This document shows positions 1-64,000 of a DNA stretch of 64,000 nucleotides, piece by piece. The translations under genes were made by a program, and so were the position numbers. The stretch comes from Cellulomonas sp. JZ18. GTDB lineage: Bacteria > Actinomycetota > Actinomycetes > Actinomycetales > Cellulomonadaceae. Below the pieces are notes generated by a model. The model had not been told where the DNA came from. It did not search any database and saw only the letters and a program-made list of their open reading frames with translations. The DNA is taken from contig NZ_CP045245.1 of the NCBI RefSeq assembly GCF_009720485.1, positions 1,922,001 to 1,986,000 on the forward strand, read 5' to 3'. Every line of letters begins with the position of its first letter. Position 1 is the first letter of the stretch.

Positions 1-2317
1 CGTCGCCCGCCGCCGCCGGCGTCCACGCCGTGCGGGGACCCGGACCGGGCGACCGCGGCCGCCCGACCACGTACGCCAACCCCGTCGGGTCGGGTGCGGC
101 CGACACGTTCGCCGACCCCGCCGTCATCCGCGGCCAGGACGGCTGGTGGTACGCGTACGGCACGACGGACCCGCTGCGCGAGGGCGAGGGCGTGCGGCAC
201 CTGCTGCCCGTCACCCGGTCCCGTGACCTCGTGCGCTGGGAGCACGTCGGCGACGCGTTCACCGAGCAGACCCTGCCGGCGTGGGCCGACACCGACCCCG
301 CGGGCCCCGCCGCCTTGTGGGCCCCCGACGTCCGGTACGTCGACGGCGAGTACCGGCTGTACTACGTCGTCACGCGCACGACCCTCACGCCCGGCACCGA
401 CGACAGCGCGATCGGTGTCGCCACCGCCCCGAGCCCGACCGGGCCGTGGACGGACTCTGGCGACCCCGTCGTCGACCCCCGGCCCGGCGGGGGAGGCCCC
501 GAGGACTTCCTGTGGACCTACGACCCGCACCACGTCACCGCCCCCGACGGCACGCAGCACCTGGTGTACGGCTCGTACTACGGCGGGATCTGGGTCACCG
601 CGCTCGACCGCACCGGCACCGAGGCCGTCGGCGAGCCCGTGCAGCTCGCGGTCGACAACAAGTACGAGGGCGCGTACGTCGTGCACCGGGACGGGTACTG
701 GTACCTGTTCGCCTCGTCCGCCAACTGCTGCGCGGGCCCCACCACCGGCTACTCCGTGCACGTCGGGCGGTCCGCCTCGCTCACGGGCCCCTACGTCGAC
801 CGGGACGGCGTGCCGCTCCTGCAGTCGCGCGCGGGCGGCACGCCGGTGCTCGTGCAGAACGGCAACCGCTGGGTCGGCGCCGGCCACAACGCGCTCGTGA
901 CCGACCTCACCGGCCAGGACTGGGTCGTCTACCACGCGATCGACCGCGAGGACCCCTACCTGGACGGCACCGACGGGGTGAACGAGCGGCCCATGCTCCT
1001 CGACCGCCTGGACTGGGTCGACGGGTGGCCCGTCGTGCGCGGCGGCGTCGGCCCGTCCGAGGGCCCGCAGCCCGGACCCCTCGCCCCGGGCCGCGCCGCC
1101 ACCGGGTTCGAGCCCGCCGCCCGCGCGGCGTGGCGTGGCGCGGCGTGGCGCACCGTGCCCGACGACCCCCAGGGCGGGACCCACGCGCTCGCGCGCCGCG
1201 CCGGCCCGCTCCTGCTGCACCACGCGCCGGCCGGACCCGTCCGGGTCGAGGCCGACGTCCGGCTCGAGCCGGGGCCGTCGGCGGCGTCGTCGCCGGCGCC
1301 ACGGGGCACCGGCTCGTGACGCGTACCCGGTCCGACGGCACGCCCGACGGCGGACCCGACGGCGGGCGCACGCACCCGCGCGGCGTGCGCGCCCTCGTCG
1401 ACCCGACCGCCGGCGTGCTCCGCCTCGACGCGGCCGGGCGCGAGGCCGCCGTCCCGCTGCCGCCCGGCGTCGACTGGTCGACCTGGCACGCCCTCGTCCT
1501 CGAGGTCGACGGCCGCAGCGCCCGCGCCGAGCTCAGCCACGCCCGGCTCGGCGACCCGCTCGCCGTCGCCACCCTCGACCTGCGGCGCACGACGCACCCC
1601 CGTGCCGGCACGGCCGGCGCCGTCGCGCTCACGGCGGGCGTCCGCGTCGACGACCTCAGCGCCCTGCCGCCCGCGCCGCCGACACCCGCGCCGTCCCCGC
1701 TCCCGGAGCCCGGGCACCTGGTCGCCGACCTCACCTTCGACGCCGGCACGGGCCCGGGCTGGACCCCGGTGCGCGACCCCCGCGTCACCGTCGAGGACGG
1801 CGACCTCGTCTGGCCGGTCGAGCAGGCCGACCTGGTCGGCCCCGGCGGCACCGCCGGTCTGCTGCTGCGCGACGCCCCCGCCGGGGACTGGACCGCCGAG
1901 ACGGTCGTGCGGCTCGACCTCGGCGTCGACACCGTGCGCAACTACCAGCAGGCCGGTCTCGTCGTGCACGCCCACGACGACCTGTTCGCCCGCCTCTCCC
2001 ACGTCGCGATCTGGAACACGCGGCAGACCGAGCTCGGGCACGAGCGGCCGTTCGCCGACCGCACGTCCTACGGCGGCACCATCGTGGGTCCGCCCGGCGA
2101 TCGCACGTGGCTGCGTCTCGTCCACCGCACCGACGCGGCGGGCGAGCGCGAGGTGCGCGCGCTGACCCGCACCGACACCACCGGCTGGGCCGTCGGCGGC
2201 GTCTGGACCTTCCCGCCCGGCACGCCCCTGCGCGTCGGCCTGGCCGCGCACGGCTGGAACGGCACCGACCCGCGGGCCGTCGCCCGCTTCGAGCACCTGC
2301 GCCTCTGGCAGGACTGA
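1..2317 (+). CDS. GH43 family glycoside hydrolase (arabinanase/xylosidase-like), 5' partial, frameshifted
   Basis: Secreted hydrolase acting on arabinan or xylan side chains. The reading frame is open through the window edge and reads like a signal-peptide tail (SPAAAGVHA), so the true start lies outside; the GTG at 30 is only the first in-frame start. The N-terminal ~360 residues carry GH43 propeller motifs: base Asp in FADPAVIR, Asp in WAPDV, and acid Glu in NKYEGAYV. The first frame stops at 1319, but another frame continues to 2317 as a normal beta-sandwich domain (GDWTAETVVRLD, YQQAGLVVHAHDD). The two join at the GGGG run 1271-1274 if one G is missing, so I treat them as one gene. Substrate is inferred from family only. 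Confidence 0.8.
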
Positions 2318-2420
2318 CCCCCGCACCGCCCCACCCGCCCCACCGCCCGCCGCCACGGGCGACGTCGTCCGCCCAGCGCCCGACGTGCCGGTCGGCGCGC
2401 CGTCGCCTACCGTCGGAGGA

Positions 2421-3848
2421 ATGTTGGACGGTGCGTCAGGTCGCTCGCGCACGTCGTGGACCGACGGCGCACCCGCGCACGACGGCCCGGTCGTCCTCGG
2501 TGACCGTTACGTCCTCGAGGACGTGCTCGGCCGCGGCGGGTCGGGCGTCGTGCACCGTGCGCGCGACCAGGTCCTCGGCCGCGAGGTCGCCGTCAAGGTC
2601 CTGCCGGCCGTCCCCGGCGACAGCGACGAGCTGCGCCGTCACGAGGCCGAGATCGGCGTCCTCGCCCGCCTGCGGCACCCCGGCCTCGTCCGGCTCTTCG
2701 ACGCCGACTCCGTGCCGCTCGACGGCGGCCTGGTCCAGGCCTACCTCGTCATGGAGATCGTGCGCGGGCCCAGCCTCGCCGACCGGCTCCGGCAGGGGCA
2801 CCTGACCGCTCGCCAGACCGCCGCCGTGGGGCGCGTCACCGCCGAGGCGCTCGCGGTCGTGCACGCGCAGGGCGTCGTGCACCGCGACGTGAAGCCGGGC
2901 AACGTCCTGCTCGTCGACGACGCGTGCCTCGACGTCGAGCCGGACGACGTGCACGAGTGGCGGCCCGCGCGGCTCGTCGACTTCGGGATCGCCCGGCTCG
3001 CCGCCGCCACGCGGCTCACCGTGACCGGGACGGTCCTCGGCACGGTCGCCTACCTCAGCCCCGAGCAGGCGGTGGGCGGCGAGGTCGGCCCCGCGTCCGA
3101 CGTGTACGCCCTGGGCCTGGTCCTGCTGGAGGCGGTGACGGGGCGGCGTGCGTTCAGCGGCACGACGGCCGAGGTCGCCGCCGCCCGCCTCACGCGCGAC
3201 CCGGAGGTGCCGGCCGACCTCGACCCGGGCCTGCGCGCCCTGCTCGGTGCGATGACGCGGCGCCGGCCCGAGGACCGACCCTCCGCGCGGGAGGCCGCGC
3301 AGGCGCTCTCCGACGTCCTCGAGGGCGTCGCGTGGCAGGAGGCGACGCGCGCGTTCGCCGCCGCGGCGCCGGACCCGCGGTCCGGGCCGGCGACGGACGA
3401 CGAGCCGACGGTCGCGGCACCGGTGGTCGTCCCGGGGGCCGCGGCGACCCCGGCCGAGCGGCGCGCCGCGGAGGCGCTGCTCGAGGACGGGCTCGCCGCA
3501 CCGGGCGACGACGCGGGGCGGACACCGCCAGCTGCCACCGCGCGCCCGGCGCAGGACGACGGTGCCGAGCAGGACGCCCGTCGTGACCCGCGCACGGGGC
3601 CCGTCGCAGGTGCCCGCCCCGGTCCGGACCGTCCCGCCACGGCACCCGTGCGCGCCGCGCCGGCCGCGCGTCCCGGGCGGCGGCGCGCGGCGCTCGTCGT
3701 CACCGCCGTGCTCGCGCTGGGCGGCACGGTCGCCACCGTCGGCGCCGTGCAGGCGTCGCAGCCGCCGCCGGAGCCGCCGGCCTACCCCGTGGTCGACGGA
3801 CCGCTCGGCGACGCGCTCGACCGGCTGCAGCGGAGCGTGGCGCCGTGA
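2421..3848 (+). CDS. PknB-type membrane Ser/Thr protein kinase
   Basis: Eukaryotic-like Ser/Thr kinase of 475 residues. Visible motifs are the Gly loop GRGGSGVV, VAVKVL lysine, catalytic loop HRDVKPGNVLL, DFGIARL, and YLSPEQ in place of the usual APE. A Pro/Ala-rich linker follows, then one membrane helix near residues 425-446 and a short (~29 residue) exported tail without PASTA repeats. The start chosen is ATG 2421, because a TACCGT -10 box lies 7 nt upstream, which suggests a leaderless mRNA; an in-frame start at 2385 would add 12 residues. The stop overlaps the next gene by 4 bp, so kinase and lipoprotein are probably cotranscribed. Confidence 0.9.
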   Translation: MLDGASGRSRTSWTDGAPAHDGPVVLGDRYVLEDVLGRGGSGVVHRARDQVLGREVAVKVLPAVPGDSDELRRHEAEIGVLARLRHPGLVRLFDADSVPLDGGLVQAYLVMEIVRGPSLADRLRQGHLTARQTAAVGRVTAEALAVVHAQGVVHRDVKPGNVLLVDDACLDVEPDDVHEWRPARLVDFGIARLAAATRLTVTGTVLGTVAYLSPEQAVGGEVGPASDVYALGLVLLEAVTGRRAFSGTTAEVAAARLTRDPEVPADLDPGLRALLGAMTRRRPEDRPSAREAAQALSDVLEGVAWQEATRAFAAAAPDPRSGPATDDEPTVAAPVVVPGAAATPAERRAAEALLEDGLAAPGDDAGRTPPAATARPAQDDGAEQDARRDPRTGPVAGARPGPDRPATAPVRAAPAARPGRRRAALVVTAVLALGGTVATVGAVQASQPPPEPPAYPVVDGPLGDALDRLQRSVAP

Positions 3849-4471
3849 GCGCGGTCCGCGGCCGCGCCCGTGCCGGCGTCGCGGCCGTCGTGCTCGCCCT
3901 CGTCCTCGCGGGCTGCGCCGCCGGCGACGTCGACGCGCGCCGCGCCGGCCTGCTCCAGCAGGACGTGCTCGCGGTCACCGCGGCGGCCGCCGAGGGCCGC
4001 CTCGACGCCGCGGCGGTGCTGCTCGAGCGTCTGCGTACGGAGGTCGACGACGCGCACGGCGACGGGGACCTGTCCGACGAGCGGCACGACGAGGTGACCG
4101 CCGCGCTCGACGACGTCGCGGCGCAGCTCGAGGCGGGGCTGGCCGCGCAGGCGGCCGCCGCCGAGGCGGAGGCGGCCGCGGCACGCGACGCGGCCGTGGC
4201 GGCGGCGGTCGCGGAGGCGCAGGCCCGCGCGTCCGCCGCCGAGGAGAGCGCGCGGCAGGCCGCCGCCCGCGAGGCGGCGGCGCAGGAGGCGGCGCTCGAG
4301 GCGCAGCGGCGGACCGAGGACGGGTCGGGGGCGGCCGACCACGGGAAGGCCGAGGAGCGTGCCCGAGAGGCAGCCGAGAAGGCGGCGGAGAAGGCGCGCG
4401 AGGTCGCGGAGAAGGCGGCGGAGAAGGCGCGCGAGGCGGCGGCCCGCCGGGGCCCGGGCGAGGACGGCTGA
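3845..4471 (+). CDS. Ala/Glu-rich coiled-coil lipoprotein
   Basis: Hypothetical lipoprotein of 208 residues. A signal peptide ends in a lipobox LAGC with the modified Cys at residue 24. The rest is almost entirely Ala/Glu/Arg with repeated EKAAEKAREV-like units near the C terminus, predicted to form a long helical or coiled-coil rod. The GTG start overlaps the kinase stop (GTGA), so it is translationally coupled to the kinase and may be a partner of its short outer tail (inference). No enzymatic motif was seen. Confidence 0.75.
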   Translation: MSAVRGRARAGVAAVVLALVLAGCAAGDVDARRAGLLQQDVLAVTAAAAEGRLDAAAVLLERLRTEVDDAHGDGDLSDERHDEVTAALDDVAAQLEAGLAAQAAAAEAEAAAARDAAVAAAVAEAQARASAAEESARQAAAREAAAQEAALEAQRRTEDGSGAADHGKAEERAREAAEKAAEKAREVAEKAAEKAREAAARRGPGEDG

Positions 4472-4505
4472 GCGCGCCGGCCCAGGACGCCTGTCAGGGC
4501 CCGCG

Positions 4506-6650
4506 TCAGGCGGTGCCGGTGCCCGGCCCGGCCTGCGCGGCGGGGTCCGTGAGCAGGTCCTCCGGCATCCGCTCGGGGCCTGCGCCCGCCGGGCGCGGAC
4601 GGTCCTCCGGGTGGGCGCGCACGGCCAGCAGCGCGACGTCGTCCTCGCTGCCCTGCGCGAGGTCGTCCACCAGCCGGTCGCACAGCTCCTCGAGCGGGAG
4701 GGCCCCGAGCTGCTCGGCGTGCGCGCGCAGGCGCTCGAGCCCCACGCCCAGCCGCTCGCCGCGCCGCTCGACCAGGCCGTCGGTGTACAGCACGACCGTC
4801 GACCCGGGGGCGAGCGGCACGACGTGGTCGCGCCGCTCGACGTGCGCACGCAGCCCGAGGAGCAGGTTGCCGGGCCGGCGCAGCAGCTCCGCGCGTCCGT
4901 CCGGGTGCAGCAGCAGGGGAGGCAGGTGCCCGGCGTTCGACCAGCGCAGTCGGCGCAGACCCTCGGCGGCGAGCTCCGGCGTCTGCTCGACCTTCGCGAG
5001 CACCGCGGTGGTGAGCGCGCCGACCGCGAGGTCCCGCATGGCCCAGTCGAGCGCCGACAGGATCCCTGCCGGAGGCTGCACGATCGCGTGCGCACCTCCG
5101 CGCAGCACGTTGCGGATCTGCGCCATCGCGACCGCGGCGCGCAGGTCGTGGCCGGTCACGTCGCCGATGACCAGGCACGTGCTGCCGTCGCGCACGAGGA
5201 ACGCGTCGTACCAGTCCCCGCCGATCTGCGTGGCTGTCGCGGCGGGCAGGTAGCGGGCCGCGAGCTCGAGGTGGTCCGGCTCCGGCAGCGCGGTGAGGAG
5301 GCTGCGCTGCAGCTCCTCGGCGAGGTCGCGGCGGGCGGCGTGCAGGTGCGCGTTGTCGAGCGCGAGGCCGATCTGCGCCATCACCTCGCGCAGGGACCGC
5401 AGCTCCGCCCCGGTGAACTCCCCGCGCCGCTCGCTGCGGCCCAGCGTCAGCAGCCCGCGCACGTGCCCGCGCCCGCGCAGCGGCACGACGACCCGCGCGT
5501 GCGGGGCCAGCCGCGCGAGCGCGTCCTGCGCGGGCCCCGCCTCGACGACCTCGCCGGGCTGCGGCACCCCGGTCGCGATGACCCGGCGGCCGCCCGCGAG
5601 CGCCTGCGCGACCAGGGAGGTGCGGGTGAGCGCGGCGACCCGTGTCTCGCGGTACCGGTCGAGCACGGGCTGCATCGCGGGGTCGGCGTGCAGGGCGGCG
5701 ACGTCGTGCAGGCGCTGCTGCCAGGGGCCGTGCCCCTCGTCGAGAACGCTCGCGATCGCGAAGTCCGCGACGGACGGCACGAGGTGGGGCAGGACCGCCT
5801 CGAGCGCCGCGACCGGGTCGAGCACCTCGACGAGCTCGGACGCCACGGACGCGACGAGCTCGGAGCGCGCCCGTGCCTGCTGCGCCGCGTCGAGCGCCCG
5901 GCGACGCTCCGTGACGTCGGTGAAGTAGGCGGCGACGCCCCCGCGCTCCGGCACGGCGCGCACCTCGAACCACGACTCGAGCGGTGCCGGGTACCACGCG
6001 TCGAACACCGCGGGCACGTGCGTGCGCGCCACCTGGCGGTACTCCTGCTCGAACACCGTCCCCGACACTCCCGGGAAGACCTCCCAGATGACCCGGCCGA
6101 GCAGGTGCTGCCGCGCGACGCCGATGATCCGCTCGGCCTCGGCGTTGACGTGGCCGAAGCGCCAGCGGGCGTCGAGCCAGTAGTACCCGACGGTCATGTC
6201 CTCGAGGATCTGGTGGACCCGCTCCTCGCCGACCCGCAGCTCGGTGACGTCGGTCACGACGCCGACGACCTCCGTCGCGACGCCGTCGGGTCCGGCCACG
6301 GCTCGTCCTCGGGCCACGAGCCAGCGGGTGGTGCCGTCGGGCCGGCGCACGCGCAGCTCGGCCTGGTAGGGGCCGCACGTCGCGACGGCCTCGCGCACCG
6401 CGGCACGGACGCCCGGCAGGTCCTCGGCCTGCACGCGTGCCTCGAGCGCGTCGATCGTGCCGTCGAAGGTCGCCGCGTCGTACCCGAAGACGTCGAGCAG
6501 GGCGTCGTCCCAGTGCAGGGCCCGCGCGCGCAGGTCCCACCGGAACGCCCCGAGGCCGCCGGCGCGCGCCGCGACGTCGAGCAGCGCGAGCCGCTCGGCC
6601 GCGCCGAGCGGTGCGGGCGGGTCGTCCTCGACCCGGACCGGATCCTGCAT
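4506..6650 (-). CDS. PAS-PAS-GAF-SpoIIE (PP2C-type) phosphatase
   Basis: Signal-responsive Ser/Thr phosphatase of 714 residues, typically acting on anti-anti-sigma factors in this family. Order: PAS at about 20-140 (FGYDAATF), PAS at 145-260 (GYYWLDARWRFGHVN), GAF at about 285-440, then the SpoIIE catalytic domain with GGDWYDAF, GDVTGHDL, LYTDGLVERRG and EDDVALLAVR, which supply the metal-binding Asp residues. The ATG at 6650 has GGGGAGGGG upstream. The frame stays open further upstream but without protein-like sequence. It is convergent with the kinase/lipoprotein pair. No partner switch genes (STAS, RsbW) are in the window, so the target is unknown. Confidence 0.9.
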   Translation of the reverse strand: MQDPVRVEDDPPAPLGAAERLALLDVAARAGGLGAFRWDLRARALHWDDALLDVFGYDAATFDGTIDALEARVQAEDLPGVRAAVREAVATCGPYQAELRVRRPDGTTRWLVARGRAVAGPDGVATEVVGVVTDVTELRVGEERVHQILEDMTVGYYWLDARWRFGHVNAEAERIIGVARQHLLGRVIWEVFPGVSGTVFEQEYRQVARTHVPAVFDAWYPAPLESWFEVRAVPERGGVAAYFTDVTERRRALDAAQQARARSELVASVASELVEVLDPVAALEAVLPHLVPSVADFAIASVLDEGHGPWQQRLHDVAALHADPAMQPVLDRYRETRVAALTRTSLVAQALAGGRRVIATGVPQPGEVVEAGPAQDALARLAPHARVVVPLRGRGHVRGLLTLGRSERRGEFTGAELRSLREVMAQIGLALDNAHLHAARRDLAEELQRSLLTALPEPDHLELAARYLPAATATQIGGDWYDAFLVRDGSTCLVIGDVTGHDLRAAVAMAQIRNVLRGGAHAIVQPPAGILSALDWAMRDLAVGALTTAVLAKVEQTPELAAEGLRRLRWSNAGHLPPLLLHPDGRAELLRRPGNLLLGLRAHVERRDHVVPLAPGSTVVLYTDGLVERRGERLGVGLERLRAHAEQLGALPLEELCDRLVDDLAQGSEDDVALLAVRAHPEDRPRPAGAGPERMPEDLLTDPAAQAGPGTGTA

Positions 6651-6776
6651 CGCGTCCCCTCCCCGACGGCGGCACGGACCCGTCGTGCACCGATCCTGCC
6701 CCCGCCGGCCGCTCCGGCGCACCGTCACGGCGTCGCCGCGCCGTGCGTGTCGGTGCCGGCGGGCACGATGGCCCGC

Positions 6777-7156
6777 ATGACGGCGCACGCGCACGGCCTC
6801 CACCACACGATCGACTACGTCGAGATCCCCGTCACCGACCTCGCGGCGGCCCGTGCGTTCTACGCGGCCGCTTTCGGCTGGTCGTTCGTCGGGTACGGCG
6901 ACGCCTACGCGGGCATCCGCACCGCCGCCGAGCGGGGAACCGACGAGGCCGGCGGTCTCGCGCTCGTCGAGCGGGACGGCCCTGTGGTCGGAGGGCCGCT
7001 CGTGCTCGTCTGCTCGGACGACCTGGAGGCCACGGCGGCGGCCGTGGTGGCCGCCGGGGGCGGGTCGTGCAGGGGCCGTACGCGTTCCCCGGCGGACGCC
7101 GGTTCCACCTGCTCGACCCCGCGGGGAACGAGCTGGGCGTGTGGTCCCCGCGCTGA
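6777..7156 (+). CDS. VOC (glyoxalase/bleomycin-resistance fold) protein, frameshifted
   Basis: Small vicinal-oxygen-chelate fold protein with paired beta-alpha-beta modules: DYVEIPVTDLAAARAFYAAAFGW at the N terminus (only part quoted as motif) and FHLLDPAGNELGVW at the C terminus. These two halves lie in different frames. They join at the GGGGG run 7056-7060 if one G is missing, giving a continuous AAGGRVVQGPYAF. A second ATG lies 9 nt upstream at 6768. Specific substrate cannot be told; such proteins are often annotated only by fold. Confidence 0.7.
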
Positions 7157-7287
7157 CGCCGACCGCGCCCGTCGACCACCAACCGGAGGCGAACGGCCGC
7201 GGTCGGCGGGGCTCCTGCGCGGTGACCATGCGGTGCCGTGACACGGGTCACCGCACGTGCGCACCGCCACGTGCCTAGAGTCGGTGC

Positions 7288-8679
7288 ATGAGCGCCGACG
7301 GACTCGCCCGTGCCCAGCAGAAGATGCGCGACGCCGGGGTGCCCGGTACCGCGATCGACGTGTTCACCCGGTTCTACGGGCTCCTCGAGTCCGGACGTAC
7401 CGGGATGATCCCCGAGGCGGAGGTCGCCCCGCTGGGGGAGGTGCCGCACCTCGACCGGCTCGAGGTCGACGCCGAGGCGGGCGCGCAGGCGCTCGCGCAG
7501 ACGGTGGTGCTCAAGCTGAACGGCGGCCTCGGCACGTCGATGGGGATGGACCGCGCGAAGTCGCTGCTGCCCGTGCGCGGCGACCGCACGTTCCTCGACC
7601 TCATCGCGGGCCAGGTGCTGGCGGCGCGGGCCGCCACGGGCGCGCGGCTGCCCCTCGTGCTCATGAACAGCTTCCGCACCCGGGACGACAGCCTCGCCGC
7701 CCTGGCCGCGCACCCCGAGCTCGCGGTCGACGGGGTGCCGCTGGACTTCCTGCAGAACCGCGAGCCCAAGCTGCGCGCCGACGACCTCACGCCCGTCGAG
7801 TGGCCGGCCGACCCGTCCCTCGAGTGGTGCCCGCCGGGCCACGGCGACCTGTACACCGCGCTGCGCGCGTCGGGCGTCCTGGACGCGCTGCTCGAGGCCG
7901 GGTTCCGGTACGCCGCCGTGTCGAACTCCGACAACCTCGGCGCGACCCCGGACGCGCGCATCGCCGGATGGTTCGCCGCCTCGGGTGCGCCGTTCGCCGC
8001 GGAGGTGGCGCGCCGCACGCCGGCCGACCGCAAGGGCGGCCACCTCGTCGTCCGCCGCTCCGACGGCCGCATCGTGCTCCGCGAGTCCGCGCAGACGCCG
8101 AAGGAGGACGCGGAGGCGGCCGGGGACATCGGCACGCACCGCTACTTCAACACGAACAACCTGTGGCTGGACCTGCGCGCCCTCGCCGCGGAGCTCGACC
8201 GCACGGGCGGGGTGCTCGACCTGCCCCTCATCCGCAACGAGAAGACCGTGGACCCGACCGACAAGTCGTCGACGAAGGTCGTCCAGATCGAGTCCGCGAT
8301 GGGCGCGGCCATCGAGGTGTTCGACGGGGCGGCCGTCCTCGAGGTGGGCCGTGAGCGCTTCCTGCCGGTGAAGACCACGAACGACCTGCTCGTGCTCCGC
8401 TCGGACGTGTACGACGTCGACGAGGCGGACCGCCTGGTCGCGCAGGTCGACGCGCCGTTCGTCGACCTGGACCCGGAGCACTACGCCACCGTGGCCGCGT
8501 TCGACCGGCGCACGGCGAACGTGCCGTCGCTGCGGGAGGCGACGTCGCTGCGCGTGCGTGGCGACTGGACCTTCGGCGCGGGTGCGCGCGTGGTCGGCGA
8601 CGCGGTCCTCTCTCCCGCCGACGGGCCGGCGACCGTGCCGGCGGGCGCGACCGTCGGGCCGGACGGCGTCACGGTCTGA
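7288..8679 (+). CDS. UTP-glucose-1-phosphate uridylyltransferase (eukaryotic-type UGPase)
   Basis: Makes UDP-glucose from UTP and glucose-1-phosphate in the cytosol, feeding glycan and glycolipid synthesis. The nucleotide-binding motif KLNGGLGTSMG lies near residue 75, with VSNSDNLGA, FNTNNLW and a conserved lysine segment in FLPVKTTNDLL, all typical of the UGP2-like rather than GalU family. At 463 residues it has the usual length. TAGAGT sits 6 nt before ATG 7288, so the mRNA is probably leaderless. A strong hairpin follows the stop. Confidence 0.92.
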   Translation: MSADGLARAQQKMRDAGVPGTAIDVFTRFYGLLESGRTGMIPEAEVAPLGEVPHLDRLEVDAEAGAQALAQTVVLKLNGGLGTSMGMDRAKSLLPVRGDRTFLDLIAGQVLAARAATGARLPLVLMNSFRTRDDSLAALAAHPELAVDGVPLDFLQNREPKLRADDLTPVEWPADPSLEWCPPGHGDLYTALRASGVLDALLEAGFRYAAVSNSDNLGATPDARIAGWFAASGAPFAAEVARRTPADRKGGHLVVRRSDGRIVLRESAQTPKEDAEAAGDIGTHRYFNTNNLWLDLRALAAELDRTGGVLDLPLIRNEKTVDPTDKSSTKVVQIESAMGAAIEVFDGAAVLEVGRERFLPVKTTNDLLVLRSDVYDVDEADRLVAQVDAPFVDLDPEHYATVAAFDRRTANVPSLREATSLRVRGDWTFGAGARVVGDAVLSPADGPATVPAGATVGPDGVTV

Positions 8680-8693
8680 GGCCCCGGCGGCCG

Positions 8694-8739
8694 CGCGACG
8701 ACGGCCCCGGCACCCTGCGGTGCCGGGGCCGTCGTCGCG
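8694..8739. terminator. Bidirectional terminator hairpin
   Basis: A perfect 21-bp stem with a CTGC loop lies between two convergent genes. There is no U tract, which is usual for terminators in high-GC actinobacteria. Confidence 0.85.
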
Positions 8740-8755
8740 TGGGTCCGGTGGCCCG

Positions 8756-8902
8756 TCAGCCGACCTCGGGGGCCGCGTCCGGGTCCTCCTCCGGCTCGAG
8801 CGTGTTGGGCTCGCCGCCCGCGCCGGCGCCCACGCCGGTGTCGGACAGCTCGTCGGCGGTCGTGCCGTCGCCGCTCGTGCGGCCCTCGTCGGTCTCGCTC
8901 AT
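8756..8902 (-). CDS. Small acidic hypothetical protein (48 aa)
   Basis: Begins MSETDEGRTSGDG and is rich in Asp, Glu, Gly and Thr with no hydrophobic core, so it is probably disordered. An AGGAGG-type ribosome site sits upstream of ATG 8902, which together with the preceding terminator supports a real gene. Function unknown. It is divergent from another small polar gene at 9062. Confidence 0.55.
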   Translation of the reverse strand: MSETDEGRTSGDGTTADELSDTGVGAGAGGEPNTLEPEEDPDAAPEVG

Positions 8903-9061
8903 CGCGTCCTCCTGCGGCTCTGCGCCGGCCGGCGGCCGGTGTGGGTGTGGCCAGCCTGCGGCGGACGGGGGTGCGCCGCAACGCGGGCGCGGGGCCTGCC
9001 GGGGCGCGGCGTGCGCGGCCCTCGGGTGGCGGGTGCGCCGCGCCGCGACGAGGGTGGGGCC

Positions 9062-9274
9062 ATGAGCGAGGACACCGTCCACCCGGCCCAGCAGCGTCCC
9101 GAGACGCAGGACCCCGAGAACCAGCCGTTGCCCGGCAGCACGGAGTCGGAGCAGCAGCCGTCGCCCGGTGACACCCAGGACCAGCCGGTGCGCCGCATCT
9201 ACCCGTCGGACCCGACGGGGCAGGACCCGGACCCCACCGCGCACGACCCGCTGCCCGACGACCCGCGGGCCTGA
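9062..9274 (+). CDS. Small polar hypothetical protein (70 aa)
   Basis: Starts MSEDTVHPAQQRPETQ and is rich in Gln, Pro, Asp and Glu; no fold or motif is visible. Ribosome-site-like GGGTGGGG precedes ATG 9062. It resembles other short, hydrophilic, probably disordered proteins in this window only in composition. Function unknown. Confidence 0.5.
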   Translation: MSEDTVHPAQQRPETQDPENQPLPGSTESEQQPSPGDTQDQPVRRIYPSDPTGQDPDPTAHDPLPDDPRA

Positions 9275-9300
9275 TCCGCCGGCGCGGCGCCGGCCGCGCC

Positions 9301-9330
9301 CGCCGACCTCACACCCGCCGACCTCACACC
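9301..9330. repeat. Tandem 15-bp direct repeat
   Basis: Two exact head-to-tail copies of CGCCGACCTCACACC lie just upstream of the ECF sigma gene. They may be an operator or replication slippage. Confidence 0.6.
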
Positions 9331-9362
9331 CGCGGGCCGCGGTACGTCTGCACACTGTGGGC

Positions 9363-9878
9363 ATGGACCGGCCGTTCGAGCAGGTGGTGCGCGCGCACGG
9401 CGCGACCGTGCTGCGCGTGTGCCGCGCGCTGCTCGGCGCGCACGACGCCGAGGACGCGTGGTCCGACACCTTCCTCGCCGCCCTGCGCGCGTGGCCGACC
9501 CTCCCGCCCGACGTGAACCTCGAGGCGTGGCTCGTGACGGTCGCGCGGCGCAAGGCGCTCGACGAGCTGCGTCGCCGCGGGCGGCACGCGGTGCCCGTCG
9601 ACCCGTCGGACGGTCCCACGGGCACGCCGCTGGTCGCCGAGCTGCCCGCGCCCGGCGGGCGCGACCTGGACCTGTGGGCCGCGCTCGGGACGCTGCCGGA
9701 CAAGCAGCGCCGTGTCGTCGTGCTCCACCACATCGGCGGTCTGCCGTACGCCGAGGTGGCCGACGTGGTCGGCGGCTCGGACGCGGCGGCCCGCCGCGCC
9801 GCGTCCGACGGCGTCGCGGCCCTGCGCCGCTCCTACGCCGCGGCGTCCGCCGAGGGGGAGAGGGGAGGACGGCCATGA
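9363..9878 (+). CDS. ECF-type RNA polymerase sigma factor
   Basis: Short sigma-70 factor of 171 residues with only regions 2 and 4. Region 2 includes AEDAWSDTFLAALRAW and WLVTVARRKALDELRRR; region 4 includes LPDKQRRVVVLHHIGGLPY and a helix-turn-helix in EVADVVGGSDAAARR. No anti-sigma gene adjoins it. Its stop overlaps the start of the alkyltransferase gene (ATGA), so the two are coupled. This suggests a role in a DNA alkylation or related stress response (inference). Confidence 0.88.
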   Translation: MDRPFEQVVRAHGATVLRVCRALLGAHDAEDAWSDTFLAALRAWPTLPPDVNLEAWLVTVARRKALDELRRRGRHAVPVDPSDGPTGTPLVAELPAPGGRDLDLWAALGTLPDKQRRVVVLHHIGGLPYAEVADVVGGSDAAARRAASDGVAALRRSYAAASAEGERGGRP

Positions 9879-10516
9879 GCGCGGTCACGGGGTCGGACGC
9901 GAGGACAGGCGCGGGGGCGGACGCGCACGGTGAGCTGCGCCGCCTGCACGCCCGGCTGGTCGAGGACGCGCAGCGCCACGGGCTGCTCGACGTCGCGTAC
10001 CGCGTCGTCGACTCGCCCGTCGGGCGGCTGCTGGTCGCGGCGGGGGAGCGGGGCGTGCTGCGGGTCGCGTTCGCGGTGCAGGACCACGACGCGGCGCTGG
10101 CCGAGCTCGCCGCGCGCGTCAGCCCGCGCGTGCTCGAGGGCGGCGCCCGGCTCGACCCGGTGCTGCGCCAGCTGGACGAGTACTTCGCGGGACGGCGGCG
10201 CACGTTCGACGTGCCGCTCGACCTGCGGCTGCTGACGGGGTTCCGGCGCGAGGTCGTGCAGACGCTGCCGCGCGTGCCGTACGGGGCCACCGCGTCGTAC
10301 GCGGCGGTCGCCGCGCTGGCCGGCCGGCCGGCCGCCGTGCGCGCGGTGGGGACGGCGTGCGCCCGCAACCCCGTGCCGCTGCTGCTGCCCTGCCACCGCG
10401 TCGTGCGCTCCGACGGGTCGCCCGGCGGGTACGCGGGCGGGGCGACGGCGAAGGCGGCGCTGCTCGCGCTCGAGCGGGCGTCGGCACCCTCGCGTCCCGA
10501 CGGCGCGCAGGCGTAG
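9875..10516 (+). CDS. ogt: Methylated-DNA-[protein]-cysteine S-methyltransferase (Ogt/MGMT)
   Basis: Suicidal DNA repair enzyme that takes the alkyl group from O6-alkylguanine onto its own Cys. The active site LLPCHRVVRSDG is intact and is followed by YAGGATAKAALL. The helix-turn-helix region GATASYAAVAALAG precedes it. At 213 residues it has a normal length plus a ~35-residue polar N-terminal extension. The ATG overlaps the sigma-factor stop by 4 bp. Confidence 0.93.
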   Translation: MSAVTGSDARTGAGADAHGELRRLHARLVEDAQRHGLLDVAYRVVDSPVGRLLVAAGERGVLRVAFAVQDHDAALAELAARVSPRVLEGGARLDPVLRQLDEYFAGRRRTFDVPLDLRLLTGFRREVVQTLPRVPYGATASYAAVAALAGRPAAVRAVGTACARNPVPLLLPCHRVVRSDGSPGGYAGGATAKAALLALERASAPSRPDGAQA

Positions 10517-10526
10517 CGTCGCCGGT

Positions 10527-10826
10527 ATGTGCCGCAACATCACGACCCTGCGCGGCCTGGAGCCGCACGCCACCGACCACGAGATCGAGGCCGCCGCCCG
10601 TCAGTACGTCCGCAAGGTGACGGGTGTGCAGCAGCTCTCGGACGCGACGCGCGAGCCGTTCGAGCGCGCGGTCGCGGAGATCACCGCGATCACGGCCCGG
10701 CTGCTCGACGAGCTGCCGGAGCGGCGCCGTCCGCCGGCGACCGTCCCGCCGTTGCGCCGTCCGGAGGTGCAGGCGCGGATCGCCGCGCGCGAGGCGGCGA
10801 CGTCCGGCGCCTCCTCGACGTCGTAG
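10527..10826 (+). CDS. DUF2277 family protein
   Basis: Conserved 99-residue protein of unknown function, recognised from its N terminus MCRNITTLRGLEPHATDHEI and length. TAGCGT lies 7 nt before ATG 10527, indicating a leaderless transcript independent of the upstream ogt gene, whose stop is only 10 nt away. Confidence 0.85.
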   Translation: MCRNITTLRGLEPHATDHEIEAAARQYVRKVTGVQQLSDATREPFERAVAEITAITARLLDELPERRRPPATVPPLRRPEVQARIAAREAATSGASSTS

Positions 10827-10936
10827 CCGCAGGGGTGCGGCGGCCCGTCGTGGCCCGTCGCTCACGTGCGCACGGGTGCCGGCACCCCGGCGTGCACCGC
10901 GGCGCCGCCGGGCGACGTGCTCGGGCCGGCCGAGGG

Positions 10937-11263
10937 TCAGGACGTGGCCGGGCCGGGCGGGAACGGCACGAGCCGCGGGATCCCGTCAGGGGCGACCGCC
11001 GCGAGCGCGAGGAAGCGCGCCTCCGCCCGGTGGAGGCGGATGTGCTCGTCGAGCGACCAGCCCGGCCCGTTCGTCAGGGTCATGCCGCAGGCGCACCCGA
11101 TCGTCACGCTGCCGTCCGCCTCCACCCGCACCTGTCCCACCGTGGTGTGGTCGGTGAAGGCGCGGACCTTCGCGTGCCGCATGGGCGCGCTGACGGGGAC
11201 GACCGGCAGGTCGCCGTCGGTGTCGCGCCCGTCGAGGGGGGCGAGGTCCTGGGCGTCGGGCAC
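10937..11263 (-). CDS. Hypothetical protein with GCACGMTLTNGPGW motif
   Basis: Short protein (108 residues from GTG 11263, or 81 from ATG 11182) downstream of mqo. The core reads VRVEADGSVTIGCACGMTL, two Cys separated by one Ala, then a helix with HIRLHRAEARFL. The CxC suggests possible metal binding or redox but no family is recognised. There is no clear ribosome site, so the start is uncertain. It begins 5 nt after the mqo stop and is probably cotranscribed. Confidence 0.5.
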   Translation of the reverse strand: MPDAQDLAPLDGRDTDGDLPVVPVSAPMRHAKVRAFTDHTTVGQVRVEADGSVTIGCACGMTLTNGPGWSLDEHIRLHRAEARFLALAAVAPDGIPRLVPFPPGPATS

Positions 11264-11268
11264 GACGC

Positions 11269-12759
11269 TCAGTGTCCGCTCGTGACGGTCCCGTCGTCGA
11301 CCAGCTGGTCGAGCTCGAACGCGGTGTCCCAGTCCTCGCTGCCGAGGCTCGGCATCATCCGCTGGAGCTGGGGCAGCCACTCCTCCGAGCGGTCCGGGAA
11401 GCAGCGCTGCAGCAGGTCGAGCATCGTCGCGACGGCCGTCGACGCACCCGGGGAGGCACCGAGCAGGCCGGCGATCGAGCCGTCGGCCGAGGCCACGAGC
11501 TCGGTGCCGAACTCGAGCACGCCGCCACCCTTGCCGCGCTTGATGACCTGGACGCGCTGACCGGCGGTGATGAGCTCCCAGTCGCGCAGGTCCGCCGTCG
11601 GCATGTAGGCGCGCAGCGAGCGCAGGCGCTGGGTGTCCGACGCCGTCACCTCGCGGACCAGGTACGTGACCAGGTCGAGGTTGCGCAGTCCGACCGCGAG
11701 CATCGGGACGAGGTTGCCGGGCCGGATCGAGCGGACCAGGTCGCCCCAGGAGCCCTGCTTGAGGAACTTCATGCTCCACCCGGCGTACGGCCCGAACATC
11801 AGGGCCCGGCCGCCGTCGACGACGCGGGCGTCGAGGTGGGGCACCGACATGGGCGGCGCGCCGATCGCGGCCTTGCCGTAGACCTTGGCCTCGTGCTGCG
11901 CGACGAGCTCGGGCTTCGTCGTGCGCAGGAACTGGCCGCTGATCGGGAAGCCGGCGTAGCCGCGGATCTCCTTGATGCGCGAGCGCTGCAGCAGGTGCAG
12001 CGCACCGCCGCCGGCACCGACGAAGACGAAGCGGGCCGTGCGGGTGCGCCTGCCGCCGCCGTTCCAGCGCCGGTCCGCCACGCGCACGCGCCACAGCCCG
12101 TCGCGGCGGCGGCGCAGGCCGACGACCTCGCTCTGCGTGTGCAGCGTCGCCCCGCGTGCGACCGCGTCGTCGAGCATGGCCCGGGTCAGCGACCCGAAGT
12201 CGACGTCGGTGCCCGAGGTGGCGCGCGTGGCCGCGATCGGCTCGTCGTCCTCGCGGCCCTGGACCAGCAGCGGCGCCCAGGAGGCGATCGTCGCGCGGTC
12301 GGTGCTCAGCTCCATGTCGGCGAACAGCCGGTGGCTGCGCAGCGCCTCGTGGCGCCGGCGCAGGTACTCGACGTCCTTCGCGCCGCGCACGAACGTCATG
12401 TGGGGCGTGTGCGTGACGGCGTTCTCGGCACCCGGCAGGCGGCCGGCGGCGGCCAGGTGCGACCACAGCTCGCGCGAGAGCTCGAACTGCTCGTTGATCT
12501 TCACGGCCTTGCTGATGTCGACCGTGCCGTCGGCCTTCTGCGGCGTGTAGTTGAGCTCGCAGAGCGCGGCGTGCCCCGTGCCCGCGTTGTTCCACGCGTT
12601 CGAGCTCTCCTGCGCCGGCCCGTCGAGCCGCTCGTGGATCTCGATGCGCCACGTGGGCTCGAGCGTGGTGAGGAGCGCGGCGAGGGTCGCGCTCATGATG
12701 CCGCCCCCGACCAGGAGGACGTCGACGTCGGCGGTCGTCTCGTGGGCACGCGTGGTCAC
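11269..12759 (-). CDS. mqo: Malate:quinone oxidoreductase
   Basis: FAD-dependent membrane-associated enzyme oxidising malate to oxaloacetate and passing electrons to quinone, the respiratory route common in actinobacteria. The FAD motif VLLVGGGIMSATLAALL is at the N terminus; NNAGTGHAALCELNYTPQ, GYAGFPISGQFL and GKGGGVLEFGTELVASADGS are signature stretches. 496 residues, full length. TAACAT lies 6 nt before the GTG start, consistent with leaderless transcription. Confidence 0.95.
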   Translation of the reverse strand: MTTRAHETTADVDVLLVGGGIMSATLAALLTTLEPTWRIEIHERLDGPAQESSNAWNNAGTGHAALCELNYTPQKADGTVDISKAVKINEQFELSRELWSHLAAAGRLPGAENAVTHTPHMTFVRGAKDVEYLRRRHEALRSHRLFADMELSTDRATIASWAPLLVQGREDDEPIAATRATSGTDVDFGSLTRAMLDDAVARGATLHTQSEVVGLRRRRDGLWRVRVADRRWNGGGRRTRTARFVFVGAGGGALHLLQRSRIKEIRGYAGFPISGQFLRTTKPELVAQHEAKVYGKAAIGAPPMSVPHLDARVVDGGRALMFGPYAGWSMKFLKQGSWGDLVRSIRPGNLVPMLAVGLRNLDLVTYLVREVTASDTQRLRSLRAYMPTADLRDWELITAGQRVQVIKRGKGGGVLEFGTELVASADGSIAGLLGASPGASTAVATMLDLLQRCFPDRSEEWLPQLQRMMPSLGSEDWDTAFELDQLVDDGTVTSGH

Positions 12760-12856
12760 CTCGCGATGTTAGGTCGACGTCGAGAGGTGTCCTGCACTCA
12801 GGGAATGTGACCTTGGTCTCGTGCGGGCGGCGTCCGCCCGCGGTAGGGCGCACGGC

Positions 12857-12887
12857 GGCGCCGGACGGGTCCGCCCCGTCCGGCGCC
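12857..12887 (-). terminator. Terminator hairpin downstream of the GH74 gene
   Basis: Perfect 13-bp stem with a 5-nt loop, 22 nt past the GH74 stop codon. No U tract. Confidence 0.75.
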
Positions 12888-12909
12888 GTGCGTCCCCGGC
12901 CGGTGCGCG

Positions 12910-15699
12910 TCAGCCGGTGGTGCAGGGGGAGCCGTTCACCGTGACGCCGGTGGGCGCGGTGACGGTGCCCGTGTGCGAGCCGTTGAAGCCGAGGTCCACC
13001 GACGCGCCCGGCGCGAGCGTGCCGTTCCAGGCGGCGTTCGTGGCCGTCAGCGTCTGGCCGGACTGCGACCACTGCGCGCTCCAGCCCTGCTGCAGCGCCT
13101 GACCCGCACCCAGGGTGAGGCGCAGGGTCCAGCCGGACAGCGCCGTGGTGCCGGTGTTGGTCAGCCGGACCGACGCGGTGTAGCCGCTGTTCCAGCTGTT
13201 CGCCGTCCAGCGGACCGCGCACGCCGACGGCCCGCTCGTCACCGTGGGCGTCGCGGTGGGCGTCGCCGTCGGCGTGCCCGTCGGCGTGACCGTCGGCGTC
13301 GAGGTGGGCGTCACGGTCGGCGTCGACGTCGGCGTGGCGGTGGGCGTGGGCGTCGGGGTGGGCGTCGGGGTGGGGACAAACCCGTCGGACTCGCCCACCA
13401 CGACGCCGCGCCCGTTGGTCCCGACGTAGACCCGGCCGAACACGTCGGGGTCGCCCGTGATGACGGAGCCGGTCCAGGCGTACTGGTGCTCGTCGTCGTT
13501 GATGCGGACCCACGTGGCCCCCGCGTCGGTGGACCGGAAGAACCCGCGCACGCCCTGGTACCTCGACGTGGTGTAGATCGCCGGGTAGGAGGCACCGGGA
13601 GCGGCCTTGCCGAACCCGACGGCGCCGCCGTCCTCGAAGCCGGGCAGCTTCGTGAACGTCGCGCCCGCGTCCGTCGAGCGCCACAGGCCCGTCTCGGCCG
13701 CGAGCCAGACGTGCCCGCGCTGCCCCGGCACCGCACCGAAGCGCACGTTGCCGGTGGTCGGGAAGCCGGTCTCGAGGGAGGGGGAGAACGTCGCGCCGCC
13801 GTCCCGGGAGACGAGGAAGCGGCCGTCGGCGACGGCGTAGAACGTCTGCGGGTCGACCCGGTCGGACTCGACGCGCGCCCCCGCGGGTACGCCCTGCGAC
13901 GGCGTCCAGGACGAGCCGAGCGTCGTGGAGCGGTGCACGCCCGCCCCCGCGGGGCTCCAGACGATCGTGCTGCCGTCGGCCGACATCGCCACGGTCCCGC
14001 CGCCCGTCACCCCGGCGGGCTGCTGACCGGCCCACCACGAGGACCCCGACGACGTCGAGACGCCGATGTGCGACTCCACCGTCCCGTCGACCGCCTGGCC
14101 GACCCGCACCATGGTGGCCGGCTTCGCCTCCGCGAAGTCGACGCCCGTCGTGGAGCCGAAGTACGGCGAGGTGTACATCTGGTCCGGCACGCGCCGGATG
14201 TCGGTGTGCACGAACCCGCCGATGTCGCCGAGCCCGGACAGCAGCTCGACCGGCCCCGGGGGAGCGGCGAGGTCGAGCACGGCGGTCTCCTCGATGCCCT
14301 GGGCGCGCACGCGGATGTCGACCTTCCCGCCGCGGTCCCACGCCGTGAGGTTGTCCGTGCCGTACACGGTCGCGCCCGTGCCGTAGAGCGCCCGGTCGGA
14401 GTCGAACGGGTCGATCTCGAACGACTCCGTCATCCAGCCGAGCTTGACGAGCGGCTCGCCGACGGGGGCGGACGTCTTGCCGAACGTGAGCCACGGCGCG
14501 CCGGAGATGTCGAGGGTGTACCGCTCCGTCCTGCCGGGGTACCCGTCCCAGTCCCAGATCCGCGACCACGTCGCGCCGCGGTCGGTGCTGCGGAACACGA
14601 CGATGTCGGGCCACCACGACATCTGGGTCGTCACCATGATCGTGTCGGGGTCCTGCCGGTCGATCGTGAGACCGGAGTAGCCGAAGTAGTTGTCCGTCGA
14701 GGAGGACGGGACCGGCGAGACGTTCGCCCACGCGCCCGTGGTCGTGTCGAGGCGCCACACGTCGCCGTGGCCACCGTCGTAGGGGCCGCCGGTGTCGCTC
14801 GTCGCGATGTACAGCTGCTTGCCGACGTGGTCGTACACGCCCTTGTGGGGGAGGAACCCCGTGGGCTGACCGGGCACGCGCTGCCACGTGGCGCCGGCGT
14901 CGGTGGACCGGTAGACGTTGTTCTCCTTGTCGGCGACGCCGACGTAGATCGTCCGGGTGGGGCTGCCGGTGGTGCCGCTCGTCGGGTCGAACGTCACCCA
15001 CACGACGCCCTGGTTGCTCGTGAGGTAGTCGTTGTCGGACGTGGGGTCCTGCGCGTAGTTCCCGGGGTTGGGGAACGAGGCGACCTTGCCCCAGGTCGCG
15101 CCGCTGTCGGTGGAGCGCCACAGCCCGTTGCCGCTCTCGGTGCCGAGGTAGAGGACCCGGTTGTCGTTGGGGTCGACCTGGAGGCGCTCGCCCATGCCGC
15201 GGCCGGGCATGTTGCCGCCGACCTTGAACGGCAGCATGGTGCGCTGCCACGTCTCGCCGCGGTCCGAGGAGCGCAGGACGGCGCCGTCCTGCGGGTCCCA
15301 CGAGTTCGTGTAGGTGCCGACGGCCGCGTACACGTTGTCCGGGTCGACGGGATCGGTGGCGATCGACAGGACGCCCGAGTGGGACCAGTCGTCCCACCCG
15401 ACGTGGTCGAGCAGGGGCACCCACCGGCGCGTCGCGGGGTCGAGCCGGTAGGCGCCGCCGATGTCGGTGCGCGCGTACACCACGTCGCGGTGCCGCTGGT
15501 TGAACACGATGCCGGGGACGAACCCGCCGCCGACGATCTCGACGTTGCCCCACGCGTAGCCGTCGGCGGCCGCGGCGGCCGGCACGGTTCCGGCGGCGGG
15601 AGCCGACCCGGCGGCGGCCGCCGGTGCGAGCACCCCGGCGGCGAGCGCGGCGATCGCACCGGCCGCGGCGAGGGGGGCGATGAGGGGTGGGACGCGCAT
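12910..15699 (-). CDS. GH74 xyloglucanase with C-terminal CBM2
   Basis: Secreted xyloglucan endo-hydrolase of 929 residues. Signal peptide (VLAPAAAAGSA), then a GH74 tandem seven-bladed propeller with Asp-box repeats such as SSDRGETW, STDSGATW and STDAGATW. The expected catalytic Asp residues are in ARTDIGGAY and GDIGGFVHTD. A Pro/Thr linker of about 50 residues leads to a CBM2 cellulose-binding module with the usual terminal Cys pair. ATG 15699 was chosen over GTG 15708 because GAAGGAG lies 8 nt upstream of the ATG. The promoter region carries paired palindrome-like operators. Family assignment is firm; substrate preference is by family. Confidence 0.94.
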   Translation of the reverse strand: MRVPPLIAPLAAAGAIAALAAGVLAPAAAAGSAPAAGTVPAAAAADGYAWGNVEIVGGGFVPGIVFNQRHRDVVYARTDIGGAYRLDPATRRWVPLLDHVGWDDWSHSGVLSIATDPVDPDNVYAAVGTYTNSWDPQDGAVLRSSDRGETWQRTMLPFKVGGNMPGRGMGERLQVDPNDNRVLYLGTESGNGLWRSTDSGATWGKVASFPNPGNYAQDPTSDNDYLTSNQGVVWVTFDPTSGTTGSPTRTIYVGVADKENNVYRSTDAGATWQRVPGQPTGFLPHKGVYDHVGKQLYIATSDTGGPYDGGHGDVWRLDTTTGAWANVSPVPSSSTDNYFGYSGLTIDRQDPDTIMVTTQMSWWPDIVVFRSTDRGATWSRIWDWDGYPGRTERYTLDISGAPWLTFGKTSAPVGEPLVKLGWMTESFEIDPFDSDRALYGTGATVYGTDNLTAWDRGGKVDIRVRAQGIEETAVLDLAAPPGPVELLSGLGDIGGFVHTDIRRVPDQMYTSPYFGSTTGVDFAEAKPATMVRVGQAVDGTVESHIGVSTSSGSSWWAGQQPAGVTGGGTVAMSADGSTIVWSPAGAGVHRSTTLGSSWTPSQGVPAGARVESDRVDPQTFYAVADGRFLVSRDGGATFSPSLETGFPTTGNVRFGAVPGQRGHVWLAAETGLWRSTDAGATFTKLPGFEDGGAVGFGKAAPGASYPAIYTTSRYQGVRGFFRSTDAGATWVRINDDEHQYAWTGSVITGDPDVFGRVYVGTNGRGVVVGESDGFVPTPTPTPTPTPTATPTSTPTVTPTSTPTVTPTGTPTATPTATPTVTSGPSACAVRWTANSWNSGYTASVRLTNTGTTALSGWTLRLTLGAGQALQQGWSAQWSQSGQTLTATNAAWNGTLAPGASVDLGFNGSHTGTVTAPTGVTVNGSPCTTG
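13241..13377 (-). repeat. Pro/Thr linker-coding repeat in GH74 gene
   Basis: Imperfect 6- and 12-bp units encoding PT, TPTV and TPTA. It separates the catalytic and CBM2 domains and is prone to slippage. Confidence 0.8.
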
Positions 15700-15794
15700 C
15701 CGCTGCACTCCTTCGTGGCGAGGCGGGGTGGGCCCGGGGCTCGTGCCCGGGCGCCGTCGTCGCCCCCGTGCTGCGAGCGGGTCCGGCGGCCGCG

Positions 15795-15839
15795 ACGCTA
15801 TCGATGCGCTTCGACGGCGGGCAGGCGACGAAGCGTTTC
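15795..15839 (-). promoter_or_regulatory. GH74 promoter with two LacI-type operator candidates
   Basis: On the minus strand TAGCGT (15795-15800) is a -10 box with a weak TGCCCG -35 (15818-15823, 17-bp spacer). Two 10-bp near-palindromes, GAAGCGCATC (15803-15812) and GAAACGCTTC (15830-15839) read on the minus strand, sit between the boxes and just upstream of -35, 27 bp centre to centre. Position and symmetry fit a LacI-family repressor; the regulator is not proven. Confidence 0.5.
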
Positions 15840-15960
15840 AGCCCCGCCCGAGCGGCGTCGGCGTTCGGCGCGCGCACCACACCGGGACGCGGTCGTGCGC
15901 GCCCGTCGACGCGCCGTCGCAGCGGGTGCGGCACACCCCGGCGAAGCGGTACAAACGATC

Positions 15961-16173
15961 ATGGCCCACAACCGCACGCGCGACCTCGCCTCCGACCCCG
16001 CCGCCCAGCGCCTGGCGGACCGGCAGCCCTCCGACGCCGACCTGGACGGCACCGACACCCGCTCGGGCGGCGACCCGACGCGCGGGCCCCGCTCCCTGCA
16101 GGCCTCCGAGCGTGAGGGCGGCGACGAGGCGATCAGCAGCAGCGAGGACTGGGACGACCCCCAGCGCCTGTGA
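15961..16173 (+). CDS. Small polar hypothetical protein (70 aa)
   Basis: Starts MAHNRTRDLASDPAAQRLAD and ends ISSSEDWDDPQRL; rich in Asp, Arg and Ser, probably disordered. TACAAA lies 5 nt before the ATG and a strong hairpin follows the stop, so it looks like an independent gene. Function unknown. Confidence 0.6.
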   Translation: MAHNRTRDLASDPAAQRLADRQPSDADLDGTDTRSGGDPTRGPRSLQASEREGGDEAISSSEDWDDPQRL

Positions 16174-16193
16174 CGCGGCGCCCGGCACGCGAC

Positions 16194-16223
16194 GGCCCCG
16201 GCGACCACGCGGTCGCCGGGGCC
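16194..16223. terminator. Bidirectional terminator hairpin
   Basis: Perfect 13-bp stem with ACGC loop between convergent genes. Confidence 0.8.
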
Positions 16224-16237
16224 GGTCGCTCCGTGCG

Positions 16238-17419
16238 TCAGCCGCCGGGCACGAGCCCCCGCTCGTGCGCCTGCGCGAGCAGCTCGTCCCCGTCGGCGCC
16301 CTGCAGCACCTCCAGGCCCGGCCGGTCGGCCGCCGCCTCGGCCTGCTCCGTCTGGGGCGTCGCCGCGGGCAGACCGTGCGAGAGCACGTGCTCGGCCGCC
16401 GTCAGCTGGCGGATCAGCACCGCCTCCACCCGGTCGCGGTGGTGCTCCACCGCCCCGGCGTAGATCTCCGGGTCGTGCTGCCCGTCGTCGCCGACGAGCA
16501 GCCAGCGCACCTGCGGCAGCTCGGCGAACAGCCGCCGCAGCTGCGTCACCTTGTGCTGCTGCCCGCTGCGGAACAGGCCCGTGTTCGTCGGGCCCCAGTC
16601 GGTGAGCAGCATCGGGCCCGCCGGGTAGTCGTGCCGCCGCAGGAACCGCCCGATCGCCGGGGCCGCGTTCCAGGCACCGGTCGACAGGTAGACGACGGGA
16701 CGCTCCTCGTGCCCCCGGCGCAGCTCGCGGTACAGCCGCGACATGCCGGGCACCGCCTCGCGCGCGTTCTCGTGCCGCACCAGCGTGTTCCACGCGGCGA
16801 CGAGCGGACGCGGCAGGCGCGTGACCATCACCGTGTCGTCGATGTCGCTCACGATGCCGACCGTCGGCTCCGCGCCCACGACGAGGACGGGCGCCACGGC
16901 CTGCGCACCGTCGGCCGACCGGAGCGTGACCTCGTGCCAGCCGGGCGGCAGGTCGGACGGGACGACCGCGTCCAGGTAGCCGCCGCGGTCGGTCTCGAGC
17001 ACGTGCGTGGCGGACCCGACCTGCACCTCCAGGCGTGCCCCGGTGACCGGTGCCGTGAGGAACGAGCGCCAGCCCCGCACCGGCGCCGCCGGGCGCTCCT
17101 CGCCCGTCTGCGCCGCCGCACCGGCGTCCGGCAGGTCCTCACCCGTCACCGCGGGGGCGGCGAGCAGGGTCCGGGCGAGCACCCGCACCCAGCCCTGCGA
17201 CCCGTACCCCGCGTAGCCGACGATCCGCACCGTCCAGCCGCGCCGGCGCAGCAGCCGGGCGACGCCGGCGTCGAGCCGGTCCTCGATGCGCGCGGCGAGG
17301 TGCGGGCGCGGCCGGGCGACGCCGTCGAGGTCGCGCGCGGCGCCGCGCCCCGTGCGCAGCCCGTCCCCCTCGGCGGTGCCGGCGGGGACGGGCGTGGTGG
17401 GGGTGGGGGACGGGCTCAC
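16238..17419 (-). CDS. App1-like (DUF2183) phosphatidate phosphatase family protein
   Basis: 393-residue protein with the HAD-like motif GIVSDIDDTVMVTRLP typical of the App1/DUF2183 catalytic domain, followed by VVYLSTGAWN, PMLLTDWGPT and LLVGDDGQHD, matching the remaining HAD motifs. By family it dephosphorylates phosphatidate or a related lipid phosphate. The N-terminal half (VRIVGYAGYGSQGWVRVLAR) is the usual beta-rich preceding domain. The GTG start overlaps the stop of dps. Confidence 0.85.
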   Translation of the reverse strand: MSPSPTPTTPVPAGTAEGDGLRTGRGAARDLDGVARPRPHLAARIEDRLDAGVARLLRRRGWTVRIVGYAGYGSQGWVRVLARTLLAAPAVTGEDLPDAGAAAQTGEERPAAPVRGWRSFLTAPVTGARLEVQVGSATHVLETDRGGYLDAVVPSDLPPGWHEVTLRSADGAQAVAPVLVVGAEPTVGIVSDIDDTVMVTRLPRPLVAAWNTLVRHENAREAVPGMSRLYRELRRGHEERPVVYLSTGAWNAAPAIGRFLRRHDYPAGPMLLTDWGPTNTGLFRSGQQHKVTQLRRLFAELPQVRWLLVGDDGQHDPEIYAGAVEHHRDRVEAVLIRQLTAAEHVLSHGLPAATPQTEQAEAAADRPGLEVLQGADGDELLAQAHERGLVPGG

Positions 17420-18000
17420 CGGTGCGCGTCGTCCGACGGGTCGCCGGCCTCGGCGAGCGCCGCCGCGTCCCGCTCGGTGTGCGCCCCGGCGTTCGTCAGG
17501 TCCCCACCGGCGTTCTCGAGGTGCGCGCGCACGAACCAGTGGAACAGCTCGAGCTCGTGCAGGTGCCCCACGAGCAGGTCGTTCGTGACGGTGTCCAGCT
17601 CCTCGGTCGCCTCGGCGGCCGCCCGGTGGTCGGTGATGACGCCGACGTACACCTCGTCGAGCGCGCCGAGGTGGGCCGTGGTCGTGGCGCGGCCGATGCT
17701 GTAGTCGTCCCAGGTGCGCGCGGCGACGATCGCGCCGGGTGTGCCCTGCGGCGAGACACCCAGGGTCGCGATCCGCTCCGCCGTCGCGTCGACCATGGCG
17801 CGCACGGCGTCGACCTGCGGGTCGAGCATCTCGTGCACGGCGATGAAGTGCGGGCCGACGACGTTCCAGTGGATGTGCTTGAGCGTGAGCTGCAGGTCGT
17901 TCAGCGCGTGCAGACGCCCCTGGAGGATCTCGGCCACCCGGGCGCCGTCCTCCGGCGTGAGCGACGGCACGGTGTACTTCGGCAGGTCGGCAGCAGCCAT
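17416..18000 (-). CDS. dps: Dps/ferritin-like DNA-protection protein
   Basis: 194-residue Dps family protein that stores iron and shields DNA from oxidative damage. The ferroxidase residues are in KHIHWNVVGPHFIAVHEMLD, with later helices EELDTVTNDLLVGHLHELE and FHWFVRAHLEN. ATG 18000 has AAGGAG five bases upstream. A ~40-residue polar tail may contact DNA or partners. It is upstream of and overlaps the App1-like gene. Confidence 0.9.
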   Translation of the reverse strand: MAAADLPKYTVPSLTPEDGARVAEILQGRLHALNDLQLTLKHIHWNVVGPHFIAVHEMLDPQVDAVRAMVDATAERIATLGVSPQGTPGAIVAARTWDDYSIGRATTTAHLGALDEVYVGVITDHRAAAEATEELDTVTNDLLVGHLHELELFHWFVRAHLENAGGDLTNAGAHTERDAAALAEAGDPSDDAHR

Positions 18001-18123
18001 GACCACTCCTTCGATGTCGGCTGCCGGACCCGGCGGCCCGGCGCTGCGTCCACGCTGCCAGCCTGCGTGGAGGTGCGCCACAGGAGCGGCGCGGCCTGCC
18101 CCGCGGGGCTGCGACCTGCGACG

Positions 18124-19005
18124 TCACCGGTCGAAGGGGTCGCCGTCCTCGTCCAGCCGGCGCACCGCCTCCGCGGCCGTGAGCTGCGTGAGCCCCGGCT
18201 CGATCTCCTCCCACCGGCGCGGCACGGCGGCCGTCGGACGCTCGCGCCCGCGCAGCGACCAGGGCGCGATGGTCGTCTTGGCGGGGTGGTTCTGCGACCA
18301 GTCGATGAGGACGCGGCCGGGCCGCGCGTCCTTGCGCATGACGGACACCACGAGGGCCGGCTCGTCGCGGGCGACGGCCTGCGCGAGCCCACGGGCGTAG
18401 GTGCGCACGTCGTGCGGCGCACGGGGCCGGGGGAGCGGCGCGTACAGCTGCAGCCCCTTGCTGCCGGACGTCACGGGCACCGTGCGGGTCAGGCCGTCGG
18501 CCGCGAGCCGGTCCGCGACGAGGTGCGCCACGCGCACGCACGCGTCGAGGCCGGCACCGGGCCCGGGGTCGAGGTCGACGACGAGGCGGTCGGCGTCGCG
18601 CACGCCGCCGCGGGGGCCGACGGTCCACTGCGGCGTGTGCAGCTCGAGCGCACCCTGGTTGGCGGCCCACACGAGGCCGGCGAGGTCCTCGAGCACCGGC
18701 AGGTCGAGCACCGTCCCGTCCTCGTCCCCGCCCGGGGAGGCCGGGACGCGGTGGTGCCGCAGCCAGGCGGGCGCACCCCGGGGCACGTTCTTCTCGAAGA
18801 ACCGCTCCCCGCCCGTGCCCTCGGGCCAGCGGATGCGGGTCACGGGCCGGTCCGCGAGCTGGCGCAGCAGCGCCGGCGCGACCCGCACGTAGTAGTCGAG
18901 GACCTCCGCCTTCGTGGTGCCCGACGCGGGGTACATGACCTTCTCGAGGTGGGTCAGGCGCACCGGCCGACCGCCGACGTCGACCGTCTGCCGGTCGGCG
19001 CTCAC
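18124..19005 (-). CDS. ligD: LigD-type polymerase/primase domain protein (NHEJ)
   Basis: Stand-alone polymerase domain (293 residues) of bacterial non-homologous end joining, adding nucleotides at broken ends. Motifs: LVVDLDPGPG (metal Asp pair), TSGSKGLQLYAPL and MRKDARPGRVLIDWSQN. No ligase or nuclease domain is attached and neither is in this window. It is divergent from ku with 144 bp between starts, supporting a shared pathway. Confidence 0.92.
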   Translation of the reverse strand: MSADRQTVDVGGRPVRLTHLEKVMYPASGTTKAEVLDYYVRVAPALLRQLADRPVTRIRWPEGTGGERFFEKNVPRGAPAWLRHHRVPASPGGDEDGTVLDLPVLEDLAGLVWAANQGALELHTPQWTVGPRGGVRDADRLVVDLDPGPGAGLDACVRVAHLVADRLAADGLTRTVPVTSGSKGLQLYAPLPRPRAPHDVRTYARGLAQAVARDEPALVVSVMRKDARPGRVLIDWSQNHPAKTTIAPWSLRGRERPTAAVPRRWEEIEPGLTQLTAAEAVRRLDEDGDPFDR

Positions 19006-19149
19006 GGCTCTGACCTGCGCTCAGGGGTGGCGGGCACGGGGTGCACGGGTCCATCCTGCCCGTGGACGGTGCGGCGGGCCGGACGACGGCACGCCGCCCG
19101 GCGCCGTGGCCTCTGCCCGGCGCGCGGCGAGGACGACGGGAGGCGGACG

Positions 19150-20121
19150 GTGCGCGCGATCTGGAAGGGTGCGGTGGCGTTCGGCCTGGTGAACGTGCCG
19201 GTCAAGCTCTACGCCGCCACCGGGGAGCACGAGGTGCGCCTGCACCAGGTGCACCGGGAGGACGGCGGCCGCATCCGCTACAAGAAGGTGTGCAGCATCG
19301 ACGGGGAGACCGTCGAGTGGGGCGACATCGCCAAGGGGTACGAGACGGACTCCGGCGAGCTCGTCGTGCTCACCGACGAGGACTTCGACAACCTGCCGCT
19401 GTCCACGGAGCGCGAGATCGAGGTGCTCGAGTTCGTCCCGGCCGAGCAGGTCGACCCGATCCTGCTGCAGAAGACGTACTACCTCGAGCCCGAGAAGACG
19501 GCCGCGAAGCCGTACGCCCTGCTGCGCGGTGCGCTCGAGCAGACCGACCGGATGGCCGTCGTCAAGGTCGCGCTGCGCCAGCGCGAGACCATGGCGGTGC
19601 TGCGCGTGCGGGACAAGGTCATCGTCCTGCAGACGCTCCTGTGGCCCGACGAGGTGCGAGCGGCGGACTTCCCCGTGCTCGACACCGAGGTGCAGGTGCG
19701 CCCGCAGGAGCTGACGATGGCGAGCTCGCTCGTCGAGTCGCTCGCCGCCGACTTCGACCCGTCGCAGTACACCGACGCGTACGTGACGGCGCTCGAGGAC
19801 CTCATCCAGCAGAAGGTCTCCTCGGGCCAGACGCAGGCCCCCGCGGCCGCGGAGGAGGAGCGCGAGGAGGGCGCCGGGGAGGTCGTCGACCTGCTCGCGG
19901 CGCTGCAGCGCAGCGTCGAGAAGGCCCGCAGCGCCCGCGGCGAGGCGTCGCAGGACGCCCCGGCGGCGAAGAAGTCCGCGAGCCGCGCGTCGCGCTCCGG
20001 CGGGGACGACGACGAGGAGGCGCCCGCCCCGAAGCGACGCTCCCGCGCGAAGGCGGGGGACACGGGCGGTGACGACGGCGGCAAGGCCCCGGCGAAGCGG
20101 ACGCGCAAGAAGGCCTCGTGA
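19150..20121 (+). CDS. ku: Ku DNA end-binding protein
   Basis: 323-residue homodimeric Ku, which threads onto broken DNA ends and recruits LigD. N-terminal IWKGAVAFGLVNVPVKLYA and the core IRYKKVCSIDGETV are characteristic. After about residue 240 comes a long tail rich in Lys, Ala and Asp (KKSASRASRSG, KRTRKKAS), a feature of actinobacterial Ku linked to DNA binding. GGGAGG precedes the GTG start. Its stop overlaps the PHP gene. Confidence 0.95.
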   Translation: MRAIWKGAVAFGLVNVPVKLYAATGEHEVRLHQVHREDGGRIRYKKVCSIDGETVEWGDIAKGYETDSGELVVLTDEDFDNLPLSTEREIEVLEFVPAEQVDPILLQKTYYLEPEKTAAKPYALLRGALEQTDRMAVVKVALRQRETMAVLRVRDKVIVLQTLLWPDEVRAADFPVLDTEVQVRPQELTMASSLVESLAADFDPSQYTDAYVTALEDLIQQKVSSGQTQAPAAAEEEREEGAGEVVDLLAALQRSVEKARSARGEASQDAPAAKKSASRASRSGGDDDEEAPAPKRRSRAKAGDTGGDDGGKAPAKRTRKKAS

Positions 20122-21173
20122 CGGCACGCGAGGACCGTGACCGCGCCGTCGCGACGCTGCGGCGCATCGCGTTCCTCCTCGAGCGCGCCATGGCGAGCAG
20201 CTACCGGCCCGCCGCGTACCGTGCCGCCGCCCGCACCGTGGAGCGTCAGGAGCCCGACCGGCTGCACGCGCTCGCCGCGGCGGGCGCGCTCACCGACCTG
20301 CCGCACGTCGGCGCCCGCACCGCGGACGTCGTCGCGCGCGCCCTCGCCGGGCAGCCCGTCGCCGTGCTCGACGACCTCGAGCGCGGGGCGGCCGCCGAGG
20401 ACGCCGCGGCCCCCGACGACGCCGCCTCGGCCCTGCTCGCGGCGCTGCGGGGCGACATGCACGCGCACACCGACGCGAGCGACGGCGCGACCCCGGTGCA
20501 GGAGATGGTCCTCGCCGCCCTCGAGCTCGGGCACGACTGGCTCGCGATCACCGACCACTCGCCGCGGCTGACGGTCGCCCACGGCCTGTCCGCGGAGCGG
20601 CTGCGCGCGCAGACGGCCCAGGTCGCCGCCCTGCGACGGGTGGTCGCCCCGTTCGACGTCCTCACGGGCATCGAGTGCGACGTGCTCGAGGACGGGTCGC
20701 TGGACCAGGACCCCGACCTGCTGGACGAGCTCGACGTCGTCGTGGCCTCCGTGCACTCCAAGCTGCGCATGGACCGGGCGACGATGACCCGCCGCATGCT
20801 CGCCGCGGTCCGCAACCCCCGCACCGACGTCCTCGGGCACTGCACGGGCAGGCGGCTCACCGGACGGGAGCGGCCACCGAGCGAGTTCGACGCCGAGGCC
20901 GTGTTCGCCGCGTGCGCGGAGCACGGCGTCGCCGTCGAGATCAACTCCCGGCCGGACCGGCTCGACCCGCCGCACGCCCTGCTCGAGGTCGCCGTCGCGG
21001 CCGGGTGCGAGTTCGCGATCGACTCCGACGCGCACGCACCGGGCCAGCTGGCGTGGCTGCGCGCCGGGTGCGAGCGGGCCGTCGCGCACGGCATCGGCCC
21101 CGACAGGGTCGTGACGACGCGCTCCGCGCAGGAGGTGCGCGAGCGCGGACGACGGGCCGCCGCGGCCCGGTGA
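20118..21173 (+). CDS. PHP-domain phosphoesterase with helix-hairpin-helix N terminus
   Basis: 351-residue PolX-like protein without the polymerase domain. The N terminus (LRRIAFLLERAMASSYRPAAY, LPHVGARTADVV) is a helix-hairpin-helix segment; the PHP metal-binding motifs are GDMHAHTDASDG, AITDHSP, VVASVHSKL, DVLGHCTG, EINSRPDR and AIDSDAHAP. The GTGA overlap with ku suggests it processes DNA ends in the same pathway (inference). Confidence 0.85.
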   Translation: MTAREDRDRAVATLRRIAFLLERAMASSYRPAAYRAAARTVERQEPDRLHALAAAGALTDLPHVGARTADVVARALAGQPVAVLDDLERGAAAEDAAAPDDAASALLAALRGDMHAHTDASDGATPVQEMVLAALELGHDWLAITDHSPRLTVAHGLSAERLRAQTAQVAALRRVVAPFDVLTGIECDVLEDGSLDQDPDLLDELDVVVASVHSKLRMDRATMTRRMLAAVRNPRTDVLGHCTGRRLTGRERPPSEFDAEAVFAACAEHGVAVEINSRPDRLDPPHALLEVAVAAGCEFAIDSDAHAPGQLAWLRAGCERAVAHGIGPDRVVTTRSAQEVRERGRRAAAAR

Positions 21174-21263
21174 CGACGGGGCGCGCCCCCCGGTACGTCC
21201 CCCGCAGGCGTGCCGCCGACGCGCCGCCCGCGCGCCGCGGTCACGCACTGCCCGGCGCGCCGC

Positions 21264-21269
21264 TAGTGT
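21264..21269 (+). promoter_or_regulatory. -10 box upstream of hup
   Basis: TAGTGT about 90 nt before the HU start, giving a leadered mRNA; no convincing -35. Confidence 0.35.
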
Positions 21270-21358
21270 CGAGGGCCGTGCGCCCGGTCGATCCCGTGGC
21301 GCACGCCCGGTCCGTCGTCCGGACCGGGCAGCGATCCGACCCCCAAGGAGCACCTGAC

Positions 21359-21640
21359 GTGAGCGTCAACCGCACCGAGCTCGTCCAGGCCGTCGCCGAG
21401 AAGGCGGGCCTGAGCAACGCCGAGGCCGACAAGGCCCTCAAGGCCTTCCAGGAGGTGCTCGTCGAGAAGCTCGCCGCCGGCGAGGACGTGACGATCTCCG
21501 GCTTCCTCTCGGTCGCGCGTGCCGAGCGTGCCGCGCGCACCGGTGTGAACCCGCAGACGGGCGAGAAGCTCGAGATCCCCGCCGGTCACCGCGTGAAGCT
21601 CACCGCGGGCAGCGCCCTCAAGCGCGCCGTCCAGGGCTGA
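21359..21640 (+). CDS. hup: HU-family nucleoid-associated protein
   Basis: 93-residue DNA-bending protein. VNRTELVQAVAEKAGLSNAEA opens the dimerising helices; the arm carries ARTGVNPQTGEKLEIPAGH and ends KLTAGSALKRAVQG. It lacks the Lys/Ala-rich tail of mycobacterial HupB. AAGGAG lies upstream of GTG 21359 and a strong terminator follows, so it is monocistronic. Confidence 0.95.
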   Translation: MSVNRTELVQAVAEKAGLSNAEADKALKAFQEVLVEKLAAGEDVTISGFLSVARAERAARTGVNPQTGEKLEIPAGHRVKLTAGSALKRAVQG

Positions 21641-21648
21641 GCCAGGAC

Positions 21649-21682
21649 GCGGGCCCCCGACCGGTGACGGTCGGGGGCCCGC
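21649..21682. terminator. Bidirectional terminator hairpin
   Basis: Perfect 14-bp GC stem with a 6-nt loop between convergent genes. Confidence 0.85.
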
Positions 21683-21694
21683 GTGCGTCCGGGG

Positions 21695-22249
21695 TCAGAC
21701 CGGCCCGGCCTCCTGGTCGGCCGCGGCGCGGCGCGCGATGAGGCGAGGCAGCACGAGCCACGCGACCGCGATCACCACGAGCAGCGCGCCCCCCACCACC
21801 CAGCCCGCCGTGCGGGAGACGACGACGTCGAACAGCAGCATGGTGACGCCCGCGAGCGTCAGCGCGAGCGCGACGAGGCCTGCCCGCGCGAACGTGTGCC
21901 CGGCGTCGACCAGCTGGGGCTTCAGCCGGCGCCGGAAGAGCAGGCGGTGCAGGCTCACCGGCGCCACGAAGAGGATCGTCGCGAGCGCGGACAGGAGCAC
22001 CAGGGCGAGGTACGTGACGCGCTGGTAGTCGTCGAGCTCGTCGAACCGGTACTGGAACGGCACGGTGAGGAGGAACCCGGTGAGGATCTGCGCGCCCGTC
22101 TGGGTGACGCGCAGCTCCTGCAGCAGCTCGTTCCAGTTGCGGTCCATGCGCTCGATGTACGTCTCGTTGCGACCGTCGTCGCGGGGCGCGGGCTGCGGTG
22201 CCGGTGCGTCCGGCGGGGTGGCACGCGTACTGCCTGCGGGACCGGTCAT
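21695..22249 (-). CDS. DUF6328-type four-helix membrane protein
   Basis: 184-residue membrane protein of unknown function. A conserved soluble start (NETYIERMDRNWNELLQELR, TQTGAQILTGFLL) precedes four hydrophobic helices: ILTGFLLTVPF, YLALVLLSALATILFVA, LVALALTLAGVTMLLF and WVVGGALLVVIAVAWLVL. ATG 22249 is used with a GGAGGAGG box about 10 nt upstream. Confidence 0.75.
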   Translation of the reverse strand: MTGPAGSTRATPPDAPAPQPAPRDDGRNETYIERMDRNWNELLQELRVTQTGAQILTGFLLTVPFQYRFDELDDYQRVTYLALVLLSALATILFVAPVSLHRLLFRRRLKPQLVDAGHTFARAGLVALALTLAGVTMLLFDVVVSRTAGWVVGGALLVVIAVAWLVLPRLIARRAAADQEAGPV

Positions 22250-22432
22250 GGTCGTCGCGCCTCCTCCTGGTCCAGGGCTGCACGGATCATGCCGGTCCCC
22301 GGGCCCGCGCGCACGACGGCGACGGGTGCGTCGCCGGTCCGGACCACGTTCGGGTGCCGGCTTCCGGTCCGCGCACGTGACCAGCGGGCACGCGGGCCGG
22401 AGCACGCGTCCGCGTGGGTGAGACTGAGGGAC

Positions 22433-23485
22433 GTGAGCACCCCGCACGCCCCCCGCCACTTCGCCTCCGACAACTACGCCGGCGCCCACCCGGAGGTCCT
22501 CGAGGCCCTCGCCGCCGCGAACGTCGGGCACGCACCCGCCTACGGCGACGACCCGCACACCGCCCACCTGCAGGACGTCGTCCGCGCGCACTTCGGCGCC
22601 GCGGCCGTGGCGTACCCGGTCTTCAACGGCACCGGTGCGAACGTCGTGGCCCTGCAGGCCATGCTGCCGCGCTGGGGGGCCGTGATCTGCTCCGCGAACG
22701 CCCACGTGAACACGGACGAGAACGCCGCGCCCGAGCGCGTCGGCGGCCTGAAGCTGCTGACCGTCCCCACCCCCGACGGCCGGCTGACGCCGGAGCTCGT
22801 CGCGCGGCAGGCGCACGGCTTCGGCGACGTGCACCGCGCGCAGCCCGGCGTCGTGTCGCTCACGCAGTCCACCGAGCTCGGCACGGTCTACCGCCCCGAG
22901 GACGTCCGTGCGCTCGTCGAGCAGGCGCACGCGCTCGGCATGCGCGTGCACGTCGACGGCGCGCGGCTGTCCAACGCCGCCGCGCGCCTGGGGCTGCCGC
23001 TGCGGGCGTTCACGACCGACGTCGGCGTCGACGTCGTCTCGCTCGGCGGGACCAAGAACGGCCTGCTGTTCGGCGAGGCGGTCGTGGTGCTGGACCCGGC
23101 CGCCGTCGACGGCGTCGGCTACCTGCGCAAGTCCGGCATGCAGCTCGCGTCCAAGATGCGCTTCGTGTCCGCCCAGCTCGTCGCGCTGTACGAGGGCGAC
23201 CTGTGGCTGCGGTCGGCCTCCCACGCGAACGCGATGGCCGACCGGCTGCGCGCGGGGGTCGACGCGCTCGGCCTCGACGTCACGCTGCCCACCGAGGCGA
23301 ACGCCGTGTTCGTGCGTCTGCCGGCCGACGTGGCGGCGGCCCTGCGTCGACGGTGGCGGTTCTACGACTGGGACCCGACCGACGGGACGGTCCGGCTCAT
23401 GTGCGCCTTCGACACCCGCCCCGAGGACGTGGACGAGCTGCTGGCGGCGCTGGGCGAGGCGCTGGCGGTCCGCTCGGGGGCCTGA
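22433..23485 (+). CDS. L-threonine aldolase (beta-eliminating lyase family)
   Basis: PLP enzyme cleaving threonine to glycine and acetaldehyde, 350 residues. FASDNYAGAHPEVLEAL and YGDDPHTAHLQ at the N terminus, VHVDGARLSNAAARLG, and the PLP lysine in SLGGTKNGLLFGEA are typical. GTG 22433 follows GACTGAGGG. A terminator lies beyond the stop. Confidence 0.9.
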   Translation: MSTPHAPRHFASDNYAGAHPEVLEALAAANVGHAPAYGDDPHTAHLQDVVRAHFGAAAVAYPVFNGTGANVVALQAMLPRWGAVICSANAHVNTDENAAPERVGGLKLLTVPTPDGRLTPELVARQAHGFGDVHRAQPGVVSLTQSTELGTVYRPEDVRALVEQAHALGMRVHVDGARLSNAAARLGLPLRAFTTDVGVDVVSLGGTKNGLLFGEAVVVLDPAAVDGVGYLRKSGMQLASKMRFVSAQLVALYEGDLWLRSASHANAMADRLRAGVDALGLDVTLPTEANAVFVRLPADVAAALRRRWRFYDWDPTDGTVRLMCAFDTRPEDVDELLAALGEALAVRSGA

Positions 23486-23560
23486 GCGCTGCGCCGCCCG
23501 CCTGGGCGCCGGCGCAGCCCCGCGGCGCCGGCGGGCGGGCGCCGACCACGAACGTGCGAG

Positions 23561-23593
23561 GGGGCCCTCCCGGAACGTGTCCGGGAGGGCCCC
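23561..23593. terminator. Bidirectional terminator hairpin
   Basis: Perfect 14-bp stem with a 5-nt loop between the convergent threonine aldolase and GH6 genes. Confidence 0.88.
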
Positions 23594-23635
23594 GCGGTGG
23601 TCGTCCGACGCCGCTGCGTCAGACGTCCGGGTCGA

Positions 23636-25504
23636 TCAGGCCGTGGTGCAGGGCGAGCCGTTCAGCGTGAAGCCGGTCGGCGTGCCCGCCTGGCCGCTGT
23701 GCGAGCCGTTGAACCCGACCTCGACCGAGGCCCCCGCGGCGAGCGTGCCGTTCCAGGCGGCGTTCGTCACGGTCACGGTCTGGCCGGACTGCGCCCACGT
23801 CGCGCTCCAGCCCTGCTGGACCGAGCTGCCGTTCGGGAGCGTGAACCGCAGCGTCCAGCCGGACAGTGCCGACCTTCCGGTGTTGGTCAGCCGCACGGAC
23901 GCGGTGAACCCGGTGTTCCAGCTGTTGGCCGTGTACCGCACGGAGCAGGAGGCCGGGCCGGAGGTCGCCGTGGGCGTCGGCGTCGCGGTGGCCGTGGGCG
24001 TGACGGTCGGGGTGACCGTCGGCGTCACGGTGGGCGTGACCGTCGGCGTCACGGTCGGCGTGACCGTGGGCGTCGGGTTCGGCGTCGAGCCGCTCGTCGG
24101 GATCGCGGGGTGCGCGTTGGCGACGAGGGTCCGGAACTGGGCCTCGAACCACTGGCCGGCCAGCGGTGCGTCCGGCGTGGCACCGGTGAGCTGGTTCGCC
24201 AGCTTCGGCGACACGAAGGTCGGGTCGCACATCCGGTCGAAGCTCTTGCCCTGGTCGTTCGGGATCTCCTTCGACGCGCCGTCCGACTCGCCCGGGGGCT
24301 TGATCCAGACGTAGGCGTCGAGGTGGGAGGCCGCCGGGGCGCTCGACGGCGTCGCCTGCGGGAGCTCGCCGATGCCGGCCCCGAGCGGGTTGCACCACGC
24401 GCCGCGGTGCACGCGGCGGTCGATGCGGGACTGGTCGACGTAGGTGTCGAGCGAGGTGCTCGTCGACGCGGCGGTGGGCCGGTTCGGGCCGCCCCAGCCG
24501 TTGCGCGAGGTGTCGATGAGCATGCCGGTGCTCGCCGGGAAGCCCTCGGCGACGAGCAGGCGGTGCAGGTGCGCCGTCCACGCCAGCTCACCGAAGTCGG
24601 GGTTCCACTCGTAGAACTTGGCGGCCTTGACCGGCTGCCCGCCGACCTGCTGGTCGGGGTTCGTGAGGAACGGCTCGGCCAGCGGCGTGGTGTTCGCCGT
24701 GTTCGTGACGAAGCCGTCGACGGACGCGAAGCCCTTCTTGGTCGTCCGCGCGACCTCGGCGAACAGCTTGGCCGCGGGGCCGGCGTTCGAGTCCCAGCCG
24801 AGCCAGCCGGAGTGCGCCGCGTCGATGTACGTGTAGACGTTGTCCAGCGTTTTGAGCTCGTCGAGCGCGTACTTGACGCCCTCGCGGTAGTAGGGCGCCG
24901 ACTGCTGGCACTTCTGCTCGGAGATGTTCGTGATCAGGTTCGGCAGCGAGTCGGGCTCGATCGTCGCGGCGATCCGGATGTCCTGGTACTTCGGGTCGGA
25001 CAGCAGGTCGACGATGGGGTCGATGTACTCGGTCTTGTACCGCGCCAGGCCCGCGTCGGTCGCGGGCAGCTCGCCGTTGGACGCGAGCGCGAAGCAGTCA
25101 CGGCCGGGCAGGTTGTAGATGACCAGGTTGAAGACGAGCGGCGTGCTGCCGGTCTTCTGCTTGAGCGCCTCGTCGAGGTGGAACTTCAGGCCGTTGCCGT
25201 CCGCGTTGCCGGTGATGGCGCTGATGCGGTCCATCCACACGGCCGTCGGCTGCTTGGCCACCGTGCGCATCCGGGCGGCCAGCGTGGCGTCGCCGGCGCG
25301 CGTGGCAGCGCTCTCAACGCTCGCGGCCCAGGTCGGGTTCACGTACTGCCTGGCACCCGCGTACGGGTTGTCGACGTGCGGCTCGGCCGCCGTGGCGGTG
25401 GTGCCCGCCAGCGTCAGCGGCACCGCGACGAGCGCCGTTGCCGTCGCCGCGGTCGCGACGGCGCGCAGGCGCCGTCCGACCGTCCTCTTGCCGTGTGTGG
25501 ACAC
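23636..25504 (-). CDS. GH6 exo-cellobiohydrolase with C-terminal CBM2
   Basis: Secreted cellulase of 622 residues releasing cellobiose from chain ends. Signal peptide (LTLAGTTATAAEP), GH6 barrel, PT linker, CBM2. The proposed acid Asp is in ATIEPDSLPNL; HSGWLGW, FVTNTANTTP, TGMLIDTSRNGWGG and VWIKPPGESDGAS are GH6 signatures. The loop around VHRGAWCNPLGAGIGE is the extended type found in processive exo-enzymes, so cellobiohydrolase is preferred over endoglucanase. GTG 25504 has GGAGG six bases upstream; an upstream in-frame ATG would add unlike sequence. Its CBM2 is close to that of GH74. Confidence 0.94.
   Translation of the reverse strand: MSTHGKRTVGRRLRAVATAATATALVAVPLTLAGTTATAAEPHVDNPYAGARQYVNPTWAASVESAATRAGDATLAARMRTVAKQPTAVWMDRISAITGNADGNGLKFHLDEALKQKTGSTPLVFNLVIYNLPGRDCFALASNGELPATDAGLARYKTEYIDPIVDLLSDPKYQDIRIAATIEPDSLPNLITNISEQKCQQSAPYYREGVKYALDELKTLDNVYTYIDAAHSGWLGWDSNAGPAAKLFAEVARTTKKGFASVDGFVTNTANTTPLAEPFLTNPDQQVGGQPVKAAKFYEWNPDFGELAWTAHLHRLLVAEGFPASTGMLIDTSRNGWGGPNRPTAASTSTSLDTYVDQSRIDRRVHRGAWCNPLGAGIGELPQATPSSAPAASHLDAYVWIKPPGESDGASKEIPNDQGKSFDRMCDPTFVSPKLANQLTGATPDAPLAGQWFEAQFRTLVANAHPAIPTSGSTPNPTPTVTPTVTPTVTPTVTPTVTPTVTPTATATPTPTATSGPASCSVRYTANSWNTGFTASVRLTNTGRSALSGWTLRFTLPNGSSVQQGWSATWAQSGQTVTVTNAAWNGTLAAGASVEVGFNGSHSGQAGTPTGFTLNGSPCTTA
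23964..24085 (-). repeat. Pro/Thr linker-coding repeat in GH6 gene
   Basis: Near-perfect 12-bp units encoding TPTV repeated about seven times; more regular than the GH74 linker, so probably recently expanded. Confidence 0.8.
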
Positions 25505-25614
25505 GTGTGTCCTCCGGTTGTCGATCGGCGCACCCCGCCCTCGGCGGCAGGGTGCGGGCCGCCGCGGGGAGTCCACGACGACTGCCGTGGAATCCATCAC
25601 GCGCCCCCACCGGC

Positions 25615-25647
25615 GGGGACCTGCACGAATTGTTTAGGCAGGTCCCC
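25615..25647. repeat. Perfect 10-bp inverted repeat between lacI-type and GH6 genes
   Basis: GGGGACCTGC and its exact complement flank a 13-nt AT-rich loop. It may be the terminator of the LacI gene or an operator/leader element of GH6. Confidence 0.6.
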
Positions 25648-25664
25648 GTTACCGAATCGTTACC
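25647..25664. promoter_or_regulatory. Tandem CGTTACC sites upstream of GH6
   Basis: Two CGTTACC copies start at 25647 and 25658, an 11-bp period (about one helical turn), directly abutting the inverted repeat. This spacing suits side-by-side binding of an activator or repressor. Confidence 0.4.
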
Positions 25665-25700
25665 ACACCCGTGCGCCGTGCCGGAGGGCGTCGCCGCAGG

Positions 25701-26795
25701 TCAGCGCGATCTCGGGCCGGTGCTGCCCCGCACGGCGAGCCCCCCGACGGCGATGTGCGGGGCCGGCAGCGTGCGTCCGTCCAGCACCTGGAGCACGGCG
25801 TGCCCCACCGCCGTCCCGAGCTCGGACTGGACCGTCGGCAGCGCCGTGATCGACGGTGTCGCGAGGCGGCACAACGGCGAGTCGGTCAGGGCCACCACCG
25901 AGACGTCCCAGGGGACGGCCAGCCCCGTGCGACGCGCCACGTCCAGCGCCGCGACGGCCATGTGGTCGGTGTCGAACACCAGCGCGGTGGGCGGACGTCC
26001 GCCGGTCAGCAGCCGGCGGCAGGCGGCAGCGGCACCCTCGGGCGTGCCCGCGGTCGCCTCGTGCGCGAGCACACCACCCCCGGCCGCGACGGCCTGGCCG
26101 AGCCCAGCGACGCGGGTCCGCGTGCGCTGCAGCGCGTCGGGGCCGGTCACGACCGCCACCTGGCGGTGCCCGAGCTCGATGAGGTAGCGCCCGACACGGG
26201 CGGTCGCCTCGTCGTCGTCCACCCCCACCGTCGCCATCTCGCCGCTCGGCTCGGCGCAGGAGACGACGACCGACGGGATGCGCAGCCGCCGCAGCGCGTC
26301 CAACCGGGGGTCCTCCGTGCGCACGTCGGTGACGACCATGACGTCGAAGCGCCGTTCGGCCCACCACTCGCCGTAGAGCGCGACGGCGGCCGCCAGGTCG
26401 TCGACGACCTGGAGCACGAGCGCCAGACCCCGGGTGCGCAGCACGTCCTGGAGCGGCACCACGAGCTCGAGCACGTCCGCGCCGTACCCGACCGGTCCCG
26501 TCAGCGTGCGGTCGAGGACGAGCCCCACCGCCCGCGGGCCGCTGCGCATCGAGCGCGCCGCGGCGCTCGGTCGCCAGCCGAACTCGTCGGCGACGCGCAG
26601 GACGCGCTCGCGCGTCGCCGCGCTGACGCCGGGGCGTCCGTTGAGGGCGTAGGAGACCACCGCGATCGAGACGCCGGCGGCGCGCGCCACGTCCGTGATC
26701 GTCGGGCGACGGGTCGCCGGGCCGGGGACGACGGGCTGCGCGCCGGTCGCCGGAGATACGGCGTCTTTGCCGTTGTCATGTGCAGGAGTGACCAC
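25701..26795 (-). CDS. LacI-family transcriptional repressor
   Basis: 364-residue sugar-responsive repressor. Helix-turn-helix TITDVARAAGVSIAVVSYAL is preceded by a polar ~30-residue extension, followed by the hinge WRPSAAARSMRSG and a periplasmic-binding-like effector domain (VGLVLDRTL, VGVDDDEATARVGRYL, DHMAVAALDVARRTG). It lies directly upstream of the GH6 gene on the same strand and divergent from the sensor-like gene, so control of cellulose use is likely (inference). Start GTG 26795. Confidence 0.88.
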   Translation of the reverse strand: MVTPAHDNGKDAVSPATGAQPVVPGPATRRPTITDVARAAGVSIAVVSYALNGRPGVSAATRERVLRVADEFGWRPSAAARSMRSGPRAVGLVLDRTLTGPVGYGADVLELVVPLQDVLRTRGLALVLQVVDDLAAAVALYGEWWAERRFDVMVVTDVRTEDPRLDALRRLRIPSVVVSCAEPSGEMATVGVDDDEATARVGRYLIELGHRQVAVVTGPDALQRTRTRVAGLGQAVAAGGGVLAHEATAGTPEGAAAACRRLLTGGRPPTALVFDTDHMAVAALDVARRTGLAVPWDVSVVALTDSPLCRLATPSITALPTVQSELGTAVGHAVLQVLDGRTLPAPHIAVGGLAVRGSTGPRSR

Positions 26796-26802
26796 GATCG
26801 CC

Positions 26803-26808
26803 TAGTCT
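26803..26808 (+). promoter_or_regulatory. -10 box for the sensor-like gene
   Basis: TAGTCT in the 73-bp divergent region between the LacI gene and the sensor gene; it would start transcription about 50 nt before ATG 26869. Confidence 0.35.
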
Positions 26809-26868
26809 TGCGCCCGATGTGGGTAGATCGCATCAACTCGGCTCCGACGGTGTAGGCGAGGTAGCTCC

Positions 26869-29550
26869 ATGGTCACTGCCCGGCGCGGGGTCCCCGCCAC
26901 GGTCCGTCGGACGATCGGCGTCCTGTCCCCGGTCGTCGGCGGGTTCTACTTCGGCGCCCTCATCGCGGGCGTGGCACGTGCGGCGCGCGGCGCAGGCCAC
27001 CGGGTGGTGGCCGTCCAGACCTATCCCGCGGGGCTCGACCGCGAGCGGTACCCGGACGAGTCCGTCCTCGACACCCCGGTCGCGCTCGGCGCGGTCGACG
27101 GCCTCGTGGTGGTCGGGAAGTCGTTGAGCCAGGAGCGCCTCGCCGCGGTGCGCGAGTGGGGCGTGCCCGTGGTCCTCGTGAGCGAGGACCCCGTCCACCC
27201 GGACGACCCGGTGGTGGTGCCGGACAACCCGGGCGGCGTGCGTGAGGCCGTGGAGCACCTGCTCTGGCACGGGCACACGGCGATCGGGTTCCTCGGCAAC
27301 CTGTCGCAGCGCGACATGCGCGAGCGGTTCGCCGCGTACCGGGCGACGCTCGCGGAGCACGGCATCGAGTCGGACGAGTCGTGGTGGTACGAGGCGTCCG
27401 ACAACCAGGAGCAGGGCGGCGTGGACGCCGCGGCCCGCATGCTCGCGGCGGGCACCCCGACGACGGCCGTCGTCGCCGCGACGGACCGCAACGCGGTCGG
27501 GTTCCAGCGGGCCCTGCGCTCGCACGGTCTCGTGCTGCCCCGCGACCAGGCCGTCGTCGCGTTCGACCACGCGGACTCCGGTGCGCGCGTCAGCCCGCGG
27601 CTGTCCACGGTCGACGCGCACTTCGGCCGCGTGGGGGAGCAGGCGGTGCACCTGCTGCTCGCCCGCATGCGCGGTGAGGAGGTCGCGCCCGGCGAGCACC
27701 GCGTCGCCTCGACGCTCGTGGTCCGCGAGTCCTGTGGCTGCACCGACGTGACGTCGCCCGCCGTCGCGGGCGTGGGCGACGAGGGCACGGCCGGTGCCGA
27801 CCTCGTGCGGCGCCTCGCCGACTCCGCCTTCGCCGGCCCGGCGGGGACCGCGTCCGCCCGCCGCTCGGGCCCCGACGCGCGCGAGGCCTGGTGGCGGGCC
27901 GTGGTCGAGCCCGTGGACGCGGCCGCCGAGCGCGGGGTCGCCCCGGCGCCGGCCGCCCTCGGCCGGCTCGCCGACCTGACGGCCGCCCTCCAGCCCCACC
28001 CCGAGGCGCTCGAGCAGACCGTCACGGTCCTGCGAGCGGTCGAGTGCCGGCAGGTGGAAGCGCTCTCCGAGGCGCGCGCACAGCACGCGCCCGCGGTACG
28101 CCGTGCGGTCACCGACGTGCTGCTCGCGGTCACCAAGGGCTGCACCCGCGCCATGCTGGCGCGCAGCGGACAGCTCGAGCGCACGATCGTCGACCAGTAC
28201 GAGGTCGACATGGACCTGCTGCGCGGCGACGGCGCGAGCCCGCGGGCCCTGGGGTGGCTGCCGCGCGGCGTGCGCGGCCACGCCTGCCTCGGCCTGTGGG
28301 TCGGCTCCGACCGGGGGCCGGGGGACCGCGAGATGGAGATCGTGGGCGTGCACGACACGACCGGCACGCTCTCGCGGCTCGTGGGCGTGCGGACGACCGC
28401 CAGCCAGTTCCCGCCCGCGGCCCTGACGCGCGCGGGCACCGTCGGCTCGAACGAGCTGACGTTCGTCGTGCCGGTGACGTTCGGCGGCAGCGACTGGGGC
28501 CTGCTCGCCATCGACGGCGTCGTGGAGACCCGGTCGACCCAGCCCCGCGACCGGTTCAACCACTGGGCCGCGCTGCTCGCCGTCGCGCTCGACCAGGAGC
28601 GGCTCCTGGCGTCCCTGCGCGAGCAGCGCAAGGCGCTCGAGCAGGCCGCCGCGCGCGAGCGCGCTCTCGCGGACACGGTGCGCGAGAGCGAGGAGCGGTA
28701 CGCGCTCGCCTCGATGGCGGCGCACGACGGCACCTGGGACTGGGACGTCTCCGCGGGCACCGTGTACTACTCGCCGCGCTGGAAGCAGACGCTCGGCTAC
28801 GCCGACGACGTCATCGGCGACCAGCCCGCCGAGTGGCTCGAGCGCGTCCACCCGGCGGACCGGGACGAGCTGTCCGCGGCGATCGCGGCCCAGCTCGCCG
28901 GGTGCGGCACGCCGCTGGAGCTCGAGCACCGGGTCCGCACGTGCTCCGGCGACTACCGCTGGATGCTCTGCCGGGCCGTCACGGTCCTCGACGACGCCGG
29001 CTGCCCCGCCCGCCTGGTGGGCACCCTCGTCGACGTCACGGAGCGCAAGGAGGCCGAGATGGCCCTCCAGCGCGACGCGCTGCACGACCCCGAGACCGGG
29101 CTCGTCAACCGCCTGCTCTTCCTCGACCGCCTGGGCGCCGCGCTGCTGCGCACGCGGCGGTCCCCGGCGTACGACTGCGCGCTCGCGCTCGTGCGCGTCG
29201 TCGAGCCCACCCCGACGGCCGTGCGCGAGGCCGCCGAGGTCGCCCCGGACGTGCACCGCGAGGTCGTGCGGCAGCTGCGCCGGCCTCTGCGCGAGGGCGA
29301 CACGACCGCGCGCATCGGCGAGGACGACTTCGCGGTCCTCGTCGACGACGTGGGTGCGGGCGGCATGCCGCAGCGCCTGGCCGAGCTGCTCGAGCGGCTC
29401 CGGCGCGACATCGGGCCGCGCATCGCGATCGGCGTGCTCGGCAGCATCCGCGGCATGCGGGACGCCGCCGACGTGCTGCGCGAGGCGGACATCGTGCTGC
29501 TGCGCGAGCAGACCCGGCAGGACCCGCTGCGAGGTCCCGTGCTGCGCTGA
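26869..29550 (+). CDS. LacI-like ligand-binding domain / PAS / degenerate GGDEF sensor protein
   Basis: 893-residue soluble protein. Residues ~15-290 form a LacI/periplasmic-binding fold (IGVLSPVVGGFYFGALI, VVAFDHADSG, VVRESCGCTD) but no DNA-binding helix-turn-helix precedes it. A helical and GAF-like middle follows, then PAS (GTWDWDVSAGTVYYSPRWK, EHRVRTCSGDYRWM) and a C-terminal GGDEF-like domain (DPETGLVNRLLFLDRL). The signature is GEDDF and the usual Asp-rich metal segment is replaced by ALVRVVEPTP, so diguanylate cyclase activity is doubtful. No signal peptide or membrane helix was seen. The neighbours suggest it senses cellulose-derived sugars (inference). Confidence 0.82.
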   Translation: MVTARRGVPATVRRTIGVLSPVVGGFYFGALIAGVARAARGAGHRVVAVQTYPAGLDRERYPDESVLDTPVALGAVDGLVVVGKSLSQERLAAVREWGVPVVLVSEDPVHPDDPVVVPDNPGGVREAVEHLLWHGHTAIGFLGNLSQRDMRERFAAYRATLAEHGIESDESWWYEASDNQEQGGVDAAARMLAAGTPTTAVVAATDRNAVGFQRALRSHGLVLPRDQAVVAFDHADSGARVSPRLSTVDAHFGRVGEQAVHLLLARMRGEEVAPGEHRVASTLVVRESCGCTDVTSPAVAGVGDEGTAGADLVRRLADSAFAGPAGTASARRSGPDAREAWWRAVVEPVDAAAERGVAPAPAALGRLADLTAALQPHPEALEQTVTVLRAVECRQVEALSEARAQHAPAVRRAVTDVLLAVTKGCTRAMLARSGQLERTIVDQYEVDMDLLRGDGASPRALGWLPRGVRGHACLGLWVGSDRGPGDREMEIVGVHDTTGTLSRLVGVRTTASQFPPAALTRAGTVGSNELTFVVPVTFGGSDWGLLAIDGVVETRSTQPRDRFNHWAALLAVALDQERLLASLREQRKALEQAAARERALADTVRESEERYALASMAAHDGTWDWDVSAGTVYYSPRWKQTLGYADDVIGDQPAEWLERVHPADRDELSAAIAAQLAGCGTPLELEHRVRTCSGDYRWMLCRAVTVLDDAGCPARLVGTLVDVTERKEAEMALQRDALHDPETGLVNRLLFLDRLGAALLRTRRSPAYDCALALVRVVEPTPTAVREAAEVAPDVHREVVRQLRRPLREGDTTARIGEDDFAVLVDDVGAGGMPQRLAELLERLRRDIGPRIAIGVLGSIRGMRDAADVLREADIVLLREQTRQDPLRGPVLR

Positions 29551-29613
29551 GCCGGCTGCGCTGAGCCGGGTGTACTGCGCTGGGCCCCGTGCGCCGGCGG
29601 GGGCCCCGACGTG

Positions 29614-29653
29614 GCGACGGCCCGGCACCCCCCCAGGGGTACCGGGCCGTCGC
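29614..29653. terminator. Bidirectional terminator hairpin
   Basis: Perfect 12-bp stem around a 16-nt C/G-rich loop between the convergent sensor and DEAD-box genes. Confidence 0.78.
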
Positions 29654-29669
29654 GGTGCGTCGGGGACCG

Positions 29670-31445
29670 TCAGACGTGCGCCCGGCGCACCTTCTCGCCG
29701 CGGCTGGGGTGCCGGTCGGCGCGGGGGCCGGTGTCGACCCGGATCCGCAGCGGGCGCCCCGCCACGCGGGCGCGCCCGATGCGGTCGACCGCCTCGGGCG
29801 ACAGGCCCGCCGGGATGTCGACCAGGGCGAACGTGTGGAAGATGTCGATCCGCCCGACGTCGGAGCCCTGCAGCCCGCCCTCGCCGGTCAGGGCACCGAC
29901 GAGCTGCCCCGCCTGCACGCCGTCGCGGTGGCCCACGGCGACCCGGTAGCGCGGCCGCCCGCTGGGACCGCCGGTCGTCGCGCGACGGCGACCCGCCGTG
30001 CCGTGACCGGCCCCCGCCGTGCGCCCGTCGTCGGGCGTCTCTCGGGCGCGGCGCACCGCGTCGTCGAGGTCGTCGCCGTCGCCCGTGCGCGGCGCCGGGC
30101 CCTCGTCGCCGACCGCGAGTGCCGCGACCGCGGCGAGCAGGTCGGTCACGTCGACCTCGGGATGCTCGGCCAGGTGCGCACCGACGGCCTCGCGGTACAG
30201 CTCCAGACGGCCGGCGGCCAGGCGCTCGGGCGTGCGCGCCAGGAGGCGGGCGACCCGGTGCGCCGACACCTCGGCCGGGGACGGGATGGTCGTCTCGACC
30301 AGGGGGGTGCGGGTCGTCCGCTCGATCTGGCGCAGCTTGCCGCGCTCGTTCGGCGTGACGAAGGTCAGCGCGGCACCCGTGCGACCGGCGCGCCCCGTGC
30401 GGCCGATGCGGTGCACGTAGGTCTCCGCCTCGCGCGGGACGTCCATGTTGACGACGAGCCCGATCCGCTCGACGTCGAGACCGCGGGCCGCCACGTCGGT
30501 GGCGACGAGCACGTCGAGCGCGCCCGTGCGCAGCCGCTCGACGATGCGCTCCCGGTCCGCCTGGGCGACGTCGCCGGAGATGTGCGCCGCGGCGATCTGG
30601 CGCTGCACGAGCAGGTTCCCGACCTCCTCCGCCGCCTCGCGCGTGCGCACGAAGACGATGGCGGCGTCGGCGTCGCTCACCGCGAGGACGCGCGCGAGCG
30701 CGCCCGCCTTGTGCCGGTGCGGCACCACGGCGTACTGCTGCGTGATCGCCGTGACCGTGGACGACTGGCGGGCGACCGCCACCTCGACCGGGTCGCTCAG
30801 GTGCTGGTCGGCCACGCGGCGGATGGGTGCCGGCATGGTGGCCGAGAACAGCGCGACCTGCCGACCCGCGGGCGTCTGCGACAGCACGCGCTCGACGTCC
30901 TCCGCGAAGCCCATGCGCAGCATCTCGTCGGCCTCGTCCAGCACGAGGAAGCGCACGTCCTGCAGCTTCAGCGTGCCGCGGTCCAGGTGGTCGATGACGC
31001 GGCCGGGCGTGCCGACGACGACCTGGGCGCCGCGCGCGAGCGCGCGCTGCTGCGGCAGGTAGGGGGAGCCGCCGTAGACGGGGACGACCTGCAGCCCCTC
31101 GCGGTGCCGGGCGAACGACGTGATGGCGTCCGCCACCTGCATCGCGAGCTCGCGCGTCGGGGTCAGCACGACCGCCTGGACGGCCGGGACCGACGGGTCG
31201 ACCCGCTGGAGGAGGGGCAGACCGAAGGCCGCGGTCTTGCCGGTGCCGGTCTGCGCGACGCCGACGACGTCGCGGCCGGCGAGCAGCGCCGGCACCGTGC
31301 GCGCCTGGACGGGCGTGGGGGCCGTGAAACCGAGGTCGGTGACCGCGGCGAGGAGCTCGGGGGACAGACCGAGGTCGGCGAACGAGCCGGCCGCAGCGGG
31401 AGCGGCGTCGTCGGTGGAGGGCAGGGGGGAGTGCAGCAGCGTCAC
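29670..31445 (-). CDS. DEAD-box ATP-dependent RNA helicase
   Basis: 591-residue RNA helicase likely acting in ribosome assembly or mRNA turnover. Q motif FTAPTPVQA, Walker A AQTGTGKTA, PTRELAMQV, DEADEML, SATMP, and HRIGRTGRAG are intact. A C-terminal DbpA-like RNA-binding fold (RYRVAVGHRDGVQAGQLVGAL, FHTFALVDIP) and a basic end (GEKVRRAHV) follow. The GTG start lacks a clear Shine-Dalgarno and is preceded by a ~175-nt structured leader, which suggests RNA-based autocontrol. Confidence 0.93.
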   Translation of the reverse strand: MTLLHSPLPSTDDAAPAAAGSFADLGLSPELLAAVTDLGFTAPTPVQARTVPALLAGRDVVGVAQTGTGKTAAFGLPLLQRVDPSVPAVQAVVLTPTRELAMQVADAITSFARHREGLQVVPVYGGSPYLPQQRALARGAQVVVGTPGRVIDHLDRGTLKLQDVRFLVLDEADEMLRMGFAEDVERVLSQTPAGRQVALFSATMPAPIRRVADQHLSDPVEVAVARQSSTVTAITQQYAVVPHRHKAGALARVLAVSDADAAIVFVRTREAAEEVGNLLVQRQIAAAHISGDVAQADRERIVERLRTGALDVLVATDVAARGLDVERIGLVVNMDVPREAETYVHRIGRTGRAGRTGAALTFVTPNERGKLRQIERTTRTPLVETTIPSPAEVSAHRVARLLARTPERLAAGRLELYREAVGAHLAEHPEVDVTDLLAAVAALAVGDEGPAPRTGDGDDLDDAVRRARETPDDGRTAGAGHGTAGRRRATTGGPSGRPRYRVAVGHRDGVQAGQLVGALTGEGGLQGSDVGRIDIFHTFALVDIPAGLSPEAVDRIGRARVAGRPLRIRVDTGPRADRHPSRGEKVRRAHV

Positions 31446-31634
31446 AGAGGGGACCGTTCGGTCGGAGGTGGGGGAGACGGGGCCGCCCGAGGGCGTCCAT
31501 CGACGTCGCTCACCCCGTCACACCTGGCCGCCCTCGGGCGGTCCGACACGCATCGGCGGGACCCGGCGGCCCCGCGAGGGGCTCGCCGTCCCGCGCGGGG
31601 ACGCGACACGACTCCTGTTGTCCCGTCCAGGTTA
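31446..31634 (-). promoter_or_regulatory. Structured 5' leader of the DEAD-box gene
   Basis: A TAACCT -10 (31629-31634) would start a leader of about 175 nt. It holds hairpins at 31587-31603, 31569-31582 and 31528-31541. The 13-nt element at 31529-31541 is exactly complementary to 31483-31495, so local hairpins compete with a long-range helix near the start codon. No open reading frame of interest lies here. Confidence 0.5.
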
Positions 31635-31688
31635 CCCGTGCGCGCCGCTCCGTGGGTCGGCAGGACGCGGTGACGTCACGCACACGGC

Positions 31689-32105
31689 TCAGCCGAGGCC
31701 GCGCCGGCCCCCCTCGATCGCGGGGCAGCGGTCCATCACCACGTCGAGGCCCGCGGCGCGGGCGCGCGCGGCCGCCGCCTCGTCGACGACGCCCAGCTGC
31801 AGCCACACGGCGCGGGCGCCGACCGCGACAGCCTCGTCCACGACGCCGCCCGCGATCCGGCTGTTGACGAACAGGTCCACCACGTCGGGCGGCTCGGGCA
31901 GCTCGTCGAGGCGGCGCACACCGCGCACGCCGTGCACCGTCGGCGCGCTCGGGTGCACCGGGACGACCCGGTGCCCGAGGCGCTGCAGGTAGGCGGCGAC
32001 GCCGTACGCCGCGCGCGCGGTGTTCGTCGACAGGCCGACCACCGCCCACGTCGCCGGCGTGCGCAGCAGACGGTCCACGACGTCGGGGTCGACGGCGGCG
32101 CTCAT
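31689..32105 (-). CDS. CoA-binding domain protein (YccU-like)
   Basis: 138-residue Rossmann-fold protein of the CoA_binding_2 type: TWAVVGLSTNTARAAYGVAAY, HRVVPVHPSAP, DVVDLFVNSRIA and LQLGVVDEAAA. Family members bind CoA or NAD; a cellular role is not established. Start ATG 32105. Confidence 0.85.
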   Translation of the reverse strand: MSAAVDPDVVDRLLRTPATWAVVGLSTNTARAAYGVAAYLQRLGHRVVPVHPSAPTVHGVRGVRRLDELPEPPDVVDLFVNSRIAGGVVDEAVAVGARAVWLQLGVVDEAAAARARAAGLDVVMDRCPAIEGGRRGLG

Positions 32106-32211
32106 GCGTCCGAGCCTGCCACCCGCCCGCGCCGGGCGGTACCGGAGCGTCGCGCCGGGCGGCGCTGCGGGTGCGCATAGGATCACGGTCAGGACGACGA
32201 CGGGGGAAGGC

Positions 32212-32811
32212 GTGACGGAGGAGCCGGCGGTCAGCGCTCGCGTGCTCACCGTCCCCAACGTCATCAGCCTCGTGCGGCTGCTGCTGGTCCCCGTCTTCGC
32301 CGTGCTCGTGGCCCGCGGGGACGACGCGTGGGCGCTGCTGGTGCTCGCCGTCTCCGGCGCGAGCGACTGGCTCGACGGCGTCCTGGCGCGGCGGATGCAC
32401 CAGGTGACGCGGCTCGGGCAGATGCTCGACCCCGCCGCGGACCGCCTGTTCATCCTCGTCACGCTCGTGGGCCTCGCCTGGCGCGAGATCGTCCCCGTGT
32501 GGCTCGTCGTCGTGCTCGTGGCGCGCGACGTGGTGCTCGCGGGCATGCTCGTCGTCCTCGCCCGCGCGGGCTACCCGCCGCTGCGGGTCCACCTGGCGGG
32601 CAAGGCCGGCACGATGGTGCTCCTGTACGCGTTCCCGCTGCTGCTGCTCTCGCAGTGGCCGTCGGCCGTGGGGCAGGCGGCAGGCGTGCTCGGCTGGGCC
32701 TGCGCGCTGTGGGGCGTGGGCCTGTACTGGTTCGCCGGTGCCCTCTACCTCGCCCAGGCAGGGTCGGTGCTGCGCCGCGAGCGGCGCCTGGACCGGGCGG
32801 CGGCACGGTGA
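32212..32811 (+). CDS. CDP-alcohol phosphatidyltransferase family protein (PgsA-like)
   Basis: 199-residue membrane enzyme joining an alcohol to a CDP-activated lipid, as in cardiolipin or phosphatidylglycerol-phosphate synthesis. The signature D-G-A-R...G...D...D is seen in SDWLDGVLARR followed by LGQMLDPAADR. About five hydrophobic helices. GGGGGAAGG precedes the GTG start and TAGGAT lies upstream. Its stop overlaps the next gene, starting a tightly packed operon. Confidence 0.87.
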   Translation: MTEEPAVSARVLTVPNVISLVRLLLVPVFAVLVARGDDAWALLVLAVSGASDWLDGVLARRMHQVTRLGQMLDPAADRLFILVTLVGLAWREIVPVWLVVVLVARDVVLAGMLVVLARAGYPPLRVHLAGKAGTMVLLYAFPLLLLSQWPSAVGQAAGVLGWACALWGVGLYWFAGALYLAQAGSVLRRERRLDRAAAR

Positions 32812-33781
32812 ACCGCCGCCACGCGCAGCCCGGGCCCACCCGGGCGGCCGACGCCTCGATGACGCTCATCAACGAGACGTACCGGCGGCCCCTGGACCCC
32901 GGGTACCAGGAGGTGGCGGCACGACGCGCGGCCGGTCTGGCGCCGCGGCGGACGGCCCGGGGAGCGGCGGCGCTCCTCGTGCTCGCCGTCGTCCTCGGTG
33001 CCGCGGCCACGTCCGCCGCCAGTGCCCTGCGGCGCCCGCCGCCGGCGGTGCTGGAGGCGCGCACGCTGCTGGAGGACGAGATCCGCGAGCGCACCGCGCG
33101 CGCCGAGGAGCTGCGGGTGCAGAACGCGCGGCTCTCCGCCGAGATCGCGGGCCTGCAGACGGCGGCGGCCTCCAGCGAGGACCCGGCGCTGCTCGCCCAG
33201 CTGCAGCAGGACGCGGTCCCGGCCGGACGCGTCCCGGTCACCGGGCCGGGTCTGCGGATCGTGCTCACCGACCGCCAGCCCCCGAGGGCGAGGAGCTGGA
33301 CCCGGACAGCCGCGTGCAGGACGTCGACCTGCAGGTCCTGGCGAACGGCCTGTGGGCCTCCGGTGCGGAGGCGATCGCGATCAACGGCGCGCGGCTCACG
33401 TCCACCACGGCCATCCGCAGCGCGGGGGCTGCCGTCCTCGTCGACATGCGGCCGATCGTCAGCCCCTTCACCGTCGAGGCGATCGGTGACGCGGTGGGTC
33501 TGCAGACCGGGCTGGCGCGCGGGGCCGCCGGGCAGCGCCTGGCGATGCTGCGCTCGCAGTACCGGATCGGTGTCGACGTGACCGCGCAGGACAGGCTCCG
33601 GCTCCCGGCGTCGGGATCCTCGACGCTGCACGTCGCCCGTGTGCTCGAGGAGCCGACCGCGTCCTCCGTGCCCGAGGGTGCGGGGGAGGACGGAGGGGAC
33701 GCCGGGGAGGCGGACGCTCTTGGGGCCGCGTCACCGGATGTGGCAGTGTCTGTCCGTCCTGACGGAGGGGAGGGCTCGTGA
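32808..33781 (+). CDS. DUF881 family membrane-anchored protein, frameshifted
   Basis: YlxW/DUF881 family protein with a single N-terminal membrane helix (ALLVLAVVLGAAATSAASAL), a coiled coil (ARTLLEDEIRERTARAEEL) and a C-terminal domain with VLANGLWASGAEAIAINGARL. The N-terminal half lies in one frame and the C-terminal half in another; they join at the CCCCC run 33279-33283 if one C is missing (TDRQPP then EGEELDPDS). Such proteins occur in pairs around the small basic protein in actinobacterial division clusters. Confidence 0.8.
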
Positions 33782-34110
33782 TCGCGGTGATCGGGCTCGT
33801 GCTCGGCGTGGTCGCCGGGCTCCTGATCGAGCCGACCGTGCCCGCGAACCTGCAGCCGTACCTGCCGATCGCGGTCGTCGCCGCCCTCGACGCGCTCTTC
33901 GGCGGCCTGCGCGCGTTCCTCGACGGGATCTTCGACGAGCGCGTCTTCCTCACGTCGTTCCTGTCGAACGTCGTGGTCGCGGCGCTCATCGTCTTCCTGG
34001 GCGACCAGCTCGGGGTCGGGTCGCAGATGACGACGGCCGTGATCGTCGTCCTGGGCATCCGCATCTTCTCGAACGCCGCGTCGATCCGACGCCACCTGTT
34101 CAAGGCATGA
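33778..34110 (+). CDS. sbp: Small basic protein (DUF1290/Sbp family)
   Basis: 110-residue membrane protein with four hydrophobic segments, ending ASIRRHLFKA. IGLVLGVVAGLLIEPTVPANLQPY and ALDALFGGLRAFLDG are family hallmarks. It overlaps both DUF881 genes by 4 bp, the standard arrangement. Role in the cell envelope or division is suspected but not settled. Confidence 0.9.
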   Translation: MIAVIGLVLGVVAGLLIEPTVPANLQPYLPIAVVAALDALFGGLRAFLDGIFDERVFLTSFLSNVVVAALIVFLGDQLGVGSQMTTAVIVVLGIRIFSNAASIRRHLFKA

Positions 34111-35543
34111 CGGACGAGCACGGGCCTCCCACCCCGCCGACCGGCGCCACGCCGGCGGTGCCCGAGCCGCCGCGCCCCCCGCTCGACGACGCGCCCGTCA
34201 TCGACCCGCGCGACCCGCTCGGCCTGGGCGACCTGCTGCCGGACGCCGGGTCGCCGACGTCCGAGGAGACCCGCGGGCCCGGCGACGAGCAGACGGACGA
34301 CCTGCGACGCGAGCCGGCGGACGGGTCGGTCGGCGAGCCGGCGGACGCGCCCGTCGGCGAGGCCCCGGCGGACGACGGCTCCGGGGGCGGGTCGGGCGTC
34401 GACGACGCGGACGTGCCCCGCACCGACTCCCACGACCTCTCTGCGGTGGCGGTGCCGACGGCGGCCGACGAGGACGCGCCTGCGGGGGTCGACGCGGCGT
34501 CCGGCGGACCGGCCCGCGAGGACCGGTCCCTCGCCCCTGCCGAGCGCGAGGACGACGCGTCGCCCGGCACGACCGGGCACGAGCCGGTCGCGCAGTCGCA
34601 GGACGGGCCCGTCGCGACCGGCACCTCCGCCCTGGACGGCGCCTCGACGGTCACCGCCTCGGTGGGTCCGGGCGGCCCCGCCGACGGCGCGCAGGTCCCG
34701 TCCGCGGCGGACGAGCCGCTCCCGGTCCCGGGGCCCACGCCCCGGGAGCCGGACCCGGACGCACCCGGCGGCGCCGACGAGCCGGGTCCGTCCCGCACGG
34801 CCGCGCACCCGGCGGCGGGCGAGCGCTCGGCGTGGAGCCGTCTGGCCCACGCGATGCGCCCGCGCATCACCACCGGGCAGCTCCTCACCGCCGCGCTGTG
34901 CGCGATGCTCGGCCTCGCCCTCGTCGTCCAGGTCCGGCAGACGACCGACGCCCAGCTCGGGTCCCTGCGCCAGGACGACCTCGTGCGCCTGCTCGACGAG
35001 ACGACCACGCGCGCGGACGAGCTCGCCCGCGAGGCGGCCGACCTGCAGCGCGAGCGGGACGAGCTGCTGTCCGGCTCGGACCGTCAGCAGGCCGCCCTCG
35101 ACGCGGCCCGCCGCAACGCCGCCACGCAGGGCATCCTCACCGGTCGGCTGCCCGCGACGGGCCCGGGGGTGCGCGTGACGCTGCACGACGCGGACCCGGG
35201 CATCCGCCCGGCCACCATGCTCCACGTGCTGGAGGAGCTGCGGAACGCGGGCGCCGAGGCCATCCAGCTCAACGACCTGCGCGTGACCGCGAGCAGCGCC
35301 TTCACGGGCACCGCCGGCGCCGTCGTGCTCGACGGCGTGATGCTGTCCCCGCCGTACCGTTGGCTCGTCATCGGCGACCCGGACACGATCGCGACCGCGC
35401 TCGAGATCCCCGGCGGGGCCATCGCCGCGGTCCGGCGGGACGGCGGGCGCGGCACCGTGGAGCGGGTCGTCCGGGTCGACGTCACGGCCCTGCGGGAGCT
35501 GCCGGACCCGGTGCACGCGACGCCCGTGCCGGGCGACGGCTGA
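34107..35543 (+). CDS. DUF881 family protein with long disordered N terminus
   Basis: 478 residues. The first ~240 are acidic, Pro/Asp/Glu/Gly-rich and probably disordered in the cytoplasm. One membrane helix (LLTAALCAMLGLALVVQV) precedes a coiled coil (LARLDETTTRADELAREAA-like) and a DUF881 domain (GVRVTLHDADPG, LEELRNAGAEAIQLNDLRV). The long acidic extension is unusual compared with its shorter paralogue two genes upstream. It starts within the sbp stop. Confidence 0.87.
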   Translation: MTDEHGPPTPPTGATPAVPEPPRPPLDDAPVIDPRDPLGLGDLLPDAGSPTSEETRGPGDEQTDDLRREPADGSVGEPADAPVGEAPADDGSGGGSGVDDADVPRTDSHDLSAVAVPTAADEDAPAGVDAASGGPAREDRSLAPAEREDDASPGTTGHEPVAQSQDGPVATGTSALDGASTVTASVGPGGPADGAQVPSAADEPLPVPGPTPREPDPDAPGGADEPGPSRTAAHPAAGERSAWSRLAHAMRPRITTGQLLTAALCAMLGLALVVQVRQTTDAQLGSLRQDDLVRLLDETTTRADELAREAADLQRERDELLSGSDRQQAALDAARRNAATQGILTGRLPATGPGVRVTLHDADPGIRPATMLHVLEELRNAGAEAIQLNDLRVTASSAFTGTAGAVVLDGVMLSPPYRWLVIGDPDTIATALEIPGGAIAAVRRDGGRGTVERVVRVDVTALRELPDPVHATPVPGDG

Positions 35544-35613
35544 CGGACGGCGCGCCGCGCGCACGTCACTCGCCCAGGTGCTCAGCGTGCTGCACGGACG
35601 TGCCGACACCACA

Positions 35614-35619
35614 TAGGGT
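35614..35619 (+). promoter_or_regulatory. -10 box upstream of garA-like gene
   Basis: TAGGGT about 67 nt before the FHA gene start; the -35 region is weak. Confidence 0.35.
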
Positions 35620-35685
35620 GAGACCCGCGACGGCTGGGTCGAGGCGGGAGCTGCGACGCGCCCGCATCCGACACGGGAGGTGCAC

Positions 35686-36159
35686 ATGAGCGACGATCGA
35701 CCGGCTCCGGCCGGAGGGCTGCCCGAGTACCGCGGCGACGGTCCGGACACGACCGTCAGCTTCGGGTCGCTCGCGCCCGTCGACCAGGAGGCGCCCGCAC
35801 GCGTCGGTCTCACCGCGGACGAGGCGGCCGCGGTGCAGGCGCTCCCGCCGACGTCGGCGCTCCTGATCATGCAGCGGGGTCCGAGCTCGGGTGCCCGCTT
35901 CCTCCTGGACGCCGAGCGCACCACCGCGGGTCGCAGCACGAGCGCGGACATCTTCCTCGACGACGTCACGGTGTCGCGCAAGCACGCCGACTTCGTGCGG
36001 GAGGGCAACCAGTTCGTCGTGCGCGACATCGGCTCGCTGAACGGCACCTACGTCAACCGGTCGCGCATCGACCAGGCGGTCCTGCGGGCGGGTGACGAGG
36101 TCCAGATCGGCAAGTACCGCATGACGTTCCACCCCAGCCCGCACCGTGACGCCTCCTGA
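35686..36159 (+). CDS. garA: FHA-domain protein, GarA/OdhI-like
   Basis: 157-residue regulator of central metabolism in actinobacteria; phosphorylation by PknB-type kinases controls its binding to 2-oxoglutarate dehydrogenase and glutamate enzymes. The FHA core is AGRSTSADIFLDDVTVSRKHADF and RDIGSLNGTYVN (parts quoted). Near the N terminus PDTTVSFGS sits where GarA has its phosphorylated Thr pair. ATG 35686 follows GGGAGG. It overlaps ftsR by 14 bp. Confidence 0.88.
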   Translation: MSDDRPAPAGGLPEYRGDGPDTTVSFGSLAPVDQEAPARVGLTADEAAAVQALPPTSALLIMQRGPSSGARFLLDAERTTAGRSTSADIFLDDVTVSRKHADFVREGNQFVVRDIGSLNGTYVNRSRIDQAVLRAGDEVQIGKYRMTFHPSPHRDAS

Positions 36160-36921
36160 CGGCGCGGCGGCGCGCGCGGTCCGCGCAGCCGCCCCGGACG
36201 AGGCGACGACGCCCTCCCCGGAGCCCTGGCCGCGCGGGCTGTCCCGCCGCGCGAGCATGCGCATCTCGGACGTCCTCGCCGCGCTGCGCCTGGAGTTCCC
36301 GGCGGTGACGACCTCCAAGCTGCGGTTCCTCGAGGAGCAGGGGCTGGTGGCGCCGGTGCGGACCCCGTCGGGGTACCGGCAGTACTCGCCGGCCGACGTC
36401 GAGCGGCTCCGCTTCGTCCTGCGCCAGCAGCGGGACCGGTACATGCCGCTGAAGGTGATCGGGGAGCGGCTCGCCGCGCTCGACGCGGGCGCGGAGGAGG
36501 ACGAGGCCCCGCCGCGCGCGCGCCTGGCCACGAGCGACGGTGTCGCGCGCACCCCGGCCCGGATGACCGCCGAGCGCCTCGCGCAGGACGCCGGCGTCGC
36601 CCCCGGTCTGGTCGAGGAGCTCGTGGCGCTGGGCGTCCTGCGTCCCGACCACCGCGGTGCCTTCGACTCCTGGGCGCGGGACGTGGTGGTCGCGGCGGCG
36701 GCGCTCGGCGAGCACGGCATCGACCCCCGGCACCTGCGGGCGTTCCGCGCGGCCGCGGACCGGCAGGCGGACCTCGTGGAGCAGGTCGTCGCCCCCTGGC
36801 GGGGCAGCGCAGCGTGTCGGCACGCGCGCGCGCCGGCACGCTCGCCGCCGAGGTCGGCGAGCTGTGCGCGCAGATGCACACGGCGCTGCTGCGGTCGTCG
36901 GTCGCCGACCTCGCCCCCTGA
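36146..36921 (+). CDS. ftsR: MerR-family regulator, FtsR-like, frameshifted
   Basis: MerR-type helix-turn-helix (MRISDVLAALRLEFPAV, SKLRFLEEQGLVAPVRT, GYRQYSPADVERLRFVL) found next to garA across actinobacteria; FtsR in Corynebacterium activates ftsZ. The first frame runs on into unlike sequence, while another frame supplies a natural ending (VGELCAQMHTALLRSSVADL). They join at CCCCC 36792-36796 if one C is missing. GTG 36146 overlaps garA; an internal ATG at RASMRIS is another possible start. Confidence 0.82.
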
Positions 36922-36998
36922 CGGGCGGCCCGAGGACGACACGCGGGTCGTCGAGCGCTGGGGCAGACGCGGCCGCCGCCGCGTCGTAGCGTGGGCAC

Positions 36999-37523
36999 GT
37001 GGCGGAGGATCCCGAGCTGGTCCCGGTGGAGGTCGTCGGCGTGCGCACGCACCTGGCCGACGACGAGATCGTCGTGCTGCTGCTCGACCCCGACTCGGCG
37101 CTGCTGGTCCCGATCCTCATCGGCCCGGCGGAGGCCTCGGCGATCGCCGCGGCGCAGGCGGGCGTCGTGCCGCCGCGGCCCATGACGCACGACCTGCTGC
37201 GCGACGCCCTGCTCGCGGCGGGTGCGCCCGTCACGCAGGTCGAGATCACGCGTCTCGAGGACGGCGTCTTCCACGCCGCGCTCGTGCTGCGGGGCGGTCG
37301 ACGTGTGGACTCGCGCGCCTCCGACGCGATCGCCGTGGGGCTGCGCTTCGGCTGCCCGGTGCTCTGCTCGGCGGAGGTGGTGGCCCTCGCCGGGGTCGAG
37401 GTCCGCCCGGCGGGCAGCGAGGAGGACCTGGCGCAGTTCCGGGAGTTCCTCGACCAGGTGTCGGCGGAGGACTTCGAGACGGGGCACGAGCCGGGGCAGG
37501 AGCCGGGAGGTCGCGAGACGTGA
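36999..37523 (+). CDS. Bifunctional nuclease family protein (DUF151)
   Basis: 174-residue protein of the DUF151 family, reported in some members to have DNase/RNase activity. VRTHLADDEIVVLLLDPDSA, LVPILIGPAEASAIA, PRPMTHDLLRDAL and RASDAIAVGLRFGCPVLC are conserved. TAGCGT lies 6 nt before GTG 36999, so transcription is probably leaderless although the gene sits inside the garA-ftsR-merR series. Confidence 0.9.
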   Translation: MAEDPELVPVEVVGVRTHLADDEIVVLLLDPDSALLVPILIGPAEASAIAAAQAGVVPPRPMTHDLLRDALLAAGAPVTQVEITRLEDGVFHAALVLRGGRRVDSRASDAIAVGLRFGCPVLCSAEVVALAGVEVRPAGSEEDLAQFREFLDQVSAEDFETGHEPGQEPGGRET

Positions 37524-37598
37524 CGCCGGACGAGGGACCGACCTTCGACCTCAGGGTGAAGGTGAGACACGCACCGGGCGACACGCCGGACACGCTCG

Positions 37599-37627
37599 TT
37601 GCGTGCCTGTCGGTGCAGGCCTAGCGT
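37599..37627 (+). promoter_or_regulatory. Promoter of MerR-family gene
   Basis: TTGCGT (-35) and TAGCGT (-10) with an exact 17-bp spacer, about 54 nt before the start codon; one of the best vegetative promoters in the window. Confidence 0.6.
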
Positions 37628-37680
37628 TGCAGCAGATCAGGAACAGCGCGCCCGCCTCGCGGACGCCGAGGGAGGCACCC

Positions 37681-38262
37681 GTGGTGAGCAACGAGACCGC
37701 CGAGAACGCCGGCGCCGTCCCCCAGCGAGCGCAGGGTCTGCTGTTCGACGACGACCTGCCGGACCTCGACGTCGCGACCGGGTACCGCGGGCCGACCGCC
37801 TGCCGCGCCGCCGGCATCACCTACCGCCAGCTCGACTACTGGGCTCGCACCGGACTCGTGGAGCCGTCCATCCGGCCGGCCACGGGCTCCGGGACGCAGC
37901 GGCTGTACAGCTTCCGCGACATCCTCGTCCTCAAGGTGGTCAAGCGGCTGCTGGACACGGGCGTGTCCCTGCAGCAGATCCGCAGCGCCGTGTCCCACCT
38001 GCGCGAGCGGGGGGTCGACGACCTCGCGCAGATCACGCTCATGTCCGACGGGGCCAGCGTGTACGAGTGCACGTCGGCCGACGAGGTCATCGACCTCGTC
38101 CAGGGCGGGCAGGGCGTCTTCGGGATCGCCGTCGGCCGCGTCTGGCGCGAGGTCGAGGGCACGCTGGCCGAGCTGCCGACCGAGCGTGCCGAGGACGACG
38201 CGGCGGCGCCCGCACCGCAGGACGAGCTCGCGCTGCGTCGGCAGGCACGCTCCGCCGGCTGA
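37681..38262 (+). CDS. MerR-family transcriptional regulator
   Basis: 193 residues. The DNA-binding part reads ACRAAGITYRQLDYWARTGL and YSFRDILVLKVVKRLLDTG, with an ASVYECTSADEVIDLVQGGQ effector-like region lacking Cys clusters. It is the second MerR protein in the conserved garA-ftsR-nuclease-merR block. GAGGGAGG precedes GTG 37681; GTG 37684 is an equal alternative. Confidence 0.87.
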   Translation: MVSNETAENAGAVPQRAQGLLFDDDLPDLDVATGYRGPTACRAAGITYRQLDYWARTGLVEPSIRPATGSGTQRLYSFRDILVLKVVKRLLDTGVSLQQIRSAVSHLRERGVDDLAQITLMSDGASVYECTSADEVIDLVQGGQGVFGIAVGRVWREVEGTLAELPTERAEDDAAAPAPQDELALRRQARSAG

Positions 38263-38278
38263 CGACCGCCCAGCACGA

Positions 38279-38310
38279 CGCCCCGTCCGGGTCACCGGGC
38301 GGGGCGGTCT
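38279..38310. terminator. Likely bidirectional terminator
   Basis: Imperfect GC hairpin (GCCCCGTCCGG / CCGGGCGGGGC with GTCA loop) between convergent genes. Confidence 0.55.
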
Positions 38311-38314
38311 GCTG

Positions 38315-39090
38315 TCAGCGGCGGGGGGCGCGCAGCGCGCGCTCGAGGAGCTGGTCGAACACGCCGGCGAGCTCGGCGGCCGCCGCCCCGGGCCACGCGT
38401 GCACCGGCTGCGCCGCCCCCTGGGCCTGCTGCAGGGCGGCGCGCTCGGGGACGCTGGGGGACAGGACGAGCGGCCCGTACAGGGTCTGCAGCTCCTGCAG
38501 GCGGTACGCCTGCTCCACCGACCGCGCGCGCACGCGGTTGACGACGATGCCGAGCGGCTGCAGCGCGGGTGCGGCACTACGCCGCAGCTCGTCGATCGTG
38601 CGCATGGCCCGTCCCACGGCCATCACGGCGAACAGGCCGGGCTCGGTCACCACGACGGCGCGGTCGCACGCGGTCAGGCCCGTGCGCGTCAGGCCGCCGA
38701 GCGACGGCGGGCAGTCGATCAGCACCAGGTCGTACCCCGAGAGCCAGGACAGCGCGTAGCGCAGGCGGTCGAGGTCACTGTCGTCGACGCGGTCGTGCAG
38801 GACCGAGCGCTCCGAGCCGACGAGCACGTCCAGGCCGTGGTCCGCCCACCCGGACGGCGCCGTGGCGGCCGCCACCGACTCGCCGGAGGGGGAGTCGAGC
38901 ACCGAGGCGACGTCGCCCGCGGCCGCACCGGCCGCACCGAGCGCCATGGTCGAGTCACCCTGGGGTCGAGGTCGATGACGAGGGTGCGCAGCCCGCGCTC
39001 GAGGGCGGCCGAGGCCAGCCCGAGCGTCACCGAGGTCTTGCCCACGCCACCCTTGAGGCTGCACACACCGAGGACGAGCACGGGCGCCAC
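38315..39090 (-). CDS. ParA-like partition/MinD-family ATPase, frameshifted
   Basis: P-loop ATPase. The deviant Walker A VCSLKGGVGKTSVT is at the N terminus, then VIDLDP; the rest continues in a different frame as QGDSTMALGAAG, VLIDCPPSLGG and GIVVNRVRARS. The frames join at GGGG 38962-38965 (CCCC in the gene) if one base is missing. No ParB or parS is adjacent, so it is probably an orphan ParA/MinD-like positioning ATPase rather than the chromosome ParA. About 258 residues after repair. Confidence 0.8.
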
Positions 39091-39165
39091 GGTAGCCGGG
39101 CGGTGCACCCGGCACGAAACGCGGCGCCGGGCGCGTCGCGAGGCGCGTGGGCCAGGATGGGGACC

Positions 39166-39818
39166 ATGACCCTCGCCGTCAGCCGCCACGGGCACGCCTG
39201 CGTACGGATCGAGCGCGCCGGGCGCGCCCTCGTCGTGGACCCGGGCGTGTGGAGCGACCTCACGGTGCTCGACGACGCCGAGGTCGTGCTCGTCACGCAC
39301 GAGCACCCGGACCACCTGGCTCTCGACGCGCTGGTCGCGCGCGCGACGGCAGGGCTGCCCGTGCGGGCGCCCGGCCCGGTCGTCGCCGCGCTCGAGGCCG
39401 CCGGCGCGCCGGCCGACGCCCTGCGCACGGTCGCGTCGGGCGACGAGCTCGACGCCGCCGGTCTGCGGGTGCGCGTGCTGGGGGAGCGGCACGTGGTGAT
39501 CCACCCGGACCTGCCGGTGCCGGCGAACGTCGCCTACCTCGTCGAGGACCTCGTCCTGCACCCGGGCGACTCGTACACGCCGCCGCCCGCGGGCACGGCC
39601 GTCGACCTGCTGCTGCAGCCCCTCGGTGCGCCCTGGCTGCGGCTCGGGGAGGCGGCCGACTACGTGCGCGCGGTCGGGCCGCGGCGCGTCGTGCCGATCC
39701 ACGACGCGCTGCTCAGCGACCTCGGCCGGGGGGAGCGGTGAACCTGCTGCGGACGTTGACGTCCGCGCAGGTGCTCACGCCCGCGCCCGGCGAGCGCGTC
39801 CTCGTGCCGGACGCCTGA
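39166..39818 (+). CDS. Metallo-beta-lactamase-fold hydrolase, frameshifted at C terminus
   Basis: UlaG-like metal-dependent hydrolase with the metal-binding motif VTHEHPDHLALDAL, PGDSYTPPP and IHDALLSD. One frame stops at 39741 just after HDALLSDLGRG, while another continues NLLRTLTSAQVLTPAPGERV to 39818. Joining at the GGGGGG run 39728-39733 (one G missing) gives a C terminus more like the family. If the break is real the protein loses about 25 residues. Substrate unknown. Confidence 0.75.
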
Positions 39819-39902
39819 GCGTCCCGGCGTCGGTCCCGCCCCGCTGCGGTCGCCGGTGCCGCCGTCGGTCGCTAGCGTCGCCCGCGACGGAGAGGAGCCG
39901 CC

Positions 39903-40109
39903 GTGACCGAGAACGCCGACCTGCCCCGCCTCGAGCAGGACGAGACCGTCCCGCCGCGCCCGGAGGAGGAGATGGCCGACCTGGCCCGCACCCGTCCCGA
40001 CCCCGCGGGGCACGGGGAGGAGCGTCGCGCCGCGGCGGACCTCGACGCCACGGACGGACTGGGGGAGCAGCGCCCCGAGGACGGGCCGACGGCGCGCGAG
40101 GTGGGCTGA
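39903..40109 (+). CDS. Small polar hypothetical protein (68 aa)
   Basis: Acidic and Arg/Pro-rich, beginning VTENADLPRLEQDETVPPRP, likely disordered. GAGAGGAG lies upstream of GTG 39903 and a TAGCGT -10 further up, supporting expression. Function unknown. Confidence 0.55.
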   Translation: MTENADLPRLEQDETVPPRPEEEMADLARTRPDPAGHGEERRAAADLDATDGLGEQRPEDGPTAREVG

Positions 40110-40144
40110 GCGACGGGCGGCGCCGACTAGGGCATCCTTGCCTG

Positions 40145-40654
40145 ATGCAGATCCGAGCCGTGGTCGAGGACGACTGGCCGCTGGTGCGCGAGGTCCGGCT
40201 GCGGGCCCTGCGGGAGTCACCCGAGGTGTTCGGCTCGTCGCTCGCCCGCGAGGAGCGGTTCGTCGAGTCGCACTGGCGCATGCGGCTGCGCACCAGCCCC
40301 ACCTGGGTTGCCGTCGACGACGACGGGACACCGCGCGGGCTGGTGTCGATGATCCGCGAGCCGGGTTCGCCGGAGGACGACCGCCACGTGCAGCAGATGT
40401 GGGTCGCGCCCGAGGTGCGTCGACAGGGCGTCGCGTGGTCGCTGCTCGACGCCGTGGTGCGCGCAGCCGCGGAGGACGGCGCACGCACGGTGTCGCTGTG
40501 GGTCGTCGAGGACAACGCGTCGGCCGTCGACCTGTACGTGCGCGCCGGCTTCGTGCGCACCGGCGAGCGCCAGGCGCTGCCGCGCGACCCGGACCGCGTC
40601 GAGGAGCGGTACGAGCGCCACGTGGACGTCGCCGGTCTCGCCGCCGGCGCGTGA
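40145..40654 (+). CDS. GNAT-family N-acetyltransferase
   Basis: 169-residue acetyltransferase with the acetyl-CoA loop MWVAPEVRRQGVAWSLLDAV, preceding strand TWVAVDDDGTPRGLVSMI and C-terminal VEDNASAVDLYVRAGFVRTG. Substrate cannot be inferred. It is the last core-like gene before an accessory stretch. Confidence 0.88.
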   Translation: MQIRAVVEDDWPLVREVRLRALRESPEVFGSSLAREERFVESHWRMRLRTSPTWVAVDDDGTPRGLVSMIREPGSPEDDRHVQQMWVAPEVRRQGVAWSLLDAVVRAAAEDGARTVSLWVVEDNASAVDLYVRAGFVRTGERQALPRDPDRVEERYERHVDVAGLAAGA

Positions 40655-40707
40655 GGCGCGGGAGAGGCACGGGCGGGACCCGGGGGCCGCCGCCCCGGCG
40701 TTCTGAC

Positions 40708-40721
40708 ATAATGCACATTAT
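40708..40721. promoter_or_regulatory. AT-rich inverted repeat, operator candidate
   Basis: ATAATG-CA-CATTAT, a 6-2-6 inverted repeat in a region otherwise above 70% GC by eye, lying 54 nt after the GNAT stop and 220 nt before the SDR gene. Its form suits a MarR/TetR or metal-sensor site. The 286-bp gap holds no convincing gene; a direct repeat GGTGCAC spaced 12 bp is also present. Confidence 0.4.
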
Positions 40722-40940
40722 CGGCGTCACGCGGAGAGGCTGCAGACGGGGTTCTCAGCTGGGGCTCGACGTGCCGGACGCCGCCCATCACGGGCTCCCA
40801 CGGGGCTCGAGGTGACACGTGAGGCTCGCTCGTGGTGCACGTGACGGTGCACCCGCGACCTGCTCGTCGTGCACGCAGCGTCCCCAGTCGCTGCGCGCAA
40901 TGACGTCGCCGGCACTGCGCGAGCCGACGACACTGGACGG

Positions 40941-41717
40941 ATGACGCAGGATCTCGACGACGCCGGTCGCCGCCCGGTCGCTCTCGTCACCGGGGTGGGC
41001 CGCACCAGGGGCATCGGCGCCGGTGTCGCCCGCGGGCTGGCGGCGAGCGGCTGGGACATCGCCTTCACGTATTACTCCGCCTACGACACCCGCATGCCGT
41101 GGGGCGGTGAACCGGGGGCCACCGACGCGATCGCCGACGAGCTGCGCGCCGCCGGGGCCGAGGCGGTGGCGATCGAGGCCGACCTCGCGGACCCGCTGGC
41201 TGCGGACCAGGTGCTCGACCGCGCCGTGCACGCCCTGGGTGGGGTGCAGGCGCTGGTGATGTGTCACTGCGAGTCGGTCGCCAGCGGGATCCTCGACACC
41301 TCGGTCGAGAGCTTCGACCGCCACTTCGCCGTCAATGCCCGAGCCGCGTGGCTGCTCATCCGCGCGTTCGCGGAGCGCGCCGAGGGCGAGGACGCACGAC
41401 GGCGGGTCATCGCGCTGACGTCCGACCACACGGTCGGCAACCTGCCGTACGGCGCGAGCAAGGCCGCGTTGGACCGCATCACGCTGGCCGCCGCATCCGA
41501 GCTGGCGCATCTCGGGGTCCGCGCCAACGTCATCAACCCGGGCCCGATCGACACCGGCTGGATGACCGACGCCGCTCGCGCTGCAGGCACGCGCCAGACT
41601 CCCCTGGGCCGTCTCGGCACGCCGAGTGACACCGCCGACCTCGTGACGTTCCTCTGCTCGGCCCAGGGCGGCTGGATCACCGGACAGCTGCTCCACAGCA
41701 GCGGCGGCTTCGCCTGA
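40941..41717 (+). CDS. Short-chain dehydrogenase/reductase (FabG-like)
   Basis: 258-residue NAD(P)-dependent oxidoreductase. Cofactor motif ALVTGVGRTRGIGAGVARGL, catalytic Tyr-Lys in LPYGASKAALD, and NVINPGPIDTGWM after it. The usual NNAG is replaced by MCHCES, which is atypical. Codon use is slightly less GC-biased than neighbours (for example TATTAC), a weak hint of transfer. Substrate unknown. Confidence 0.85.
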   Translation: MTQDLDDAGRRPVALVTGVGRTRGIGAGVARGLAASGWDIAFTYYSAYDTRMPWGGEPGATDAIADELRAAGAEAVAIEADLADPLAADQVLDRAVHALGGVQALVMCHCESVASGILDTSVESFDRHFAVNARAAWLLIRAFAERAEGEDARRRVIALTSDHTVGNLPYGASKAALDRITLAAASELAHLGVRANVINPGPIDTGWMTDAARAAGTRQTPLGRLGTPSDTADLVTFLCSAQGGWITGQLLHSSGGFA

Positions 41718-41798
41718 GGTCGCCGCGGCGGGCCCTGACCCCGGGCCGTGCGGGTCGCGCCGCTCGCACCCGCCTGACCGCAGGCCACAGCGGACCGC

Positions 41799-42674
41799 TC
41801 ACCCTGCGGCGAGCAGCGGCACGAGCTCCTGGGACGCCCACGCCCGGAACGTCGTGGGCGTGGTGCTGACGTCGTCGCGCGGGTCCTCCGGGACGAACGA
41901 CGAGCGGAAGCCCCGTGCCATGCCGACGATCGCGTCCACGCGGCGCTCGGCCATGCCGAACGACCGCAGCTGCGCCGTGACCACCTCGTCGGGGACCTGC
42001 TCGGCGCGCACCTCGCGTCCGGTGAGCTCGGACAGCGTCCGGGCGACGTCGCCCGCCGAGAGGTCCTCGGGGCCCAGCACGCCCTGCGTGGTGCGTCCCG
42101 ACCATGCCGTCGACAGCAGGCGCAGGGCTGCGACGTCGGCCACGTCGTCCGGGGCGACCCACGGGATGCGCTGCTCCACCGGCAGCTGGGTGGCCACGAC
42201 GCCGTCGCGCAGCGCCTCGAGGTCCATGAGCAGGTTGCTGAAGAAGTAGCCGCAGCGCAGGTGCGTCACGCTCGCCCCGGTGCCGTCCAGGTGCTCCTCG
42301 ACGCGGCCGAGCCCGTCGATCTCCCCGAAGCCGCCGCGCGCCTCGGCGCCGACGCTGCTCTGCAGGACGACCCTCGGCACCCGGTTGGCCCGCACGGCGG
42401 TCGCGGCGACGGCGCCGAACGCGTCGTACGCGGCGAGCGGGTCGTCCCCCGTCGACGGCACCACCCAGTGCACGGCGTCGGCGCCGGCCGTCGCGGCGAC
42501 GACCGCGTCGGCGTCGGCGAGGTCGGCGACGACGACCTCGCTCCGGGCGCGCACCTCGGCGCTGAGGCGCTCGGGGTCGCGGACGAGCAGGACGGGCCGC
42601 TCCCCCGCGCGGTGCAGACGGCTGACGACACGTGCTCCGACCTGGCCGGTGGGCGTGCTGACGACGATGCGCAC
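41799..42674 (-). CDS. NmrA-like NAD(P)-binding protein
   Basis: 291-residue atypical SDR with VRIVVSTPTGQVGARVVSRL at the N terminus, VVADLADADAVVAATAGADAV, and LRCGYFFSNLLMDLEAL, as in NmrA/azoreductase-like proteins. GTG 42674 is chosen because GAGGAG lies 6 nt before it; an ATG at 42737 would add 21 residues without a ribosome site. Probable redox sensor or reductase; substrate unknown. Confidence 0.82.
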   Translation of the reverse strand: MRIVVSTPTGQVGARVVSRLHRAGERPVLLVRDPERLSAEVRARSEVVVADLADADAVVAATAGADAVHWVVPSTGDDPLAAYDAFGAVAATAVRANRVPRVVLQSSVGAEARGGFGEIDGLGRVEEHLDGTGASVTHLRCGYFFSNLLMDLEALRDGVVATQLPVEQRIPWVAPDDVADVAALRLLSTAWSGRTTQGVLGPEDLSAGDVARTLSELTGREVRAEQVPDEVVTAQLRSFGMAERRVDAIVGMARGFRSSFVPEDPRDDVSTTPTTFRAWASQELVPLLAAG

Positions 42675-42843
42675 GGCGTGCTCCTCGGGGTGCTCGCTGG
42701 GACGGGACGGCACCGGTGTACCGGCACCCTCCGACATGCCGCTTCACCGAGCCGACCCCAGCCCGCCGTCCCCGCCGCCTCGTCCCCGTCCGCACCGTCC
42801 CGTCCCGACGGGCACCGGCGAACACACGTGACGCTCCCCCGCC

Positions 42844-43463
42844 ATGACCGATCCCCACGGCGCCGAGACGCCCGACCCCGCCCACGACCCGGCCCGCGAC
42901 CCCGCCCGTGACCCCGCCCCGGACGAGCCCGGGCCCGGGCCCGCCGGAAACGCACCCGCCCCGGACCGCCTCCCGGGCCCGGCAGCACCGACCCAGCCGC
43001 CGCGCCCCGCGCGAGCCGCACCCTCGACCTGGGAAGCGCCCGGCCCCGACGACGACCTGGCCGACTCCGCCGTGCCGGGCGTGGAGGTGCCGGACCCTCC
43101 CGCGGCGCTCGACCTGATGCTCCGGCTCGTCGGGCCCGAGCGTGCCGGGTCGCCGGCGCTGTGGTTCGCGCTCCTGGACGCCGAGCGCCGCCTGCTCCCG
43201 GCCGTGCTGCCGCTGTCGGAGGTGCCGCTGCGGCCCGACCCGGCGGCCGCGCGCCAGGTCGTGCACGTGCTGGCCTCGGTGCTCGAGCGGGAGGCCCCCG
43301 GGGCAGCGTGGTCGTCGCGGTCGTGCGTGCCGCGGGCGGGGACCACGGGTCCTTCGAGCGGGCGTGGGCGCACGCGCTCGTGCTCGCGGCCACCGACCGC
43401 GACCTGACGGTCAGCGCCGTGGTCGCGATCGGCGAGCACCGCGCGCGCGTGCTCGTCGTCTGA
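42844..43463 (+). CDS. Hypothetical protein with Pro/Asp-rich N terminus, frameshifted
   Basis: The first ~75 residues are a low-complexity stretch of DPARDPA-type repeats and Pro/Ala. A compact domain follows: ALDLMLRLVGPERAG, ALWFALLDAERRLLPAVLPL, then RQVVHVLASVLEREAPG. One frame degenerates, while another gives VVVAVVRAAGGDHGSFERAW and a plausible end VAIGEHRARVLVV. They join at GGGG 43300-43303 if one G is missing. No function recognised. Confidence 0.6.
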
Positions 43464-43465
43464 CG

Positions 43466-43500
43466 CCCGGGCGCGGGTCGACCCGCGGTCGGCCCGCGCC
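43466..43500. terminator. Bidirectional terminator hairpin
   Basis: Perfect 10-bp outer stem enclosing a small 5-bp inner hairpin, between convergent genes. Confidence 0.75.
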
Positions 43501-43512
43501 CGTCGGGCGGCG

Positions 43513-44469
43513 TCAGGCCGCGGGGCTGGGCGAGGCGTCGTCGATGGCGGCGAGCTGCTCGAGCGTCGGCTCCCACAGCGTCGCGGCGACGTTCGCGCGG
43601 ACCTGCTCCGGCGTCCGGGCGCCGGCGATGACCGACCCGACCGCCGGCTGCGCGGCGAGACCGCCGAGGGCCACCGTCGGCAGGTCGACGCCCCACGCGT
43701 CCGCCAGCGCGGCGAGCGCCTCGATGCGGTCGAAGTCGGCGCCCTGCAGGCGCTGCGGCATGCGCTCGAGCCGGGAACCGGCGGGTGCCCCCTCGCCGCG
43801 TCGGTACTTGCCCGTGAGGAGCCCGGACGCGAGCGGCACGTACGGCAGGATGCCGACGCCCACGTGCTCGGCCGCCGGCACCAGCTCGGCCTCGGCACCC
43901 CGGTCCATGAGGTTGTACCGGTTCTGCGCCGACACGAACGGGGTCGTCCCCGCGGTCCGGGCCGCCCAGTCGGCGTCGACGACCTGCCACGGCGCGAAGT
44001 TGGAGGACCCGATGTACCGCACCTTGCCCTCGTCGACGAGCTCCTGCAGCGCGGCGAGCGTCTCCTCGATGGGCGTCTCCGGCTCCGGCCGGTGCAGCTG
44101 GTACAGGTCGACGTGGTCGGTCCCGAGCCGGCGCAGCGAGCCCTCGATCGCGCGGCGGACGTACCGCCGCGACGCGCGGGAGCCCCAGTCGGCGCCGTTG
44201 AGCCCCTGCACGTCCATCCCGAACTTCGTCGCGACGACGACGTCGTCGCGACGTCCGCGCAGCGCCGCGCCCAGCAGCTCCTCGCTCTGGCCGGGCGTCC
44301 CGCCGTAGACGTCGGCGGTGTCGAAGAACGTCACACCCGCGTCCAGCGCGGCGTGCACGACGGCGGCCACGCCGTCGGGCTCGAGGGTCGCGCCGAAGGT
44401 GTTGCAGCCGAGCCCGGCGGTGGAGACGGTCAGTCCGGAGTCGCCGAGACGGCGGTAGGTCATGGTCAC
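43513..44469 (-). CDS. Aldo/keto reductase
   Basis: 318-residue NADPH-dependent reductase with the (beta/alpha)8 fold. The catalytic tetrad is visible: Asp in FFDTADVYGG (with Tyr four residues on), Lys in VVATKFGMD and His in DLYQLHRPEP; IGSSNFAPWQ and the cofactor-binding VIAGARTPEQV follow. TAGGCT lies 6 nt before GTG 44469, so leaderless. Substrate unknown. Confidence 0.92.
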   Translation of the reverse strand: MTMTYRRLGDSGLTVSTAGLGCNTFGATLEPDGVAAVVHAALDAGVTFFDTADVYGGTPGQSEELLGAALRGRRDDVVVATKFGMDVQGLNGADWGSRASRRYVRRAIEGSLRRLGTDHVDLYQLHRPEPETPIEETLAALQELVDEGKVRYIGSSNFAPWQVVDADWAARTAGTTPFVSAQNRYNLMDRGAEAELVPAAEHVGVGILPYVPLASGLLTGKYRRGEGAPAGSRLERMPQRLQGADFDRIEALAALADAWGVDLPTVALGGLAAQPAVGSVIAGARTPEQVRANVAATLWEPTLEQLAAIDDASPSPAA

Positions 44470-44669
44470 CGTCGCAGCCTAGGACGGGCGGGGCGGCCGG
44501 GCGCTGCGGGAGGCTCCGCTGGCGCCGTCGGGCGCTCCCCCGGTCCGCGGGTGCGCCGCGGGGCGTGCGGGTGGCAGGTACCGGCGAGCCGCGAGCCGGT
44601 CCAGCGTTCCGCGCGCGCTCGGCGCGGGTCTGGGTGAGAGTTGTTTCACCAGACCTTCACGGCGGACGA

Positions 44670-44698
44670 GGAACACCGTCGTCGACGTCCCCGTTGAG
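44670..44698 (+). promoter_or_regulatory. SigR/SigH-type promoter of rbpA
   Basis: GGAAC at 44670-44674 and GTTGAG at 44693-44698 with exactly 18 bases between, matching the GGAAY-N18-GTT consensus of the thiol-oxidative-stress sigma factor. It would start transcription about 45 nt before rbpA, as in Streptomyces, where rbpA belongs to the SigR regulon. Confidence 0.75.
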
Positions 44699-44751
44699 AT
44701 CACCGGAAGCATCCAGGCACGACGGCCGCACCACGGCACGGAGGTCCCCAC

Positions 44752-45096
44752 ATGGCCAACAGGTCCCTGCGCGGGATGCGCATCGGGTCCCACAGCATGG
44801 AGACGGAGCAGGGCGTCGACTTCGCCCCGCGTCTCCAGGCGTACTACGACTGTCCCAACGGGCACACCATCATCCTGCCGTTCTCCGTCGAGGCGGACGT
44901 GCCGGTCGTGTGGGAGTGCCGCTGCGGCGCCGAGGCGCTGCTCCGGGACGCCACGAAGCCCGAGGCGAAGGCCGGCAAGCCGCCGCGCACGCACTGGGAC
45001 ATGCTGCTCGAGCGCCGCACGGTGAACGAGCTGCAGGAGCTGCTCGACGAGCGGCTCGACCTGCTCCGGGCTGGGAAGCTGCGCCGCAGCGCCTGA
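44752..45096 (+). CDS. rbpA: RNA polymerase-binding protein RbpA
   Basis: 114-residue actinobacterial transcription factor that binds sigma region 2 and stabilises open complexes. N-terminal RGMRIGSHSMETEQGVDFAP, zinc-type Cys in YDCPNGH and WECRCGAEA, and the sigma-interaction tail THWDMLLERRTVNELQELL are all present. Full length; start ATG 44752. Downstream is a terminator shared with lnt. Confidence 0.96.
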   Translation: MANRSLRGMRIGSHSMETEQGVDFAPRLQAYYDCPNGHTIILPFSVEADVPVVWECRCGAEALLRDATKPEAKAGKPPRTHWDMLLERRTVNELQELLDERLDLLRAGKLRRSA

Positions 45097-45109
45097 CCCC
45101 GCGATCCCC

Positions 45110-45140
45110 GACGCCCCCGGTGACACGTCCCGGGGGCGTC
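45110..45140. terminator. Bidirectional terminator hairpin
   Basis: Perfect 11-bp stem with 9-nt loop between convergent rbpA and lnt. Confidence 0.8.
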
Positions 45141-45197
45141 GTGCTGCCGGGGCAGCCCGATGGCCTGTGGCGCCGCCTCGGGCCGCGTCCGGAGCCC

Positions 45198-46763
45198 TCA
45201 GGCCGCGTCCGGCCGGTCCTCGCGGCGGAGGCTGCGTGCACCGGCGGCACCGGCCACGACCACGCAGACCGCGAGGGCGGAGAACACCCACGCCGGCCAC
45301 TCCCCCAACCGCGTCGCCGGGGACAACGACGTGCGCAGCGGCAGCGTCGCGACCATCTGCGCCGCGGTGAACAGGTCCGTGCGCTGCGTCACCGCGCCGT
45401 TGGGCGTGATGACCGCGCTGACCCCGACGGTCGAGATCTGCACGGTCGCGCGGCCGTGCTCGATCGCGCGCAGGCGCGACATGGCGAGCTGCTGCGTGGA
45501 CTCGTCCGTCCACCCGAACGACGCGTTGTTCGTCTGCACGACGAGCACCTCGCCGCCCTCGCGGACCGCCTCGCGCACGAGGCCGTCGTAGGCCACCTCG
45601 AAGCAGATGACGTCGCCGAGGACGACCGTGCGCCCCAGGCGCGCGGACTCCAGCGGCACGACCCCCGGCTCCGAGCCGGCGAGCATGTCCTGCGTCACGA
45701 GGTCGACCGCGGACGAGAAGTGCCGCACGAACGAGCGCATCGGGATGTACTCGGCGAACGGCGCGGGCCGCTGCTTGGAGTACTCCGCCACGACGCCCGT
45801 GCCGGCCTCCCACAGCACGGCGGTGTTCCACCGGCCGCCGGACTCCGGGTACTCGACCGTCCCGACGAGCATCGGCGCCCCGACGTCACTGGCGGCCGCG
45901 TCGATGAGCCCCGCGGCCTCCGCGTCGACCTGCGGGTCGATGTCCGAGCCGTTCTCGGGCCACAGCACCACGTCGAGCTCGCCGGGCGCCACCTGCTCGA
46001 GCAGCGCGCGTGTCCCCGCGACGTGGTTGTCGAGCACCTGACGGCGCTGCCCGAACGCGTCGAGCCGACCAGGCTCGGGGACGTTGCCCTGCACCGCGCC
46101 CACCCGCAGCGTGCCGGACTCGGCGCCCGTCTCGAGCGGGATCGCGAGGGCGCCCACGACGACGGCGGCGACCGCCGCCAGGGCGCCGACGGTGCGGCCG
46201 AGCGCCACCCGCCGCGCCGCGAGCAGCGCACGGGCCAGGAGCACGCCGACGGCGGCGACGGCCGCGGTGAGCAGAGGTGTGCCGCCCAGCCACGTCACGG
46301 CCGCCAGCGGCGAGTCCGCCTGGGAGAACGCGAGCCGGCCCCACGGGAACCCGCCGAAGGGCCACGCGGACCGCAGCTCCTCGACGCCGACCCAGAGCAC
46401 GACGAACACCACGAGCTGCCACCCGCCGCTGCGCCACACCGCGTGCCCGCGGCGGGCCCAGGACCAGGCGGCGCCGAACAGCGCGACGAACCCCGCCTCC
46501 ACGAGGCTCAGGGCAGCCCACGGCACGGCGCCGACGGCCTCGTGCGCCCACAGGATCATCGGCGCGAAGCAGGCCAGCCCCCACACGAGACCGACGAGCG
46601 CGTTCCAGCGTGCGCTGTCGCGCCGCAGGGCGAGGTACAGCAGGGCGACCCCGGCGTAGGCGGCTCCCCACCACCCCGGATCGGGGAACGCCGCCCGGGT
46701 GAGCAGGCCGCCCGCCGCGGCGAGCAGCAGCGTCACCCAGCGGGTGGGAGGCGGGAGGGGCAC
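45198..46763 (-). CDS. lnt: Apolipoprotein N-acyltransferase
   Basis: Membrane enzyme adding the third acyl chain to lipoproteins (521 residues). About seven N-terminal hydrophobic helices precede a nitrilase-type domain with the expected triad: Glu in LWPENGSD, Lys in YSKQRPAPFAEYIP and Cys in VICFEVAYDG. TACCCT lies 6 nt before GTG 46763, so I choose this leaderless start over upstream in-frame starts. In many relatives a polyprenol-phosphate mannosyltransferase gene lies between lnt and rbpA; none is here. Confidence 0.92.
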   Translation of the reverse strand: MPLPPPTRWVTLLLAAAGGLLTRAAFPDPGWWGAAYAGVALLYLALRRDSARWNALVGLVWGLACFAPMILWAHEAVGAVPWAALSLVEAGFVALFGAAWSWARRGHAVWRSGGWQLVVFVVLWVGVEELRSAWPFGGFPWGRLAFSQADSPLAAVTWLGGTPLLTAAVAAVGVLLARALLAARRVALGRTVGALAAVAAVVVGALAIPLETGAESGTLRVGAVQGNVPEPGRLDAFGQRRQVLDNHVAGTRALLEQVAPGELDVVLWPENGSDIDPQVDAEAAGLIDAAASDVGAPMLVGTVEYPESGGRWNTAVLWEAGTGVVAEYSKQRPAPFAEYIPMRSFVRHFSSAVDLVTQDMLAGSEPGVVPLESARLGRTVVLGDVICFEVAYDGLVREAVREGGEVLVVQTNNASFGWTDESTQQLAMSRLRAIEHGRATVQISTVGVSAVITPNGAVTQRTDLFTAAQMVATLPLRTSLSPATRLGEWPAWVFSALAVCVVVAGAAGARSLRREDRPDAA

Positions 46764-46837
46764 CGCGTCAGGGTACGTCAGCCGCCGGGCGCGACCGCCG
46801 GCCGCGCGACGCACGTGCGGTGGCCCGTGTCACGGGC

Positions 46838-47035
46838 GCACCGGGCCGGGGTGTCCCTGCGGGGCCTGCCCCGGCCCGGTGCACCCGACCGACCGGCCCG
46901 CGCGCCCTTCGTACCGGCGAGGACCGGGGTCCTGCCGTTGTCTGTTGAGCGCGCGGGCCCGGCCGGAGCTCGTGCCGAGCGGCACCCGACGAGCAGTCGG
47001 TGGCCCCCCTGTGGTGCCCGCGCCGGCAAGCCACC
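46838..47035 (-). ncRNA. Candidate structured non-coding RNA
   Basis: A 498-bp gap without a convincing gene holds four nested hairpins: 46999-47035 (6-bp closing stem), 46968-46994, a long arm 46895-46959 (11-bp perfect helix, 9x11-nt internal loop, apical hairpin 46915-46937), and a 14-bp perfect hairpin 46838-46882 resembling a terminator. A promoter-like TTGACA (47066-47071) and TAGGTT (47041-47046), spacer 19, point to the minus strand, with a start near 47034. On that strand the internal loops are A-rich (AACAGACAA, TACGAAGG). I do not recognise a known RNA family. Confidence 0.45.
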
Positions 47036-47040
47036 AGCGA

Positions 47041-47071
47041 ACCTACTCCGCGGGTCGCGCAGGGTGTCAAG
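47041..47071 (-). promoter_or_regulatory. Promoter of the candidate RNA gene
   Basis: Consensus TTGACA and TAGGTT with a 19-bp spacer, a little long, placing the start at the foot of the first hairpin. Confidence 0.45.
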
Positions 47072-47261
47072 ACCGCGTCGCAGCAGGTCAGCGGCCTCAG
47101 CCCTGGTCAGGCCCGTCCGATTCGTCGGGTACGCGCGCGCAGCCCCGGCGTGTCGCCGCGCGTGTCGGCCGACACGCGCGGGCGCCGCGGGGCACCGCGG
47201 CGGCGGGCCCGACCCGATCGTGCGCGGATTCACCCGTTCGGCCGCACCGCCGTGCTGGTCG

Positions 47262-48890
47262 TCAGTCCAGCTCGTCGTGCAGCACGACCCCGGCGCGGAC
47301 GGTCCGCACGCACCTGGGCGCGGGTGCGCCGGGCGACAGGTCGGGCAGCAGCGGGGACCCCGCGCGCGCGTCGGCGCTCCACGTGGAGGTCCGCGACGCC
47401 TGCACCACCAGGTGCTCGGCCCGCCACACGGCCAGGTGCGCCGGTGCCCCCACCCGCAGCTCGCCGGCGCCCGTGTGGTCGAGGTGGGCCAGTCGCCACC
47501 CGCCACGGGTGGCGGCCCGGAACGCGGCGCGCACGGACACGCGCTGGTCGGGCTCGTGGTGGTGCGCGGCGGCGCGCACGCCCGCCCACGGGTCGACGGG
47601 CGTCACCGGGGCGTCCGAGCCGAGGGCCAGCGGCACGCCCGCGGCGGCCAGGTCCGCCAGCGGGTTCAGGGCGGCGGCACGTCCGCGACCGAGCCGCGCG
47701 GCGTACATGCCGTCGGGGCCGCCCCACGCGGCGTCGAACGCCGGCTGCACCGAGAGCCGCAGCCCCAGGAGCACGATCTGCGCGAGCGAGGGCGCGTCGA
47801 CGAGCTCCGCGTGCTCCAGCCGGTGCCCGGCGCCCGCCACCGCGGCCATGCCCTCCACGTCCGCCGCGGCACGCAGCCCCAGCAGGACCTCGTCGAGCGC
47901 GCGGTCGCCGATGACGTGGAACGCCGCGTGCGAGCCGGCGCGGGTCACGGCCGTGACGTGGTTCGCCACCTCCTCCGCGGTGAGGTAGAGGCGGCCGCGC
48001 GTGTCCGGCGCGTCGGCGTACGGCTGACGCAGCGCCGCGGTGCGTGAGCCGATCGAGCCGTCGACGTTGAGGTCCCCGCCGATGCCGGTGAGGCCGGGCA
48101 GGTCGGCGAGCAGCGCCCGCGCGTCGTCGACCGTGACGCAGCGCTCGCCGCGGTAGCCGATCACGAGGGGCAGGGCCGACGACGGGTCGGCGGTCAGGGC
48201 GAGCAGCTCGCGCAGACCCGCCCTCGTGTCGATCGACGGGGCCGACTGCTCGTGCACCGCGACGACACCCGCCGCCGCGGCGGCCGTCAGGGCCTCGCGG
48301 TAGAGGGCGGTCCGCTCCTCCGCGTCCACCTCGCGGGCGAGGGCGCGGGCGGCGTGGTGCGCCTCGCGCTCGACGCGCCCGTCCTCGCTCCACCCGGGCA
48401 GGGCACGCAGCCCCGCCGCGTCCGCGAGCGGCGTCGACACGACGGCCGAGTGGACGTCGACCCGCGCCAGGTAGACGGGGATCCCCGGTGCGACCGCGTC
48501 CACCTCCGCGCGCGTCGGCGGCCGGCCCTCCGGCCACGTCCGCTCGTCCCAGCCCGAGCCGAGCAGCGGCCGGCGGTCCCCCCGGGCGGTCGGCGACGGC
48601 GCGCGCGAGCGCGGCGAGCGCGTCGGCCACGCTGCGCACGCCCGCGGCCGCGGACAGGTCCACCCCGCGGGCCGCGAGCGCGGTCTCCAGCAGGTGCACG
48701 TGGGCGTCGACGAACCCGGGGCGACGAGCGCGCCCTCGAGGTCGACGACCTCGTCGACGCTGGCCACCAGGCCGTCGGCGGTGTCGTCGGAGCCCATCCA
48801 CGCGACGGTGCCGTCCTCGACGAGGATGGCCTCCGCGAAGGGGTCGGACGGGGAGTGGACGACGCCGTGGCGGTAGAGGGTCGAGGTCAC
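47262..48890 (-). CDS. Amidohydrolase family protein (YtcJ-like), two compensating frameshifts
   Basis: Metal-dependent hydrolase of about 542 residues. The N terminus ALVAPG and the rest from GSGWDERTWPEG share one frame, but between about 48580 and 48718 the natural sequence (FVDAHVHLLETALAARGVDL) lies in another. A base is missing near CCC/GGGG 48715-48721 and an extra one lies in CCCCCC 48578-48583, so the frame is restored. The metal-binding HxH motif is in the displaced part. Later motifs FHVIGDRAL, HRLEHAELVD and LGSDAPVTPVDPW fit YtcJ-type amidohydrolases. TAGGGT lies 8 nt before GTG 48890. Confidence 0.82.
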   Translation of the reverse strand: MTSTLYRHGVVHSPSDPFAEAILVEDGTVAWMGSDDTADGLVASVDEVVDLEGALVAPGSSTPTCTCWRPRSRPAGWTCPRPRACAAWPTRSPRSRAPSPTARGDRRPLLGSGWDERTWPEGRPPTRAEVDAVAPGIPVYLARVDVHSAVVSTPLADAAGLRALPGWSEDGRVEREAHHAARALAREVDAEERTALYREALTAAAAAGVVAVHEQSAPSIDTRAGLRELLALTADPSSALPLVIGYRGERCVTVDDARALLADLPGLTGIGGDLNVDGSIGSRTAALRQPYADAPDTRGRLYLTAEEVANHVTAVTRAGSHAAFHVIGDRALDEVLLGLRAAADVEGMAAVAGAGHRLEHAELVDAPSLAQIVLLGLRLSVQPAFDAAWGGPDGMYAARLGRGRAAALNPLADLAAAGVPLALGSDAPVTPVDPWAGVRAAAHHHEPDQRVSVRAAFRAATRGGWRLAHLDHTGAGELRVGAPAHLAVWRAEHLVVQASRTSTWSADARAGSPLLPDLSPGAPAPRCVRTVRAGVVLHDELD

Positions 48891-48920
48891 ATCCGCACAC
48901 CCTAGGCCCGCGGGGGTCGC

Positions 48921-51770
48921 TCAGACGGCGGAGTAGGCCACCACCCCGCGGCGCAGCGCCGTCACGGCCCGGTCGGCCGTCGTGCGCAGGCGTGCGGTGG
49001 GTGCGGCGCCCGCGATCTGGTCGAGCACGTCCACGACCTGCTTCACCCAGCGCACGAAGTCGCCCGCGGCGAGGTCGCCGCCGCGCAGGACCGAGTCGAG
49101 GCTGCGTCCGGCGGCCCAGCGGTGGATGGGCTCGACGAGCCCGGTGTCGAGCGGCTGGATCGTCTCCAGCCGGTGCCGGTGCTCGAGGTCCTCCAGCTCC
49201 GACCAGGCGCGCACGGCCGCGTCGAGCGCCCGCCCCAGCCGGCTCTCCGGCCCGCCCGGCACGCGCGGCTCGACCTCCTCGTCCCGCCGCGACCGGTAGA
49301 CGAGGGCCGAGACGGCCGCGGCGAGCTGCGGGGCGTCCAGCTCGTCCCACACGCCGCGGCGCAGGCACTCCGCGAGCAGCAGGTCGTTCTCCGCGTACAG
49401 GCGGCGCAACCAGCGGCCGGCGTCGGTGACCCTGAGCGACGTGCCGGTACCACCGCTCGGCTCGGTCCGCTCCAGGTAGCCCTGGGTGACCAGCACGTCG
49501 CAGATGCGGTCGAACACGGCCGCGATCGACCCCGTGCGGCCCGCGATCCGCGCCACGAGCGCGTCGTGCTCCGACTTGAGCCGGTGCCAGCGCTCGGCCC
49601 AGCGCGCGTGCTCCTCGCGGTCCGGGCAGCGGTGGCACGGGTGGGCACGCAGGCGGCGGCGCATGGCCTCCAGCTCCGCGTCGTCGGCGGCCGCCGTGCG
49701 GCGCGCGTCCCGGCGGCCCTGCCGTCCCGCGGGCGGGACGAGGTCGAGGTCGTCCAGGTACCCGCGCAGGCGCGCGGCGAGGTCGCGGCGCGCCGCCGGA
49801 ACGCGCACGTTGAACGACCCCGGCACGCGCAGGGAGCCGACGGTGCGCGCTCCGGGGCCGACGTCGGCCACCGTCAGGCGCCGCACCTGCCGGTCCGTGG
49901 TGAGCACGGTCGGCTTCGGGCCGTCGAACCCCGGGCGGCCGCCGGGGTCGACGACGACGCCGTAGGACGCGCGCCGGCCCGCCGGGACCTCGAGGACGTC
50001 GCCGACGCGCAGGCCCTCGAGCGAGCGCGCGACGTCCGCGCGACGGGCGGACGCCGCCTGCTTGGTCAGCTCGCGCTCGCGGTCCCCGATCGCCCGGCGC
50101 AGGGCCGCGTACTCCGTGAAGTCCCCCAGGTCGCACGCCATCGCCTCGGCGTACCCGTCGAGCGCCTCCGCGTGCGCCTGCGCCTGGCGTGCGAGCCCGA
50201 CGACGCCCCGGTCGGCCTGGAACTGCGCGAAGGACGTCTCGAGGACCTCGCGGGCGCGCTCACGCCCCACCTGGGCGACGAGGTTCACGGCCATGTTGTA
50301 GGTGGGCCGGAACGACGAGCGCAGCGGGTACAGCCGGCGCGACGCGAGACCGGCCAGCTGGACGGGGTCGAGCCCGGTGTGGGCGACGACGACCGCGTGC
50401 CCCTCGGTGTCGATGCCGCGCCGCCCTGCACGCCCGGTGAGCTGGGTGTACTCGCCCGGTGTGATGTCCACGTGCTGCGAGCCGTCCCACTTGACGAGGC
50501 GCTCGAGCACGACGGACCGGGCGGGCATGTTGATGCCGAGGGCCAGGGTCTCGGTCGCGAACACGACCTTGACCAGGCCGCGGGAGAACAGGTCCTCGAC
50601 GGTCTCCTTGAACAGGGGCAGCATGCCCGCGTGGTGCGCGGCGACGCCCCGTGCGAGGGCGTCCTCGAACGCGTCGTAGCCGAGGACGCCGAGGTCCTCG
50701 GGCGGGATCGCGGCGCAGCGCTCCTCCGCGATGCGGCGGATCTCCGCCTGCTCGGCGGGCGTGGTCAGGCGCACCCCCGCCGAGAGGCACTGCTGCACGG
50801 CGGCCTCGCAGCCCGCCCGCGAGAAGATGAACACGATCGCCGGCAGGAGGCTCTCCTGCGCGAGGGTGTCGATGACGGCGAACCGCGGCGCCTGCCGGAT
50901 GCCGATGCCCGGGCCGCCGCGTCCGCGTCCCCGGGGGCCGCGGTCCCCGGGGCCGCGCCGGTCGCGCCCGTCGCCGGACGCGCGGCGCAGCAGGTGCGTG
51001 AGGTCCGGGTTGATCGGCGGGTCGACGCCCGGGTCGGTGGGGTCGACGTGCCCGGCGTACAGGTCCAGCAGCTCGTCACCGACCAGGACGTGCTGGCCCA
51101 GGGGCACGGGACGGTGCTCGCTGACGACGACCGTGGTGTCGCCGCGCACCGTCGACAGCCAGTCGCCGAACTCCTCCGCGTTCGAGACCGTCGCCGAGAG
51201 GGACACCAGCTGCACGTCGTCGGGCAGGTGGATGATCACCTCCTCCCAGACCGGCCCGCGGAACCGGTCGGCGAGGTAGTGCACCTCGTCCATGACGACG
51301 TACCCGAGGCCCGCCAGCGCCGGCGAGCCCGCGTAGAGCATGTTGCGCAGGACCTCGGTGGTCATGACGACGACGTCGGCGTCGCCGTTGACGTTCGTGT
51401 CGCCCGTCAGCAGCCCGACGCGCTCCTGGCCGTGCACGCGGGCCAGGTCGGCGTACTTCTGGTTCGAGAGCGCCTTGATGGGGGTCGTGTAGAACGCCTT
51501 GCGGCCGGACGCGAGCGCCAGGTGCACCGCGAACTCCCCCACGACCGTCTTCCCGGCTCCCGTCGGGGCGGCCACGAGGACGCCGCTGCCGCGCTCGAGC
51601 GCGACGCAGGCCTCGACCTGGAAGTCGTCGAGCGGGAAGTCGAGGCGCGCGCGGAACTCGCCGAGCGCGCTGCGGTCGGCGCTCGCGCGGCGACGGGCCG
51701 CGGCGTAGCGCTCGGCCGGCGAGAGCTCCGTCTCGTCGGTGCGGGGGCGGGGGCGGGACGAGCGTGCCAC
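48921..51770 (-). CDS. helY: DEVH-box RNA helicase HelY (Ski2/Mtr4-like)
   Basis: 949-residue helicase. Motifs: DFQVEACVALERG, Walker A APTGAGKTVVGEFA, TTPIKALSNQK, DEVHYL, SLSATVSNAEEF, and QLTGRAGRRGID. The C-terminal half has the winged-helix and helical domains of exosome-type helicases, including Cys residues in HPCHRCPDREEHARW. A Gly/Arg-rich insert lies near residue 280. TAGGGT 6 nt before GTG 51770 indicates a leaderless start. Position beside tatC/tatA/pafBC is conserved in actinobacteria. Confidence 0.94.
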   Translation of the reverse strand: MARSSRPRPRTDETELSPAERYAAARRRASADRSALGEFRARLDFPLDDFQVEACVALERGSGVLVAAPTGAGKTVVGEFAVHLALASGRKAFYTTPIKALSNQKYADLARVHGQERVGLLTGDTNVNGDADVVVMTTEVLRNMLYAGSPALAGLGYVVMDEVHYLADRFRGPVWEEVIIHLPDDVQLVSLSATVSNAEEFGDWLSTVRGDTTVVVSEHRPVPLGQHVLVGDELLDLYAGHVDPTDPGVDPPINPDLTHLLRRASGDGRDRRGPGDRGPRGRGRGGPGIGIRQAPRFAVIDTLAQESLLPAIVFIFSRAGCEAAVQQCLSAGVRLTTPAEQAEIRRIAEERCAAIPPEDLGVLGYDAFEDALARGVAAHHAGMLPLFKETVEDLFSRGLVKVVFATETLALGINMPARSVVLERLVKWDGSQHVDITPGEYTQLTGRAGRRGIDTEGHAVVVAHTGLDPVQLAGLASRRLYPLRSSFRPTYNMAVNLVAQVGRERAREVLETSFAQFQADRGVVGLARQAQAHAEALDGYAEAMACDLGDFTEYAALRRAIGDRERELTKQAASARRADVARSLEGLRVGDVLEVPAGRRASYGVVVDPGGRPGFDGPKPTVLTTDRQVRRLTVADVGPGARTVGSLRVPGSFNVRVPAARRDLAARLRGYLDDLDLVPPAGRQGRRDARRTAAADDAELEAMRRRLRAHPCHRCPDREEHARWAERWHRLKSEHDALVARIAGRTGSIAAVFDRICDVLVTQGYLERTEPSGGTGTSLRVTDAGRWLRRLYAENDLLLAECLRRGVWDELDAPQLAAAVSALVYRSRRDEEVEPRVPGGPESRLGRALDAAVRAWSELEDLEHRHRLETIQPLDTGLVEPIHRWAAGRSLDSVLRGGDLAAGDFVRWVKQVVDVLDQIAGAAPTARLRTTADRAVTALRRGVVAYSAV

Positions 51771-51785
51771 CCGTCCACCCTAGGC

Positions 51786-52712
51786 TCAGGTCGGCCCGGA
51801 CCTCGCGCCGAGCAGCGACAACGCCCCGGGGACGACCTCGGCGACGAGCGGGAGCGGGCCGACGGGCTCCCCGTCCGCGAACGCCGCCGGGGGCGGCGGC
51901 CCGTGGTCCGGCAGGGGCTCGACGAGCACGCGCCGCGCCCGCAGGACCGTCACGCGCGCGTCGCGCACGTGCCGGCCGCGGTAGACCCCGGGGAAGACCC
52001 GGACGACGTCCGCGCGCCTGAGGGGCCCGGCGAGGACGACGTCGAGCAGCCCGTCCGCCGGGTCGGCTCCGGGCGCGACGTGCAGCCCGCCGCCGAACCA
52101 CGGGGTGCTCGCCACGGCGACGAGCGTGCCGCCGCCCTCCCACACGGACCCGTCGTGGGTGACGCGGTACCCGTACGGCCGGAACGTCCGCAGCTCGGGG
52201 ACGAGGGCGCGCACGTAGCGCGCGCTCCCCCGCGGCCACCGCAGGCCGTTGGCGCGGGCGTTGACGGCGGCGTCCAGGCCGCACGACAGCACCCCGACGT
52301 ACCACGCCCGCGGAGCGGCGTCGGGTGGGCCGACGCGGACGGCGTCCACGGCGACCGGCCCCGTGCGCAGGCCCCGGCTCACCGCGGCGACGGCGGCCCT
52401 GACGTCGCCCCGCGGCAGCCCGAGAGAGCGCGCGACGTCGTTGCCGGTGCCCGTCGCGACGACGCCCAGCGGCACGTCGGTGCCGACGACCGCCTCGGCC
52501 CCGAGGTGCACGGTCCCGTCGCCGCCGACGACCACGAGCGCGTCGATCCCGTCACGGACGGCCGCTCGTGCGTGGTGCGCGGCCTGGGCCGCGGTGGCGG
52601 CGGACAGGTCCTGCACGTCGTGGCCGTCCGCGCGCAGCAGCGAGAGCGTCCGACGGCCTGCGTCGCGTCCGCCCCCGGCCGTGGGGTTGACCACCAGCCC
52701 GAGGACGCTCAC
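51786..52712 (-). CDS. Diacylglycerol kinase catalytic-domain (lipid kinase) protein
   Basis: 308-residue DagK/YegS-type kinase phosphorylating diacylglycerol or sphingoid-like lipids. LGLVVNPTAGGGRDAGRR, VVVGGDGTVHLGAEAV (GGDGT motif) and VVATGTGNDVARSLGLPRG are signature motifs; the C-terminal beta-rich half follows. GTG 52712 overlaps the tatC stop. Confidence 0.9.
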   Translation of the reverse strand: MSVLGLVVNPTAGGGRDAGRRTLSLLRADGHDVQDLSAATAAQAAHHARAAVRDGIDALVVVGGDGTVHLGAEAVVGTDVPLGVVATGTGNDVARSLGLPRGDVRAAVAAVSRGLRTGPVAVDAVRVGPPDAAPRAWYVGVLSCGLDAAVNARANGLRWPRGSARYVRALVPELRTFRPYGYRVTHDGSVWEGGGTLVAVASTPWFGGGLHVAPGADPADGLLDVVLAGPLRRADVVRVFPGVYRGRHVRDARVTVLRARRVLVEPLPDHGPPPPAAFADGEPVGPLPLVAEVVPGALSLLGARSGPT

Positions 52713-53581
52713 CCGGCGTCGGTCGCCGGGCCCCCGGTGCGGGGGGCGCGGTCCGCCCGCTCCCCCGGCCGCTCGCCCGGCATCGTGCCGTCGAGCCGCG
52801 GCAGTCCCTCGGCCACGAGACGACGGTCCACGCGCCGGTCGTGCAGCAGGCACAGCCCGAGCGCGCCGACGTAGAGCAGGCACATGGGGAACGCCACCGC
52901 GAGCATCGTCACCACGTCGGGCGTCGGCGTCGCGACGGCCGCGAAGACGAACGAGATGAGCACGGCCCAGCGCCAGCCCTGGGCCCAGGTGCGGGCCTGC
53001 ACGAGCCCGGTCATGTTGAGCGCCACCATCACGACCGGCAGCAGGAACGCGGCCCCGAACGCGAGCATGAGCCGCATGACGAAGCTGAGGTACAGCTGCC
53101 CGTCCGTGACGTTCGCCGTGCCCGGCGGGGTGAAGTCGAGAAGGAGGCGCACGGCGTTCGGCAGCACCAGCCACGCCAGCCCGGCGCCGGCGAGGAAGAG
53201 CGGCACGGCGGCCGCGAGGAATCCGACCGCGTAGAGCCGCTCCCGACGCGTCAGTCCCGGGGTGATGAAGGCCCACAGCTGGTACAGCCACCACGGGCTG
53301 CTGATCAGCACCCCGAGGAACAGCGACACCTTGACCTGCATGTCGAAGGCGGTGGCGACGCCGGCGAAGTTCAGCGTGACGACCTCGTCACGCCCGGCGG
53401 CGACCTGCCGCACCGGCTCCTGCAGCAGCGCGAACACCGGCTCGTAGAGGAGCCACCCGGCGATGCCGCCGAGCACGAGGCCGACGGCGATGAGCACCAG
53501 GCGGCGCCGGAGCTCGCGCAGGTGCTCGCGCAGCGGCATCCGGCCGCCGGGCTCGCGCGAGCGGCGGGGGGACCTGCTCAC
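52709..53581 (-). CDS. tatC: Sec-independent protein translocase TatC
   Basis: 290-residue core of the twin-arginine export system, recognising RR signal peptides. LREHLRELRRRLVLIA near the N terminus, FAGVATAFDMQVKVSLFLG, WLYQLWAFITPGLTRRER and six hydrophobic helices fit the family. A hydrophilic 50-residue tail follows the last helix. It starts 7 nt after tatA. Confidence 0.95.
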   Translation of the reverse strand: MSRSPRRSREPGGRMPLREHLRELRRRLVLIAVGLVLGGIAGWLLYEPVFALLQEPVRQVAAGRDEVVTLNFAGVATAFDMQVKVSLFLGVLISSPWWLYQLWAFITPGLTRRERLYAVGFLAAAVPLFLAGAGLAWLVLPNAVRLLLDFTPPGTANVTDGQLYLSFVMRLMLAFGAAFLLPVVMVALNMTGLVQARTWAQGWRWAVLISFVFAAVATPTPDVVTMLAVAFPMCLLYVGALGLCLLHDRRVDRRLVAEGLPRLDGTMPGERPGERADRAPRTGGPATDAG

Positions 53582-53588
53582 GCCGGCG

Positions 53589-53867
53589 TCAGGCGCGCGG
53601 CGGTGCGGCGGCGTCCGGCGGCGTGTCCGCGGGAGCCTGCGGTGCCGTGCCGGCGACCGGGTCGGGTCCGGGGACCGCGGGACCGGTCACGGCGGTCTTC
53701 GGTGCGGCCGCGTCGCGTCGGTCGTCGTCCGCGAGGTCCTTGACCTCGTTCTTGAAGATCTTCATCGACTGGCCCACGGACCGCGCGAGGCCGGGCAGCC
53801 GGTTCGCCCCGAAGAGGAGGACGACCACCACCAGCACGATGAGGATGTGGCTCAGCTGAGGACGCAC
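53589..53867 (-). CDS. tatA: Sec-independent protein translocase TatA
   Basis: 92-residue pore-forming subunit. N-terminal helix ILIVLVVVVLLFGANRLPGL, then amphipathic SVGQSMKIFKNEVKDLADD and a Pro/Ala-rich tail. GGAG precedes GTG 53867. The promoter upstream carries a palindrome over the -35 box. Confidence 0.95.
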   Translation of the reverse strand: MRPQLSHILIVLVVVVLLFGANRLPGLARSVGQSMKIFKNEVKDLADDDRRDAAAPKTAVTGPAVPGPDPVAGTAPQAPADTPPDAAAPPRA

Positions 53868-53902
53868 GACGCACTCCTGCCATCGACGGCGTTGACGTGG
53901 TC

Positions 53903-53938
53903 AGTCTACGCCGACGACACGGTGCGTCGAAGCGCTTC
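53903..53938 (-). promoter_or_regulatory. tatA promoter with overlapping palindromic operator
   Basis: On the minus strand TTCGAC (53926-53931) and TAGACT (53903-53908) with a 17-bp spacer. The perfect palindrome GAAGCGCTTC (53929-53938) overlaps the -35 box, where a repressor would block polymerase. Confidence 0.5.
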
Positions 53939-53997
53939 ACCGGCACGCCCGGGGGCGACGGGTCGGCGACGGCCCGGTGACCGGAACGTGACGGGGG

Positions 53998-54329
53998 TCA
54001 GCCGAACCAGCGTGCGACCGCCTCGCGCACCGTCACCGCGTGCCGTGCGCGGCGCGCCGCCCGCCGCACGCGCCGCTCGTCGCGCAGCTCCTGCACGCGC
54101 GCGCCCAGCACCTCGACGTCCTGGCCCAGCGCCGGACGGACAGGTCCCGTGCGGCGCGCGCCGCCGCCTCCAGCTCCTCCACCCGCTCGCTCAGCGCGGC
54201 CAGCGTCTCGCTCGCCCGCGACAGCTCGGCGCCCAGCGCGACGGCCGAGCGCCACAGCCGCCGCCCCAGCAGGAACGCGCCGACGAGCGTCGCCAGCACG
54301 AGCACCACCCACACGACGGTCCAGAGCAC
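53998..54329 (-). CDS. Membrane-anchored coiled-coil hypothetical protein, probably frameshifted
   Basis: One N-terminal membrane helix (LWTVVWVVLVLATLVGAFLL) and a coiled coil (LSRASETLAALSERVEELEAA). The first frame ends at 54033 in Cys/Arg-rich sequence; another frame supplies VEVLGARVQELRDERRVRR and a coherent end TVREAVARWFG at 53998. The switch is near 54130-54145, without a long homopolymer, so this case is less sure than the others. Starts 3 nt after pafC. Function unknown. Confidence 0.6.
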
Positions 54330-54332
54330 GTC

Positions 54333-55364
54333 TCACGCCTCCTCGGCGGTCGGGCCGGGCACGGCGGCGGCCGCACCGGCAGGAGCGCCCGGCGCGTCCG
54401 CCGCGGCGAGCAGGGGCCCGTACGCGGCGAGCGCCGCGCGGGCGGCCTCGGCCACCTCGCGCGCGACGTGCGGCGGGCGCACGTCGAGCACCTCGTCGGC
54501 GGCCTGCAGCAGCAGGTGCCGCAGCCACGCCGGCTGCACGACCCGCAGGTCCACCTCGAACGAGCCGTCCGCCAGCTCGCGCGTCGCCTCCACGGGCACC
54601 GACTCGACCACCCAGCGGGCCCGCCCGGCCAGACGCACGGTCACGAGGTCGGCGTCGGGGTCGGGCGAGAACTCGTCGGCGTCGGGCGACAGGGCGTGCG
54701 CGTCCGCGGGGGCGTCGAGCACCGTCGCGGCCACGATGCGGTCCATGCGGAAGCGCCGCTCGGCGTCCGCCTCCACCGACCACCCGATGAGGTACGAGCG
54801 CTCGTCCTGCGTGACGAGGCGCAGCGGGTCGACCTCGCGCTCGCTCGTCACGTCGGAGGCGTCGACGTACCGCAGCAGCAGGCGGCGACGCCCGCTGAGG
54901 GCGGCGCCGACGGCCGCGACGACCTCGGGCCGCCCGTTGACCTGCAGCTCCACGTCGACCCCCGCGGCCGCGTCGCCGGCGGCCGCCTGCACCTTGGCCA
55001 GGGCGGAGTCGAGGACGGCGGCGCGCGCGGGGTCGAGCGCCGGGCGCAGCGCGGCCAGAGCGCGCAGCGCCGCGACCAGCGCGACCGCCTCGCGCGGGCC
55101 GAGCCGCAGGGGCCGGGTCACGCCGCGGCCCTCCGTGAGGCGCACGACGCCCTGCTCGTAGGACGCCGCGTCGAAGTCGATGAGGTCGTCCGGCAGGTAG
55201 CCGGGCGTGCCCGTCACCCACAGGGTGTCGACGTCGGCCATGACCTGCTCCGGCGTCACGCCGAACTGGGCCGCGACCTCCTCGACCCGCACGTCCTCGT
55301 GCCGTTCCAGGTAGGCGATCATCCCCAGCATCCGCACGAGGCGGTCGCTCGCGCGCTCAGGCAC
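54333..55364 (-). CDS. pafC: WYL-domain regulator PafC
   Basis: 343-residue partner of PafB; the complex activates SOS-independent DNA damage genes in mycobacteria. Winged helix RLVRMLGMIAYLERHEDVRVEE-like start, VTPEQVMADVDTLWVTG, and a WYL domain around RRRLLLRYVDASD and RSYLIGWSVEAD. GTG 55364 overlaps pafB by 8 bp and has GGAGGAGG upstream. Confidence 0.9.
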   Translation of the reverse strand: MPERASDRLVRMLGMIAYLERHEDVRVEEVAAQFGVTPEQVMADVDTLWVTGTPGYLPDDLIDFDAASYEQGVVRLTEGRGVTRPLRLGPREAVALVAALRALAALRPALDPARAAVLDSALAKVQAAAGDAAAGVDVELQVNGRPEVVAAVGAALSGRRRLLLRYVDASDVTSEREVDPLRLVTQDERSYLIGWSVEADAERRFRMDRIVAATVLDAPADAHALSPDADEFSPDPDADLVTVRLAGRARWVVESVPVEATRELADGSFEVDLRVVQPAWLRHLLLQAADEVLDVRPPHVAREVAEAARAALAAYGPLLAAADAPGAPAGAAAAVPGPTAEEA

Positions 55365-56415
55365 CGCGCGCCTCCTCCGCGACGACGGTGCCGTGCGGGC
55401 CGGCGTCGGTGCGCGGCCGGTCGAGCCGCGAGGCGACCCGCAGCAGCCGCAGCACCTCGTCGCGCACGTCCGCGGGCTCCAGGACGACCACCGCGTCCCC
55501 GTACCCCACGAGCTCCTCCGCCAGCTCCCACGCGAGCCGGAACGGCACGGCCACGAGGTCGCGGGCGGCCAGCACCGGCCCGGCACCGGGCGGCAGCACG
55601 ACGTCCGCGGGCGGTGCCGTCGCGCGGGCGCGTACGGCGCCGGCACGCTCGGGTGCCACGGCGAGCAGCGCGAGCCGCTCCGGGCCGTCCCCGGCCCACG
55701 TGCGGGAGGCGTCCGCGAGCTCCTCGGGGGTCGGCGGGTCGAACGCGCCCGGCTCCCCCACCGCCCGGACCGCGCCCCGGATCCGGCTCAGCCGGAAGGA
55801 CCGGCTCGCGCCCCGGTCCCGGTCGCGGGCGAGCAGCACCCAGCCGCCCCGGCGCGCGAGGAGCTTCCAGGGCTCGACGTGCCGCACCCGCACCTCGCCG
55901 GTCGTCGCCGCGTGGTAGGTGAACCGCACGGCCTGCCGGGCCTGCACGGCGTCGACGAGCGGCGCGAACGCCTCCCCGCCGGCGCGCACCCGCGGCGCCA
56001 GGCCGGCGACGAGGTCGCCCGCCTCGGGGCCGCTGCCGACCGCGCGCAGCTTGGTCAGCGCGCGCGAGCTGTCGGCGCGCAGCGACTGGTCCTGCCACAG
56101 CTGGGCTGCCAGCGCCAGCACCCCCAGCTCCGCGGCGGTGAGCTCCACGGGCGGCAGCGACCAGCGCTCGGTGTCGATGCGGTAGCCGACGTCGTCGCCG
56201 TGCCCGGCGTGCGTGACGGTCAGCACCGGGATGCCGAGCTCGCGCAGCGTGTCCTTGTCCCGCTCGAACATCCGCTCGAACGCCTCGGTCGAGGTGGCGT
56301 CCTGGTACCCGGCCACGGAGGCGCGCACCTGCTCCTTCGTCATGCGTCCCGGGGTGTTGACCAGGGCGATGACGAGGTTGAGCAGGCGCTCGGCGGGTGG
56401 GATCGCGGGGGGCAT
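55357..56415 (-). CDS. pafB: WYL-domain regulator PafB
   Basis: 352 residues. Winged helix ERLLNLVIALVNTPGRMTKEQ, FERMFERDKDTLRELGIPV, then the WYL domain QAVRFTYHAATTGEVRVRHV and GGWVLLARDRDRG. TACGGT lies 7 nt before ATG 56415, indicating a leaderless mRNA. The proteasome accessory ligase gene pafA, adjacent in mycobacteria, is not here; a DUF3866 gene is divergent instead. Confidence 0.9.
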   Translation of the reverse strand: MPPAIPPAERLLNLVIALVNTPGRMTKEQVRASVAGYQDATSTEAFERMFERDKDTLRELGIPVLTVTHAGHGDDVGYRIDTERWSLPPVELTAAELGVLALAAQLWQDQSLRADSSRALTKLRAVGSGPEAGDLVAGLAPRVRAGGEAFAPLVDAVQARQAVRFTYHAATTGEVRVRHVEPWKLLARRGGWVLLARDRDRGASRSFRLSRIRGAVRAVGEPGAFDPPTPEELADASRTWAGDGPERLALLAVAPERAGAVRARATAPPADVVLPPGAGPVLAARDLVAVPFRLAWELAEELVGYGDAVVVLEPADVRDEVLRLLRVASRLDRPRTDAGPHGTVVAEEARGA

Positions 56416-56513
56416 CGGGACCACCGTAGTCGGCGGCGCGCCCCCTCGCGGGCGCGCGCGCCGGGGGCACCCGGACGGCGGTCGCACGTGCCGCCCCGTA
56501 TACGGTGGCCCGC

Positions 56514-57668
56514 GTGATCGCGTGGCGTGCGGGTGTCGTGACGGAGTGCGGTGCCCGCTGGGACGGCGCCCTGGAGGCGCGGGTCGCCCTGGAGGACGAC
56601 GACCGGACGGTGCGGGCCCTGGCCTACCCGGGGCTCGTCGGCGAGCTCGAGCCCGGCGCCCGCGTGCTGCTCAACGTGACGGCCCAGGCGCGCGGTCTCG
56701 GCACCGGCGGGTACGCGCTCGTCGTCGCGCGCGCCGACGCGCTCCCGGCGGACCCGCCGCCCGGGCCCGGGCACCTGGTGAAGGCCCGCTACACGCCCCT
56801 GCAGGCGATGGTGCTGGGCGTCGACGACCAGGAGTCCCCGCACCACGAGGCGCTGCGCGACGCCGACGACCTCGCGGGCATGCCCGTCGTCGTCGCCGAC
56901 CTGCACTCGGCGCTGCCGGCGGTGCTCGCCGGCGCGCGCGCCGAGGCCGGGCTGCGGGGTCGCGCCCTGCGGGTCGCGTACGTGATGACCGACGGCGGCG
57001 CCCTGCCGGCGTGGTTCTCGCGCGCCGTCGCCGGGCTGCGCGACGCGGGGTGGGTCGACGCGTGCGTCACCACCGGGCAGGCCTTCGGCGGTGACCTCGA
57101 GGCCGTGACGGTCCACACCGGGCTGCTCGCGGCCCGGCACGTCGTGGGTGCCGACCTCGCGGTCGTGGCGCAGGGACCGGGCAACCTGGGCACCGGCACG
57201 CGGTGGGGCTTCTCGGGCGTCGCCGCGGGCGAGGCCGTCAACGCGGCCGGCGTCCTGGGCGGGCGTCCCGTGGCGTCCCTGCGCGTCTCCGGGGCGGACC
57301 CGCGCGAGCGGCACCTGGGCGTGTCCCACCACTCCCTCACGGCCTACGGCCGCGTGGCGCTCGCCGCGGCGGACGTGCCCGTGCCGGTGCTCGCCGACCT
57401 GCCGGGCACGCCGGCCGACCTCACCGCGCCGGCCGACCCCGACGCGTGGGCCGAGCTCGCGCACCGCGTGGAGGAGCAGACCACCAGGCTCGTCGCACCG
57501 GTCGGACGGCACCGCGCGCACCGGGTCACGGCGGACGGCACCCTGCTCGACGCGCTGCGGACCAGCCCCGTCCGCCTCTCCACGATGGGACGCGGCCTCG
57601 ACGCCGACCCCGCGGCGTTCCTCGCCGCGGCCGCCGCCGGTGTGCACGCGGTGCGGCTGCTCGGCTGA
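56514..57668 (+). CDS. DUF3866 family protein
   Basis: 384-residue conserved actinobacterial protein of unknown function. VTECGARWDGALEARVAL and LVKARYTPLQAMVLGVDDQESPHH-type core with DLHSALPAVLAGAR, MTDGGALPAWFSRAV and VAQGPGNLGTGTRWGFSG. TACGGT 7 nt upstream supports GTG 56514; GTG 56505 is possible. It is divergent from pafB with mirrored leaderless promoters. Confidence 0.88.
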   Translation: MIAWRAGVVTECGARWDGALEARVALEDDDRTVRALAYPGLVGELEPGARVLLNVTAQARGLGTGGYALVVARADALPADPPPGPGHLVKARYTPLQAMVLGVDDQESPHHEALRDADDLAGMPVVVADLHSALPAVLAGARAEAGLRGRALRVAYVMTDGGALPAWFSRAVAGLRDAGWVDACVTTGQAFGGDLEAVTVHTGLLAARHVVGADLAVVAQGPGNLGTGTRWGFSGVAAGEAVNAAGVLGGRPVASLRVSGADPRERHLGVSHHSLTAYGRVALAAADVPVPVLADLPGTPADLTAPADPDAWAELAHRVEEQTTRLVAPVGRHRAHRVTADGTLLDALRTSPVRLSTMGRGLDADPAAFLAAAAAGVHAVRLLG

Positions 57669-57724
57669 CGGGCGGCCGGACGAGGGCCCGACACGAGGTC
57701 CCGACCGCCCCCCGCGCCCCCGGC

Positions 57725-58189
57725 TCAGTCGTCCCGGGGGGTCGCGCTGCGCCGCGCGACGAGCGTCGCCAGCCGGCGCGCCTCCTGCTCGGCGAACGCG
57801 CCGTCGGCGCGCTGCACGCCCATGACCGCGAGGGTGTCCCCGTCGGCCAGGTCGAGCTGGACCCACGCCCGCCCCTGACCGAACCGCACGGACACGATCT
57901 GGGCCCACGTGACGTGCCGCGTGAAGAGCAGGTTGCGCACGAGCAGGCCGGTCTCGTCCGGCACGGCCCGCACGCTCGCCTGGCGCCAGCAGAACCACGC
58001 GACCGCCGCGCCGAACAGCAGGAAGCCCGCGGCGTCGAGCGGGCCGAGGCCCGGCATCGCGAGGACCAGCGCGACGGTCAGTGCGAGGAAGACCACCCCG
58101 ACGGTGAGCGTCACGCGGCGCGCGAGCCGGGGGCGGAACGGCGCCGCGAGGCGCGCGTCCTCCGCCGGGGTGCCCGTGCCGTCGGCCAC
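57725..58189 (-). CDS. PH-domain membrane protein
   Basis: 154 residues with two hydrophobic helices (LTVGVVFLALTVALVLAM, AGFLLFGAAVAWFCW) and a bacterial PH-like domain (TGLLVRNLLFTRHVTWAQIVSV). GTG 58189 lies 2 nt after the hisG stop, so it is cotranscribed with hisEG. Function unknown. Confidence 0.8.
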   Translation of the reverse strand: MADGTGTPAEDARLAAPFRPRLARRVTLTVGVVFLALTVALVLAMPGLGPLDAAGFLLFGAAVAWFCWRQASVRAVPDETGLLVRNLLFTRHVTWAQIVSVRFGQGRAWVQLDLADGDTLAVMGVQRADGAFAEQEARRLATLVARRSATPRDD

Positions 58190-58191
58190 GG

Positions 58192-59040
58192 TCAGATCCG
58201 GCAGGCGTGGATCGACGTGACGAGGATCGCGCGCGCTCCGACGTCGTACAGGTCGTCCATCACCCGGTTGGTCTGGTCGCGGCGGACCATCGCGCGCACG
58301 GCCGCCCACTCCCCGTTGTGCAGCGGGGACACCGTCGGCGACTCCAGGCCCGGCGTGATCGCGACCGCCTTGTCGACGAGCGGCAGCGGCACGTCGTAGT
58401 CCATGAGCACGTACTCGCGGGCGGTCAGCACACCCTGCAGGCGGCGCGTGAGCACGTCGAGCCCCGCGGGCTCGGCGACGTCGGACCGACGGGCCAGCAC
58501 CGCCTCCGAGCGCAGGATCGGCTCGCCGAACACCTCGAGCCCGGCCGCCCGCAGCGTCGTGCCGGTCTCCACCACGTCCGCGATGACGTCCGCGACACCG
58601 AGCCGGATCGCCGACTCCACCGCGCCGTCGAGACGGACGATCCCGGCCGGCTCGACACCGCGCTCGCGCAGGTGCACCGCGACGAGCTCCGGGTAGGAGG
58701 TCGCGATGCGCTTCCCGGCGACCTCGCGCGTGTCGGTGAGGGTGCCGGCGGTCGTCGCGAACCGGAACGTCGAGCGCGCGAAGCCGAGCGGCAGGTGCTC
58801 GACCGCCGCGGACCCCGAGTCGATGAGCAGGTCGCGGCCGGTGATGCCGACGTCGACGGTCCCGGCCCCGACGTACACGGCGACGTCCCGCGGGCGCAGG
58901 AAGAAGAACTCGACGTCGTTGTCCGGGTCGGGCAGGACGAGCTCACGCGAGTCGCGGCGCTGGCGGTAGCCCGCCTCGCGCAGCATCTCGACGGCGGGCT
59001 CGCTCAGCGAGCCCTTGTTGGGGACGGCGATCCTCAGCAC
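58192..59040 (-). CDS. hisG: ATP phosphoribosyltransferase
   Basis: First enzyme of histidine synthesis, 282 residues, long form with C-terminal regulatory domain, so probably inhibited by histidine directly. [40 protein letters not shown] and [20 protein letters not shown] are characteristic. GTG 59040 has GAGGA 7 nt upstream. Confidence 0.95.
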
Positions 59041-59112
59041 GGATGTCCTCGGGTGGTGCGGTCGCACCGGGTGCGGTGCGGGACGGACGGGGGGTGGCGG
59101 CGCGCGGGGCGC

Positions 59113-59376
59113 TCAGAGGTGCGTGTACACGTCCTCGAGCGTCAGGCCGCGGGCCAGCATGAGCACCTGCAGGTGGTAGAGCAGCTGCGAGATCTCCTCG
59201 GCGGTGCGCTCGTCGGACTCGTGCTCGGCGGCCATCCACACCTCGGCGGCCTCCTCGACGACCTTCTTGCCGATGGCATGGACCCCCGCGTCCAGCTCCG
59301 CGACGGTGCCCGAGCCCGCGGGGCGGGTCGTCGCCTTCTCGGCGAGCTCGGCGAACAGGGAGTCGAAGGTCTTCAC
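59113..59376 (-). CDS. hisE: Phosphoribosyl-ATP pyrophosphatase
   Basis: 87-residue second enzyme of histidine synthesis. [20 protein letters not shown] and [19 protein letters not shown] carry the acidic metal site. TAGGCT 8 nt before GTG 59376 is a likely -10; its first three bases are the stop codon of the upstream transporter gene. Followed by hisG. Confidence 0.95.
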
Positions 59377-59387
59377 GTGGGTAGAGC

Positions 59388-60101
59388 CTAGACGTCCTGC
59401 CGGAGCGCGTCGGGCGCGTCCGCCGTGAGGCTGCCCGCACCCGCGGACGCGGTCACCTCCTGCGGCTCACCCGCCCGCTGCGCCCGCAGCCACACGCCGA
59501 AGCCGTACAGGACCACGCCGCCGTACACCGCGTACAGGACGGCGGACGGGTAGTAGCCGGCACGCAGGAGCAGGGGCACCCCGACGGCGTCCACGGCGAT
59601 CCACACGAGCCAGAACTCGGTCCAGCCGCGCGCCATGCCGTACGTCGCCAGCAGGCTGCCGATGAAGATCCACGCGTCCGCCCACGGGCCCCACGAGCCG
59701 AGCGCCCGGAACACCAGCGCCGACACGACCGTGCCGACCGCTGCGACCACGACCATGCCCACGCGTGCGCGCGTGCTCGCCCAACGGGGCACGACCGCGG
59801 GCCCGCCGCCGTCGCCGCGCGCCTGCCGCCAGCGCACCCACCCGTAGACGGCGACCACCGCGAAGAACACCTGCCGGGCGGCCTGCCCGTACAGGTCCTT
59901 CGCCTGCGGCGTGTCGAAGACGCCGCCGAGGAAGACGGTGAGCAGCAGCACGTTGCCCGCGACCCCGACCGGCCACGCCCACACGCGCCGGCGCATCCCG
60001 CCGACCGCCGAGGCGAGGCCGAACAGGTTGCCGACGACCTCCCGCCACAGGATCGGCGCGCCCGCGACGACGAGCTGCGCGTCGAACAGCCAGTCGGTCA
60101 C
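59388..60101 (-). CDS. ribM: PnuC-family transporter, probable riboflavin importer RibM (PnuX)
   Basis: 237-residue membrane protein with about seven helices and PnuC-type motifs ([63 protein letters not shown]). PnuC proteins normally import nicotinamide riboside, but members inside FMN-riboswitch rib operons are riboflavin transporters in actinobacteria. The 4-bp GTGA overlap with ribH places it in that operon, so RibM is preferred. Confidence 0.85.
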
Positions 60102-60565
60102 GCGAGCGCGCGCAGCGCCAGGACCGTCGCCACGGCGGCCTCGGCGGCCTCGGCGCCCTTGTCCTCCCGCGAGCCGTCCAGGCCCGCGCGGTCGAGGGCC
60201 TGCTGCTCGTCGTCGCACGTGAGCACGCCGAAGCCCACCGGGACGCCCGTGCGCAGCGCGACCTCGGTCAGCCCCCACGTCGCCGCCTGGCAGACGTAGT
60301 CGAAGTGCGGCGTGCCGCCGCGGATGACCACGCCGAGCGCGACGACGGCGTCCGCGTGGGCCGCGACGCGCTGCGCGGCCACCGGGAGCTCGAACGAGCC
60401 CGGCACGCGCACGAGCGTGACGTCCTCGACGTGCGCCGCCTCCAGGGCGCGCCGCGCCCCGGCGACCAGCCCGTCCATGACGGTCGTGTGCCAGCTCGCG
60501 GCGACGACGACGACGCGCAGACCGCGCCCGTCCAGGGTCAGGGTGGGCGCTCCCGCACCGCTCAT
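60098..60565 (-). CDS. ribH: 6,7-dimethyl-8-ribityllumazine synthase
   Basis: 155 residues. Combines the two riboflavin precursors into lumazine. [53 protein letters not shown] and [17 protein letters not shown] are family motifs including the catalytic His in PHFDYV. ATG 60565 overlaps the ribAB stop. Confidence 0.96.
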
Positions 60566-61920
60566 GCCAGCTCCTCCAGGGGGTCGAACGCGTGGTCGGT
60601 GGTGTCCGCACCCGCGGGCGCGGGGGCGGCGTGCACGGGCTCGACCGCGATCGGCTCGCCCGTGGCGGCGCCGGGCAGGTGGAGCACGTGCCCCATGCTC
60701 GTCGCCTTCGTGCGCAGGTACGCCTCGTTGTGGGGCGTGCGCCCGACCTCGAGGCCACGGACCTCGACGACCTCGACGCCGTGCGCCCGCAGGCCCGTGA
60801 CCTTGGCCGGGTTGTTCGTCAGCAGGCGCACCCGGGTGACGCCCAGGTGGGACAGGATCGCCGCGGCGGCTCCGTACTCGCGCCGGTCGGCGGGCCAGCC
60901 GAGGTCCAGGTTCGCCTCGACGGTGTCGCGGCCGGCGTCCTGCAACGCGTACGCGGCCACCTTGGCGAGCAGCCCGATGCCGCGTCCCTCGTGGCCGCGC
61001 AGGTAGACGACCGCGCCGCCCTCGGCGGCCGCGAGCTCGAGCGCCGCGTCGAGCTGCGGCCCGCAGTCGCAGCGGGCGGAGCCGAACGCGTCGCCGGTGA
61101 GGCACTCCGAGTGCACGCGCACCGTGGGGACGGCGGCGAGCCCGGTCGTCGGCACGAGCGCGACGTGCTCGTCGCCCGTGCGCAGGTCGCGGAAGCCGTG
61201 GATGCGGAAGTCGCCGTGCCGCGTCGGCAGGTGCGCCGTGTGCGTCGCGTGCACGCGCCCCGACGGCTCCGTGACGTCGCCCGGCACCGGCTCGGTGTCC
61301 CCGTGCTCGGTGCGCCACGCACGCAGGTCGGCGATCGTCAGCAGGACGAGGCCCTCCTCCTGCGCGATCCGGGACGCCTCCGTCAGCCGGACCATCGTGC
61401 CGTCGTCGTGCACGAGCTCGGCGATCGCGCCGACCGGCTCCAGGCCCGCGAGCCGGCACAGGTCGACGGCTGCCTCGGTGTGCCCCGCGCGGTGCAGGAC
61501 ACCGCCCGGCACCGCGCGCAGCGGCAGCACGTGGCCGGGGCGGATGAGGTCGTGCGGCCCGCTCGCCGGGTCCGCGAGCACGCGCAGGGTGCGGGCGCGG
61601 TCGGCCGCGGAGATGCCGGTCGACACGCCCGTCGCGGCGTCGACCGTCACGGTGTACGCGGTGCGCCGGGGGTCCTGGCTGTGCGGGACCATGAGGGGCA
61701 GGTCGAGCGCGTCCGCGCGCGCCGCGGGCATCGGGGCGCACAGGTAGCCCGAGGAGTGCCGGATCGTCCACGCCACCCACTCCGGGGTGGCGGACTGCGC
61801 GGCGAGGATGACGTCCGCCTCGTCCTCGCGGTCCGGGGAGTCGGCCACCAGCACGGGCCGGCCCGCGCGCAGCGCGTCCAGGGCCTCCTCGACGGTGCCG
61901 AGGCGCACCGGGGCGCTCAT
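60562..61920 (-). CDS. ribAB: Bifunctional DHBP synthase / GTP cyclohydrolase II
   Basis: 452 residues making both riboflavin precursors. DHBP synthase part: [38 protein letters not shown] and [14 protein letters not shown]. Cyclohydrolase II part: zinc Cys in [17 protein letters not shown], then [14 protein letters not shown] and [11 protein letters not shown]. Both halves look intact. ATG 61920 overlaps ribE. Confidence 0.96.
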
Positions 61921-62558
61921 CGGGACGCCGCCGCGCCGGGCAGGGCGCCGGCCGCGGCCAGCAGCCGCTCGGTGTACTTCGCGAGCACGTCCACCTCCAG
62001 GTTCACGCGCGCCCCCGGCTCCAGCGTGCCCAGCGTGGTCGCGGCGAGCGTCGTCGGGATGAGCGAGACCCCGAACGCGTCCTCGGCCACGTGCGTCACC
62101 GTGAGCGAGACGCCGGAGACGGTGATCGAGCCCTTCTCGGCGACGTACCGCGCGAGGGACGGGTCGAGCGCGATCTCGACGTCGTCCCAGCGCGGGCCCG
62201 GTCGCCGCGAGCGGACGGTGCCCACGCCGTCCACGTGCCCCTGGACCACGTGCCCGCCGTACCGGCCGCCGACCGCCATCGCGCGCTCCAGGTTCACGGC
62301 GTCGCCGGCCGCGAGGGCCCCCAGCGCGGTGCGGCGCAGCGACTCGGGCATGACGTCGACGGCGAACGTCCCGTCGCCCGGCAGGTCGGTCACGGTCAGG
62401 CACACGCCGGACACGGCGATCGAGTCCCCCGGGCGCGCGTCGGACACGACGAGCGGCCCGCGCACGCGCAGGCGGGCGTCCCCCTCGCCCTCGGGGGTGG
62501 GCGTGCCCGGCTCGAGCGCGACGACGGTCCCGATCTCCTCGACGATCCCGGTGAACAT
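61917..62558 (-). CDS. ribE: Riboflavin synthase alpha chain
   Basis: 213 residues with two lumazine-binding barrels. [12 protein letters not shown] opens the protein; GVCLTVTDL and [19 protein letters not shown] mark the two halves. ATG 62558 overlaps the ribD stop (ATGA). Confidence 0.95.
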
Positions 62559-63640
62559 CAGTGCTCCTCAGTGGTGGTGGGGTCGAGCACGGGGGTGGCG
62601 ACGACGAGCACGTCGGGGCCGAGCGGGACGACCTCGACGGTGCGCAGCCGCACGGCCTCGGCGATCGTCCGCACACCCAGGTCGGCGACGGCCGCCGGGC
62701 CGGCACCCAGGACGACGGGGGCGACGTAGGCGTGCACCTCGTCGACGAGACCGGCGCCGAGGAACGCGGCCGCCAGGGTCGGGCCGCCCTCGACCAGGAC
62801 GTGCCGCACCTCCCGCTCGTGCAGGACGCGCAGCACCTCGGCGGGGTCGTGCGTGCGCACGTGCACGAGCGCGCCGCCCGGTCCGTGCAGGCGGGCGCCC
62901 GGCGGCACGTCGCGGTGGCCGACGACGACGCGCAGCGGCTGGCGCTCGACCAGCCCGCCGTCCACCGTGCGGGCCGTCAGGGACGGGTCGTCCGCGAGCA
63001 CCGTGCCGGTGCCCACGGCGATGGCGTCGACCTCGGCGCGCAGGCCGTGCGCGTGGTGCCGCGCGGGTGCGGAGGTGATCCAGCGGCTCGTGCCGTCGGC
63101 CGCTGCCACGCGTCCGTCGAGCGTCGACGCGAGTTTGAGGGTGACGAACGGCCGTCCGCGCCGGACGGCGGGCAGCCAGGCGCCCAGCGCCTGCTCCCCC
63201 GCGGCGGCCAGCACACCGGTGACGACCTCCACCCCCGCGTCGCGCAGGCGGCCGGCGCCGCCGGCGGCCACCGGGTTGGGGTCCTCGACGGACACGACGA
63301 CGCGCGCGACGCCGGCGTCGAGGAGGGCCCGCGTGCACGGGCCGGTCCGGCCGGTGTGGTCGCACGGCTCCAACGTCACCACGGCCGTCGCGCCACGCGT
63401 GCCGGCACCCCGGGCGGCGGCGTCGGCCAGCGCGGCCACCTCGGCGTGCGCGGTGCCGGCACCGCGGTGCCACCCCTCGCCCAGGACCTCGCCGTCCGGC
63501 GCGAGCAGGACGCACCCCACGCGGGGGTTCGGGCCGTGCGGGCCGCGCGCCGCGAGCTCGAGGGCGCGGCGCATGGCGTCGACCTCGACGGGTGCCGCAG
63601 CCGGGGCCGTCACCACGGCGGGGCCGCTCGTCCCGCTCAT
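62558..63640 (-). CDS. ribD: Bifunctional pyrimidine deaminase/reductase RibD
   Basis: 360 residues. Deaminase zinc motifs AHAEVAAL and LEPCDHTGRTGPCTRAL; reductase domain with FVTLKLASTLDGRVAA, WITSAPARHHAHGLRAEVDA and HVLVEGGPTLAAAFL. ATG 63640 follows GGAGGTGGG. The frame is open further upstream, but that part is the riboswitch, not protein. Confidence 0.95.
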   Translation of the reverse strand: MSGTSGPAVVTAPAAAPVEVDAMRRALELAARGPHGPNPRVGCVLLAPDGEVLGEGWHRGAGTAHAEVAALADAAARGAGTRGATAVVTLEPCDHTGRTGPCTRALLDAGVARVVVSVEDPNPVAAGGAGRLRDAGVEVVTGVLAAAGEQALGAWLPAVRRGRPFVTLKLASTLDGRVAAADGTSRWITSAPARHHAHGLRAEVDAIAVGTGTVLADDPSLTARTVDGGLVERQPLRVVVGHRDVPPGARLHGPGGALVHVRTHDPAEVLRVLHEREVRHVLVEGGPTLAAAFLGAGLVDEVHAYVAPVVLGAGPAAVADLGVRTIAEAVRLRTVEVVPLGPDVLVVATPVLDPTTTEEH

Positions 63641-63737
63641 CCGTCCCACCTCCGTGCGCGCGGGCGCTCCGGGGTGGACGGGTCGCCGCGGCGCACCGCG
63701 GACCGTCACGGCGCGCACCGGGCGCGCCGCCACGTGT

Positions 63738-63853
63738 CTCCTCCCATCCGGACTGTCACCGTCGGTCCTGGAGTTCCACCAGGTCAACCGCCGGGCCCGA
63801 GGGCCCTGCGGGTCGCGGACTGTCACCGCCGGCTCGGAATTGCACCGACCCCG
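63738..63853 (-). ncRNA. FMN riboswitch (RFN element)
   Basis: On the minus strand the conserved blocks appear in order: GGGGTCGGTGCAATTCCGA, GCCGGCGGTGACAGTCCGCGA, a variable arm, GTGGAACTCC, GACCGACGGTGACAGTCCGG and GATGGGAG (each block quoted in part). It lies 97 nt before ribD and is expected to shut the operon when FMN is abundant, probably by hiding the ribosome site. Confidence 0.97.
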
Positions 63854-63952
63854 GAGCACGTGTGTTGCTGTTCGTACCGGCCAACGATCATGCCACAGCG
63901 GGCATTCCCGCTCGCGCCCGTCCGCGCTCCGGTCGCCGGCGCGCGGACGGCG

Positions 63953-64000
63953 TCAGACCAGCGTCGGCGGGGCCTCGGCGAGCCGGCGCAGCGCGGCGAT
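63953..64000 (-). CDS. C-terminal end of a gene cut by the window edge
   Basis: Only the last 15 codons are visible, reading IAALRRLAEAPPTLV then TGA. A helix rich in Ala and Leu; no family can be named. It would be upstream of the riboswitch on the same strand. Confidence 0.4.
   Translation of the reverse strand: MAALRRLAEAPPTLV

Follow-up and report, generated by a model that had tools for sequence, protein, structure and literature searches.

A predicted structured RNA encoded beside lnt and ppm1 in Cellulomonas and other Actinomycetota

Related RNAs and the locus in Cellulomonas

Among the described RNAs closest to that considered here is Ms1 (MTS2823 of Mycobacterium tuberculosis, scr3559 of Streptomyces coelicolor), which binds the RNA polymerase core, is likewise actinobacterial and, in the texts drawn on here, likewise has a sigma-70-type promoter and a long hairpin with a conserved bubble. 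Those texts give its neighbours as HAD hydrolase and oxidoreductase genes and its position in S. coelicolor as SCO3558-SCO3559, and report Ms1 candidates in Cellulomonas with other neighbours. 6S RNA shares the hairpin with an internal loop. The Lnt motif (RF01711), also named for lnt, is entered in a published table for Chlorobi as probably cis-regulatory. The papers drawn on are PMC3765725, PMC4191392, PMC9130861, PMC11077062, PMC11678152, PMC5882110 and PMC2864571.

The candidate RNA lies within a window of 64,000 nucleotides of Cellulomonas sp. JZ18 (NZ_CP045245.1, 1,922,001 to 1,986,000), in a 498-bp gap (46764-47261) flanked by lnt, which starts with GTG at 46763, and an amidohydrolase gene, which stops at 47262, both on the minus strand; a preliminary description of this DNA had put the gap at about 500 bp. 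Identity with Ms1 was rejected on locus, since the neighbours are the amidohydrolase gene and lnt or ppm1 rather than the HAD hydrolase and oxidoreductase genes given in the sources; the two RNAs are set apart by position, not by sequence. Ms1 is further described from Mycobacterium, Nocardia and Rhodococcus, none of which is among the at least 119 matches listed in our scan of named genomes. RNA polymerase pull-downs (RIP-seq) from S. coelicolor name, in the part of the study drawn on here, scr3559 and scr0792, neither of them at this locus (PMC11077062).

Searches against Rfam 15 led us to reject identity with a known family. At gathering score the whole window gave no match except an FMN riboswitch elsewhere (RF00050, 85.7 bits, 63732-63861, minus strand). 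The interval 46500-47400 at E<=5 gave mir-3622 with 20 bits against a gathering score of 78; 20 class loci at E<=1 gave mir-9456 in one locus, away from the RNA, and 14 phylum loci at E<=1 gave none. The 6S families and RF01711 were thus without a match in the window (E<=5 for RF01711) and in the related loci (E<=1 in 34 loci for RF01711). The preliminary description had recognised no known family, and we rate the RNA as a new family within the known kind of structured bacterial RNAs. Searches of the main texts in an open-licence library showed no paper on it; a table of Streptomyces small RNAs may nevertheless list it (e.g., Table S3 of PMC3765725).

Table 1. Features of the lnt–amidohydrolase gap (window coordinates)
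Feature	Position	Strand	Basis or remark
Predicted RNA gene	46838..47033	-	Predicted from promoter position and fold (z -4.40); start near 47033; uncertain 3' end (46884 or further on, perhaps 46838)
Conserved core (stem P1, internal loop, hairpin P2)	46884..46971	-	79 genus loci, covariance models, covariation; fold z -3.98 alone
P1, 5' strand	46947..46966	-	Pairs with 46885-46907
P1, 3' strand	46885..46907	-	Pairs with 46947-46966
Internal loop, 5' strand	46938..46946	-	AACAGACAA in window; AGUAGAMAA in most of class
Internal loop, 3' strand	46908..46914	-	GUACGAA in window; GYMCGAA in class
P2 hairpin	46915..46937	-	Base kept by covariation; sequence and length of tip vary
5' part of predicted RNA, lineage-specific	46972..47033	-	Fold z only -0.71 alone
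14-bp perfect stem-loop 3' of core, without U tail	46838..46882	-	46838-46851 pairs with 46869-46882; not conserved in genus
RNA promoter	47040..47070	-	TTGACA (47070-47065), 19 nt, TAGGTT (47045-47040)
TGACCTGC box	47083..47090	-	Just upstream of -35; exact 8-mer in 38/67 genus upstream regions, control 2/67
CGACACGCCG box	47146..47155	-	Further upstream; GACACGCC in genus upstream regions
lnt promoter and start, leaderless	46761..46775	-	-10 TACCCT (46775-46770), GTG start (46763-46761)

Fold, covariation and internal loop of the core

On either strand, none of 200 dinucleotide shuffles folds as well as the stretch 46838..47071 (z -3.89 on the minus strand, -4.34 on the plus strand). It had been proposed as a candidate structured RNA gene on the minus strand, and that reading is supported by conservation and covariation without an Rfam match; as to extent, the 88-nt core rather than all 234 bases is conserved, the 14-bp stem and the small hairpins are local, and the family reaches far beyond Cellulomonas. 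The 11-bp perfect helix of the preliminary description is present (46947-46957 with 46897-46907). Its internal loop of 9 x 11 becomes 9 x 7 nt in the family consensus, and its two small 5' hairpins are local to this lineage, in a 5' part that is not conserved and folds weakly (Table 1). A covariance model built from the genus (R1) finds the core once in the source genome at E<=10.

An alignment of 66 distinct core sequences from 79 Cellulomonas loci, made with MAFFT and not fitted to structure, gave in RNAalifold a stem of 18 pairs and an inner helix of 4. Here 97.9% of cells pair, two-sided changes occur in 8 of 22 pairs, and compensatory cells number 90, where shuffles average 25.7; as many further pair types were reached by 60 of 500 shuffles. 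Larger alignments, built by covariance models and so biased towards structure, place compensatory changes in 18 of 22 pairs for 85 sequences (263 cells vs 64.4 shuffled), in 20 of 22 for 88 distinct class-wide sequences (386 vs 100.6) and again in 20 of 22 for 96 phylum-wide sequences (502 vs 164.0). In shuffle statistics that ignore relatedness, the compensatory-cell count was reached by 0 of 500 shuffles in all four sets, and the count of covarying pairs alone by 3, 0, 12 and 42 of 500 (genus, 85-sequence, class and phylum sets). When the pairing partner was slid by 1-3 columns, pairing in the 96 phylum-wide sequences fell from 93.9% to 28.7-48.3%. Compensatory changes therefore exceed both the shuffled and the slid controls, as is expected of a structured RNA, and the covariation among relatives that had been named as a test of the candidate is seen in the unfitted genus alignment as well as in the fitted phylum-wide one.

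Among the 1877 pair cells of the 88 distinct class-wide sequences, 198 are G-U and 20 are A-C. Since G-U is tolerated and A-C is not, we assign the RNA to the minus (lnt-sense) strand, which the fold alone cannot give. A coding reading was rejected because, on division by three, core lengths in the genus are spread over every remainder (0 in 24, 1 in 26 and 2 in 16 of 66).

Pairing between the 5' end of the RNA and the stretch before P1 gave at most a weak signal over swapped partners: own and swapped duplexes scored -28.4 and -25.0 in the genus, -26.9 and -25.7 in the order, and -28.2 and -26.1 in the class, with a standard deviation of 5.6-5.9 among the swapped. In 60 Streptomyces sequences this helix is nearly invariant and so says little there. 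By eye, the 5' and pre-stem segments of three loci outside the class (L414, L416 and L417) look complementary (CGUUCCGG / CCGGAACG). Also by eye, many class members carry GCAGCCNGC at the tip of P2, absent from Cellulomonas.

Across the class, the internal loop reads C-AGUA-G-A-M-A-A-C opposite G-G-Y-M-C-GAA-G, with most positions kept in 87-91 of 91 rows; about half of these rows were selected by the pattern AGTAGAMAAC...GGNMCGAAGG, so that this conservation is partly by construction. Class rows found by the model, independently of the pattern, show the same loop letters. AGUA opposite GAA between closing pairs is what we take to be the bulged-G, or sarcin-ricin (loop E), module, which is a module and not an RNA family; the likeness resides in the class consensus C-AGUA-G / C-GAA-G around the loop. 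The window copy, by contrast, has ACA here, the genus Cellulomonas varies at the G and the U, and outside the class the letters are CGAGUAGAGAAC and CCAAAGG (CAAA for GAA). Because of these deviations, the module reading would cover most of the class, not all of it.

Promoters, neighbouring genes and distribution

The TTGACA/TAGGTT promoter of the preliminary description was located with a 19-nt spacer (Table 1), i.e., the candidate has a predicted promoter of its own, as an independent small RNA gene would. The pattern TTGA[CA]-N17-20-TAnnnT occurs upstream in 67/79 genus, 29/54 order and 113/159 class loci, as raw, uncontrolled counts with denominators that are the loci in which the core was located, of 79, 60 and 166 given. 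Further upstream lie two boxes. TGACCTGC or its complement was found in 38/67 genus, 20/29 order and 61/111 class upstream regions (controls 2, 0 and 0), and GACACGCC in 67/67 genus (control 0/67) and 22/29 order regions (control 0); the WhiA site reads GACAC, as in the latter box. As side observations, TGACCTGC is directly repeated in Cellulomonas and in other genera is arranged as a long palindrome. The source genome has 27 copies of TGACCTGCNNNNAYG, three of them in the first 5.6 kb of the chromosome record (2098-2112, 2409-2423 and 5524-5538), vs 7 of the reversed pattern.

That lnt has a separate, leaderless promoter, as had been claimed, agrees with a TAnnnT placed 5-9 nt before 44 of 69 located lnt starts; shifted controls gave 0 in six of seven cases and 3 in the seventh. 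Downstream of the core, the 60 nt following it in the 79 genus loci fold at background (mean z -0.21, 6% below -2, mononucleotide shuffles). The 14-bp perfect, terminator-like stem of the preliminary description thus exists in the window and is not a feature of the family. Hairpins with a U tail follow the RNA in 2/79 genus and 3/54 order loci, in 0/44 of a third set and, among the matches listed, in 10/115 named loci (controls 0, 0, 1 and 1). With post-core folding at background and such hairpins rare, the stem was rejected as a general terminator; clear U-tailed terminators being confined to few loci, read-through into lnt is possible. Long U-tailed hairpins do occur, e.g., in Plantactinospora (14 bp, L285), and one was seen by eye in Salinispora and Micromonospora.

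As tblastn queries for the neighbouring genes we took two Ppm1 sequences and, from the window, Lnt and the amidohydrolase. On the strand of the RNA, Lnt or Ppm1 is found downstream in 78/79 genus, 60/60 order and 19/20 class loci, and in 107/115 named loci among the matches listed, where six of the eight misses have 236 or fewer bases of downstream DNA examined. The amidohydrolase lies upstream in 74/79 genus loci and in 31/60 order loci, with only some 450 upstream bases examined in the latter. In four of the 60 order loci and in three Streptomyces-like loci, the RNA stands before ppm1 and Lnt gives no match in the vicinity; in Streptomyces roseus (L271) the RNA is directly followed by a Ppm1-type reading frame. 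The Ppm1 of S. coelicolor is SCO1423 in the text drawn on here. In L414, L416 and L417, neither lnt nor ppm1 occurs within the examined DNA; in this branch the RNA was seen behind a strong TTGACA promoter with other neighbours. An RbpA gene (PF13397) was observed beside lnt in the window (44752-45096, plus strand), and a second RbpA domain is encoded elsewhere in the source genome (1830924-1831238).

A DNA search matched 81 of 81 Cellulomonas genomes at E<=0.01, the recurrent part of the query being 125-213 (window 46884-46972). Conservation in relatives, looked for alongside covariation, was borne out in that the core was recovered from 79 of these genomes; the other two (G035 and G071) are drafts of 920 and 660 contigs whose weak DNA matches (8.7e-4 and 0.00136) were left out of the 79. 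R1 matched 134/200 genomes (15/25 genera) in the family and 85/396 (35/109 genera) in the order. A second covariance model, R2, matched 83/198 genomes (39/72 genera) in another, overlapping order draw and 146/394 (65/138 genera) in the class, all at E<=0.1, and 26/296 (19/199 genera) in the phylum at E<=0.01. These E-values are approximate, and some weak matches are lost to the strict filter.

Fourteen of the 26 phylum matches fall outside the class (E 3.5e-4 to 0.0081). Thirteen of these share one core sequence type, and the remaining one (L412) matches only model positions 13-74. An Lnt-like match lies downstream in 9 of the 14 and an amidohydrolase match upstream in 6, three loci (L407 and L415 among them) having little flanking DNA. 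Most loci outside the class (L404-L413) have, by eye, a GGGAACA- or GGAACAA-like word some 30 nt past the core, which may be another RNA element.

The pattern scan of named genomes returned at least 119 stretches. Among the matches listed are Streptomyces, Arthrobacter, Nocardioides, Kribbella, Nocardiopsis, Micromonospora, Salinispora, Actinoplanes, Nonomuraea, Streptosporangium, Cellulomonas, Cellulosimicrobium, Oerskovia, Actinotalea and others; Mycobacterium, Nocardia, Rhodococcus and Corynebacterium are not among them, which does not mean that they lack the RNA. Four non-actinobacterial pattern matches (L302, L317, L326 and L368) were taken as chance, as R2 gives no match there. A phage or plasmid origin was rejected: of 4 + 2 viral pattern matches, two gave R2 E-values of 0.54 and 0.7 and the rest none at E<=1, and blastn of the core against plasmids and phages gave none at E<=1e-3.

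In the class draw, 248 of 394 genomes had no R2 match. A third model (R3, from 96 sequences) was run with a looser filter on 36 genomes, 34 of them picked for their earlier lack of a match; it recovered G117 (3.5e-6), G671 (2.4e-5) and G085 (0.0135) as clear or fair matches, matched the source genome, and gave 0.152 for G035. Of 22 genomes without an RNA match, 21 still have an Lnt match, and the best E among the 30 lnt loci of these 21 was 0.12 (L429). As match-less lnt loci stay at E>=0.12, loss or strong divergence appears to be common, also within the family.

Possible roles of the RNA

The alignments establish a predicted core of 88 nt, in which a long stem, a conserved internal loop and a variable hairpin are kept by compensatory changes on the lnt-sense strand. 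Its predicted transcription from a sigma-70-type promoter of its own, under a conserved upstream control region and separate from the leaderless lnt promoter, is supported by the upstream patterns. From these we infer that the RNA works in trans as a component of a ribonucleoprotein, and we lean towards a free-standing structured RNA gene as the explanation of the whole. The stem and hairpin would serve as a scaffold, free to change while pairing is kept, and the internal loop would be the docking site for one conserved protein; a binding site is read from the loop because the scaffold varies while the loop does not. The 5' part, very short to about 190 nt long, would be a lineage-specific addition, and the place beside lnt or ppm1 an inherited neighbourhood rather than a means of controlling them.

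The chief rival, because position and orientation hardly vary, is a cis-acting leader: a second, longer transcript would run from the TTGACA promoter into lnt or ppm1, and the core would set read-through or stability as an attenuator or as an RNase or protein site. The constant placement upstream of these genes fits such control as well as it fits a free-standing gene, visible terminators are rare, and a different motif named for lnt is itself listed, in the table drawn on here, as probably cis-regulatory. Against it, the leaderless lnt promoter lies after the core, so that lnt would offer a leader no start region on which to act; between core and gene the sequence varies, and no alternative fold is conserved there; and the RNA is kept where lnt is not adjacent and in the three loci where neither gene was seen. 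We therefore consider a leader unlikely and favour a free-standing trans-acting RNA, given the leaderless lnt start, the variable pre-lnt stretch, the separate promoter and the persistence beside ppm1 alone or beside neither gene. Counting against the latter, besides the near-constant lnt or ppm1 downstream, are the few U-tailed terminators, the many match-less genomes and the absence of the RNA from the names given in the consulted part of the RNA polymerase pull-down study.

A metabolite riboswitch with the internal loop as ligand pocket would account for a near-invariant loop within covarying helices upstream of a gene; it appears improbable, as there is no recognisable expression platform, the downstream genes differ among lineages and the lnt start is leaderless. 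We give similarly little credence to an RNA polymerase-binding RNA like 6S or Ms1 encoded at another locus. The long hairpin with a conserved bubble and the sigma-70 promoter recall Ms1 as described in the texts drawn on; the reported loci and neighbours of Ms1 in Streptomyces and Cellulomonas, the two RNAs named in the pull-downs and the lack of an Rfam 6S match all speak against it. That the element acts as DNA, i.e., as a protein-binding palindrome or recombination site, agrees with good folding on both strands and is nonetheless hardly credible, since tolerance of G-U and not of A-C is strand-specific and the promoter is conserved upstream on one side.

Returning to the free-standing RNA gene, a bolder version can be offered tentatively, as a possibility we would sooner doubt than accept: a phylum-wide RNA dating from the origin of the Actinomycetota, which some lineages would have lost and whose ribonucleoprotein would work on the central machinery of transcription, translation or envelope biogenesis and form a new functional class beside 6S, Ms1 and tmRNA.

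Few structured RNAs are conserved across a whole phylum, and those that are usually prove to have a central role. Whichever way this one acts, Rfam 15 and annotation dependent on it would miss it. Its occurrence in the manipulable Streptomyces and Micromonospora makes transcript, partner and deletion directly testable. If it acts in cis, lipoprotein and mannosylation genes would be under a control not suspected before; a trans-acting RNA would be a new one for actinobacterial physiology.
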